Part shown: positions 1 to 41,179 of the stretch, in pieces | Position numbering within the stretch: position 1 is the stretch's first letter | Layout: each line of letters begins with the position of its first letter | Position numbers and translations under genes: made by a program | The notes under the pieces: model-generated | The model's database searches: none | What the model was told of the DNA's origin: nothing | What the model saw: only the letters and a program-made list of their open reading frames with translations | NCBI GenBank assembly: GCA_017416465.1 | Contig: JAFQCK010000066.1 | Span: 1 to 41,179, forward strand | Direction of reading: 5' to 3' | Source of the DNA: Lachnospiraceae bacterium | Lineage (GTDB): Bacteria > Bacillota > Clostridia > Lachnospirales > Lachnospiraceae | DNA length: 41,179 nt

Positions 1-31
1 ATATAATCTATGGCAAAGGAGGTTTTACTTA

Positions 32-352
32 ATGTCAAAAATCAAAAGAAACAAAGAAGAAAAACAAAAACTTGTATCAGAATTCAAGAAAAGCGGTCTG
101 TCAAAAGTGCAATGGTGTCAAGATAACAATATTCCGATATCAACATTTAATGGTTGGCTTTTTCCTAACAATCAAAAAACTAAAGAAAAATGTAAATTTC
201 TTGAAATCAATGTTCCGACAGACAAAACCAATACACACAAAACAGAATCAATATCAATAGAATATAAGGATTTCAAAATAAATATTCCGCAAAACATTGA
301 TTCCGAGGCTATTACTGAAATTTTAAAGGGTGTTATCAAAGCCAATGTTTGA
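32..352 (+). CDS. tnpA: IS66 accessory protein TnpA
   Basis: A small (106 aa) IS66 orfA-type protein. The N-terminal half contains a helix-turn-helix-like stretch (SGLSKVQWCQDNNIP then STFNGWL, residues ~21-43) as in IS66 TnpA/TnpR-like proteins thought to bind DNA. A strong Shine-Dalgarno (aaaggagg, from about base 15) precedes the ATG at 32. Its last bases overlap the tnpB start by 8 bp, indicating translational coupling. TnpA is needed for IS66 transposition in some members, but its exact role is unknown. Confidence 0.85.
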   Translation: MSKIKRNKEEKQKLVSEFKKSGLSKVQWCQDNNIPISTFNGWLFPNNQKTKEKCKFLEINVPTDKTNTHKTESISIEYKDFKINIPQNIDSEAITEILKGVIKANV

Positions 353-695
353 TTATAAAGATTATAATATAATATTAGCCTGCGGTGAAACTGATATGAG
401 AAAAAGCATTAACGGACTTTCAGAAATAGTATGCAGTCACTTTGAACTTGACCCGAGAGATAAGATTATATTTGCTTTCTGCAATTCAAGCCGTAACAGG
501 GTAAAACTGCTTGTATGGGCTGATAACGGATTCTGGATCCACTTCAAAAGAATAGAACGCGGAAAAGTAATATGGCCATCTGTTGATGATACTGAAGAAA
601 CAATGTCATTATCCTTTGAGGACCTGAAAAATATCATTGCAGCTCCGGGAGTAACACAGAAAATCAAGCGAAAAGAAGTATGGAAAAAACATTGA
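345..695 (+). CDS. tnpB: IS66 accessory protein TnpB
   Basis: IS66 orfB-type protein (116 aa from the ATG at 345). It shows the family signature DMRKSINGL near the N-terminus and the downstream block RVKLLVWADNGFWIHFKRIERGK in its usual place. A GTG at 330 would extend it by five residues, but the ATG overlapping the tnpA stop matches the usual IS66 arrangement and family N-terminus (MF then a short run to DMRK). It works with TnpC in transposition; its biochemical activity is not known. Confidence 0.88.
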   Translation: MFDYKDYNIILACGETDMRKSINGLSEIVCSHFELDPRDKIIFAFCNSSRNRVKLLVWADNGFWIHFKRIERGKVIWPSVDDTEETMSLSFEDLKNIIAAPGVTQKIKRKEVWKKH

Positions 696-757
696 TTTTA
701 CTGGAAAATTCGCTGTTTTTATGGTAAAATACCATTATAAAACAGGAGGATTTCAAA

Positions 758-2323
758 ATGAATTTATTAGAAAAGTTACAGAAAGAAAATGAAGAATTAA
801 AATCACAATTGAAATCCTGTGAAGAGAAAATCCAGTCACTTACAAAGTTAAATGACTGGTATATTGAGCAACTTAAACTTAAAAACAAAGAGAAATTTGG
901 TACATCATCTGAAAAAGCTGATGATAATCAGATTTCTCTTTTTGACTTGTTTAATGAGGCGGAAACACTAATGGAACCTATTTCGACCGAACCTGATGAA
1001 GAAATAATAATTCCATCCCACAAAAGAAAGAAAAATAAAAGAAACAGTAAATTTGATGACCTTCCTGTAGAGACAGTAGAGTATAAAATAGATGATGAAA
1101 ATCTAATCTGTGATGAATGTGGTGAAAAACTCACAGAAATGAAAAAAGAAATCCGAAAAAAACTTGTAGTTATACCTGCACAGATAAAGATAGTTGAACA
1201 CGTTACATATTCATACAGTTGCAGAAACTGTGATAAAAATGGAGAAAGCGGATTTATAAAAATAGCACCGCATCCTAAGTCACTTATCCCTAAGAGTATT
1301 GTATCACCAAGTCTTATGGCATATATAATGAATCAGAAATATACTCTTTCACTGCCATTATACAGACAGGAACAGGAATTCAAAAGACTTGGAATCGAGA
1401 TAACAAGACAGAACTTATCAAACTGGATTATAAAAGGAGCAAATCTCTTAAAGCCCCTTCTTATGGAATTAAAGAAATCTCTTATGAGCGAAGAACTTAT
1501 CCATTCTGATGAAACTGTCCTTGAAGTACTGTGTGAACCCGGAAGAGCTGCCACATGTAAATCTTATGTATGGGTATACAGAACTTCAAAGATTAATCAA
1601 CATCCGGTTGTGATATATGATTACACTCAGGGAAGAAGTGGTACATTTGCAAAATCATTTCTAAAGAACTGGAATGGAAAATATCTTCACTGTGACGGAT
1701 ATTCAGGATATAAAAAGCTTGAAGACATAACATTATGCGGTTGTCTTGTTCACGCAAAGAGAAAATTTCACGAAGCACTGACAGCTAATCCTGATAATGA
1801 ATATGCAAAAAAAGGTGAAGCTTATATAAGAAAACTGTTTGCCATAGAAGATGAGGCAGATAAAAATGAACTTTCAATTGAAGAAAGATTAAAACTAAGA
1901 ACAGAAAAATCAAAACCTGTATTTGATGAATTTTATACGTGGTTAGATGATATAGAAAACAAAACCTTACCTCAGAGTCTAATGGGTAAGGCTATTACTT
2001 ATGCCAAAAATCAGAAAGAATATCTTGGGAACTTTTTGAAAGATGGAAGAATACAGCTAAGCAATAATCTTGCAGAACAAAGTATAAAACCATTTGTAAT
2101 AGGCAGAAAAAACTGGTTATTTTCAAATACTGTTAATGGAGCAAACGCATCTGTAATAATATATAGTGTAATTCAGACAGCACTGTTAAATAATCTGAAA
2201 CCCGAGAACTATCTTGAATATGTATTTGGTCAGATTCAGACTAATGTTGATAATGATGTAAAAGATTTAATGCCATGGTCTGAAAAAATCCCTGAAAACT
2301 GTAAAAATAAACTGCAAAAATAG
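758..2323 (+). CDS. tnpC: IS66 family transposase TnpC
   Basis: A full-length (521 aa) IS66 DDE transposase. In order: an N-terminal leucine-rich coiled coil (residues ~1-45), an acidic linker, a zinc-binding segment (CDECGEKL, then CRNC about 40 residues on), and the DDE catalytic core. The core has HSDETVLEV (first Asp), LHCDGYSGYKKL (second Asp) and NNLAEQSIKPFVIGRKNWLF (catalytic Glu). It ends in the usual C-terminal IS66 tail. The Shine-Dalgarno aggagg lies 8 bases before the ATG at 758. No frameshift or stop is visible, so it should be functional. Confidence 0.95.
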   Translation: MNLLEKLQKENEELKSQLKSCEEKIQSLTKLNDWYIEQLKLKNKEKFGTSSEKADDNQISLFDLFNEAETLMEPISTEPDEEIIIPSHKRKKNKRNSKFDDLPVETVEYKIDDENLICDECGEKLTEMKKEIRKKLVVIPAQIKIVEHVTYSYSCRNCDKNGESGFIKIAPHPKSLIPKSIVSPSLMAYIMNQKYTLSLPLYRQEQEFKRLGIEITRQNLSNWIIKGANLLKPLLMELKKSLMSEELIHSDETVLEVLCEPGRAATCKSYVWVYRTSKINQHPVVIYDYTQGRSGTFAKSFLKNWNGKYLHCDGYSGYKKLEDITLCGCLVHAKRKFHEALTANPDNEYAKKGEAYIRKLFAIEDEADKNELSIEERLKLRTEKSKPVFDEFYTWLDDIENKTLPQSLMGKAITYAKNQKEYLGNFLKDGRIQLSNNLAEQSIKPFVIGRKNWLFSNTVNGANASVIIYSVIQTALLNNLKPENYLEYVFGQIQTNVDNDVKDLMPWSEKIPENCKNKLQK

Positions 2324-2355
2324 TAATTATACTATAATTGCAGTTATATTTTTAT

Positions 2356-2377
2356 GCGTGCTTGAATTGACGCTTAC
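2356..2377. repeat. IS66 right terminal inverted repeat
   Basis: The 22-bp sequence ends GAATTGACGCTTAC and matches the inward-facing terminus of IS66-family elements. It marks the exact IS/integrase junction at 2377/2378. The partner repeat lies outside the window. Confidence 0.85.
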
Positions 2378-3277
2378 AGTATAAAGACTTCTGATGCGAA
2401 GTTATTTTTAATAAAGTTACAACAGGAAGATGGGAAAAGTTACAGTTCCATTCACAATATAAGAGGTGTATTACGCCCGGCTTTTCAGATGGCGGTGGAT
2501 GATGATATTTTAGTAAAGAACCCATTTGGTTTCCAACTTGCAGGTGTGGTGGTAAATGACAGTGTTACCAGAGAGGCAATCAGCCGGGAGCAGATGAGAA
2601 AGTTCCTAAAGTTTGTGAATGACGATGTGGTTTACTGTAAGTATTACGAAGTAGTGTACATTCTCTTTCACACGGGAATGCGTATTTCGGAATTTTGTGG
2701 TTTGACACTTAAAGACATCGACCTCGAGAACAGAACTGTTAATATAGACCACCAGTTACAAAGAACTTGCGATATGAAGTACATCATTGAAGAAACCAAG
2801 ACCGATGCCGGAAAAAGGAAGATTCCTATTACAGAGGATGTGGCAATGATGTTTCAAGCCATTATCGAGGATAGAGAACCGCCGAAGATGGAGAAAGTCA
2901 TTGATGGTCATACCGGATTTCTTTTCTACGATGATGACGGAAATCCACTTGTGGCAATGCACTGGCAACATAGATTTAATCGAATGGTTGGCAGGTACAA
3001 CGATATTTACAGAGTACAAATGCCAAACATCACTCCCCATGTTTGCCGTCACACTTATTGCTCCAATATGGCAAAATCGGGAATGAATCCGAAAACGCTG
3101 CAATACCTCATGGGACATTCGGATATTAGCGTCACGATGAACGTGTACACACATATCAGTTTCGATGATGCAGAGGAAGAATTGAAACGAATGGAAGAGT
3201 TTAGAAAGGCACAGGCTGAGATAGAGCAGAAGAATGATGCGAAAGTGGTATCGCAGAAAATGTTTAAAGTAGTGTAG
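2378..3277 (+). pseudogene. int: Tn916/Tn1549-type tyrosine integrase, 5' part cut off by IS66
   Basis: Reading from the first base after the IS repeat gives an open frame of 299 codons starting SIKTSDAK, which aligns with SIKPSDAK near residue 125 of Tn916 Int. About 124 N-terminal residues (arm-binding and part of the core-binding domain) must lie on the other side of the IS. The remainder carries the complete catalytic domain: TGMRISEFCGLTL (Arg I), ITPHVCRHTYCSN (His-x-x-Arg), LMGHSD (His) and NVYTH (nucleophile Tyr). The ATG at 2489 is an internal Met, not the natural start. It is the integrase of a conjugative or integrative element, now split and probably inactive. Confidence 0.9.
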
Positions 3278-3384
3278 CAAAAAAACATGCATTATTAAAA
3301 AAATGTGGTTATAATATTATTAGTGTAAGTCGATAAAAAATTATAGAAAATCAAAAAATAATTGTGTTATTTTGAAACAAAGTG

Positions 3385-3413
3385 TTGTAAAATATAATTG
3401 AAAGTAGTATACT
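3385..3413 (+). promoter_or_regulatory. Predicted sigma-A promoter of the Panacea/GNAT pair
   Basis: TTGTAA at 3385-3390 and TATACT at 3408-3413, separated by 17 bp. Located 34 bp before the start codon at 3447 in an AT-rich stretch after the integrase. Confidence 0.55.
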
Positions 3414-3446
3414 ATTCAAATAGCATTTTTGAGAGGAGGCGATTAT

Positions 3447-3908
3447 ATGGCACAGTTATTGGCAGTTGCGAAATATTTGAATGAACTTCATGTAAACAAG
3501 CATGATTGTGTGATGGATCAGATGAAAATGCACAAAATGATGTATTTTTCGCAGAGGGAGTCTCTCATGATCTCTGGTAGTCCTCTTTTTAATGGAGATT
3601 TTGAAGCTTGGAAGTATGGTCCAGTACTCACCGAAGTGAGAAGTGAGTATATGACAGGAAATATGTTTTCGGGAACGTATGATGCACTTACTGAAAATGA
3701 AGTTCAATTAGTGAAAGATGTTTTTAATCGTTATGATGAATATGATTCATGGCAGTTGAGTACACTATCTCATTCAGAAAGTTCATGGTTAAAAGCACGT
3801 GAAGGATTAAAAATGGGAGAGCCTGGAAGAAATAAAATGAGTCTGAGTGCAATGAGTGTTGATGCAACAAGAGAAAAATTGCGTAGGCAGGGTGTAGTAT
3901 TTGCGTAA
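3447..3908 (+). CDS. Panacea (DUF4065/SocA-like) domain protein, probable antitoxin
   Basis: A 153-aa protein with the DUF4065/Panacea pattern: N-terminal VAKYLNELH, the MKMHKMMYFSQR helix, then LFNGDFEAWKYGPVLTEV, which is the family's most conserved block. Panacea domains occur in SocA-type and PanA antitoxins that neutralise varied toxins encoded next to them; some are phage GepA proteins. I chose ATG 3447 because GAGGAGG lies 6-12 bases upstream; a TTG at 3429 would place the ribosome site inside the coding region. The next gene encodes a GNAT-like protein, the candidate toxin. It lies inside the integrative element, as such modules often do. Confidence 0.85.
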   Translation: MAQLLAVAKYLNELHVNKHDCVMDQMKMHKMMYFSQRESLMISGSPLFNGDFEAWKYGPVLTEVRSEYMTGNMFSGTYDALTENEVQLVKDVFNRYDEYDSWQLSTLSHSESSWLKAREGLKMGEPGRNKMSLSAMSVDATREKLRRQGVVFA

Positions 3909-3924
3909 TCTACATGAAATCTAG

Positions 3925-3952
3925 TAGCCCACAGGTAAATGCCTGTGGGCTA
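3925..3952 (+). terminator. Strong hairpin between antitoxin and toxin genes
   Basis: Perfect 11-bp stem (TAGCCCACAGG / CCTGTGGGCTA) with a 6-nt loop, followed by only a short T-rich stretch (aatttgat). It probably acts as a partial terminator or mRNA processing/stability element that lowers expression of the downstream gene relative to the upstream antitoxin. Confidence 0.6.
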
Positions 3953-3976
3953 ATTTGATATATGGGAGGAATTAAC

Positions 3977-4963
3977 TTGACGATTGAGGAACAGAAGAAA
4001 TATCTCTTTGAGAGATTTGAATTAGAAAGTTTATGCTTTTCAGAACAGAATCGGGTGGATATTGCACAGTTTGAACAAGCAACCAGCGGTAATAAAATAG
4101 CTGAATATTTAATAAATGAAGCTTGGGAGGATGATACAGCTAGGAATACGAAGGTGTATCTTGTGAGAGATAAAATTACAAAAGAAATTGTATATTATTT
4201 TGCAATAAATTGTGGAATTCTTTACAATGAAATAGAAGAGATACAGCTTAACGAGGTAGAAAAGGAACCGTTTGAAAGATATATTGTGGCACTTCAGATG
4301 ACAAAAAGAAAGAATCTTACTAGTAGTCAACAAGATGAAGCCAATAATAAGTATGCGGATGCAATGAATGACTTATATGTTGCTGCAGGTAATCCAGATA
4401 GAGCCTCGTACTTATTTAGTAGGGCAGATGATAAGGCAATGATAAAGGAAGAGGAAAAGGAATTATTTTCGAATACTGAAGAAAAGGAACATACAATGAA
4501 TGTTCAAGATACTTTTCCGGCAATTGATATAAAGTTTTTATGTAGAAATAAAAAGTATAATCCTGGTATTAAACTTGATTTTAGGATAGGAGTATATGTG
4601 TTTTGGGAAATAATAGTTCCGCATTTGTTAAAGGTTTCGGAAATGGTAGGATGCAAGTACATATATTTGTTTGCAGCTGATAATTCGGATAGGAGTGCTT
4701 CTAAAACAAAAGAACCGATTATGTATACACCAGATTATGATCCTTATGCAGATGACGAAAAGAAAGAAAGGGAAGAAGTATTACGATTGGTAGATTATTA
4801 TCAAAGAGAATTAAAGTTTGAATTTGTAACAAAATATAAAATACTTAAACCACATTTTGAGAGAACTTGTTTTACTTTAGTTCAAGAGGTTGATGGATTA
4901 CAAGAAAACAGGGAAAGTGTTTGGTTAACGCATCTTCCTGTTGATGATTCGTTAGAAGGGTAA
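3977..4963 (+). CDS. GNAT-fold protein, candidate toxin paired with the Panacea gene
   Basis: About 328 aa. The central segment resembles a GNAT acetyltransferase split by an insertion: an N-terminal strand pair (VYLVRDK, IVYYFAINCG), then FPAIDIKFLC, a helix around FWEIIVPHLLKVSEMVGC, the strand KYIYLFAA, and a C-terminal LVDYYQRELKFEF helix followed by KPHFERTCFTLVQEV, typical of the GNAT C-terminus. GNAT proteins are known toxins in several TA families, acetylating aminoacyl-tRNA, but whether this one is toxic is inference. The start is probably TTG 3977, 7 bases after GGAGGA; the in-frame ATG at 3962 lies upstream of that ribosome site. Confidence 0.6.
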   Translation: MTIEEQKKYLFERFELESLCFSEQNRVDIAQFEQATSGNKIAEYLINEAWEDDTARNTKVYLVRDKITKEIVYYFAINCGILYNEIEEIQLNEVEKEPFERYIVALQMTKRKNLTSSQQDEANNKYADAMNDLYVAAGNPDRASYLFSRADDKAMIKEEEKELFSNTEEKEHTMNVQDTFPAIDIKFLCRNKKYNPGIKLDFRIGVYVFWEIIVPHLLKVSEMVGCKYIYLFAADNSDRSASKTKEPIMYTPDYDPYADDEKKEREEVLRLVDYYQRELKFEFVTKYKILKPHFERTCFTLVQEVDGLQENRESVWLTHLPVDDSLEG

Positions 4964-4967
4964 CCCT

Positions 4968-4996
4968 TAGTAGTAGGAATTCACCTTTTACTACTA
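4968..4996 (+). terminator. Hairpin after the GNAT-like gene
   Basis: TAGTAGTA (4968-4975) pairs with TACTACTA (4989-4996), followed by TTTC. A second copy of TACTACTA follows at once, giving a small direct repeat. Possibly a weak terminator, possibly part of the element end. Confidence 0.4.
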
Positions 4997-5013
4997 TTTC
5001 TACTACTAACAGG

Positions 5014-5043
5014 TAGTCACAACTTGGTAAATTATGCTATAAT
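5014..5043 (+). promoter_or_regulatory. Predicted extended -10 promoter of the phosphatase gene
   Basis: TGCTATAAT (5035-5043) is an extended -10 motif; a weak -35 (TAGTCA, 5014-5019) lies 18 bp upstream. A hairpin (CCCGGAA 5082-5088 with TTCCGGG 5108-5114) sits in the presumed leader just ahead of the Shine-Dalgarno. Confidence 0.5.
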
Positions 5044-5136
5044 TTGCCTATCTAACAACCAAATAACAATTTAACCATAACCCCGGAACACTCGCAAAAT
5101 ACGGCATTTCCGGGCAAAAAGGAGCAAACAATTACT

Positions 5137-5604
5137 ATGATAAAAGTACTATTCATCTGCCACGGCAACATCTGCCGTAGCACCATGGCCCAATTTGTAT
5201 TTCAAAATATGATTAACAAACTAAATTTATCCAACCAATTCCTCATCGACTCTAAAGCTACAAGTACTGAAGAGATAGGAAATCCACCGCACCGTGGAAC
5301 TGTTAGAAAGATGCAGGAGGAAGGAATTCCTCTAATTCCACACAGAGCAACCCAGGTTACATTTAGTGACTATAATAATTTTGATTATATTATAGGTATG
5401 GATGAGTGGAATATGAGAAATCTTAACAGAATGTTAAAAGGTGATCCGGATAAAAAAGTGTATAAATTCTTAACATTTGCAGGTTCTGACAGAGATATAG
5501 CAGACCCATGGTATACAGGAGATTTTGATGAAACATATAGAGATATAGTGGAAGGTTGTGATGGATTTATTAAATATTTGAAAGAAAAGGGGCAAATAAT
5601 GTAA
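5137..5604 (+). CDS. Low-molecular-weight protein tyrosine phosphatase (chimeric 5' end)
   Basis: A 155-aa cytoplasmic LMW-PTPase of normal length. The P-loop is CHGNICRST (C8-x5-R14) at the N-terminus, and the general acid loop is DPWYTG (Asp123). It would dephosphorylate protein tyrosine or arginine phosphates; the partner is unknown. A GGAG Shine-Dalgarno lies 12 bases before the ATG. In codons 1-38, 18 end in C; in codons 39-155 only about 8 do. The upstream leader is also unlike the local style. I infer that the 5' part and its promoter were brought in by the integrative element, which recombined within this gene. The protein itself remains intact. Confidence 0.9.
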   Translation: MIKVLFICHGNICRSTMAQFVFQNMINKLNLSNQFLIDSKATSTEEIGNPPHRGTVRKMQEEGIPLIPHRATQVTFSDYNNFDYIIGMDEWNMRNLNRMLKGDPDKKVYKFLTFAGSDRDIADPWYTGDFDETYRDIVEGCDGFIKYLKEKGQIM

Positions 5605-5610
5605 AAAAGA

Positions 5611-5642
5611 TGGCTAGGTCAATTTGACTTAGTCATTTTTTC
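5611..5642 (+). terminator. Rho-independent terminator of the phosphatase gene
   Basis: A 12-bp stem containing two G-U pairs (TGGCTAGGTCAA with TTGACTTAGTCA), directly followed by a run of T residues at 5636-5641. Confidence 0.75.
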
Positions 5643-5705
5643 TTGCTATTTATAAAGTTTTTTTATAAACGAATATTTTAAATAAAAAAATTAATAAAAT
5701 CCCTC

Positions 5706-5734
5706 TTGACATTTTTAAAACTTAGTAATAATAT
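5706..5734 (+). promoter_or_regulatory. Strong sigma-A promoter of the SPFH/RHH operon
   Basis: Consensus -35 TTGACA (5706-5711), 17-bp spacer, TAATAT -10 (5729-5734). The predicted transcription start (~5741) falls inside the repeat array at 5738-5770. Confidence 0.75.
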
Positions 5735-5737
5735 TAG

Positions 5738-5770
5738 TGATATCAAAATGATATCAAATTGATACGAAAG
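5738..5770 (+). promoter_or_regulatory. Three-copy 11-bp operator-like array
   Basis: Tandem units TGATATCAAAA, TGATATCAAAT and TGATACGAAAG with an exact 11-bp period. The first two contain the palindrome TGATATCA. One-turn spacing over the transcription start suits cooperative binding of a small dimeric repressor. The ribbon-helix-helix protein encoded two genes on (7145-7414) is the obvious candidate, making this a likely autoregulatory site. Inference from position and symmetry only. Confidence 0.6.
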
Positions 5771-5937
5771 TAAGGAATACTTTTTGTATTTAGTAAAGAG
5801 TTAATATTGAGGTTTAAAAATATTAAGAAAGGAATGTGTTTTCAATTTATTTGATGTTGTATTATATTGTTATTAAAGCTGAAAAGATAATAACAATTCT
5901 AAGATATAACATAAGTTGAATAAGCACGAATAAGATT

Positions 5938-6960
5938 ATGGATGAGAAATTGAGTTTTAAAAATGTTGAAGAAAAAGAATTGAACCCTATGAGTGGTGGA
6001 TTGATGTTGATTATTAATATTTTAATGTATATTGTTTCAATCGGCTCATTTGTCATGGGAATTATCAGTACAGAAAAGTATGATAATAATGTATTATGTG
6101 GTGTATTTGTTACAACATCAGTAATTCTTTTAGTTGTAGCAATAATTGTTTCTTGTGGTTTTAAGGTTATTAATCCTAACGAAGAACTTGTATTAACATT
6201 CTTTGGTAAATATTATGGTACAATTAAGAAAGATGGTTTCTATTTTGTAAATCCTTTTGCTAGCGGTTATAATCCAACAGCATCAGCTCCAGTTGAACTT
6301 TCATTTGCATCAGGCACAGAGGGGCAGGGTAAAGTACAGGCAACTAATACTTCTGTTAATCTTAATTCAAAAAAGATTTCAACTAAGACACAGACTTTGA
6401 AGAATGATAAGCAGAAAGTTAATGATGTATTAGGTAATCCTATTATTATCGGTTCGGTTGTTATATGGAGAGTTGCAGAGCCAACTAAGGCGGTATTTAA
6501 TGTTGAGAATTATAAAGAATTTTTATCAATTCAGTGTGATTCAGTTATAAGAAATATTGCAAGAATGTATCCATATGACAGTATGGAAGATGATGTTGAT
6601 GAGAAGACTCTTAGAGGAAGTAGTCAGGAAATTGCTGACAGTATGAGAAAAGAATTACAGGAAAAAGTTCAAGAAGCAGGACTTGAGATAAAAGAAGTTA
6701 GAATTACAAATCTTGCATATTCAGATGAGATTGCAGCAGCAATGCTTCAGAGACAGCAGGCAGTAGCTGTAATTGCAGCTCGTCAGAAGATTGTTGAAGG
6801 TGCAGTAAGTATGGTGAAGATGGCAATAGATCAACTTGGGGAAGAAGATGTGGTAGTGCTTGATGAGGAAAGAAAGGCAGCAATGGTAAGTAATCTTTTA
6901 GTAGTACTTTGTGGTAACAAAGATGCACAGCCGATAGTTAATAGTGGTTCAATTTATTAA
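5938..6960 (+). CDS. SPFH (stomatin/flotillin/band 7) domain membrane protein
   Basis: A 340-aa protein with two N-terminal membrane helices (residues ~17-40 and ~48-72). An SPFH/band 7 domain follows, starting at VINPNEELVLTFFGKYYG and continuing through VVIWRVAEPTKAVFNVEN to a long alpha-helical part with EVRITNLAYSDEIAAAMLQR. SPFH proteins form membrane-anchored oligomers that organise membrane microdomains; the client here is unknown. No clear Shine-Dalgarno precedes ATG 5938 and a frame stop lies at 5917, so this start, or the in-frame ATG at 5989, is the only reasonable choice. It probably forms an operon with the RHH gene at 7145. Confidence 0.88.
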   Translation: MDEKLSFKNVEEKELNPMSGGLMLIINILMYIVSIGSFVMGIISTEKYDNNVLCGVFVTTSVILLVVAIIVSCGFKVINPNEELVLTFFGKYYGTIKKDGFYFVNPFASGYNPTASAPVELSFASGTEGQGKVQATNTSVNLNSKKISTKTQTLKNDKQKVNDVLGNPIIIGSVVIWRVAEPTKAVFNVENYKEFLSIQCDSVIRNIARMYPYDSMEDDVDEKTLRGSSQEIADSMRKELQEKVQEAGLEIKEVRITNLAYSDEIAAAMLQRQQAVAVIAARQKIVEGAVSMVKMAIDQLGEEDVVVLDEERKAAMVSNLLVVLCGNKDAQPIVNSGSIY

Positions 6961-6961
6961 T

Positions 6962-7109
6962 ATGTAACTGTTCAGAGCCAAGCAACTTTGGATAAAAAGT
7001 ATGGTGAATGCTTGTATTCATGAATACTTTTTAATTCAAAGTTATTTGGCGGATACGCCACAGCGAGGAAACACGTAGTGTTTTCAAGCTTGGCTCGGAA
7101 CAGTTATAT
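6962..7109. repeat. Cloverleaf-like inverted-repeat element between SPFH and RHH genes
   Basis: The ends at 6962-6983 and 7088-7109 pair over 22 bp with one mismatch and one G-U (core AACTGTTC/GAACAGTT and GAGCCAAGC/GCTTGGCTC). Three further arms lie inside. Arm 1: AACTTTG with CAAAGTT and TAAAAAGTAT with its complement (6984-7043), topped by TGAAT/ATTCA. Arm 2: TGGCG/CGCCA (7047-7060). Arm 3: GGAAACAC/GTGTTTTC with a 3-nt loop (7067-7085). The result is a four-way junction that may act as an RNA between the two cistrons or be a non-autonomous repeat. Confidence 0.7.
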
Positions 7110-7144
7110 CAATCTTTAATTAAAATAGAAAGAGGCAGATAAAG

Positions 7145-7414
7145 ATGAATTTAGAAGAAAAAAAAGAAGCTCTTGATGAAAGAGAATCTGCTTTATTACG
7201 AAGACTTGAAAGAATTGAACAATTAGAAAAAGAGATAATAGAAAAAGAAAAGTCTGTGAAGACCAAGGAGAAAGCTAAGAAACAGGTTTTACTTAGATTA
7301 GCTCCATCTTTATGGGAGGATTTAGTAGTTTGGGCAGATGAGGAATATCGCTCAATCAATGGACAAATTGAATTTCTACTAATAGAATGTGTTAGAAAAA
7401 GAAAAAATAAATAA
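7145..7414 (+). CDS. Arc-like ribbon-helix-helix DNA-binding protein with coiled-coil N-terminus
   Basis: An 89-aa protein. Residues 1-45 are almost entirely charged heptad-like helix (coiled coil). Residues ~46-85 match the Arc/MetJ ribbon-helix-helix pattern: a beta strand KQVLLRLAPSLWEDL, then a helix with the SINGQIEFLL signature typical of Arc-type repressors. A weak Shine-Dalgarno (agaggcag) precedes the ATG. It lies downstream of the SPFH gene, separated by the cloverleaf element. It likely represses its own operon through the TGATATCA array at 5738-5770; that pairing is inference. Confidence 0.8.
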   Translation: MNLEEKKEALDERESALLRRLERIEQLEKEIIEKEKSVKTKEKAKKQVLLRLAPSLWEDLVVWADEEYRSINGQIEFLLIECVRKRKNK

Positions 7415-7444
7415 ACATAACAAAATATTGCAAAAGATAAATAG

Positions 7445-7502
7445 AATCATATTGATACAGGTTAACTTAATAGTTTTTTAACTTGTATTAATATGATTTT
7501 AT
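7445..7502 (+). terminator. Rho-independent terminator after the RHH gene
   Basis: A long AT-rich hairpin: AATCATATT plus ATACAGGTTAA on the left pairs with TTAACTTGTAT plus AATATGATT on the right, followed by TTTATT. A possible promoter for the next gene (TTGTAT 7483-7488, 16 bp, TATAAT 7505-7510) overlaps its right arm. A small hairpin at 7523-7558 lies in the leader of the ATPase. Confidence 0.7.
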
Positions 7503-7583
7503 TATATAATTAAATAATATTGTTAATGTTCAGAGAGTTATACTGAGCAGAGCATTAATATTGATGAAGAGAGGTAATTAGTA

Positions 7584-9953
7584 GTGGAATCTGTCCAAAA
7601 GAAACATATAATTGATTATACAAAAGGCTTATCTAAAGCACAAGTTGAAGAAAGAGTAAGAAGTGGGTGTACTAATTTTTCGGTCGATGCCGGTTCAAAG
7701 ACTGTAAAAGAGATTATTTTAGAAAATCTTCTTACATACTTTAATCTTATATTTGCAGTGTTGACTGTACTTGTATGTATTTCGGGAGAGTTTAATGAGC
7801 TTGCATTCTTGCCTGTTATTATTGCTAACACTTTAATAGGTATTATTCAGGAAGTAAGAGCTAAAAAGATAGTTGATAATCTTAATATGCTAAATGTACC
7901 AAAAGTTGTGGCTATCAGAGATGGAAAAGAGAAGATACTTAATCCTGAGCAACTTGTTTTAGATGATATTGTGATTTTTAAAGCAGGAGATCAGATTTGC
8001 GCAGATGCTGTTGTTTGCGCTGGAGAAGTTCAGGTTAATGAGTCATTACTTACAGGAGAGTCTGATGAGATAACTAAGACTAAAGGTAATCAGCTTATGT
8101 CAGGAAGTTTTATTGTTTCAGGTGAATGTCATGCAAGACTTAACAAAGTTGGAGCAGATTCTTATATTTCAAAACTCACTTTGCAGGCGAAGAAGATGAA
8201 TGATGGTGAGCAGTCTGAAATGATTCGTTCATTAAATAAGCTTGTGAAAATTGTTGGTATATTAATAATTCCAATTGGAATAATCCTCTTTTGTACTGCA
8301 TTTATTGTAAGAGATGAAGGATTTAAGCACAGTATAATTTCTATGGTAGCAGCTGTTATTGGTATGATTCCCGAAGGATTGTACCTTTTAGCTACAGTAG
8401 CCTTAGTAGTTAGTACTATGCGTCTTGCAAAGAAGAAGGTACTTTTACATGATATGAAGTGTATAGAGACACTTGCAAGAGTAAATGTTCTATGTGTTGA
8501 TAAGACAGGAACAATTACAGAAAATGAGATGAAGGTACAGGATGTTGTTACTACAAGAAATTTTAATTCTGATACAATGGGAGATATTAATCTTTTGCTT
8601 GGGGATTTTGCTTCAGCTATGAGTAGTGATAACATCACAATGGCTGCGATAAAGAATAAGTTTAAAGAAAAAGAAGGAAGATTTGTTGTATCAAAGACAG
8701 GTTTTTCTTCGGTAACGAAGTATAGTAGTGTTACCTTTGAAGAAGGTGGATACATTCTTGGAGCACCTGAATTTGTTCTTAAAGAAAAGTTTGGAGAATA
8801 TAAGGATGAAATTAATGAATATGCTTCAAAGGGAATAAGAGTTTTAGTATTTGGACAATATGATTTAGAGATAGATGGCAATGAACTGGCACATGGAATT
8901 AATCCAATAGCCTATATTTTATTAGCCAATCCTATTAGAAAATCAGCAAAAGAAACATTTGGTTATTTTGCTGAGCAAGGTGTAGAGATAAAAGTTATTT
9001 CGGGAGATAATCCTGTAACTGTTTCTGAGGTAGCAAAGCAGGCAGGAATTGTTGGAGCAGAAAAATATGTAGATGCTTCAACACTTACAACAGATGCTGA
9101 TATGCGAGAAGCGATTTTGAATAATACAGTATTTGGAAGAGTTAAGCCTGAACAAAAGAGAAAATTCGTCAATATTTTAAAAAATGCAGGAAATACAGTT
9201 GCTATGACAGGTGACGGTGTAAATGATATTTTAGCACTCAAAGATGCAGATTGTAGTATTGCAATGGCATCAGGTAGTGAAGCAGCTGCTCAATCAGCAA
9301 AGCTTGTACTTTTAGATTCTGATTTTTCATGTATGCCGGATGTTGTATATGAAGGAAGAAGAGTAGTTAATAATATAGAACGTTCAGCAACACTTTTCTT
9401 GGTAAAGAATATTTTCTCATTTATTTTAAGTATATTTACAATGGTTATAATGGTTTCATATCCGTTAAAGCCTTCTCAGATATCATTAATCAGTATGTTT
9501 ACAATAGGTATTCCGGCATTTTTACTTGCATTGGAGCCTAATAAGAATATTATAAAAGGGCATTTTATGCTCAATATTGTATTGAAGGCATTAGCGGCTG
9601 CGATAACAGATGCATTAGCGGTAGGAGCATTGGTTGTATTTGGTAGAACCTTTGGACTTAGTAATCATGATGTTTCAACAGCAGCAACAATCCTTATGGC
9701 TATTGTAGGCTTTATGATTTTATATAAGATAAGTTGTCCGATGAATAAATTTAGATTTGCTATAATGTCAGTATGTGCAATTGGTCTTGTATTGTGCAGT
9801 ATATTCTTAAGTGATATGTTTGGACTGACTGGTATGTCAAAGAAATGTATTATGTTATTTGTAGTATTTTCAATAGCTACAGAACCTTTATTTAGATATC
9901 TTTCATTACTAGTCGAAAAGATAAGTGGGTATTTCAGAAGATATGAAGAATAG
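7584..9953 (+). CDS. CtpE-like P-type cation-transporting ATPase
   Basis: A 789-aa P-type ATPase with all core motifs: the TGES actuator loop (157-160), the IPEGL membrane-helix-4 motif (262-266) where P2-type pumps bind cation, the phosphorylation site DKTGT (306-310), and the hinge TGDGVND around residue 545. About ten membrane helices are visible, with no heavy-metal N-terminal domain. The motif set and length fit the CtpE-like branch, in which calcium uptake or efflux has been shown for some members; the ion here is not determined. The start is GTG 7584, with GAGAGG 9 bases upstream. It stands alone after a terminator. Confidence 0.9.
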   Translation: MESVQKKHIIDYTKGLSKAQVEERVRSGCTNFSVDAGSKTVKEIILENLLTYFNLIFAVLTVLVCISGEFNELAFLPVIIANTLIGIIQEVRAKKIVDNLNMLNVPKVVAIRDGKEKILNPEQLVLDDIVIFKAGDQICADAVVCAGEVQVNESLLTGESDEITKTKGNQLMSGSFIVSGECHARLNKVGADSYISKLTLQAKKMNDGEQSEMIRSLNKLVKIVGILIIPIGIILFCTAFIVRDEGFKHSIISMVAAVIGMIPEGLYLLATVALVVSTMRLAKKKVLLHDMKCIETLARVNVLCVDKTGTITENEMKVQDVVTTRNFNSDTMGDINLLLGDFASAMSSDNITMAAIKNKFKEKEGRFVVSKTGFSSVTKYSSVTFEEGGYILGAPEFVLKEKFGEYKDEINEYASKGIRVLVFGQYDLEIDGNELAHGINPIAYILLANPIRKSAKETFGYFAEQGVEIKVISGDNPVTVSEVAKQAGIVGAEKYVDASTLTTDADMREAILNNTVFGRVKPEQKRKFVNILKNAGNTVAMTGDGVNDILALKDADCSIAMASGSEAAAQSAKLVLLDSDFSCMPDVVYEGRRVVNNIERSATLFLVKNIFSFILSIFTMVIMVSYPLKPSQISLISMFTIGIPAFLLALEPNKNIIKGHFMLNIVLKALAAAITDALAVGALVVFGRTFGLSNHDVSTAATILMAIVGFMILYKISCPMNKFRFAIMSVCAIGLVLCSIFLSDMFGLTGMSKKCIMLFVVFSIATEPLFRYLSLLVEKISGYFRRYEE

Positions 9954-10023
9954 AAAGAGAATCATCTACACGGAATGTTTTTGGTGATTTTAATGCGATA
10001 ATCGCTTTAGAATGGAGAATGGT

Positions 10024-10887
10024 ATGATAGAAATTAATAGTAAGATTGGAATTGTCTGTTGTTCAAACGGACAATCAAAAAATAACGAAGATAAAATTAA
10101 TAAATTATTGAATAAGATAAGAGAAATAGGCTATGAACCGGTGTGTAGTGATTATATATATGAGGAAGATTCATATTTCAGTGCATCAGGTGAAGATAGA
10201 GCTAAAGCACTTCTTGAATTTTATGAAGATGATGAAATTAAAGCTATTTTTGATATTTCCGGTGGAGATATAGCCAACGAGATACTTGATTATCTTGATT
10301 ATGATATTATTAAAAATAATCCTAAATCATTTTATGGATATAGTGATTTAACTACAGTTATTAATGCTGTATATGCTAAAACAGGTGTTAAGTCGGGGCT
10401 TTTTCAGATTAGAAATTTAATTTATGAAGAAGAGGATAATCAAAGTATAGCCTTTAAAGAAACCTTTTTTGATGGCAAGGAAACGCTTAATAAAATAAAT
10501 TATTATTTTGTTCAAGATGGTTATATGGAAGGTGAAATAATAGGCGGAAATATAAGATGTTTTCTAAAACTTGCAGGAACAGAATATATGCCTGATTTTA
10601 AAGGAAAGATTCTTTTGCTGGAGTCTTTAAATGCAACTTCACCACAAGTAATGACATATTTTTGTCAGCTAAAGCAATTAGGTGTATTTGATAAAATTAA
10701 TGGAATATTATTAGGAACCTTTACGAGATTGGATTCAGAGATATTTGTGCCATCAGTTGAGGAAATTGCACAAAGAGTTGTAGGAAGAGATATGCCAATA
10801 GCAAGAACAATGGATATCGGACATAGCTCAGATTCAAAATGTATATATATTGGCGAGAAAATGAAGTTTCAGTCAGATGTGTATTAA
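10024..10887 (+). CDS. S66 family LD-carboxypeptidase
   Basis: A ~287-aa S66 (LdcA/MccF-type) serine peptidase that removes the terminal D-alanine from murein tetrapeptides or cleaves related amide bonds. The nucleophile is in FYGYSDLT (Ser ~107), the catalytic Glu in LLLESLN, and the His in DIGHSSDSKCIYIG near the C-terminus. DISGGDIANEIL matches the family's GG(D/Y)G segment. ATG 10024 is preferred: GGAG at 10014-10017, within the upstream in-frame ATGGAG, is the ribosome site. Followed by a polysaccharide deacetylase, so this stretch concerns the cell wall. Confidence 0.9.
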   Translation: MIEINSKIGIVCCSNGQSKNNEDKINKLLNKIREIGYEPVCSDYIYEEDSYFSASGEDRAKALLEFYEDDEIKAIFDISGGDIANEILDYLDYDIIKNNPKSFYGYSDLTTVINAVYAKTGVKSGLFQIRNLIYEEEDNQSIAFKETFFDGKETLNKINYYFVQDGYMEGEIIGGNIRCFLKLAGTEYMPDFKGKILLLESLNATSPQVMTYFCQLKQLGVFDKINGILLGTFTRLDSEIFVPSVEEIAQRVVGRDMPIARTMDIGHSSDSKCIYIGEKMKFQSDVY

Positions 10888-10980
10888 TAAATAATATTTT
10901 ATATTAAGTAAAATAAAAAATTCATTAATACAAGTTATGTTTGAATATATATCTATAAAACATAAATTTGAGAGGGATTA

Positions 10981-11784
10981 ATGGTTAAATATAAGAAGTT
11001 ATTATGCCTTTTACTGTTATTGGTTTTTGGATTTTTAGCAGGTCAGGGTGTTGCAGTAGTTGTAGAAGAATGTAGCATTAGTAGTTCTGTTAATCAGTCT
11101 GTTCTTAATGGAAAATCTTGGGGACTTAGTTTTCAGAATGAAGGAAGTACTCCTAATGGTAATGAAACAAAGGATACACTTAAGACGAATGAAGCTTATT
11201 TTGTTGGAGATGAAGAAAAAAATATAATTTATCTTACCTTTGATGCAGGATATGAGAATGGGAATATGGATAAAATTCTTACTGCATTAAAGAAACATAA
11301 TGTATGTGCAACTTTTTTTGTAGTAGGTTCATTTGTTGAATCTAATAAAGAATTGGTGCAAAGGATGGAAGCAGAAGGCCATATAATTGCAAACCATTCT
11401 TTTAGTCATCCTGATATGACTACAATGGATAAAGAAGAATTTGTAAAAGAAATAAATAAACTTGAAGAAACTTATAAAAGTATTACAGGAAAAGAATTAG
11501 TTAAGTTATATAGGCCACCACAAGGAAAATATAGTGATGAAACTTTATCATATACAAAAGAATTAGGCTATAAAACAATATTTTGGAGTTTGGCTTATGT
11601 GGATTGGTACGATGATAAACAACCGACTAGAGAAGAAGCTCTTGATATATTAACCAGAAGAATACATAATGGTGCAATTGTTTTATTACATAGCACCTCA
11701 AGAACTAATGCGGAAGTCTTAGATGAGTTACTGACAAAATGGGAAGAAATGGGATATACATTTGGAAAATTAACAGATATTTAA
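10981..11784 (+). CDS. pdaA: PdaA-like delta-lactam-biosynthetic peptidoglycan deacetylase
   Basis: A 267-aa exported NodB-fold deacetylase with an N-terminal signal/anchor helix (residues ~5-28). Catalytic motifs: TFDAGYENG (86-94), where the second acidic residue of the usual TFDDG is Ala, as PdaA enzymes also lack it (Asn in Bacillus); HSFSHPD (139-145) for metal; RPPQGKYS (178-185). KSWGLSFQNEG in the N-terminal region is typical of PdaA. In Bacillus PdaA makes muramic delta-lactam in spore cortex, so its presence suggests spore formation. A clear Shine-Dalgarno (gagaggga) precedes ATG 10981. Confidence 0.88.
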   Translation: MVKYKKLLCLLLLLVFGFLAGQGVAVVVEECSISSSVNQSVLNGKSWGLSFQNEGSTPNGNETKDTLKTNEAYFVGDEEKNIIYLTFDAGYENGNMDKILTALKKHNVCATFFVVGSFVESNKELVQRMEAEGHIIANHSFSHPDMTTMDKEEFVKEINKLEETYKSITGKELVKLYRPPQGKYSDETLSYTKELGYKTIFWSLAYVDWYDDKQPTREEALDILTRRIHNGAIVLLHSTSRTNAEVLDELLTKWEEMGYTFGKLTDI

Positions 11785-11806
11785 GGTTGCTATACAGACG
11801 AACTTC

Positions 11807-11834
11807 TTGACAAAGATTTTTAAAAAGGTATACT
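11807..11834 (+). promoter_or_regulatory. Predicted promoter of the His-rich CobW GTPase
   Basis: TTGACA (11807-11812), 16-bp spacer, TATACT (11829-11834). Transcription would start near 11841, which makes a GTG start at 11842 unlikely and supports translation from 11869/11872. Confidence 0.65.
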
Positions 11835-11871
11835 TATTTATGTGAATAAAAAGGAAAGGAATGACAAATTG

Positions 11872-13050
11872 ATGACTAAGATAGATATAATTTCAGGATT
11901 TTTAGGTGCAGGTAAGACTACGCTTATAAAGAAACTTTTAGAAGAAGGACTTAAGGGAGAAAAACTTGTTTTAATAGAGAATGAATTTGGTGAAATTGGA
12001 ATAGATGGCGGATTTTTGAAGGATGCAGGCGTAGAGATTACAGAGATGAATTCAGGATGTATATGTTGTTCTTTGGTTGGAGATTTTGGAACAGCATTAA
12101 AAAAAGTAATTGATAATTATGCACCGGATAGAATTATCATTGAGCCTTCAGGTGTTGGAAAATTATCTGATGTAATTAAGGCTGTAAATGATGTTATGGA
12201 AAGTGGAAACACAGATGTTGTACTTAATAGTACAACAGCAGTTGTCGATGGATTAAAGACTAAAATGTATATGAAGAATTTTGGTGAGTTCTTTAATAAT
12301 CAGATTGAAAGTGCAGGAACAATTGTTATTAGTCGTACACAGAAGCTTGTTGAAGCTAAGCTTGACGAATGTGTGAAATTACTTAGAGAGCATAATGAGA
12401 ATGCAACAATTATTACTACACCTTGGGATGATATTAATGGTGAGATTATTTTAGCAGCAATAGAAAAATCAGGTTCGCTTGAAGAAGAATTACTTGCTGA
12501 GGAAGTATGCCCTGAGTGTGGTCATCACCATGACCACGAGCATGAATGTGAGCACGAGCATCATCATCATGAAGGAGAATGTTGTCACGAGCATCACCAT
12601 GACCACGAGCATGAATGTGAGCATGAGCATCATCATCATGAAGGAGAATGTTGTCACGGACATCACCATGACCACGAGCATGAATGTGAGCACGAGCACC
12701 ATCATCATGAAGGAGAATGTTGTTGTGGACATCATCATGATCATGAAGATGGTCATCATCACCATCATGCAGATGATGTATTTACAAGCTGGGGTATTGA
12801 AACACCTAGAAAGTATACAGAAGATGAAGTTAAGAATGCATTAGACAAGCTTGCTAATACAGAAGAATATGGAGTTATTTTAAGAGCTAAAGGAATGCTT
12901 CCGGATGTTAATGGAGAATGGATTTACTTTGATCTTGTTCCGGGTGAATATGAACTTAGAAAAGGTTCGCCGGATTATACAGGAAGAATCTGTGTTATCG
13001 GAACAAATCCGAATGAAGATAAATTAAAAGAATTATTCTGCTTGATATAG
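11872..13050 (+). CDS. CobW/G3E-family GTPase with His-rich metal-binding repeats
   Basis: A ~392-aa metallochaperone-type GTPase. Residues 8-17 form the P-loop (SGFLGAGKTT), the metal-binding CxCC motif is in GCICCSLVGDF, and IEPSGVG follows. Between GTPase and C-terminal domains lies a tract dominated by His, Glu and Cys made of three 23-residue repeats plus a partial one, starting after CPECGH. The C-terminal CobW domain (TSWGIETPRKYTEDEV onward) is complete. Such proteins deliver zinc, cobalt or nickel; the insert probably stores or senses metal. The ATG follows an in-frame TTG (11869); AAGGAAAGG lies upstream. A second G3E protein follows at 13130. Confidence 0.9.
   Translation: MTKIDIISGFLGAGKTTLIKKLLEEGLKGEKLVLIENEFGEIGIDGGFLKDAGVEITEMNSGCICCSLVGDFGTALKKVIDNYAPDRIIIEPSGVGKLSDVIKAVNDVMESGNTDVVLNSTTAVVDGLKTKMYMKNFGEFFNNQIESAGTIVISRTQKLVEAKLDECVKLLREHNENATIITTPWDDINGEIILAAIEKSGSLEEELLAEEVCPECGHHHDHEHECEHEHHHHEGECCHEHHHDHEHECEHEHHHHEGECCHGHHHDHEHECEHEHHHHEGECCCGHHHDHEDGHHHHHADDVFTSWGIETPRKYTEDEVKNALDKLANTEEYGVILRAKGMLPDVNGEWIYFDLVPGEYELRKGSPDYTGRICVIGTNPNEDKLKELFCLI
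12523..12729 (+). repeat. Three tandem 69-bp repeats encoding the His/Glu/Cys tract
   Basis: In-frame units start at 12523, 12592 and 12661, each 69 bp and nearly identical, followed by a partial degenerate unit to ~12768. The repeat lies wholly in coding sequence and changes protein length in steps of 23 residues if it slips. Confidence 0.9.
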
Positions 13051-13129
13051 TTACTATTATTGATAATTGTGAAGTTATTAATTAGAAATTTGTAAATATC
13101 TATTATTATTACTTTGAAAGGATTAATAT

Positions 13130-14080
13130 ATGAGAAAAGAAAGAGAAGTTCCGGTATATTTGTTTACAGGTATATTGGAATGTGGAAAGACAAGTTTTAT
13201 TAGAGATACATTAAATGACCCAGGGTTTCATCATGGAGAGAAGACATTGGTTATTCTCTGTGAGGAAGGTATTGAAGAATATGATGAAGTTGAGTTGGTT
13301 AAGAAAAATATTTGTTTTGAGCTTATAGAAGATAAATCTCAGCTTACGAAGGAATTTTATAAAAAATGTGACGATTTCCATAGACCTGACAGAGTTATGA
13401 TAGAATATAACGGTATGTGGGAAATGGATGGAATAGATGAAGATGATATGCCGGCTGAGTGGATACTAGCACAGATTATTTCTATGGTGGATGCAACAAC
13501 TTTTGAAAATTATTGGGCTAATATGCGTTCTATTCTTATGGAGCAGCTTTCTCTTTCTGATATGGTCATTTTAAATCGTTGTACAGACAAGACTAAACGA
13601 AATGATTTTAGAAGATGTGTTAAATTGTTTAATAAAAAAGCACAAGTAGGATATGAAGCAGCAGAAGGTTATGAGGATTTACTTAAAGAAGAAGAGCTTC
13701 CGTTTGATTTAGATGCGGATATAATTGAAATTGATAATGATGACTATGGCATATGGTTTATGGATGCAATGGAGAATCCAAAGAAATATGATGGCAAGGT
13801 AGTTAAGTTTAATGCAATTGCGTTTAATCCGCCAAAGTATCCTAAAGGATGTTTTGTACCGGGAAGACCTGCTATGACTTGTTGTGCAGATGATATTCAG
13901 TTTATGGGAATGCTTTGTAAAGCGCCTGCTGATATAAGATATGAGGACAAGCAGTGGATTACAATTACAGCTAAGATAAAGAGAGAATTTGTAAAAGAAT
14001 ATAGAGGAAAAGGTCCGGTTTTATATCATATCAGTTCGGAAAAATGCGAAAAACCGGACGATGAATTAGTATATTTTTAA
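13130..14080 (+). CDS. CobW-like GTP-binding protein with DUF1980-like C-terminal domain
   Basis: A 316-aa protein. The N-terminus has a G3E-type P-loop (GILECGKTSF, residues ~13-22) and the rest of a divergent CobW GTPase fold, but the metal-binding CxCC of the upstream paralogue is missing. Residues ~220-310 (GKVVKFNAIAF, FVPGRPAMTCCADDIQFMG, QWITITAKIKREF) resemble the C-terminal part of DUF1980/TIGR03943 proteins, which usually accompany a permease in metal-related loci. Two adjacent Cys in the TCC motif may bind metal. It follows the His-rich GTPase by 79 bp, so a joint metal-trafficking role is likely; the domain fusion is my reading and needs profile confirmation. Confidence 0.75.
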   Translation: MRKEREVPVYLFTGILECGKTSFIRDTLNDPGFHHGEKTLVILCEEGIEEYDEVELVKKNICFELIEDKSQLTKEFYKKCDDFHRPDRVMIEYNGMWEMDGIDEDDMPAEWILAQIISMVDATTFENYWANMRSILMEQLSLSDMVILNRCTDKTKRNDFRRCVKLFNKKAQVGYEAAEGYEDLLKEEELPFDLDADIIEIDNDDYGIWFMDAMENPKKYDGKVVKFNAIAFNPPKYPKGCFVPGRPAMTCCADDIQFMGMLCKAPADIRYEDKQWITITAKIKREFVKEYRGKGPVLYHISSEKCEKPDDELVYF

Positions 14081-14128
14081 ATTCTACGTTGCTCTCTACA
14101 ATCAACTTTGAAAACATTAAGTGTTAAA

Positions 14129-14647
14129 TCACAGTGGATCTTTGAAAAGTCCAATATCTAAAGGTTTTAATGTAAAGATAATAAATAGGATAACGATAAT
14201 TCCAACTATTAGAAGACAAAGTTGGTAGTCGTTATCCTTTTTTTGTAATTTAGATATATTTTTGTACGAAATAAAAAATGATATAAATACAGATATAAAG
14301 AAAATTGCAATATTTATTAAATCAATGTTATAGCCAAGAACTCCTGTATAAGTATAGAATAACACTATGATAGATATTAAACCACCAATAAGACCTATAG
14401 TTTTTGTGCATATAAAGTTATCAATATATTCATATGAAGTCCGTTTTAATATAAAAAATTCAATAATGGAATAGACTAAATAAGGATATAATAGTAGTTT
14501 CAAATGCTCAAAAGTCGACTCGTTGGTTGCTGTAAAAATCCCTACTATAAAATTTTGGGAGGAAAAATCATAAGCAAAATGGAAAAGTGTTCCGAGTATA
14601 CTTACAAAAATAAAACCTATGATTTCAAGTTTTAAAAATTTTGACAT
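14129..14647 (-). CDS. DUF6512-like integral membrane protein
   Basis: A 172-aa hydrophobic protein with five predicted membrane helices. The N-terminal block GTLFHFAYDFSSQN followed by TNESTFEHLKLLLYP resembles the DUF6512 family of small Firmicutes membrane proteins of unknown function. Start ATG 14647 has a good Shine-Dalgarno (aaaaggag). It runs convergent to the CobW-like gene and stands alone, upstream of nothing recognisable on its strand. Function unknown. Confidence 0.7.
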   Translation of the reverse strand: MSKFLKLEIIGFIFVSILGTLFHFAYDFSSQNFIVGIFTATNESTFEHLKLLLYPYLVYSIIEFFILKRTSYEYIDNFICTKTIGLIGGLISIIVLFYTYTGVLGYNIDLINIAIFFISVFISFFISYKNISKLQKKDNDYQLCLLIVGIIVILFIIFTLKPLDIGLFKDPL

Positions 14648-14716
14648 ATGACTCCTTTTTTGAAAAATTAATTAATTATATATAGTATATGCAAAAATGT
14701 AATTGTTAATCATAAA

Positions 14717-14773
14717 AATAACTGTTCAGTGTATTGAAAATATTATATATTTTCAATACACCGGACAGTTATT
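14717..14773 (-). terminator. Long terminator hairpin downstream of ylmH
   Basis: An imperfect 27-bp inverted repeat: AATAACTGT, then GTGTATTGAAAATAT, paired with the mirrored arm ending GACAGTTATT. On the minus strand it is followed by TATTTTTATG, fitting rho-independent termination of the galE-ylmH unit. Its outermost bases (TAACTGTTCAG) match the termini of the cloverleaf element at 6962-7109. Confidence 0.7.
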
Positions 14774-14778
14774 AATAG

Positions 14779-15522
14779 TTAAATATATTTATCTACACTA
14801 ACATAATATCTACCTTTTTTAGTAGTTCTAATTTCATCTCGAAATATAAATCTTCCATATCCACGAACTGTGATATTATCTTGAGGTTTTAGATTATAGC
14901 TGTTATTTTCGTTAAGACGTCCGTTTATAAAAACCTTTTTCTCGCGAAGAAGGATTTGGGCCTGATTTCGTGAAAGGTTGCATAATTCAGCTATTATTGC
15001 ATCAAGTCGAAGAGATGCTACGTTATATTCCAGTGTTTTTATTGTTATATATGATTTGTCGGGAATATTTTCAGTAATTTCACTTTTGACAGATGTATGT
15101 TTTATTCTGTCTAAGTTTTGAATGATAAATTCGCTGATATTTTCGAGACAAAAAACATATGCTTCATTATCTTTTATAATTATATCGCCGAGAGTTTCAC
15201 GTTTAATTCCAAGATTAACTAAAGCACCTAAGAAATCTCTGTGTGTCAGGTTATCAGAGAATTTTTTTAATGATGGTTTTATATGAATACATGAAATAGG
15301 ATATGGCGAAAGAGATTCACCAAATCTTATTATTTTACGTTCACAAAAATCTGTACCACCAAATAATTCATACGGTACATATGATAATTCTTTTGATATT
15401 TCATAAAAAGTACTTAGTTCTAATACCCCTAGAAAATTAGAAAACATACATATATTACGTGAATATGCTTTATCAGCTAAATCAAAAAATTTTTTCTTTA
15501 AAAGTTCTTCTTCGTTATTCAT
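14779..15522 (-). CDS. ylmH: YlmH-like S4-domain RNA-binding protein
   Basis: A 247-aa protein of the YlmH family. The C-terminal S4 RNA-binding domain is clear (SLRLDAIIAELCNLSRNQA, then KKVFINGR and NYNLKPQDNITVRGYGRF-like residues), and the N-terminal half has the family's GGTDFCERKIIRFG segment. In Bacillus, YlmH is linked to cell-division genes and binds ribosomes as a rescue factor. ATG 15522 is preferred to the in-frame ATG at 15534, because the GAGG within ATGAGG is its ribosome site. It lies 42 bp after galE on the same strand and shares its terminator. Confidence 0.88.
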   Translation of the reverse strand: MNNEEELLKKKFFDLADKAYSRNICMFSNFLGVLELSTFYEISKELSYVPYELFGGTDFCERKIIRFGESLSPYPISCIHIKPSLKKFSDNLTHRDFLGALVNLGIKRETLGDIIIKDNEAYVFCLENISEFIIQNLDRIKHTSVKSEITENIPDKSYITIKTLEYNVASLRLDAIIAELCNLSRNQAQILLREKKVFINGRLNENNSYNLKPQDNITVRGYGRFIFRDEIRTTKKGRYYVSVDKYI

Positions 15523-15564
15523 AATAATCCTCATTTTCGAGCAATTTTGTTATAAAGAATAGAA

Positions 15565-16554
15565 TTAAATTTCATATCCATTTGGATGATTTCTATGCCA
15601 TTTCCATGCAGAAGATATAATATCTTCAAGTTTATCTAATTCAGGAATCCAGCCAAGTACCTCTTTAGCTTTTTGGCTTGAAGCTATAAGTCTTGCAGGG
15701 TCACCGGCACGTCTCGAAGTGATAGTTGCAGGAATTGGATGATTAGTAACTTTTCTTGCAACATCTATAACTTCTTTAACACTAAAACCAACACCGTTTC
15801 CAAGGTTAAATGTGTTACTGTCATTTCCTTTTAATAGATAATCAACAGCAAGAATGTGAGCATTAGCTAAATCTGTTACATGAATATAATCTCTTATGCA
15901 TGTTCCATCTTTAGTAGGATAATCATCACCATATATGGAGATTGATTCACGTTTTCCAAGTGGAACCTGTAAAATGAGTGGAATAAGGTGAGTTTCAGGA
16001 TTATGGTCTTCGCCAATTGTTCCGCTTATGTGAGCACCACAAGCATTAAAATATCTGAGTGCAACATATTTGATACCATGTGCAAGGTCAGTCCATTTGA
16101 ACATTTTTTCCATTGTAAGTTTTGTTTCGCCATATGTATTAGTTGGTTCTGTTTTATCTGTTTCAAGTATTGGAATATTTTCAGGCTCTCCGTAAGTAGC
16201 AGCAGTAGAAGAAAAAACAATTTTATTTATATTGTGTGCTACCATTGCTTGTAAAAGAACCTTAGTACCATTAACATTATTATCATAATACTTAAGTGGA
16301 TTAGACATACTTTCACCGACGAGTGAGTTAGCAGCAAAATGAATTACTGAGTCAACCTTTTCTTTAGAAAATACATTATTTAAAAAGTCGATATCTCTGA
16401 TATCACCCTGATAGAAGCGAGCCTTAGGGTGAATTGCATCTTTATGCCCTGTTTCAAGATTATCTATAATAATAACTTCATAACCTTTTTCGATTAAAGA
16501 ATAAACCGTGTGAGAACCGATATATCCGGCACCTCCTAGAACTAAAATACTCAT
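15565..16554 (-). CDS. galE: UDP-glucose 4-epimerase
   Basis: A 329-aa short-chain dehydrogenase of normal GalE length, interconverting UDP-glucose and UDP-galactose in the cytoplasm. Visible are the NAD-binding GGAGYIGSHT (7-16), the SSTAATYGEP block with the catalytic Ser/Thr, the TYGETKLTMEK Tyr-x-x-x-Lys pair, and ALRYFNACGAH. It heads a small minus-strand unit with ylmH. The promoter carries an inverted repeat suggestive of an operator (16614-16663), so expression is likely regulated, perhaps by sugar. Confidence 0.95.
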   Translation of the reverse strand: MSILVLGGAGYIGSHTVYSLIEKGYEVIIIDNLETGHKDAIHPKARFYQGDIRDIDFLNNVFSKEKVDSVIHFAANSLVGESMSNPLKYYDNNVNGTKVLLQAMVAHNINKIVFSSTAATYGEPENIPILETDKTEPTNTYGETKLTMEKMFKWTDLAHGIKYVALRYFNACGAHISGTIGEDHNPETHLIPLILQVPLGKRESISIYGDDYPTKDGTCIRDYIHVTDLANAHILAVDYLLKGNDSNTFNLGNGVGFSVKEVIDVARKVTNHPIPATITSRRAGDPARLIASSQKAKEVLGWIPELDKLEDIISSAWKWHRNHPNGYEI

Positions 16555-16591
16555 AAAAAATTCCTCATATATTTATTTGAATTGTTAATAT

Positions 16592-16664
16592 TAAAAGTGT
16601 GCAATAATAAAAATGACACTTTTATAACTATATAAATACTACCATTGTTAAGTAAAAGTGTCAA
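16592..16664 (-). promoter_or_regulatory. galE promoter with inverted-repeat operator
   Basis: On the minus strand: TTGACA (16659-16664), 17-bp spacer, TAGTAT (16636-16641). An 11-bp inverted repeat, TGACACTTTTA (16614-16624) and TAAAAGTGTCA (16653-16663), brackets the -10, with the distal arm overlapping the -35. A third near-copy (TAAAAGTGTGC) begins at 16592. The geometry suits a repressor operator with a looping or auxiliary site; the regulator is unknown. Confidence 0.6.
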
Positions 16665-16705
16665 TTTTATATTAATTTTTACCCTAATATTATATTAAAA
16701 GAAAT

Positions 16706-19519
16706 TTAATCAGCTTTTCTAATTGCTTCAACAGGTTTTCTTTTTGAAACTCTGTAAACAGGAATGAAGCTTGATATAAATGCAACTCCAACACTTATTA
16801 TTAACATTAAACCTAATTGTATAATTCCAAAATTTAGAATAGTAATAACAAGATTTAACTGAGTTCTGCATACTGTATTAATAATTGCAACAAGAGTAGC
16901 AGTAACGACGGATGAAATAACCCAATTAATAAGGGCTATAATAAGACTTTCATTGAAGAAAATCTTGAATACATCCATACCTCTTGCACCAACTGCTCTA
17001 AGTATTCCAATTTCTCTTTTTCTGTAAGAGATACTAACAGTTATAAAGTTCATAAGCATAATTGAAGCAAATATTGCAAAGAAAATACCTATATATAGTA
17101 AAGGTTTTCTGGAAGTAGTAATTGCTTCATTTACTAAGCTGATGCTGGAAGAAGTACAGTTTTTAATAGTATATCTGTATTCATAATTCGCTGAATTATC
17201 GGCATAGATAACAAGTTCTTTGACATCTTCATAATTTTTAGGCATCTTAGCAATAATAGTTTCATACTTTCCGGTAGGTTTTAAACACAATCTGTCATAA
17301 GTACCGTCAGCAAAAATCATATAAGACGAGCTGAAAAATGTTTGTGGTTCAATATATATACCTACAACCTTTAATTTTTTAGCTTCATACATATATTCAG
17401 TATTCTTATTATAGAATTCCATTTCTAACTCAAAGTTTTTAATTGTATCAATATTGTCATTAACAATATTCTTCAAATCTTCAATTTTATTTGTACTAAA
17501 AAATGATTCGTAAAGTGTATCTTTCATTTCTAAAGCGGGAATTGAGATAATTACTTCATTTTCAGCTAATGTAGTTTTTCCATCAAACCAGATAATGTTT
17601 GATTTCATATTTTCATCGATATCACTTAATTCGAGTAGTGAATCTACTGAAATATAGTTATAATTATTTTGGTTATCATAAAATGATACATCTGAACTTC
17701 CTTGATTTAAAGAAGTAACACCTTTGTTACTATCTAAAACAACATTGAAAACATTTTTTGTACAGAATACTAATGCATGATGACTGAATTTGTTAACTTC
17801 AAACATTTCAGAAAAAATCATATAGTCGGATAATGAAGCACCACCAGGTATAGTTTCTTTATATTTTTCATAACGTTCACTCTTATAATTAGTATCTAAT
17901 ACACCTACAATTATAAATTCTCCGGAATCTGTAAATGGTATTGAAAGTGTTTTACCTATTAAATCATCAGAAGATTTAATATCAATTGCTTTTTCCTGAG
18001 AATAATCTTTTCTGTATCCGGCTTTTATGAAGGATTCTGCTATATATTCGGTTATTACAATTTCGTTATCTCTAGAAGGAAGCATACCATTAAGAGTATA
18101 TCCCATATTTTCAATTAGTTCTTCATCAATTAATGAAACACCGGTAAAATATCTTTGATAGTAAGATATCATGGAATCATTTGAAATTGCATCCTCGTCA
18201 AACAGATTATCCATAAATGGAATGACGATACCAGGAAAACTTGTTACCTTATTAAATTTTAAATCCGGAAAATCTTTTTCGATTTTTTGAATATCTTCAT
18301 CTGTTAATTTTGAATCTTCATAATATGAACTAAACTCATAATCTAAAAAATCTTGTTTTGCAAATGAAAGATAATCAACGTTACTGTCAACGATTGAATC
18401 TGTTTCGGCTGTGATATTGTCATAAGAAGACATTGTATTTACCATACCAAATAACATAAAAGCAACAGTAGCTAAGAAGATTGTGACAATAAGTCTGAAT
18501 GGTTTTTTCTTAAGATTTCCAAATGCAATTTTTAAAGAGTTTTTAAGTGGAAGCTTTGAACGGATAAGCTTAAAGTTTTTAGGGTCATACTCTTTAATAT
18601 TAAGATTATTATCAGTTGTATCTGAAAAGTTTTCTCTATTACCTTCATCATCAATTCTGACAGCACGCTTAATTCTGTTATTAGTGTTTGTATCTATTGA
18701 AATAAATGAGTCAGCATCTTTATTATTTCTAAGATATTCATTAATCATTTTAAGGTCTTTTTCTGTTAATTCATAACCTGATTTGATATGTATAAGTTTA
18801 TCTTCAATAACTTCAATACCTTCTGAGATGTTAGAAGGCTTTGCAAGATATTTCTTAATATCGCTAATTATTTCACCATCAGCAAGTTCAATAACTCTGT
18901 CGCCATATTCTTCAGCAAATTCTCTGTCATGAGATACAACAATAACAAGTTTTTCTTTTGATAATCTTTTTAACGTATCAAATACCTGTTTACCTGTGTT
19001 AGAGTCTAAAGCACCTGTAGGTTCATCTGCCATAATGATTTCAGGATTTTTGATAAGAGCTCTTGCAATTTCAACTCTTTGCTTTTGACCACCTGAAAGT
19101 TCATTAGGTTTTCTATGTGCGTATCCTTCTAAATCAACTTCTTTCAAAATGTTATTAAGAGCATCTTTTGTAGGTTTTTTACCTTGAAGTTCCATTGCAA
19201 GAGCAATATTTGCACCTACTGTAAAGTCATTTAAAATATTGTATTCCTGAAAAATGAAACCAATAAATGTGTTTCTGTATGAATCAAAGTCAGACTGACT
19301 AAAATTAGCAGAAGACTTTCCTTTAATAATTATTTCGCCTTCATCAAATGAGTCTAGACCACCAAGTAAATTAAGAAGAGTGGATTTACCACTTCCGGAT
19401 TTACCGAGTATAAATACAAGTCCTTTTTCTTCAAATTTTAAATTAATGCCTTTTAAGGCTTCGACTGCTTTGCCTTTTTTAGGCTTATAAGTTTTTTTTA
19501 GATTTTTAACTTCTATCAT
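16706..19519 (-). CDS. Fused ATP-binding/permease ABC transporter (MacB/BceAB-type)
   Basis: A 937-aa single polypeptide. Residues 1-225 are a complete ABC ATPase: Walker A GKSGSGKST (~39-47), signature LSGGQKQRVEIARAL, Walker B IIMADEPTGALD, and SHD switch. After a linker comes a membrane helix (~340), a large extracytoplasmic domain (~370-800) and three C-terminal FtsX-type helices with the ISYRKREIGILRAVGARG motif. This architecture is typical of Lachnospiraceae antimicrobial-peptide (bacitracin/lantibiotic) defence or sensing transporters. It sits immediately downstream of a wrecked two-component system that would normally control it. No separate promoter is evident in the 48-bp gap; read-through from 20444-20472 is probable. 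Confidence 0.9.
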   Translation of the reverse strand: MIEVKNLKKTYKPKKGKAVEALKGINLKFEEKGLVFILGKSGSGKSTLLNLLGGLDSFDEGEIIIKGKSSANFSQSDFDSYRNTFIGFIFQEYNILNDFTVGANIALAMELQGKKPTKDALNNILKEVDLEGYAHRKPNELSGGQKQRVEIARALIKNPEIIMADEPTGALDSNTGKQVFDTLKRLSKEKLVIVVSHDREFAEEYGDRVIELADGEIISDIKKYLAKPSNISEGIEVIEDKLIHIKSGYELTEKDLKMINEYLRNNKDADSFISIDTNTNNRIKRAVRIDDEGNRENFSDTTDNNLNIKEYDPKNFKLIRSKLPLKNSLKIAFGNLKKKPFRLIVTIFLATVAFMLFGMVNTMSSYDNITAETDSIVDSNVDYLSFAKQDFLDYEFSSYYEDSKLTDEDIQKIEKDFPDLKFNKVTSFPGIVIPFMDNLFDEDAISNDSMISYYQRYFTGVSLIDEELIENMGYTLNGMLPSRDNEIVITEYIAESFIKAGYRKDYSQEKAIDIKSSDDLIGKTLSIPFTDSGEFIIVGVLDTNYKSERYEKYKETIPGGASLSDYMIFSEMFEVNKFSHHALVFCTKNVFNVVLDSNKGVTSLNQGSSDVSFYDNQNNYNYISVDSLLELSDIDENMKSNIIWFDGKTTLAENEVIISIPALEMKDTLYESFFSTNKIEDLKNIVNDNIDTIKNFELEMEFYNKNTEYMYEAKKLKVVGIYIEPQTFFSSSYMIFADGTYDRLCLKPTGKYETIIAKMPKNYEDVKELVIYADNSANYEYRYTIKNCTSSSISLVNEAITTSRKPLLYIGIFFAIFASIMLMNFITVSISYRKREIGILRAVGARGMDVFKIFFNESLIIALINWVISSVVTATLVAIINTVCRTQLNLVITILNFGIIQLGLMLIISVGVAFISSFIPVYRVSKRKPVEAIRKAD

Positions 19520-19567
19520 TTTTTTATCCTTTCTAATATGTTGTTAAGGCAAGTGTTTGCTAAATGT

Positions 19568-20268
19568 TTATTTAGCAAGATATATCTTAGCAATGAATAA
19601 ATCACCATTGATATCAAGTTTTAATTCGCCATTTTGAATTGTCATCAGACTTTCAGCAATAGAAAGTCCAAGTCCGTTTCCGCTTGTTGAACGTGAAGCG
19701 TCACCTCTTACAAATCTTTGCTTTAATTCTTCAGAAGAAATATTTAACTGATATTTTGAAATGTTTTTCACAGATATTATAACATTATTTTCGTTTTCGT
19801 CTATGTCAATTTAAAGTCTTGTTCCTTCAAGCGCATACTTATTGATATTGGAAAACAGATTATCAATTACTCTCCAAAGGCTTCTAAAACATCTTCTGTA
19901 AGGCATTTGAGACGCATTGACTGATTATCAATAACTTCAATGTATTCTTTTGGTTTTTCTTCAATGGCTTTATCAAAACCTTCAAAAATTTCGTTCATGT
20001 ATATAGCAGTTTCTTTAGTAATTCCATACATTTCTTTTGTATCAATATTTACATCTAAAGAACCTTTATGCATTTCTTTTGCGGAATTTCTTAATACACA
20101 TACGTTTGAGTAAAAATGCATTAGTAAAATATATTCTATAACTTTTACTAATGTCCATAAAAGTAATGCAAATTCAATGTCAGGATATAAGAAAAAGAGT
20201 AAAATAACTTCTGAAAAAATAAATATAGCAATAATTGTTCCTGCAATTACTTCAACAGGGCTAAATGA
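19568..20268 (-). pseudogene. Decayed sensor histidine kinase of the transporter locus
   Basis: Reading on the minus strand gives kinase pieces in order. First two membrane helices (GTIIAIFIFSEVILLFF and LLLWTLVKVIEYILL), then HAMP-like sequence. Then GFDKAIEE joins directly to KPKEYIEVIDNQSMRLKCLTED, so the H-box helix with the phosphoacceptor His is missing. A frame break follows EAFGE (stop near 19868), then LWRVIDNLFSNINKYALEGTRL with a TAA where the family has Tyr (~19815), and finally SGNGLGLSIAESL to the end at 19568. Multiple deletions, a frameshift and a nonsense codon make it a clear pseudogene. Its 3' end is 48 bp from the transporter start. Confidence 0.85.
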
Positions 20269-20405
20269 ATTTCATGTTCTCTAACAATATTAACAGCTTC
20301 TTCTCCGTTATAAGCTTTAAATATATTAATATCCTCAGTAGATAAATATATTTCAAGGGCATTTACAATATCTTTTTCATCATCGCAAATTAAAACATTA
20401 TACAT
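20268..20405 (-). pseudogene. Response regulator remnant (receiver N-terminus only)
   Basis: ATG at 20405, with AAAAAGGATGG upstream, opens a receiver domain: MYNVLICDDEKDIVNALEIY, then AYNGEEAVNIVREHEIHL. It fuses out of frame into the histidine kinase at about 20268, just before where the phosphoacceptor Asp (LLDIMMP-type motif) should be. The rest of the receiver, the DNA-binding domain and the kinase N-terminus are deleted. Stop codon TAA follows a few residues later. Confidence 0.8.
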
Positions 20406-20443
20406 AACCGGTTACCATCCTTTTTAATTTTAAAAGCATATAA

Positions 20444-20472
20444 AGTATAATATTTTATTTATTAATAAACAA
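20444..20472 (-). promoter_or_regulatory. Predicted promoter of the decayed two-component/transporter unit
   Basis: Minus-strand TTGTTT (20467-20472), 17-bp spacer, TATACT (20444-20449), 39 bp before the regulator start. It may now serve mainly the ABC transporter through an ~0.9-kb leader. The rest of 20406-20657 is AT-rich, with a direct repeat AAGTCATAA at ~20527 and ~20551 but no gene. Confidence 0.5.
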
Positions 20473-20657
20473 CTACATAAATGTTTAAGATTTTATTAAG
20501 AAACTAAAGTTTTGAAAAACTAAAATAAGTCATAATTAATTTATATTTGTAAGTCATAAATATAGTTATAAAGAACATAAAATTATAAGTAATAAATTTA
20601 TAATTATTAATGAGAGTTATTAAAAACTATAAAAATTTAGCACTTAAGGGAGGTTAT

Positions 20658-22442
20658 ATGTCAAGTCAGAAATATGAACCCATGTTAAATCTGTCGCTTG
20701 ATTTAACTAATGAAGAAAGAACACAAAGTGAAACATTAGATATTGGATATGATTTAGAGGAAGATATATGGACAGTTATAATTAGGTACTCAGGAAGTAT
20801 AGAATTTTTAAGAGATTATAATATTAGAATAGAATATCTTGAAGGTAATTATGCAATTTTGTTAGTACCTGACGTTATGGTAAGAAGATTAAGTGAATTT
20901 GAAGAAATTATCTATGTGGAATTGCCGAAAAAAATATTTATGATGATTGAAGAAGGAATAACTGCATCCTGTATTTCTCCACTTATTAGTAATGAGTTTA
21001 GTGGTGGTGCACTAACCGGTGAAGGGATTTTATGTGGGATTGTTGATAGTGGTATAGATATTTTTCATGAGGCATTTAGGAATAATGATGGGAGTACAAG
21101 AATTTTAGAATTATGGGATCAGAGTGTTGATGGAAGTCCACCACCTGGTTACTTTTCCGGTTCTGTTTTTTATGAAAATGATATTAATTATATAATTAAT
21201 AATCGTGATAATAATGGAAATATTGTTGAAAATAATATAAATGTATCAGAGGATTTTTTAAATAATATTATTCCGGGGCGGGATATATCAGGACATGGAA
21301 CACATGTGGCCGGGATAATGGCAGGTAATTTTGCAATGAATAAGGATAATAATCTTGGAATTGCCACTAAAAGCAGATTAATTATTGTAAAATTAAAAAC
21401 TAATGAGAAAAACGGTTTTCCAAGTACCGTTCAGTTGATGGAAGCAATTAATTATCTTTATCAGGCAGCAGTAAAATATAAGCAACCAATGTCAATTAAT
21501 ATTAGTTTTGGTAATTCTTATGGTTCACATGATGGTACCTCATTAATAGAAACATATATTGATAATATTTCAAAATTATGGAAGATGACGATTAGTATTG
21601 GTGCAGGAAATGAGGGTGCATCAGCGGGTCATGCAAAAGAGGAATTTGTTTCTGGAGAAACTAAAAGAGTATCTTTTTCAGTTGGGAATTATGAAAGGAC
21701 ACTTAATATACAGATTTGGAAGAGTTATGAGGATGAATTTGAATTTATAATTTATGCTCCTGGGGGAACTAATAATTATAAGTTAAGTAATTCACCTGGA
21801 ACGACTAATATTGGTTTAGGAAATAACAGATTACTTATATATTATGGAGAACCGTCACCATATAGCAGATTTCAAGAGGTTTATATTCAGATTATTCCAT
21901 ATTATAGTGATGATTTATTTATAACATCAGGAGTATGGAGTATTGTTGTAAGTGCAGTAGAAGTGGCGCAAGGAAGGATTGATATGTGGCTACCGGATTC
22001 AGCTATTTTGGGAGAAGGTACAGGGTTTAATAATCCAAGTCCTGAAACAACACTTACAATTCCTTCAACAAGTGTTTCGGCAATATCTGTTGGAGGATAT
22101 AACTCAAGATTAAATGCTTATGCAGATTTTTCGGGCAGAGGATATACCAGAGTAACAAATCAGATTAAACCTGATATAGTGGCTCCGGCAGTTGATATTA
22201 TATCAGCAAGTGCCGGAGGAGGTCTTACGTCAAAGTCAGGGACTTCTATGGCTTGTCCTTTTGTATCAGGTAGTGCTGCACTTTTAATGCAATGGGGGAT
22301 TGCGAGAGGAAATGATCCGTATTTGTATGGAGAAAAAATAAAAGCGTATTTAATAAGTGGTGCAAGACCGATTGCAAGTGAAAGTGTACCATCAGAAAAA
22401 CAGGGTTGGGGAGCTTTATGTACAGCAGATAGTCTGCCATAA
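20658..22442 (+). CDS. Csp-like subtilase (S8 family serine peptidase)
   Basis: A 594-aa subtilisin-like protease with no signal peptide. An N-terminal prodomain-like region (residues ~1-105) is followed by the catalytic domain: Asp130 in GIVDSGID, His216 in DISGHGTHVAG, oxyanion Asn318 in GAGNEG, Ser530 in KSGTSMACP. About 150 residues between the oxyanion Asn and the Ser form an inserted beta-rich (jelly-roll) domain, as in clostridial Csp germination proteases. All triad residues are present, so it should be active. ATG 20658 is chosen because GGGAGG lies 5 bases upstream; the ATG at 20610 lacks a ribosome site. A role in spore germination is possible but not shown. Confidence 0.88.
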   Translation: MSSQKYEPMLNLSLDLTNEERTQSETLDIGYDLEEDIWTVIIRYSGSIEFLRDYNIRIEYLEGNYAILLVPDVMVRRLSEFEEIIYVELPKKIFMMIEEGITASCISPLISNEFSGGALTGEGILCGIVDSGIDIFHEAFRNNDGSTRILELWDQSVDGSPPPGYFSGSVFYENDINYIINNRDNNGNIVENNINVSEDFLNNIIPGRDISGHGTHVAGIMAGNFAMNKDNNLGIATKSRLIIVKLKTNEKNGFPSTVQLMEAINYLYQAAVKYKQPMSINISFGNSYGSHDGTSLIETYIDNISKLWKMTISIGAGNEGASAGHAKEEFVSGETKRVSFSVGNYERTLNIQIWKSYEDEFEFIIYAPGGTNNYKLSNSPGTTNIGLGNNRLLIYYGEPSPYSRFQEVYIQIIPYYSDDLFITSGVWSIVVSAVEVAQGRIDMWLPDSAILGEGTGFNNPSPETTLTIPSTSVSAISVGGYNSRLNAYADFSGRGYTRVTNQIKPDIVAPAVDIISASAGGGLTSKSGTSMACPFVSGSAALLMQWGIARGNDPYLYGEKIKAYLISGARPIASESVPSEKQGWGALCTADSLP

Positions 22443-22585
22443 ATTATTGCAACAGTGACTTTGTTAATTCTAAGGTTAATTGTTACAAATGAATGTATAA
22501 GTAGATTTTATACTATAGTAAAATAAATGTAAGTGTAGTAAAATATTTGTTTATAATACAGATGAAAGGCTGAAGAGATTTTACT

Positions 22586-23893
22586 ATGAAAAAATTTGAT
22601 AAAATAATTCTTGTAGTTTTGTTTATGTGTATATTTGTACTGGTTATATCTAATGTACATATGAAAAGAAAATTTGAAACTAAAGAGGATAATACATTTA
22701 AGATTTCACTAAATAGAGTGTGTAAAGATATTGTTATGTATGAAAATGAAATGGGTGTTGCTCCTAAAAATATTAATGATTTGACTCGATTTAAGAATAT
22801 AGAAGCTTATGAACAAATAAAAGAATTAAAATATATAAAAATAAGTGATAATTATATTGAAGCTTTGGATAATATGATTGAAGATAACGGTAAACAGTAT
22901 CAGATTTTTATAACTGAAAATTATATTTATCAGATTGTATATGAGGTGAGTGTAAATAGTGAAACTATGAAATTAGAGGTTAATATAATTTTAATTTTTT
23001 TGATGATAATGCTTTTTTTTATTCTTATTTTTATACGTCAAAATATTTTACGTCCATTTGATAAAATTTCTAATTTGCCATATGAGCTTGCAAAAGGAAA
23101 TCTTACAATTCCATTAAAAGAAAATAAACATAAGTATTTTGGAAAATTTATTTGGGGAATGGATATGCTTAGGGAGAATTTGGAGGACAATAAGCGAAAA
23201 GAGTTAGAAATTCAAAAGGAAAAAAAGACTTTAATTCTTTCATTATCTCATGATATAAAGACTCCTCTTAATGCTATTTCATTATATGCAAAGGCAATTA
23301 GTAGAAATCTTTACAAGAGTGAAGAAAAGATGATTCAGACTGCTGAAAATATCAATAATAAAGTAAATGAAATAGAAAACTACATGAATAAGATTATAAA
23401 GGCGTCAAGTGAAGAGTTTTTAGTATTTGAAGTAAGTAATAAAGAAGTATATGCTAAGGATATTATTGAATACATAAAGAACTATTATACTGATAAAATG
23501 CAAGTCAATAATATTGATTTTGAAGTGTCGAAATATAAAAACTGTATGATTTTTGGTGACGTTGAAAGGTCAATAGAGGTTATACAAAATGTTATTGAAA
23601 ATGCAGTGAAATATGGAGATGGAAGAAAGATTTTATTAGAAACAGTTAAAGAGGAAGAGGAATATCATATAGTTGTAAGAAATACAGGATGTACACTTTC
23701 AGAAAATGAATTAACACATATATTTGACAGCTTTTATAGAGGAAGTAATTCAGAAGGACAGAATGGAAGTGGTCTTGGATTATATATATGTAGAAGTCTT
23801 ATGCATTTAATGGAAGGTGAGATTTTGGGAAGAATAGTTAATGATTCTTATGAGAATTGGTTAGAAGTGAGAATAATTTTTAGAGTGATATAG
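22586..23893 (+). CDS. Orphan sensor histidine kinase
   Basis: A 435-aa membrane sensor kinase with membrane helices at ~7-24 and ~132-151 enclosing a ~105-residue extracytoplasmic sensor domain, then HAMP. The H-box is LSHDIKTPLNAIS (His222), N-box VIQNVIENAVKYGDG, and G-box NGSGLGLYICRSLM. Everything needed for autophosphorylation is present. No response regulator is encoded nearby: the upstream gene is a subtilase and the downstream one a DUF368 transporter, so the partner must be elsewhere. The signal is unknown. It is not related in sequence to the decayed kinase at 19568. Confidence 0.9.
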   Translation: MKKFDKIILVVLFMCIFVLVISNVHMKRKFETKEDNTFKISLNRVCKDIVMYENEMGVAPKNINDLTRFKNIEAYEQIKELKYIKISDNYIEALDNMIEDNGKQYQIFITENYIYQIVYEVSVNSETMKLEVNIILIFLMIMLFFILIFIRQNILRPFDKISNLPYELAKGNLTIPLKENKHKYFGKFIWGMDMLRENLEDNKRKELEIQKEKKTLILSLSHDIKTPLNAISLYAKAISRNLYKSEEKMIQTAENINNKVNEIENYMNKIIKASSEEFLVFEVSNKEVYAKDIIEYIKNYYTDKMQVNNIDFEVSKYKNCMIFGDVERSIEVIQNVIENAVKYGDGRKILLETVKEEEEYHIVVRNTGCTLSENELTHIFDSFYRGSNSEGQNGSGLGLYICRSLMHLMEGEILGRIVNDSYENWLEVRIIFRVI

Positions 23894-23931
23894 ATTTTAG
23901 TTTTATAAAAATAAAGAATATGAGGAAAAAA

Positions 23932-24732
23932 ATGAAAAGTTTAAAAATATTTTTAAGTGGTATTTTTGTTGGAGGGACAATGACAGTTCCCGGAGTTTCA
24001 GGTGGAACAATGGCAATTGTTATTGGAATTTATGAAAAACTGCTTTATGCAATTAATAATATAAAGAAAAATCCTAAGGAAAATATAATATTTTTGCTTA
24101 AATTTTTGTTAGGAGCAGGTGTTGGTTTTTTAATATTTGCCAGGATTATCACAACATTGCTTGATAGTGAATTGCTTGGTGCTTTTGTAAGGTTTTTCTT
24201 TTGTGGTATTGTAATAGGTGGAGTCCCATTACTTGTTAGCAAGTCTAAGGTAAAGAAGATTGATTTTTTAAATGGATTATGCTTGGTTATTGGAGTAATC
24301 ATAGTACTTGCGTTATCAATGTTACCCGAAGGAGGTTTTACGGGAAATAATATAATTTATGAAATTATTATGCAGTTTGTTGGTGGATTTATTGTGGCAG
24401 TAGCTCTTATACTTCCCGGAATAAGTGCTACACATATGTTATATGTATTAGGATTATATACTCAGGTGTTGGAAAAAATTTATAATTTTAGAATATTACA
24501 ATTAATACCGTTGATGATTGGTCTGTTACTTGGTACACTTTTGACAGCAAAATGGCTTGAGCAACTTATTGAAAAATATACAACAAAAGTATATCTTACA
24601 ATAATAGGATTTGTTATGGGCTCGGTAGTAAGTCTTTTAAAAGGAGTTGTCGTAATGAATGTAATATCTTATTTTATGTTTATTCCGGGATTTATAATTA
24701 TGTATTTGTTGTGTAAAAATCAAATGAAATAA
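23932..24732 (+). CDS. DUF368 (PopT-type) polyprenyl-phosphate transporter
   Basis: A 266-aa polytopic membrane protein of the DUF368 family. It shows the two related signatures: VPGVSGGTMAIVIGIYEKLL near the N-terminus, and LPGISATHMLYVLGLYTQV in the second half. Family members have been shown to recycle undecaprenyl phosphate across the membrane for cell-wall synthesis. ATG 23932 is the likely start, with GAGG inside the preceding in-frame ATGAGG as ribosome site. It lies 38 bp after the histidine kinase and 36 bp before the nitroreductase, so the three may be cotranscribed. Confidence 0.85.
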   Translation: MKSLKIFLSGIFVGGTMTVPGVSGGTMAIVIGIYEKLLYAINNIKKNPKENIIFLLKFLLGAGVGFLIFARIITTLLDSELLGAFVRFFFCGIVIGGVPLLVSKSKVKKIDFLNGLCLVIGVIIVLALSMLPEGGFTGNNIIYEIIMQFVGGFIVAVALILPGISATHMLYVLGLYTQVLEKIYNFRILQLIPLMIGLLLGTLLTAKWLEQLIEKYTTKVYLTIIGFVMGSVVSLLKGVVVMNVISYFMFIPGFIIMYLLCKNQMK

Positions 24733-24768
24733 AAATGCGAAAAAGTCGCTTGGAAAAGAGGAAAAATT

Positions 24769-25296
24769 ATGTCAGATTTATTGGAAATTTTATTAAAAAG
24801 AAGAAGTATTAGAAAATATACAGGTGAAGCTATACCGGCTGAAAAGCTTGAAGAAATAATTAATGCAGGTCTTTTAGCCGAATCGGGAAGGAGAATTTGT
24901 CCATGGGAGCTTATTGTTGTAAAAGATAAGGATATGCTTAAAAAGTTATCAGAGTGCAGGGAGGGAGCAGCTAAGATGCTTGCAGGAGCAGATGCAGCCA
25001 TAGTTGTAATTGCAGATGAAGAAAAGACTGATGTGTGGATAGAAGATTCTTCAATTGTAATGGCTAATATGCATTTGATGGCTGATCATTTGGGGGTTGG
25101 AAGTTGTTGGATACAGGGAAGACTTAGAAATACACCTGATGGAGAACTTACAGAAGAATATTTAAGAGATTTATTAGGATATCCTAAGAACTTAAGACTA
25201 GAGGCAATACTTTCTTTAGGGATGTATGATGTTCACCCTGAGCCTCATAGTCTTTCAGAACTTAAGATTGAAAAAATTCATTATGAAAAATATTAA
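24769..25296 (+). CDS. Nitroreductase family FMN protein
   Basis: A 175-aa nitroreductase-like flavoprotein. The N-terminal LLEILLKRRSIRKYTGEAIP is the conserved FMN-phosphate-binding start, followed by LLAESGRRICPWELIVVKD and a C-terminal LEAILSLGMYD. The Gly-rich segment near the middle (LGVGSCWIQG) is also typical. Substrate not predictable; such enzymes reduce nitro compounds or quinones with NAD(P)H. Strong AGGAAAAATT ribosome site; probably in the operon with the DUF368 gene. The 79 bp after it before the convergent gene contain no clear terminator. Confidence 0.88.
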   Translation: MSDLLEILLKRRSIRKYTGEAIPAEKLEEIINAGLLAESGRRICPWELIVVKDKDMLKKLSECREGAAKMLAGADAAIVVIADEEKTDVWIEDSSIVMANMHLMADHLGVGSCWIQGRLRNTPDGELTEEYLRDLLGYPKNLRLEAILSLGMYDVHPEPHSLSELKIEKIHYEKY

Positions 25297-25375
25297 TATT
25301 AATGTAATAATAATTTAATAACAAATTTTAGTATAAAAATTATTGTCATTGGAATAACTAAATATAATAGAAGTA

Positions 25376-25624
25376 TCATATTTTTTTATCAATAGCATCT
25401 TTATTTTTAGAAGATAAATCTTCATTATGGATTTCTTTGAAGTCTGTTATGATGAATTTATCTTTATAAAGAAATAACATAATTAATTTAGATGATAAAG
25501 TATCTTTTTCGGAATTACTTACAGCAAACTTTGAAGTGTAAGTTTTATATTCACCATTTATATTAAATTTTTCATCAACATAGTAATATCCAAGGTTATA
25601 TTTCAAATCATCAAAGTATCTCAT
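25376..25624 (-). CDS. Small hypothetical protein after the MATE gene
   Basis: An 82-aa soluble, charged protein, not recognised. It begins MRYFDDLKYNLGYYY and contains two beta-rich stretches (KTYTSKFAVSN, IMLFLYKDKFIITDF), suggesting a small single-domain fold. It starts 7 bp after the MATE transporter stop on the same strand, without an obvious strong Shine-Dalgarno of its own, so it is probably translated by coupling. No membrane segment or cysteine. Function unknown. Confidence 0.5.
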   Translation of the reverse strand: MRYFDDLKYNLGYYYVDEKFNINGEYKTYTSKFAVSNSEKDTLSSKLIMLFLYKDKFIITDFKEIHNEDLSSKNKDAIDKKI

Positions 25625-25630
25625 AATATT

Positions 25631-26977
25631 TTATTCCTGCACAACACGTTTGTTTCTCCAACCGCCACGCAGCCATCTTATAAAGACTATCACACCACGT
25701 AGTATTTCGTCCATAGCCATTGCAATCCAGATTCCTATAAGTCCCATATCAAGAACAACTCCAAAGATATATCCAAATAGAACTGATACACCCCACATTG
25801 AAGCCATTCCAAGATAGGTTGGGAACTTGATATCTCCGGCTGCTCTCATACTGTTAATAACAACGAGGTTTGAAGTTCTTCCAATTTCAAGGAAGATACA
25901 TATAAACATTATTTTTTGTCCTAAATTAATAATTTCATGATTATCAGTAAATAAACTAAAAGTAAGTGGGCTGATTAAAAAGCTTATGATTGCAATTATA
26001 AGAGAAATAATCATAGATTTTTTTAATGTTCCAAGTACTTTTTTATATGAGTAATCGTATTCTGAAGCACCAACTGCATGTCCTACAATAATTGCAGTAG
26101 CCATAGCAGCTGATAATGAATATAAATACGCAAAGTTACTGAGAATTGATGAAAAAGTTTTTGTGTTAGTATATACTTCTGAATTAAATGAATTTACGAA
26201 CATCAAAATCAGAATTTGTGCAAGGTTATATGAAATATTTTCACCTGCAGTTGGTAAACCAAGTTTTAAAAGTTTAATAAGAATATCCTTAGGAAATGGT
26301 CTTAAATACTTGATTGAAATATGTCCTTCGATTTTATTTTTAAAATATAGAATTCCTACAGTTACTGCAACAAAACGGCTTAGAGTAGTTGAGATTGCAA
26401 CACCCTTTACTCCAAGTTCTAAGTGTTTTAATGGTCCGTATAAGAAAATGTAGTTTCCACAAATGTTAATAAGATTCATAGCTATGGCGATAATCATTCC
26501 AATCTTTGTTTTTCCATTATTTCTAAAAATCTGTGAAAACAAATCAATCATTGCCTGAAGGAACATAAATCCGCCAACAATTTGCATATAGCTTCTTGCA
26601 TCAGGTAACATTGAATCGGGAACTTTCATAATTGTTAAGATGAAATCACAACCCAAGTAAACGATTAAGCTGATTACAACACTTAATGTTAAATTAAAAA
26701 AGAAAGAAACAGTATAAATTTCACTTAACTTTTCTTTTAATTTTGCACCCAAATATTGTGCAACAATTACACCTGTCGCACTTGAAATTATGGAAAAAGC
26801 AAGTGTTAAAAATCCCATAATCTGATTAGCATTACCAAGTCCGCCGACAGCACTTGAAGAATAGTTACTAATCATAATTGTATCAATGTAGCCTAAACAC
26901 ATAGATAAAAGACATTGTACAAAAATAGGCCAGCCGAGTTTGAATAAAGACATTTTTTTGATATCCTGATTTTCCAT
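25631..26977 (-). CDS. MATE family multidrug/toxin exporter
   Basis: A 448-aa membrane protein with twelve predicted helices in two related halves, as in MATE cation/drug antiporters. The family start block (LFKLGWPIFVQCLLSMCLGYIDTIMI) and the matching block of the second half (KLLKLGLPTAGENISYNLAQI) are both visible. ATG 26977 is chosen, since AAAGGAAAC lies directly upstream; a start at 27049 would add 24 residues without family similarity. Divergent from an AraC-type regulator at 27136, which probably controls it. Substrate unknown. Confidence 0.9.
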   Translation of the reverse strand: MENQDIKKMSLFKLGWPIFVQCLLSMCLGYIDTIMISNYSSSAVGGLGNANQIMGFLTLAFSIISSATGVIVAQYLGAKLKEKLSEIYTVSFFFNLTLSVVISLIVYLGCDFILTIMKVPDSMLPDARSYMQIVGGFMFLQAMIDLFSQIFRNNGKTKIGMIIAIAMNLINICGNYIFLYGPLKHLELGVKGVAISTTLSRFVAVTVGILYFKNKIEGHISIKYLRPFPKDILIKLLKLGLPTAGENISYNLAQILILMFVNSFNSEVYTNTKTFSSILSNFAYLYSLSAAMATAIIVGHAVGASEYDYSYKKVLGTLKKSMIISLIIAIISFLISPLTFSLFTDNHEIINLGQKIMFICIFLEIGRTSNLVVINSMRAAGDIKFPTYLGMASMWGVSVLFGYIFGVVLDMGLIGIWIAMAMDEILRGVIVFIRWLRGGWRNKRVVQE

Positions 26978-27074
26978 AGTATGTTTCCTTTCTGAAAAAG
27001 TAATAAGTATAGAAGTATTATAGTTCGATTTTTTTACATTTTCTACCACAATTCAGTTTAAAACTAACACAATC

Positions 27075-27103
27075 TTGCTAAAAATGTTTTTTTGACTTAT
27101 AAT
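27075..27103 (+). promoter_or_regulatory. Predicted promoter of the AraC-type regulator
   Basis: TTGCTA (27075-27080), 17-bp spacer, TATAAT (27098-27103), 33 bp before the start codon, in the 158-bp divergent region shared with the MATE gene. Confidence 0.6.
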
Positions 27104-27135
27104 TTGAATATGAAATTAGGGAAGGAAGTCGGATT

Positions 27136-28017
27136 ATGGAAAATAAAAATGAAAGTAAGGAAGCGAGAAAGCATGGTACGGATTTACTGCCATATGATGT
27201 ATATAGAACACAGATACCAAAGTTTTACACAAGCTTTCCGATGCATTGGCATGAAGAGATAGAAATTGTATATGTATTAAAAGGATATGCAAAATATATT
27301 ATTGATTTTGAAGAGTATGTAGTAGAAGAGGGGGATGTGATTATAATTCCGCCTTCTTCATTACATTCTTTTGAACAGTTTGAAAATGAAGAATTTGATG
27401 CTTCAACAGTAATTTTTGCTCAGAATATGGTAAGTAATAATCTGGTTGATATTTGTTCTATCAGATATATTATGCCTATATTTAATAATGAGATTTATAT
27501 TCCTATCCATATTAAGTCAGAGGAAAATGCAAGTAAAGATATTTCGAAATACATTATGGAGGCGGTAACAGAACACATCAATAAAGAGCTTGCATACGAA
27601 TTAAGGGTTAGAATTGCATTCCTTAATATAATACAATATTTTTATCATGAAAAATTATTTTTTAAGAAGTCAGATTCGGTATCAAATGTAAGAACTGTTT
27701 CGCAGATAAAAGCTATTATAAATTATATCGAAGAACATTATACGGAAAAAATTTTACTTGAAGACTTAGCTGAGTTTTCAAATCTGAGTGTGTATCATCT
27801 TGCACATATATTTAAAAAATACACAGGTCAAAGTCCTAATGAATATATTAATTTTTTTAGACTTACAAAAGCAGGGGAGAAGATTTTGTCAGAAGATGCG
27901 CAGATAATAAATATTGCGATAGATTGTGGCTATAACAATATCTCTTATTTCAACAGAGCATTTAAAAAAAGATACGGTTTGACTCCAAAAGAATATCGGA
28001 ATAAGCATAATAAATAA
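27136..28017 (+). CDS. AraC-family regulator with cupin sensor domain
   Basis: A 293-aa regulator. Residues ~25-110 form a cupin-type ligand pocket (PMHWHEEIEIVYVLKG, then VVEEGDVIIIPPSSLHSF with the cupin Pro-Gly-like turn and His). Residues ~190-290 carry two helix-turn-helix motifs of the AraC/XylS type (YTEKILLEDLAEFSNLSVYH and INIAIDCGYNNISYFNRAF) ending FKKRYGLTPKEYRN. Likely a sugar-sensing or other small-molecule activator; the adjacent divergent MATE exporter is the likely target. GGAAGG lies 9 bases upstream of the ATG. Confidence 0.88.
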   Translation: MENKNESKEARKHGTDLLPYDVYRTQIPKFYTSFPMHWHEEIEIVYVLKGYAKYIIDFEEYVVEEGDVIIIPPSSLHSFEQFENEEFDASTVIFAQNMVSNNLVDICSIRYIMPIFNNEIYIPIHIKSEENASKDISKYIMEAVTEHINKELAYELRVRIAFLNIIQYFYHEKLFFKKSDSVSNVRTVSQIKAIINYIEEHYTEKILLEDLAEFSNLSVYHLAHIFKKYTGQSPNEYINFFRLTKAGEKILSEDAQIINIAIDCGYNNISYFNRAFKKRYGLTPKEYRNKHNK

Positions 28018-28049
28018 AAAATACCGATAGTAAATCTACCGGTATTTTT
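28016..28049. terminator. Bidirectional terminator between araC-type gene and nadC
   Basis: A 14-bp stem AAAAATACCGATAG with CTACCGGTATTTTT around a 5-nt loop. A runs on the left and T runs on the right allow termination from both strands, serving the convergent AraC-type and nad operons. Confidence 0.8.
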
Positions 28050-28086
28050 CGTGTGCAAAATCAAGTATAGGACCGACTAATCGATT

Positions 28087-28941
28087 TTAGTATTCAATTG
28101 GATGTAAGTTTTTAAGAGATACATCAAGGATAGGGGCAGAATGTGTGAGTGCACCGCTTGAGATATAATCAACACCTATATCTACAAGTTTAGCTACATT
28201 CTCTTTAGTTACATTTCCTGAACATTCTGTAAGGGCACGACCATTAATATAAGCAACAGCTTCACGCATTTCATCATGACTCATATTATCAAGCATAATG
28301 ATATCAGCACCGGCTTCAACAGCTTCTTTAACCATATCCATATTTTCAACTTCAACTTCAATCTTTCGTACAAATGAAGCATATTCTTTTGCCATTTGGA
28401 CTGCTTTAGTAATACTTCCTGCAGCACCGATATGGTTATCTTTTAATAAAATTCCATCAGACAAGTTATAACGATGATTGTGTCCGCCGCCAACTTTAAC
28501 GGAATATTTTTCAAAAATTCTCATATTAGGAGTTGTTTTTCTTGTATCTAAAAGTTTTGTTTTTGAACCCTTTAAAAGTGAAGCAACCTGATTAGTATAT
28601 GTAGCAATTCCACTCATTCTCTGAAGATAATTTAAAGCTGTTCTTTCTCCAGATAATAAAACTCTTATATCGCCTGTAACCGTAGCAAGAAGCTGCCCAT
28701 TTTTAACTTCATCACCATCCTTGCAGAAAAATTCAACTTTTGTATTTTCGTCAAGAAGAAGGAAAGTTCTTTCAAAAACCTGAAGTCCGGCAATGATACC
28801 ATCCTGTTTACATATAAGGTTTACTTCGCCAAGCTTTGCTTCTCTCATAACAGAGTTAGTAGTGATATCCTCGCTTGTAATATCTTCTCTTAGAGCCTGC
28901 ATAATAAGGTTGTCTGTATTTATATTCATATTAAGATTCAT
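28087..28941 (-). CDS. nadC: Nicotinate-nucleotide pyrophosphorylase (quinolinate phosphoribosyltransferase)
   Basis: A 284-aa enzyme converting quinolinate and PRPP to nicotinate mononucleotide, the last step of the quinolinate branch of NAD synthesis. Visible family motifs: ALREDITSEDITTNSV near the N-terminus, ERTALNYLQRMSGIATYT, KTKLLDTRKTTPNMR, the VGGGHNHRYNLSDGILLKDNH substrate segment, and VEVENMDMVKEAVEAGADIIMLDN. Its start overlaps the nadB stop by 11 bp, and AAAGGAG precedes the ATG at 28941, so it is translationally coupled. Last gene of the nadABC operon. Confidence 0.95.
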   Translation of the reverse strand: MNLNMNINTDNLIMQALREDITSEDITTNSVMREAKLGEVNLICKQDGIIAGLQVFERTFLLLDENTKVEFFCKDGDEVKNGQLLATVTGDIRVLLSGERTALNYLQRMSGIATYTNQVASLLKGSKTKLLDTRKTTPNMRIFEKYSVKVGGGHNHRYNLSDGILLKDNHIGAAGSITKAVQMAKEYASFVRKIEVEVENMDMVKEAVEAGADIIMLDNMSHDEMREAVAYINGRALTECSGNVTKENVAKLVDIGVDYISSGALTHSAPILDVSLKNLHPIEY

Positions 28942-30241
28942 TTCTAAGTCTCCTTTGTTTTTTTATTTCATTTAAAATTGTATTTGCATAATTTTTCTTG
29001 AGGTTTTCAAGATTTTTATATTTTTTAAAATTCAATTGAACTTCAAAAAGTTCTTTTAAGCGTTCATTTGCTTGTTCTGATAAATTGTCACCAATATGTT
29101 TAGCAGCAGCTTTTGCCCATACAAGACTTTCAAGTAGTGAATTACTTGCAAGTCTGTTAGCGCCATGTACACCATTACAACAGGTTTCACCAATTGCGTA
29201 GAGATTTTTCATAGAGGTGCATCCGTTTAAATCTACTAAAACACCACCCATAAAATAATGCTGTGCAGGTACAACCGGAATATATGTCTTAGTTACATCA
29301 TATCCTTCCTCTAGACAATGTTTATATATGTTAGGAAAATGATTTAAAATAGTGTCTTTTCCAAGAGGAGTCATATCAAGCCATACAAAAGGCATATCAT
29401 CTTCCTTCATTTTGTTATGAATAGCTTCAGATACTACATCTCTTGGGAGAAGTTCATCTACAAAACGTTCATTATTTTTATCTAGTAAATGTGCACCTTC
29501 GCCACGAACAGATTCAGAAATCAAAAATCTTCTTCCGGGTTTCTGTGAATAAAGAGTAGTAGGGTGTATCTGAATATAATCAATATCTTTTAAAGTGATA
29601 TTATGATTTAGGGCGATAGCTAATGAATCACCTTTTAAATGAGAAAAATTAGTTGAATGAGCATATAATCCACCTATTCCGCCAGTTGCCCATACAGTTT
29701 TTTCTGACATTATGGTAAATAATCCATATTCGTTGTTAGCACACAGAAGTCCATAACATTCATTTTCAGATTCAATAATATCGAGCATTGAAGTGTTTGT
29801 CATAATTGTGACGTTAGGAAGTTTTTCGACCTGTTTAATAAGTTTTTTTGTTATTTCTTTTCCTGTAATATCTTTATGAAAAAGTATTCGGTTAACAGAA
29901 TGTGCACCTTCTCTGGTAAAGATAAGCTCGCCATTTTCTTTTTCAAATTCAACACCATAAGAAATTAAATCATCTATAATATCCTGAGAATCATGAATCA
30001 TTTTCGTGACAGATTCTTTTGAATTTTTATAGTGGCCGGCCTTCATAGTATCCTCAAAGTAGCTGTCAAAGTCAGAATCATCCCTTAACATACATATTCC
30101 ACCTTGAGCTAAGAAGGAATCACTTTTTTCAATTTCGGATTTAGTTATAATTGTAATTGATTTATCTGTTGGAAGATTAAGTGCACAGAAAAGACCTGCA
30201 ACGCCTGTTCCAACGATAACTATATCTGTAGTAATGTTCAT
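28931..30241 (-). CDS. nadB: L-aspartate oxidase
   Basis: A 436-aa FAD enzyme oxidising L-aspartate to iminoaspartate in de novo NAD synthesis. The N-terminal dinucleotide fold (IVIVGTGVAGLFCALNL), the substrate region with EDTMKAGHYKN, the TGGIGGLYAHSTN segment and the C-terminal GETCCNGVHGANRLASNSLLESLVWAK block are all present. Length is somewhat short of the 530-residue type because the C-terminal helical domain is reduced, common in Clostridia. ATG 30241 is preferred over 30253, because GGAG in the upstream ATGGAG is the ribosome site. Overlaps nadC; 33 bp after nadA. Confidence 0.93.
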   Translation of the reverse strand: MNITTDIVIVGTGVAGLFCALNLPTDKSITIITKSEIEKSDSFLAQGGICMLRDDSDFDSYFEDTMKAGHYKNSKESVTKMIHDSQDIIDDLISYGVEFEKENGELIFTREGAHSVNRILFHKDITGKEITKKLIKQVEKLPNVTIMTNTSMLDIIESENECYGLLCANNEYGLFTIMSEKTVWATGGIGGLYAHSTNFSHLKGDSLAIALNHNITLKDIDYIQIHPTTLYSQKPGRRFLISESVRGEGAHLLDKNNERFVDELLPRDVVSEAIHNKMKEDDMPFVWLDMTPLGKDTILNHFPNIYKHCLEEGYDVTKTYIPVVPAQHYFMGGVLVDLNGCTSMKNLYAIGETCCNGVHGANRLASNSLLESLVWAKAAAKHIGDNLSEQANERLKELFEVQLNFKKYKNLENLKKNYANTILNEIKKQRRLRNES

Positions 30242-30274
30242 ATCAATCTCCATTCAGAAGCGTTTTATAGAAAT

Positions 30275-31186
30275 TTATTTTCCAAGCACTAGCATTTTAT
30301 CAAGTGCATTAAGAGCAGTTTCGGTACATTCATTAGATACATTCATCTCACCCGTACCATTTAGTAAAGAATCATAAATCTTTTGAAGAGTGATAAATTT
30401 CATATCTTTACAAATCTGATTTTCAATAACAGGATAGAAGACTTTATCTGGGTTATCTTTTTGTAATTTATGAAATACACCAACTTCTGTAGCAACAATA
30501 AATTCTTTGTCATTGCTTTCAAGAGCATAATCTATTATCTCAGATGTGCTTCCTATAAAATCAGATATTTCTAAAACCTCAGCCGGACACTCAGGGTGAG
30601 ATAAAACCTTAGCCAAAGGATGAGATTCTTTAGCTTCGTTGATATGCTTAGAAAGAATTTTATTATGTATTGGACAATGTCCGTCATTGAAAATGAAGTT
30701 TTTCTCAGGTACAAGTTTTGAAATATAGTGTCCAAGATTTTTATCAGGTATAAATAAAATATTCTTATTTGGTAATGCTTTAACAATCTTTAAAGCATTA
30801 GAAGAAGTAACACATACATCAGAATAAGATTTTAATTCGGCAGTAGAATTAATGTAGCAGACTACTGCAACATCATCATATTCTTTTCTGACTTTTTCTA
30901 TGTAAGAAACCTCGCACATATGAGCCATAGCACAGTCGGCATCTATATCAGGCATTAAAACTGTTTTGTTTGGATTTAACATTTTGGCACTTTCGCCCAT
31001 AAATGAAACTCCGCAAAAAACAATTATGTCTGCATCAGTATTTGCTGCGATTTTACTTAGGTAAAATGAATCGCCAACATAATCTGCGATATCCTGAATT
31101 TCACCGTTTACATAATAGTGTGCAAGGATTATTGCATTTTTTTGTTTCTTTAACTCATTAATCGAAGTAACAAGTGAGTTATTCAT
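30275..31186 (-). CDS. nadA: Quinolinate synthase
   Basis: A 303-aa [4Fe-4S] enzyme condensing iminoaspartate with dihydroxyacetone phosphate to quinolinate. It contains AIILAHYYVNGEIQDIADYVGDS at the N-terminus, FCGVSFMGESAKML (first Cys), DADCAMAHMCEVS (acidic pair and central Cys) and a C-terminal segment (HPECPAEVLEISDFIGSTSE) with the remaining Cys and Ser/Thr. All steps NadA-NadB-NadC are encoded in order, so the operon makes nicotinate mononucleotide from aspartate. Good Shine-Dalgarno (AAAGGAG) before ATG 31186. Confidence 0.94.
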   Translation of the reverse strand: MNNSLVTSINELKKQKNAIILAHYYVNGEIQDIADYVGDSFYLSKIAANTDADIIVFCGVSFMGESAKMLNPNKTVLMPDIDADCAMAHMCEVSYIEKVRKEYDDVAVVCYINSTAELKSYSDVCVTSSNALKIVKALPNKNILFIPDKNLGHYISKLVPEKNFIFNDGHCPIHNKILSKHINEAKESHPLAKVLSHPECPAEVLEISDFIGSTSEIIDYALESNDKEFIVATEVGVFHKLQKDNPDKVFYPVIENQICKDMKFITLQKIYDSLLNGTGEMNVSNECTETALNALDKMLVLGK

Positions 31187-31218
31187 AAGATTGTTCTCCT
31201 TTGAATAGTTTTGAGGGA

Positions 31219-31248
31219 ATTATAACACAAAAAGGAGAAAATTGACAA
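31219..31248 (-). promoter_or_regulatory. Predicted promoter of nadABC
   Basis: Minus-strand TTGTCA (31243-31248), 18-bp spacer, TATAAT (31219-31224), 33 bp before nadA. On the plus strand the same bases form TTGACA (31242-31247) with a TATAAT at 31267-31272 (19-bp spacer), so the -35 is shared by a second possible promoter towards trpBA. I do not see a recognisable NiaR operator. Confidence 0.65.
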
Positions 31249-31326
31249 TAACCTATAAATCTTTTGTATAATGACATTTAAATGAAAAATAAAAAATATT
31301 AATTAAAACCAAGTAACACAAACTAC

Positions 31327-31354
31327 TTGACAAATGTTAATAGAAGAGTATAAT
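31327..31354 (+). promoter_or_regulatory. Predicted promoter of the trpBA operon
   Basis: TTGACA (31327-31332), 16-bp spacer, TATAAT (31349-31354); transcription would begin near 31361 and lead straight into the T-box. Confidence 0.7.
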
Positions 31355-31383
31355 CAAAAAGTGTAATTGAACACAAACAGTTA

Positions 31384-31669
31384 AATATTAAAACCGTTGA
31401 TGTGGAGATAAAAATAAAAGTGCACTCACAGAGAGTCGGGATTGCTGGAAACCGATAGAACGCATTTTATTAAATGGACCACTGAGGGCTTGGTCAAAGG
31501 AGATTAACTGGTGATTTCTGAGTATTCCAAGACGTAGAGACACGCGTTAGTTGTCAGGAATATGTTAGTATTCTGATGAGTGTGTGGATTCCACAAAGCA
31601 AGGTGGCACCGCGGTGATTATGATTTACCGTCCTTGATAATAGATTTTCTGTTATCAGGGGCTTTTTTG
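31384..31669 (+). ncRNA. Tryptophan T-box leader (riboswitch)
   Basis: Stem I shows AGAGAGTCGGGATTGCTGG with the AG-bulge and GGAAACCGAT-type motif. The specifier codon reads TGG (31475-31477) in AAATGGACC, so it senses tRNA-Trp. The T-box core AAGGTGGCACCGCGG is at 31600-31614. The terminator follows at 31630-31669: CCTTGATAA pairs with TTATCAGGGG ahead of a T run. Uncharged tRNA-Trp would stabilise the antiterminator and turn on trpBA. This explains the lack of a real gene in this 300-bp stretch. Confidence 0.95.
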
Positions 31670-31730
31670 TTATATGGGAATGAAATAATACATATTTGTC
31701 AGGCGAAAATTGAATTAGGAGGATTTTATT

Positions 31731-32915
31731 ATGGCAAATGGAAGATATGGTATACATGGTGGACAGTATATTCCGGAAACTCTTATGGAGGAAGTTCATA
31801 AGTTAGAAAAAGCATATGAGTTTTATAAAAATGATAAGGAGTTCAATGAAGAACTTAATACTCTTCTTAAAGAATATGCAGGAAGACCTTCACTTTTATA
31901 TTATGCTGAGAAGATGACTAAAGATTTAGGTGGAGCAAAGATTTATTTTAAAAGAGAAGATTTAAATCATACAGGTTCTCATAAGATTAATAATGTTTTA
32001 GGTCAGGCACTTTTAGCTAAGAAAATGGGTAAAACAAGGATTATTGCAGAAACTGGTGCAGGTCAGCATGGTGTTGCTACAGCTACAGCTGCAGCTTTAC
32101 TTGGTCTTGAATGTGAAATCTTTATGGGAAAAGAAGATACAGAAAGACAGGCACTTAATGTATATAGAATGGAGCTTTTAGGAGCAAAAGTTCATCCTGT
32201 TGAATCGGGAACAAAGACTTTGAAAGATGCAGTTAATGAGTGTATGAGAGAATGGACAATGAGAATGGAAGATACAATGTATGTATTAGGTTCTGTTATG
32301 GGACCGCATCCATTCCCAATGATAGTAAGAGATTTCCAAAGTGTAATAAGTCGTGAAGCAAGAGAACAGATTCTTGAAAAAGAAGGAAAGTTACCTGACG
32401 TTGTAATGGCTTGTGTAGGTGGTGGAAGTAATGCAATGGGTATGTTTTATGAATTTATTAAAGATGAATCAGTAAAACTTATCGGTTGTGAGGCAGCAGG
32501 TCATGGTGTTCATACAGATAAAACTGCTGCAACTATTTCAGTAGGTTCGTTAGGAGTATTCCATGGCATGAAGTCATATTTTTGTCAGGATGAATATGGT
32601 CAGATAGCACCTGTATATTCAATTTCAGCAGGGCTTGATTATCCGGGAATCGGACCTGAGCATGCTAATCTTCATGATATTGGAAGAGCACAGTATGTGC
32701 CTGTTACAGATGAAGAAGCAGTAAATGCATTTGAATATATTGCAAGAACGGAAGGAATTATAGCCGCTATTGAAAGCTCGCATGCAGTTGCACATCTTAT
32801 GAAGATTGCACCACAGATGGATAAGGATAGCGTGATTATATGTTGTTTATCAGGAAGAGGCGATAAGGACGTTGCCGCAATAGCAAGATATAGAGGAGTG
32901 AACTTATATGAGTAG
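31731..32915 (+). CDS. trpB: Tryptophan synthase beta subunit
   Basis: A 394-aa PLP enzyme making tryptophan from indole and serine. All canonical TrpB1 features are present: the PLP Lys85 in [25 protein letters not shown]-phosphate loop [24 protein letters not shown], and the C-terminal SGRGDKD. GGAGG lies 8 bases before ATG 31731, downstream of a Trp T-box. The trpA start overlaps its end by 8 bp. No trpEGDCF genes are present in the window; either they are elsewhere or the cell uses indole from outside. Confidence 0.96.
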
Positions 32916-33681
32916 AATTAGTGAAGCATTAAAAAATAAAAAATCATATGTTGGATTTTTGACAGCAGGAGACCCTTCGATTGAAAAGACAGAAGAATTT
33001 ATTATAGAAATGGAAAAAGCAGGAGCGTCTGTTATAGAAATTGGAATTCCATTTTCGGATCCAATTGCAGAAGGTCCTATTGTTCAGGATGCAAATGTAA
33101 GGGCATTATCAGCGCCGGGTGGTTGTACTACAGATATGGTTTTTGATATGGTGGAGAGAGTAAGTAAGAAAGTTAGTACTCCAATTGTATTTCTTACATA
33201 TTTAAATCCGGTTTTTACATATGGGTATGAAAAGTTTTGTGCTAAATGTAAAGAAACAGGAGTTAGCGGTGTGATGATTCCTGATATGCCATTTGAGGAA
33301 AGAGGAGAACTTGAACCAATAATGAAAGAATATGGTATTGAGCTAATATCATTAGTAGCACCTGCAAGTGATGAAAGAATTAAGATGATAGCAAAAAATG
33401 CTACAGGATATATTTATGTATTACCTTCAAGGGAAATAATAGGTGATAGTGACAAGGTAGTTGCAAATGTAGAAAAAATGATATCTGTTATAAGAGAAGT
33501 AACAGATGTTCCGGTTGTAACTGAATTTGAAATTGACTCTATAGAGCAGGCTATAAAATACAGTAAAGTAACAGATGGTATAATTGCAGGTGATTCAATA
33601 GTAAAAATTATTGGAAAATATAAAAAAGATGCAGGAAAGCCGGTAAATGAATATATAAAATCTATTGTAAATCGTATATAG
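32908..33681 (+). CDS. trpA: Tryptophan synthase alpha subunit (atypical loops)
   Basis: A 257-aa TIM-barrel protein that should cleave indole-3-glycerol phosphate to indole. The catalytic Glu ([10 protein letters not shown], Glu44) is present. The position usually Asp60 in E. coli numbering is Glu (PIAEGP). The phosphate-binding loops differ: instead of GVTG there is PSREIIGDS (173-181); instead of GFGIS there is TEFEID (205-210); instead of VGSA there is AGDS (227-230). Fold length and PDMPFEE block are otherwise normal. The enzyme may be less active or changed in substrate; family-wide comparison is required. Translationally coupled to trpB. Confidence 0.9.
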
Positions 33682-33710
33682 AAAAATATTTGAAAAAAAT
33701 AACTTACAGA

Positions 33711-33750
33711 AAATGGTATTGGATATGTTAGTCTGATGCCATTTTTATTT
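33711..33750 (+). terminator. Terminator of the trpBA operon
   Basis: AAATGGTAT (33711-33719) pairs with ATGCCATTT (33736-33744) with one G-U pair, followed by a TTATTT run. Confidence 0.65.
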
Positions 33751-33884
33751 GTAAAAGTTTTAGTATTAATTTTTTTACATATATTCCGATAATAAATATA
33801 AAAGTATGTAGTTTTGTAAAGTGTTTTACACAAGTACACATTGATGCAAAAGGATTTGCAAAAAAGAACAAGGAGGAATTTATC

Positions 33885-34610
33885 ATGAGTACAGTATCAC
33901 AGATTCAAAGTAAAGTAATAGAGTCTTCTGTGGAAACAAAAGAAACTCAGAAGAAGTCTAGAGTAACAGGCAAAACCATTGGTAAGCCTGAACTTAGTGA
34001 AAAAGCGCAGAAGTATTACGAGGAACTTAAAAAGAAATATAGTAATATGGATTTTATTCTTGTTAGTACTGATATGAAAGAGGTAGCTAAATCACAAGCA
34101 GGAAGTTATGCTAATGCTAATAAGATGGTAGTTCTTATTGATGAGGCTAAAATTGAAAGAATGGCTGTTGATGAAGAGTATAGAAAACAGTATGAACAGA
34201 TTATCGGTAATGCAGCAAATAAGCTACCGGAATTGCAGAGTCAGTTAGAAACAACATCAGCGAATGTTAAAGGTTTTGGAATGCAGGTTAATGACAATGG
34301 AACAGCTTCATATTTTGCTGTAATTGATAAATCATTAGCGAAACAGCAGGAGAGAATTGAGAAAAAGGCTGAAGAAAAACGTGAGGCTAAAAAAGCAGAA
34401 GCTAAGAAGGATGCTAAAGAAAGACTTGAAGAATTAAGACATGGAGATAAAGATAAGGTTCATAAAGATAGTGATACCGTAACAATAACTGCATCATCAG
34501 TTGAAGAGCTTATTTCTAAAATCAATGACTATACATTTACATTAAAGAGTGATTCTGTTAAGACCGATGCAGAAAAATTAGTAGGAACGCATATTGATTA
34601 TAGAGGCTAA
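33885..34610 (+). CDS. DUF6033 family protein
   Basis: A 241-aa soluble protein, resembling DUF6033 proteins of Lachnospiraceae. It contains TGKTIGKPELSEKAQKYYEELKKKYSNMDFILVS and SYANANKMVVLIDEAKIERMA, a central segment, then a highly charged coiled coil (residues ~150-195, KKAEEKREAKKAEAKKDAKE) and a short C-terminal domain. Function unknown. GGAGG lies 8 bases before the ATG. Alone between two terminators (33711 and 34669). The motif KSQAGSYANANK suggests a conserved globular core. Confidence 0.75.
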   Translation: MSTVSQIQSKVIESSVETKETQKKSRVTGKTIGKPELSEKAQKYYEELKKKYSNMDFILVSTDMKEVAKSQAGSYANANKMVVLIDEAKIERMAVDEEYRKQYEQIIGNAANKLPELQSQLETTSANVKGFGMQVNDNGTASYFAVIDKSLAKQQERIEKKAEEKREAKKAEAKKDAKERLEELRHGDKDKVHKDSDTVTITASSVEELISKINDYTFTLKSDSVKTDAEKLVGTHIDYRG

Positions 34611-34668
34611 TAATTAAACTGCATTTTATAAAAGTATTGATATAATTATAAATTATATGCTATCATAG

Positions 34669-34694
34669 CGGCAGAGATTTTTCTCTGCCGTTTT
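34669..34694 (+). terminator. Terminator of the DUF6033 gene
   Basis: Perfect 9-bp stem CGGCAGAGA with TCTCTGCCG, 4-nt T loop, followed by TTTT. Confidence 0.85.
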
Positions 34695-34753
34695 AGTTTG
34701 AATTTAATATTATTTTATTTAGACTAAAGTATTAAAATGATGAAGGGAAAAAT

Positions 34754-36076
34754 ATGAAGACAGAAGTTTTAAAAACAGAATCTGTAAGAAAGCTTTTTAT
34801 GAGGTATTTGATTCCGGCGATAAGTGGAACAATGGTTACTTCTATATATGTACTTGCAGATACGATTATTATTGGAAAAGGAATTGGCATAGACGCAATG
34901 GCAGGGCTTAATATAGTTTTGCCACTTTTTAATATTTTTTTTGGTATAGGTTTATTATTTGGTGTTGGTGGTTCTGTACTTATGTCAATTGCCAGAGGAA
35001 AAGGTAATGATGAAGAAGGAAACAGATATTTTACTGCTTCTTTGATATTAAATGCTATTACAAGTATAATATTAACTATTATATTGTTTTTATTTATGAA
35101 TCCTATACTGTATTTTCTTGGAGCAACTAAAGTTACAATGCCATACATTGAAGATTATGCACCTTACATTATTGGTGGTCTTTGTTTCTTCGCATTTTCA
35201 ACATTTTTGCAGACCTTTGTAAGGAATGATGGAGCACCAAAACTTTCAATGATAGCAGTTATATCCGGTGGAGTGCTAAATATAATTTTAGACATTATAT
35301 TTGTATATCCTTTAGATATGGGAATGAGAGGTGCTGCAATAGCAAGTGTATTAGGCTCAGTTTGTACAGTATTAATTCTGGTAACACATTTTTTATCAAA
35401 GAATAATGGATTAAAGCTATGCTTTAAAAATATTTCGTATACAACTGTATTTAACATAAGTAAAAATGGATTTTCAAGTTTTGTAGTTGAAATTGCTTCA
35501 GGAATTGTAATGTTTATTTATAACATTCAGATTCTTAAATATATTGGAGATATCGGGGTGAGTATGTACGGCGTTATCACAAATACAGTGATAATTGTAA
35601 ATTGTTTGTGTAATGGTGTGAATCAGGCCACGCAGCCAATAATTTCAGTGAATTATGGTGCAGGTCTTAATGACAGGGTTAATGATGTTAAGAAAATAGG
35701 TTTAAAAACTTCATTTATAATATGTTCAGTGATTGCAGTCATTGGATTAGTTATACCGGATTTATTTACATACATCTTTCTTAATCCAAATGAAGAAATT
35801 TTGAAGTTATCTAAGATGGCAATAAGAATTTATTTTTTAGGATTTTTTGTAATGGGAATAAATGTATTTATTATAGGATATTTTCAATCTACAATTAAAC
35901 CTTTCTTATCTTTGGTAATATGTATCTTAAGAGGATGTGTTTTAAGTATTTTATTTGTATATTTACTACCTAATATACTGGGAGTGAGTGGAATTTGGGC
36001 ATCAATGCCATTAGCTGAATTTATAACATTTATATTTGTAATTATATTTTTGAAAAAGGATGAATATTTGTCTTAA
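34754..36076 (+). CDS. MATE family exporter (second copy)
   Basis: A 440-aa twelve-helix MATE transporter distinct from the one at 25631. The N-terminus (FMRYLIPAISGTMVTSIYVLADTIIIGKGIG) and the duplicated half beginning near SKNGFSSFVVEIASG are clear, with the FARNDGAPK-type loop (FVRNDGAPKLSM). Closest in style to the DinF/NorM-like group with VADTIIIGK start. GAAGGGA lies 7 bases before the ATG. Substrate unknown. Between terminator 34669 and the dtd promoter region, so probably monocistronic. Confidence 0.9.
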   Translation: MKTEVLKTESVRKLFMRYLIPAISGTMVTSIYVLADTIIIGKGIGIDAMAGLNIVLPLFNIFFGIGLLFGVGGSVLMSIARGKGNDEEGNRYFTASLILNAITSIILTIILFLFMNPILYFLGATKVTMPYIEDYAPYIIGGLCFFAFSTFLQTFVRNDGAPKLSMIAVISGGVLNIILDIIFVYPLDMGMRGAAIASVLGSVCTVLILVTHFLSKNNGLKLCFKNISYTTVFNISKNGFSSFVVEIASGIVMFIYNIQILKYIGDIGVSMYGVITNTVIIVNCLCNGVNQATQPIISVNYGAGLNDRVNDVKKIGLKTSFIICSVIAVIGLVIPDLFTYIFLNPNEEILKLSKMAIRIYFLGFFVMGINVFIIGYFQSTIKPFLSLVICILRGCVLSILFVYLLPNILGVSGIWASMPLAEFITFIFVIIFLKKDEYLS

Positions 36077-36172
36077 CTAATATGGTGTGGATATGGTATA
36101 ATTAAACTCACAGAGTTTGATAAGTATGAAAAAAAGTTGAAAATAGTTTATGAACATAGAAACGGAGAAAAG

Positions 36173-36622
36173 ATGAGATTTATTATTCAAAGGGTGACTT
36201 ATGCAAATGTTAAGGTAGAGGGTGAAACTGTAGGAAAGATTGATAAAGGATTTATGGTATTAATAGGCGTGGAGGAGAATGATAATAGGGATATTGCAGA
36301 TAAAATGGTTAAAAAGTTAATTGGTTTAAGAATTTTTGAAGATGAGAACGGGAAAACGAATCTATCTTTGAATGATGTAGATGGTTCATTATTACTTATT
36401 TCGCAGTTTACACTATATGCTGATTGTAAGAAAGGGAATCGTCCATCATTTATAAAGGCGGGTAAGCCTGATTTGGCAAATGATTTATATGAATATATTA
36501 TTGATAAGTGTAAAGAAAATGTAGAAAAAGTTGAAAAGGGAGTATTTGGTGCTGAGATGAAGGTTGAGTTGTTAAATGATGGTCCATTTACAATTGTTTT
36601 AGATTCAGCAGAAATTTGTTAG
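36173..36622 (+). CDS. dtd: D-aminoacyl-tRNA deacylase
   Basis: A 149-aa Dtd of standard length that hydrolyses D-aminoacyl-tRNAs (and Gly-tRNA-Ala) to proofread translation. Characteristic motifs: [15 protein letters not shown] at the N-terminus, [19 protein letters not shown] in the middle (catalytic SQFTL), and the C-terminal [11 protein letters not shown], equivalent to the cross-subunit NxGPxT motif. ATG 36173 (ribosome site GGAG) is correct; an upstream GTG/TTG extension is not supported by family length. Confidence 0.95.
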
Positions 36623-36693
36623 AAAATACTATTTGGAATGCAATTTTATATGAAGTGTTGTAGTTTATTTGATGAGGAAAGGAATCTGATGCC

Positions 36694-37737
36694 ATGAGTA
36701 TGTTAAATATTGTTGAATTAAAACCGGGAATGAAGCTTGAGCAGACTGTGTATTCAAAAGGTGATAAAGTTTTATTGAGTTCTGGAACTATTTTAAGTAT
36801 AAGAAATATAGAGAAACTTAAAGAATATAAGATAGAAGAGGTTGATGTAGCCGATAGAAATACATTATTTATATCACCTGCTGATAAGATGCAGGAATCT
36901 TTAGTGAAGGATTTTATTAGGGTTTTAAGAGAAACTTCGCCAAAGAGAAGAGAAGCTAACAAAAATGATAATGTCATTAAAGTAGCAGCTCAATTAGAAG
37001 CACTTATACCGAAAATTGCTACAAAAGAAGAAGTACTAAATTTTATGGTTGAGCTTAGAATAATAGATAAAGTGAGACTATATGATCATAGTATATATAC
37101 AGCTGTATTAAGTGGTTTAGTAGCAGGATGCCTTGGACTTGGTATAGAAGATATGATTTGTGCAGTGATTGGTGGATTATTGCATAATGTAGGAATGGCA
37201 GAGATGCCTACGCTTGTAAGGTGTGATGAGATGAATCCGCAACAGGAAAGTTTATATAAAGAACATCCTACTTATGGATACTATTTTGCACTACAAAAGG
37301 ATATTCCAAGAGTAATTGCAAACTGTATTCAATCGCACCATGAACTTTGGAATGGTTCGGGTTTTCCAAAAGGTATTGCAGGTGAGGAGATTCCGCTATT
37401 AGCTAGAATTGTAAGCGTATGTGAGCATTACTCGTCAGCAATTATGTATAAGAATATTCCACCATATATGGCTATTGAAGAGCTTTATGGTGCAAGTGGA
37501 TTTTATTATGACCCACAAGTGGTAAATGCTTTTGTAAATAATATTCCGATTTATCCGTTGGGTGTTATGGTAAGATTATCAACAAAAGAAGTAGGAATTG
37601 TATCTAATATAAGGAAGAATGAAGGTCCAAGACCGATTGTTAAAATATATTTTAACAGAGTAAACAGACCTATAACAGAAGATAAAATTATTGATTTAGG
37701 AAAAGAAAGAACTATATTTATTGAAGAGATACTATGA
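36694..37737 (+). CDS. Degenerate HD-GYP domain protein
   Basis: A 347-aa protein. The N-terminal ~110 residues include a DUF3391-like start (ELKPGMKLEQTVYSKG). The HD-GYP region spans ~128-280 but key residues of the c-di-GMP phosphodiesterase are replaced: HD becomes HN (164-165), LLHDIGK reads LLHNVGM, DGSGYP reads NGSGFP (220-225), and the last Asp of the metal site is Glu (SVCEHYSS, 244). His132, His191, His215 and His216 remain. It is probably not a classic phosphodiesterase and may act as a c-di-GMP or other ligand sensor. AGGAAAGG lies upstream; it stands between dtd and exoA. Confidence 0.85.
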   Translation: MSMLNIVELKPGMKLEQTVYSKGDKVLLSSGTILSIRNIEKLKEYKIEEVDVADRNTLFISPADKMQESLVKDFIRVLRETSPKRREANKNDNVIKVAAQLEALIPKIATKEEVLNFMVELRIIDKVRLYDHSIYTAVLSGLVAGCLGLGIEDMICAVIGGLLHNVGMAEMPTLVRCDEMNPQQESLYKEHPTYGYYFALQKDIPRVIANCIQSHHELWNGSGFPKGIAGEEIPLLARIVSVCEHYSSAIMYKNIPPYMAIEELYGASGFYYDPQVVNAFVNNIPIYPLGVMVRLSTKEVGIVSNIRKNEGPRPIVKIYFNRVNRPITEDKIIDLGKERTIFIEEIL

Positions 37738-37818
37738 TATAGGGTAGCTCGCAGTTATGTAGCAGAACTTTTTGTGGCATAATTGATATTATTGATAGTG
37801 CAGAAATGGAGACAGATT

Positions 37819-38574
37819 ATGAAATTAATATCATGGAATGTAAATGGAATCAGAGCATGTGTACAGAAAGGATTTTTGGATTTTTTTAAAGAAATTGATG
37901 CAGATATTTTTTGTATACAGGAGAGCAAGATGCAGGCCGGTCAGCTTGAATTAGAAATGACAGGATATTATCAGTATTGGAATTATGCTGAGAAGAAGGG
38001 ATATTCGGGAACTGCTATATTTACGAAAAAAGAACCTATAAGTGTATCTTATGGAATTAATATAGAAGAACATGATAAAGAAGGAAGAGTAATAACTTTA
38101 GAGTATGATAATTTTTATATGATAACTGTTTATACTCCTAATTCGCAAAATGAGCTTGCAAGACTTGATTACAGAATGAAGTGGGAAGATGCTTTTAAAG
38201 CATATTTAAAGAAATTAGAAGAAAAAAAACCTGTAATCTTTTGTGGTGATTTAAATGTTGCGCATAAAGAGATAGATTTGAAGAATCCAAAGACGAACAG
38301 AAAAAACGCTGGATTTACAGATGAAGAAAGAGGCAAATTTTCGGCTCTTATTGAGGCTGGATTTATTGATACATTCAGATATTTTTATCCTGATAAGGAA
38401 GGAATATATTCATGGTGGTCTTACAGATTTAGTGCAAGAGCTAAGAATGCAGGGTGGCGTATTGATTACTTTATGACGTCTGAAAGTTTAAAAGATAAAT
38501 TAAAGGATGCTAAAATTCATACAGAAGTTATGGGGTCAGACCACTGTCCTGTAGAGTTAGAGATTGATATATAG
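37819..38574 (+). CDS. xth: Exodeoxyribonuclease III
   Basis: A 251-aa AP endonuclease/3'-5' exonuclease of the ExoIII family. It contains [17 protein letters not shown], the catalytic Glu in [34 protein letters not shown], and the C-terminal [11 protein letters not shown] with the catalytic Asp-His. Repairs abasic sites in the cytoplasm. ATG 37819 with GGAGACAG upstream is preferred to 37783, which would add 12 unrelated residues. Confidence 0.95.
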
Positions 38575-38601
38575 TTTTATACAAGGAGATCAAGGTAAAG
38601 T

Positions 38602-39207
38602 ATGGCACATGAAAATAAATTAAATATTGAAGATTCTTCTGAACTTGCGCGTGAAGAAGAAAAAATTAGTAAGAAAAAAGCTATCGAGTTGTTTGAAAAG
38701 GGAATGCTTGATGAAATGGAAGCCGGTACATTATCATCTCTTTTATTTATTCATAAATATTTATTTGAAGATATTTATGAATTTGCAGGAGAAATTCGTA
38801 AGGTTAATATTTCAAAGGGGAATTTCAGATTTGCACCTATTATGTATTTAGATGTAGCGCTTAAAAATATTGAAAAAATGTCACAATCTACTTATGAAGA
38901 AATTATTGAAAAATATGTAGAAATGAATATAGCGCATCCTTTTAGAGAAGGAAATGGGAGAAGCACTCGTATTTGGCTTGATTTGATTCTGAAAAAAGAA
39001 TTAGGAAAAGTTATAGATTGGAGTAAAGTTGATAAAGAAGATTATTTATTAGCAATGGAGAGAAGTCCTATAAGAGATATAGAAATAAAGCATATTTTTA
39101 AAAATGCACTTACAGAAGAAATAGATAGTGCTAGTGTATATATGAAGGGGATAGACTATAGTTATTATTATGAAGGATATAATATTTTTAAAGCAGAAGA
39201 TTTATAG
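38602..39207 (+). CDS. Fic family protein with C-terminal self-inhibition motif
   Basis: A 201-aa Fic-domain AMP (or NMP) transferase. The active motif HPFREGNGR (112-120) is complete, preceded by the flap region KVNISKGNFRFAP that positions target peptides. Near the C-terminus is SYYYEG (187-192), matching the (S/T)xxxE(G/N) inhibitory motif of class III Fic proteins, whose Glu blocks ATP binding in cis. No separate small antitoxin gene is seen on either side, consistent with self-inhibition. Ribosome site AAGGAG at ~38584; followed by a terminator at 39211. Confidence 0.92.
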   Translation: MAHENKLNIEDSSELAREEEKISKKKAIELFEKGMLDEMEAGTLSSLLFIHKYLFEDIYEFAGEIRKVNISKGNFRFAPIMYLDVALKNIEKMSQSTYEEIIEKYVEMNIAHPFREGNGRSTRIWLDLILKKELGKVIDWSKVDKEDYLLAMERSPIRDIEIKHIFKNALTEEIDSASVYMKGIDYSYYYEGYNIFKAEDL

Positions 39208-39210
39208 AAG

Positions 39211-39246
39211 CAACCAATGGAGCGTTTTCCGTTGGTTGTTTTTTGT
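39211..39246 (+). terminator. Terminator of the Fic gene
   Basis: CAACCAATGG pairs with CCGTTGGTTG (one G-U) and is followed by six T residues. Confidence 0.85.
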
Positions 39247-39415
39247 ATCATAAGTCCTGCTAGCGAAGTAATGCTTGCATTTAACTTCATTTGCATGGCG
39301 TAAGAACATTGAGTAGGAGTCAACCGACTCGATTAGTAAAAGCAATATAAATGCAATTTAAGTTCATAATTATGCAAGTTATTCCAATAATATTGAAAAT
39401 AAAAATAAATGATGA
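39247..39415. other. Possibly structured intergenic segment
   Basis: TCCTGCT (39255-39261) can pair with AGTAGGA (39312-39318), enclosing GAAGTAATG (39265-39273) with CATTTAACTTC (39278-39288). A competing hairpin GAGTC/GACTC lies at 39317-39330. A likely promoter for the next gene (TTGAAA 39393-39398, 17 bp, TATACA 39416-39421) overlaps its end. No gene is seen. Confidence 0.4.
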
Positions 39416-39450
39416 TATACAATAACTAAATAAAGCTGGAGGTGAAATTA

Positions 39451-39897
39451 TTGAAAATAAAATTAGAAGTCAGAAACGAAAAGTATAAAGAAATTGAAGA
39501 AATATTTATTTCTTTGGGAATAGAAATTGATGATGATGCAGATTTTATATTAACTGAAAAAAATCATTTTTCTGATTACATATGTTGTAGAAAAAATGAA
39601 GATATATGCCATGTGTTGGTATCAGATATTATCTATATTGAGAGTATGGGGCATGATATAAATCTTCATACGATTGATGAAACTTATCGAGTAAAAAATA
39701 GATTGTGGCAATTAGAAAAGTCACTAAATCCTGAATATTTTTTGAGGATAAGTAATTCAGTAATTATTGCAAAAAAGAAAGTAAAAAAAATAAAAGCAGC
39801 ATTATCACAAAAATTTATTCTGACATTAGATGGTGGAAGTAATGTTGATGTTACAAGAAGTTATTATTATATTTTTAAAAATGAATTTGGAATATAG
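39451..39897 (+). CDS. LytTR domain DNA-binding regulator
   Basis: A ~148-aa protein with an N-terminal ~55-residue segment, then a LytTR DNA-binding domain (residues ~55-148): VLVSDIIYIESMGHDINLHT, YRVKNRLWQLEKSL, YFLRISNSVIIAKKKVKKIKA, LDGGSNVDVTRSYY. LytTR-only proteins of this size usually regulate the membrane protein encoded next to them. Start TTG 39451 is preferred (GGAGG 8-12 bases upstream); a GTG at 39442 would overlap that site. The membrane gene at 39907 starts 9 bp after its stop. Confidence 0.9.
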   Translation: MKIKLEVRNEKYKEIEEIFISLGIEIDDDADFILTEKNHFSDYICCRKNEDICHVLVSDIIYIESMGHDINLHTIDETYRVKNRLWQLEKSLNPEYFLRISNSVIIAKKKVKKIKAALSQKFILTLDGGSNVDVTRSYYYIFKNEFGI

Positions 39898-39906
39898 GAG
39901 GTTTCT

Positions 39907-40611
39907 ATGATTGGAATATCGATTTTTTTATTACTTGTTATAGTATTGTTTATAGGATTAATTTCGCTAGCAATATATACTTTTATGTATAATAAAAGTA
40001 TAGAAGCAAAATTGAAAAAAGGTGATAAATCAGGAATACAGTGGCCGGAACCTAAAAATATAGTATTGGTTATAATGACTGTTTTGGTGGTAGTATCAGG
40101 CATAATAAATTTGTTGTCTAGTGATAGTGGTTCGGGTCAAGTTGTAAATGTTAACCAGTATGTTGACTATGCTACATACACATCAAAGGATATCGTTGGT
40201 TCATCAGCTGAAAATTATGTAGAAGCTTTTGAAAAAGGTGAATTAAAAGGATATAAAAAAGAAGAAAAGACAGAAAATAATTTTCATTATATATATTTTG
40301 TGAGTGAAGAAGACTATGATATCCTGCATCCTTCATTTATATTATTTGTTGAATATGTTGGTGAAAAAGAATATAAATGTTATATGGATGAAGCAAAAGT
40401 ATATTTAGATGAGGGGAATAATTTTTCTTCATCAGGTGGAGGAGAAAATGAAGAATATTATGTAGTTGTAGGTAATATTGATTTGGATAGTGGGTATGGT
40501 TTTAAATATGAAATGGGGATGTATGAAGATGAAGCAAAAATGGAAAAAGAAGTAAATGAGGATTGTTTAAAAGATGCAAGTGAAAGAGTAAGTATTATAA
40601 TTGAGAAATAA
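39907..40611 (+). CDS. Membrane protein partner of the LytTR regulator
   Basis: A 234-aa protein with two N-terminal membrane helices (residues ~3-30 and ~58-76), followed by an extracytoplasmic, acidic domain that includes a Ser/Gly-rich segment. It is not recognised as a named family. It starts 9 bp after the LytTR gene, with AGGAGG just upstream. In LytTR pairs, the membrane partner usually modulates the regulator; that is inference here. A strong hairpin terminator follows at 40659. Confidence 0.7.
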   Translation: MIGISIFLLLVIVLFIGLISLAIYTFMYNKSIEAKLKKGDKSGIQWPEPKNIVLVIMTVLVVVSGIINLLSSDSGSGQVVNVNQYVDYATYTSKDIVGSSAENYVEAFEKGELKGYKKEEKTENNFHYIYFVSEEDYDILHPSFILFVEYVGEKEYKCYMDEAKVYLDEGNNFSSSGGGENEEYYVVVGNIDLDSGYGFKYEMGMYEDEAKMEKEVNEDCLKDASERVSIIIEK

Positions 40612-40658
40612 AGTGAAATTAATTGATTTTAAAATATAATGATTTTATATATAAGGTT

Positions 40659-40696
40659 AAAAAGTGCTATATACCTAAATGGTAGTAGCACTTTTT
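40659..40696 (+). terminator. Terminator of the LytTR operon
   Basis: AAAAAGTGCTA and TAGCACTTTTT form an 11-bp stem, with a second internal pair TACC/GGTA; T run at the 3' side. Works on both strands. Confidence 0.85.
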
Positions 40697-40790
40697 GGCT
40701 TATATATGGAGATTTGGTAGTTTTTATAAGGTTGTGGAAGTAATTGTTATAATTGAATAAAAAAGGTTGAATAAAAAAATGAAAAAATGA

Positions 40791-40819
40791 TTGACAAATA
40801 TTTATCAAAGTGATAGTAT
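40791..40819 (+). promoter_or_regulatory. rRNA operon promoter P1
   Basis: TTGACA (40791-40796), 17-bp spacer, TAGTAT (40814-40819), preceded by an A-rich stretch that may serve as an UP element. Confidence 0.75.
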
Positions 40820-40884
40820 AGTCAAGTCGCGTCTGAACAGACACAACAAAACAAAAAAGTTTCAAAAATTAATGAAAAAAGTGC

Positions 40885-40913
40885 TTGACAAATAATTGTC
40901 TAAATGATATTAT
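40885..40913 (+). promoter_or_regulatory. rRNA operon promoter P2
   Basis: TTGACA (40885-40890), 17-bp spacer, TATTAT (40908-40913). 94 bp after P1 and part of a repeated unit with A-rich upstream sequence. Confidence 0.8.
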
Positions 40914-40975
40914 AGTAGAGCTGTGTCGAGAGAGACAAAGCAAAATAAAAAGTTTTAAGGAAATGAAAAAAGTTG

Positions 40976-41004
40976 TTGACAAGGTTCGACAAATATGATA
41001 TCCT
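40976..41004 (+). promoter_or_regulatory. rRNA operon promoter P3
   Basis: TTGACA (40976-40981), 17-bp spacer, TATCCT (40999-41004). 91 bp after P2 and preceded by the same AATGAAAAAAGT block as P2. Confidence 0.75.
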
Positions 41005-41179
41005 TAAAAAGTTCCACTGCTCAAACGGAGTAAGGAATAAAACTTAAATGAACATTGATAACTGAACAGCAAACAAACCATCCCTGAAATATTCTTTTAA
41101 GAAAATTTCAAGCGGACATCGTTTAAAACGATGAACCAAAAACAGTAAAAAATGGCTAACGTCATTTTGACTGGAATCA
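41005..41179 (+). other. Leader of an rRNA operon (16S gene beyond the window)
   Basis: After the triple promoter comes a gene-free leader containing the hairpin CATCG/CGATG (about 41117-41132) and ATTGATAACTGAACAG, typical of sequence preceding 16S rRNA in Clostridia. The 16S start (AGAGTTTGATC) is not reached before 41179, so no rRNA gene is called. Confidence 0.6.

Follow-up and report, generated by a model that had tools for sequence, protein, structure and literature searches.

The window, i.e., the whole stretch of 41,179 nucleotides from a Lachnospiraceae genome that was analysed here, carries an SPFH/Band 7 domain protein gene followed by an RHH-like gene, with a highly structured element between them and all three on the same strand. 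The parts of this locus are the following:

5938 to 6960, + strand: gene of an SPFH/Band 7 domain protein, upstream, with its stop codon 3 nt before the element
6956 to 6963, no strand: left target-site duplication ATTAATAT, matching the right one at 6 of 8 positions and including the SPFH stop codon TAA (6958 to 6960)
6964 to 7107, + strand: MITE copy of 144 bp; + is the better-folding strand and is co-directional with the SPFH and RHH genes
6964 to 6978, + strand: left terminal inverted repeat GTAACTGTTCAGAGC
6984 to 7043, + strand: arm 1, a long hairpin of variable sequence that is paired in most copies and can be extended by pairing 6977 to 6982 with 7045 to 7050
7047 to 7060, + strand: arm 2, a TGGCG-GATA-CGCCA hairpin that varies little and served as a sequence filter during copy collection
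7062 to 7090, + strand: arm 3, given here with its extent in the family consensus, a hairpin interrupted by an internal loop of tandem G-A
7093 to 7107, − strand: right terminal inverted repeat, with 2 mismatches
7108 to 7115, no strand: right target-site duplication ATCAATCT, matching the left one at 6 of 8 positions
7145 to 7414, + strand: gene of an RHH-like protein, downstream (Pfam match of 19.7 bits, under the cut-off of 26)

Elsewhere in the window we noted a T-box leader (31388 to 31638; RF00230, 95.4 bits) and, by eye, a GTPase-like ORF at 11842 to 13050 with long His/Cys/Glu-rich repeats that possibly bind metal.

The original prediction had seen a cloverleaf of an outer stem and three hairpins between these genes, and this fold is real. 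As RNA, window positions 6950 to 7120 fold at -70 kcal/mol compared to -31.4 (sd 3.8) for dinucleotide-shuffled sequences, none of which reached as low a value (0/200; z -10.07), and the complement strand folds more weakly at -57.7 kcal/mol. The predicted coordinates of 6962 to 7109 are exactly the limits of the outer stem, whose supposed 22 base pairs turn out to be 21 pairs over 22 positions (12 pairs, one mismatch, and 9 pairs). In the fold of the window copy, this stem encloses hairpins at 6984 to 7043, 7047 to 7060, and 7067 to 7085, the third of which is wider in the family consensus (7062 to 7090) and then competes with the outer stem at its innermost pairs. Because the two outermost stem pairs fall within the target duplication, the element proper spans 6964 to 7107. 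It has terminal inverted repeats and no ORF of note in six-frame translation, i.e., it is short and free of any transposase. No intrinsic terminator was predicted at window positions 6700 to 7500 and no tRNA in the window, and Rfam 15 gave nothing at gathering scores over the element and a single chance-level match in a lax search (E 4). The earlier statement that the structure matches no described riboswitch class therefore holds for Rfam in both gathering and E-value modes.

The element belongs to a large repeat family. BLAST at E ≤ 0.1 found 53 pieces of it in the host genome, and a 15-base stretch of its end with up to two mismatches matched there 83 times compared to 2 times for a reversed control; genome G033 is similarly copy-rich (92 end matches, control 3). 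By DNA search, we found the element in 10 of 60 genomes, host counted. A covariance model, R1 (142 positions, 55 pairs), detected it in at least 137 of the 397 Lachnospiraceae genomes sampled and at least 130 of 334 genera, as well as in at least 15 of 391 genomes of a class-wide sample, 10 in the host's family (host counted) and 5 outside; these counts are lower bounds since at most eight candidates were scored per genome under strict filters. The window copy itself scores 147 bits against R1, which was built from 99 copies with the window copy included. A search of plasmids gave no match, a search of phages gave one, in the unannotated record MT837934, and a literature search, judged by titles and opening abstracts and with subscription papers mostly outside its reach, returned no description of the element.

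The 99 copies originate from the host genome, related genomes, and further Lachnospiraceae and were taken from among the matches listed, with those of G033 included in part. They were selected by their tips (at most 3 mismatches), a span of 120 to 160 bp, 10-base flanks, and the arm 2 motif (at most 3 mismatches), so the conservation of arm 2 is in part a product of this selection, in which neither arm 1 or arm 3 nor the pairing within them played a role. Starting from 110 matches, 100 remained after removal of duplicates and 99 after dropping one overlapping frame in L164. The host genome contributes 23 of these and thus has at least 23 full-length copies. Shorter forms also occur. A 55-base palindrome with the same tips lies at window positions 14718 to 14772 and matches R1 weakly (22.3 bits, E 0.0018), and versions of 33 to 98 bp whose flanks share 6 to 8 of 8 positions were seen in L060, L065, L074, L075, L076, and L079, those of L060 and L075 with a junction, by eye, at an AAATGC common to arms 1 and 3.

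The ends of the copies carry the signature of transposition. The 8-bp flanks are identical in 43/99 full-length copies (shuffled mean 0.69, maximum 4) and agree at seven or more of the 8 positions in 60/99. A previously assembled set of 63 paired ends, which overlaps with the 99 copies and includes a few overlapping frames, had a flank identity at length 8 of 0.744 compared to no more than 0.498 in 300 shuffles; identity at lengths 4 to 7 and 9 to 12 stayed inside the shuffle range and length 3 was marginal (0.455 vs 0.450). The target is A/T-rich; read in the orientation of the element, its consensus from 60 copies is NNTAATTT. In addition, the same-genus genome G001 presents an empty site, i.e., the SPFH gene, 36 nt, and the RHH gene without the element, which compares with 32 nt for the spacer of the window after subtraction of the element and one duplication. 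At this empty site (L256, about 1461 to 1476), the sequence that begins with the final base of the SPFH stop codon reads GGAACTGTTGGAAAGC and resembles the MITE tip, by chance or as a remnant. The element thus transposes or once did, and with fixed-length 8-bp duplications, multiple dispersed copies, terminal inverted repeats, and an empty site it is as good as certain to be a MITE, in keeping with the original guess of a non-autonomous mobile repeat.

At the site in the window, the copy inserted across the SPFH stop codon. Since the left duplication retains the TAA, both genes are intact and the spacer has expanded from about 32 to 184 nt. The likely effect of the insertion would be an uncoupling of SPFH from RHH expression; action at the RNA level is plausible here, and mRNA processing that sets the SPFH:RHH ratio is possible.

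Inside the ends, the family keeps a fold. When the 99 copies (97 distinct) were aligned by MAFFT without use of the structure, 95.5% of the alignment cells paired on the cloverleaf, and two-sided changes were found at 38/55 pairs compared to 21.9 in shuffled data. The covariation score of 0.336 exceeds that of shuffled alignments (0.121; 0/500 shuffles reached it) and that obtained with partners slid (at most 0.062), and since the shuffles ignore relatedness these covariation figures are not to be read as probabilities. Three hairpins form in 93/99 core copies and in 19/20 divergent ones (0.68 to 0.83 identity to the nearest core copy), compared to 35/99 and 8/20 after letter shuffling, with the evidence from the divergent copies being partly circular because they were hand-picked from the model's own matches. 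In arm 3, the internal loop is GA/GA in 84/99 copies (GA/AA in the window copy), and its flanking pairs swap with GA/GA intact (CG/CG in 44, GC/GC in 17, and CG/GC in 16). An alternative structure, in which the inner left repeat is paired to the foot of arm 1, has a comparable score and a better fit at column 18, so two mutually exclusive conformers may exist. A lack of compensatory changes and of other copies would have argued against the conserved RNA or repeat family of the original prediction, but both compensatory changes and many other copies are present.

The fold has a preferred strand. In 92/99 core copies (5 less stable, 2 ties) and 19/20 divergent copies, the + strand forms a more stable fold than the complement. 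With DNA parameters, it is stabler in 89/99 (9 less stable, 1 tie) and 20/20, and with the same preference under both parameter sets RNA and single-stranded DNA are indistinguishable by this measure. Among the 97 distinct rows, G-U outnumbers A-C at + strand pairs in every part of the fold: repeats, 36 vs 18; arm 1, 68 vs 36; arm 2, 10 vs 5; arm 3, 19 vs 10 (excluding one near-fixed G-U pair, 79 vs 1). Between 44 close copy pairs the ratio is 41 to 17. Shared descent inflates all of these strand counts. The close pairs change at 0.85 per site in stems vs 1.97 in loops. No strand bias appears among changes confined to one copy (G-U 10, A-C 10), and 57 such changes in stems keep the pair in 23 cases, break it in 32, and are gaps in 2. 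Consequently, selection would act on active lineages and not on each insertion, and single insertions may escape it. The earlier suggestion of a small structured RNA finds no matching Rfam family, but the strand-biased covariation leaves room for a role at the RNA level.

The surroundings of the copies show a bias at stop codons. ORFs were called mechanically (11/99 copies lie inside one), and insertion context could be assessed for 77/99 copies, the rest being too close to the end of their stretch. In 16 of the 77, the target overlaps a stop codon and the + strand is the one present in the mRNA, and in 4 a stop codon is overlapped in the opposite orientation; 39 targets lie outside ORFs and 18 inside. 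A position-weight null devised for this analysis, with ORF bodies left out, expects 5.3 and 11.2 of 77 for the 16 and 4, or about 4.1 and 8.6 when scaled to the 59 copies outside ORF bodies. Within 5 nt of a stop codon, 19 copies have the same orientation and 7 the opposite one. The effect is provisional, local, and modest because the bias is reversed at 6 to 60 nt past stop codons (5 same, 11 opposite) and the copies as a whole are almost evenly split in tandem orientation (30 to 26). Folding of the + strand in the mRNA right after a stop codon would be the most likely reason for a selected cloverleaf, and insertion there would thereby be harmless or mildly useful by providing a 3'-end or intercistronic structure.

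The ends likely belong to the ISBst12 group of the IS66 family. The closest tips were found at L253 beside a 487-aa transposase (NCBIfam IS66, 222.6 bits; DUF6444), with 15/16 bases of the right tip GTAACTGTTCAGAACC and 14/16 of the left tip GTATCTGTTCAGAACC as in the MITE. Elements at L248, L252, and L274 have GTTAC-type tips with 8/8 target duplications, and divergent MITE copies have tips GTAACTATTCAG and GTAACAGTTCAG that also occur beside divergent IS66 transposases, partly as single ends only. We infer mobilisation in trans: a DDE transposase from an ISBst12-type element would recognise the ca. 15-bp tips (GTAACTGTTCAGAGC), and copies would insert into A/T-rich sites with an 8-bp duplication. 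Genomes G022 and G006 each carry the MITE and an ISBst12-type element, that of G006 being broken, and DUF6444 was matched in 16/397 family genomes (11 above cut-off) and was not found in the host genome. No ISBst12-type transposase was found in the host genome, where another search, run without a positive control, was also empty, and G033 has no match to PF03050. None of the loci collected holds a longer element with the full GTAACTGTTCAGAGCC-type MITE repeat; a paired-end scan for longer elements (duplications of at least 6 or 7 of 8) among the loci collected by then gave only L096 of 345 bp; and comparison with six candidate parents gave no significant similarity outside the tips, so the inside of the MITE does not look like a deletion derivative of any of them.

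Two further candidates for the driver were rejected. The single IS66 transposase match of the host genome lies in this window, where a classical IS66 element with three ORFs occupies 32 to 2377; its right end GTAAGCGTC at about 2377 (by eye) is unlike the MITE, and its left end lies beyond the contig start. Locus L057 (741 to 4263, G033) has MITE-like ends 3.5 kb apart that could be a rearranged or composite insertion; as an autonomous form it was dismissed for its AAA-ATPase-like and AMP-ligase-like ORFs (by eye) and flanks agreeing at 5/8.

Taken together, we are confident that the element is an ISBst12-group (IS66) MITE, probably moved in trans and with a cloverleaf that is likely selected on one strand. 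That a transposase family other than IS66 drives it would explain why searches of the host and G033 found no transposase bearing these ends and why the two nearest-tip elements have poor duplications (2/8 at L253; 4/8 at L099, a broken element with tip GTAACAGTTCAG and a split ORF). This is very unlikely, however, given that the tips together with the 8-bp duplication fit several divergent IS66 elements and ISDge4, and that tips of divergent MITE copies recur beside divergent IS66 transposases. It is extremely unlikely that we are dealing primarily with a structured RNA gene or an mRNA-processing element of the SPFH-RHH operon that is repeated incidentally. The stable fold between two co-directional cistrons and the strand-biased covariation are what such an element would show, but the target duplications and the empty site in G001 largely refute this reading, and many other locations including ORF interiors as well as the missing Rfam family speak against it, too.

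The remaining alternatives concern the fold. Selection on it is likely, and probably acts on it as RNA, but the covariation could also be a by-product if the sides of each arm were copied from one another during replication (quasi-palindrome correction). Seven of the 99 copies have the arm 3 loop closed into pairs as such correction would produce (TC/GA in five, GA/TC in one, AC/GT in one), and single-copy changes in stems disrupt pairing more often than they preserve it. Correction may thus explain part of the covariation. As an account of the whole it is unlikely, because the tandem G-A mismatch persists in most copies while its flanking pairs swap separately, stems change less than loops, and correction predicts no strand preference. 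Alternatively, a folded single strand, e.g., ssDNA at replication forks, might be the substrate or target of transposition, with the strand bias reflecting that strand. GNA loops closed by C-G form very stable DNA mini-hairpins, and arm 3 has GNA loops in 66/99 copies, mostly closed by C-G; the + strand preference under DNA parameters fits as well. Yet the transposases of IS66-type elements belong to the DDE enzymes, which presumably act at double-stranded ends, and armless versions of 33 to 98 bp have good duplications, although these versions may be later deletions, so we consider this quite improbable. Selection of the cloverleaf on one strand could be taken further, such that mobility or survival across the MITE family depends on the strand-specific cloverleaf and insertions fall preferentially on stop codons, in the orientation that puts the folding strand into the mRNA; this extension is tentative, and we lean against it.

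MITEs are commonly accounted for by their two ends, which are considered to be all that they need. Here, the insides keep a four-part fold via paired mutations across 99 copies, one strand is preferred, and orientation at stop codons is biased. Whether the passenger sequence of a DNA transposon is selected as RNA is therefore a directly testable question in a common gut family. If the strand-specific cloverleaf does matter in this way, each insertion would bring its own harmless or stabilising 3' structure. The covariance model should also be useful for annotation, as the element could pass for a riboswitch or small RNA.

Among the closest known systems is ISDge4 of the ISBst12 group, for which the consulted section of its description gives a single ORF, a repeat of 8 bp, and the ends GTAACTGCTCAGCA and GTGACTACTCAGCA (PMC12898284). 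One of its tips, GTAACTGCTCAG, resembles the GTAACTGTTCAG of the MITE and both make 8-bp target duplications, but according to the same section ISDge4 encodes a 449-aa transposase where the MITE has an unrelated, folded inside without ORF (PMC12898284). Classical IS66 elements share the GTAA ends and 8/8 duplications (L222, L227, and L239), yet their ends continue with GTAAGCGTCAA, GTAACCGTCAA, or GTAAGTAGG in contrast to GTAACTGTTCAG, making them an unlikely driver. Among prokaryotic MITEs, the consulted portion of a review describes QMITE2 of Coxiella as similar in its terminal inverted repeats, 7 to 9 bp repeats, AT-rich intergenic sites, and folding transcripts (PMC10969869). No covariation of a multi-arm fold was found in that portion, and the terms IS66, clostridi, and cloverleaf are absent from the main text of the review (PMC10969869). 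REP sequences, as portrayed in the consulted excerpt of PMC3733652, are likewise repeated palindromic units between genes, but they are units of 20 to 40 bp, whereas the elements described here measure about 142 bp and have terminal inverted repeats and target-site duplications.
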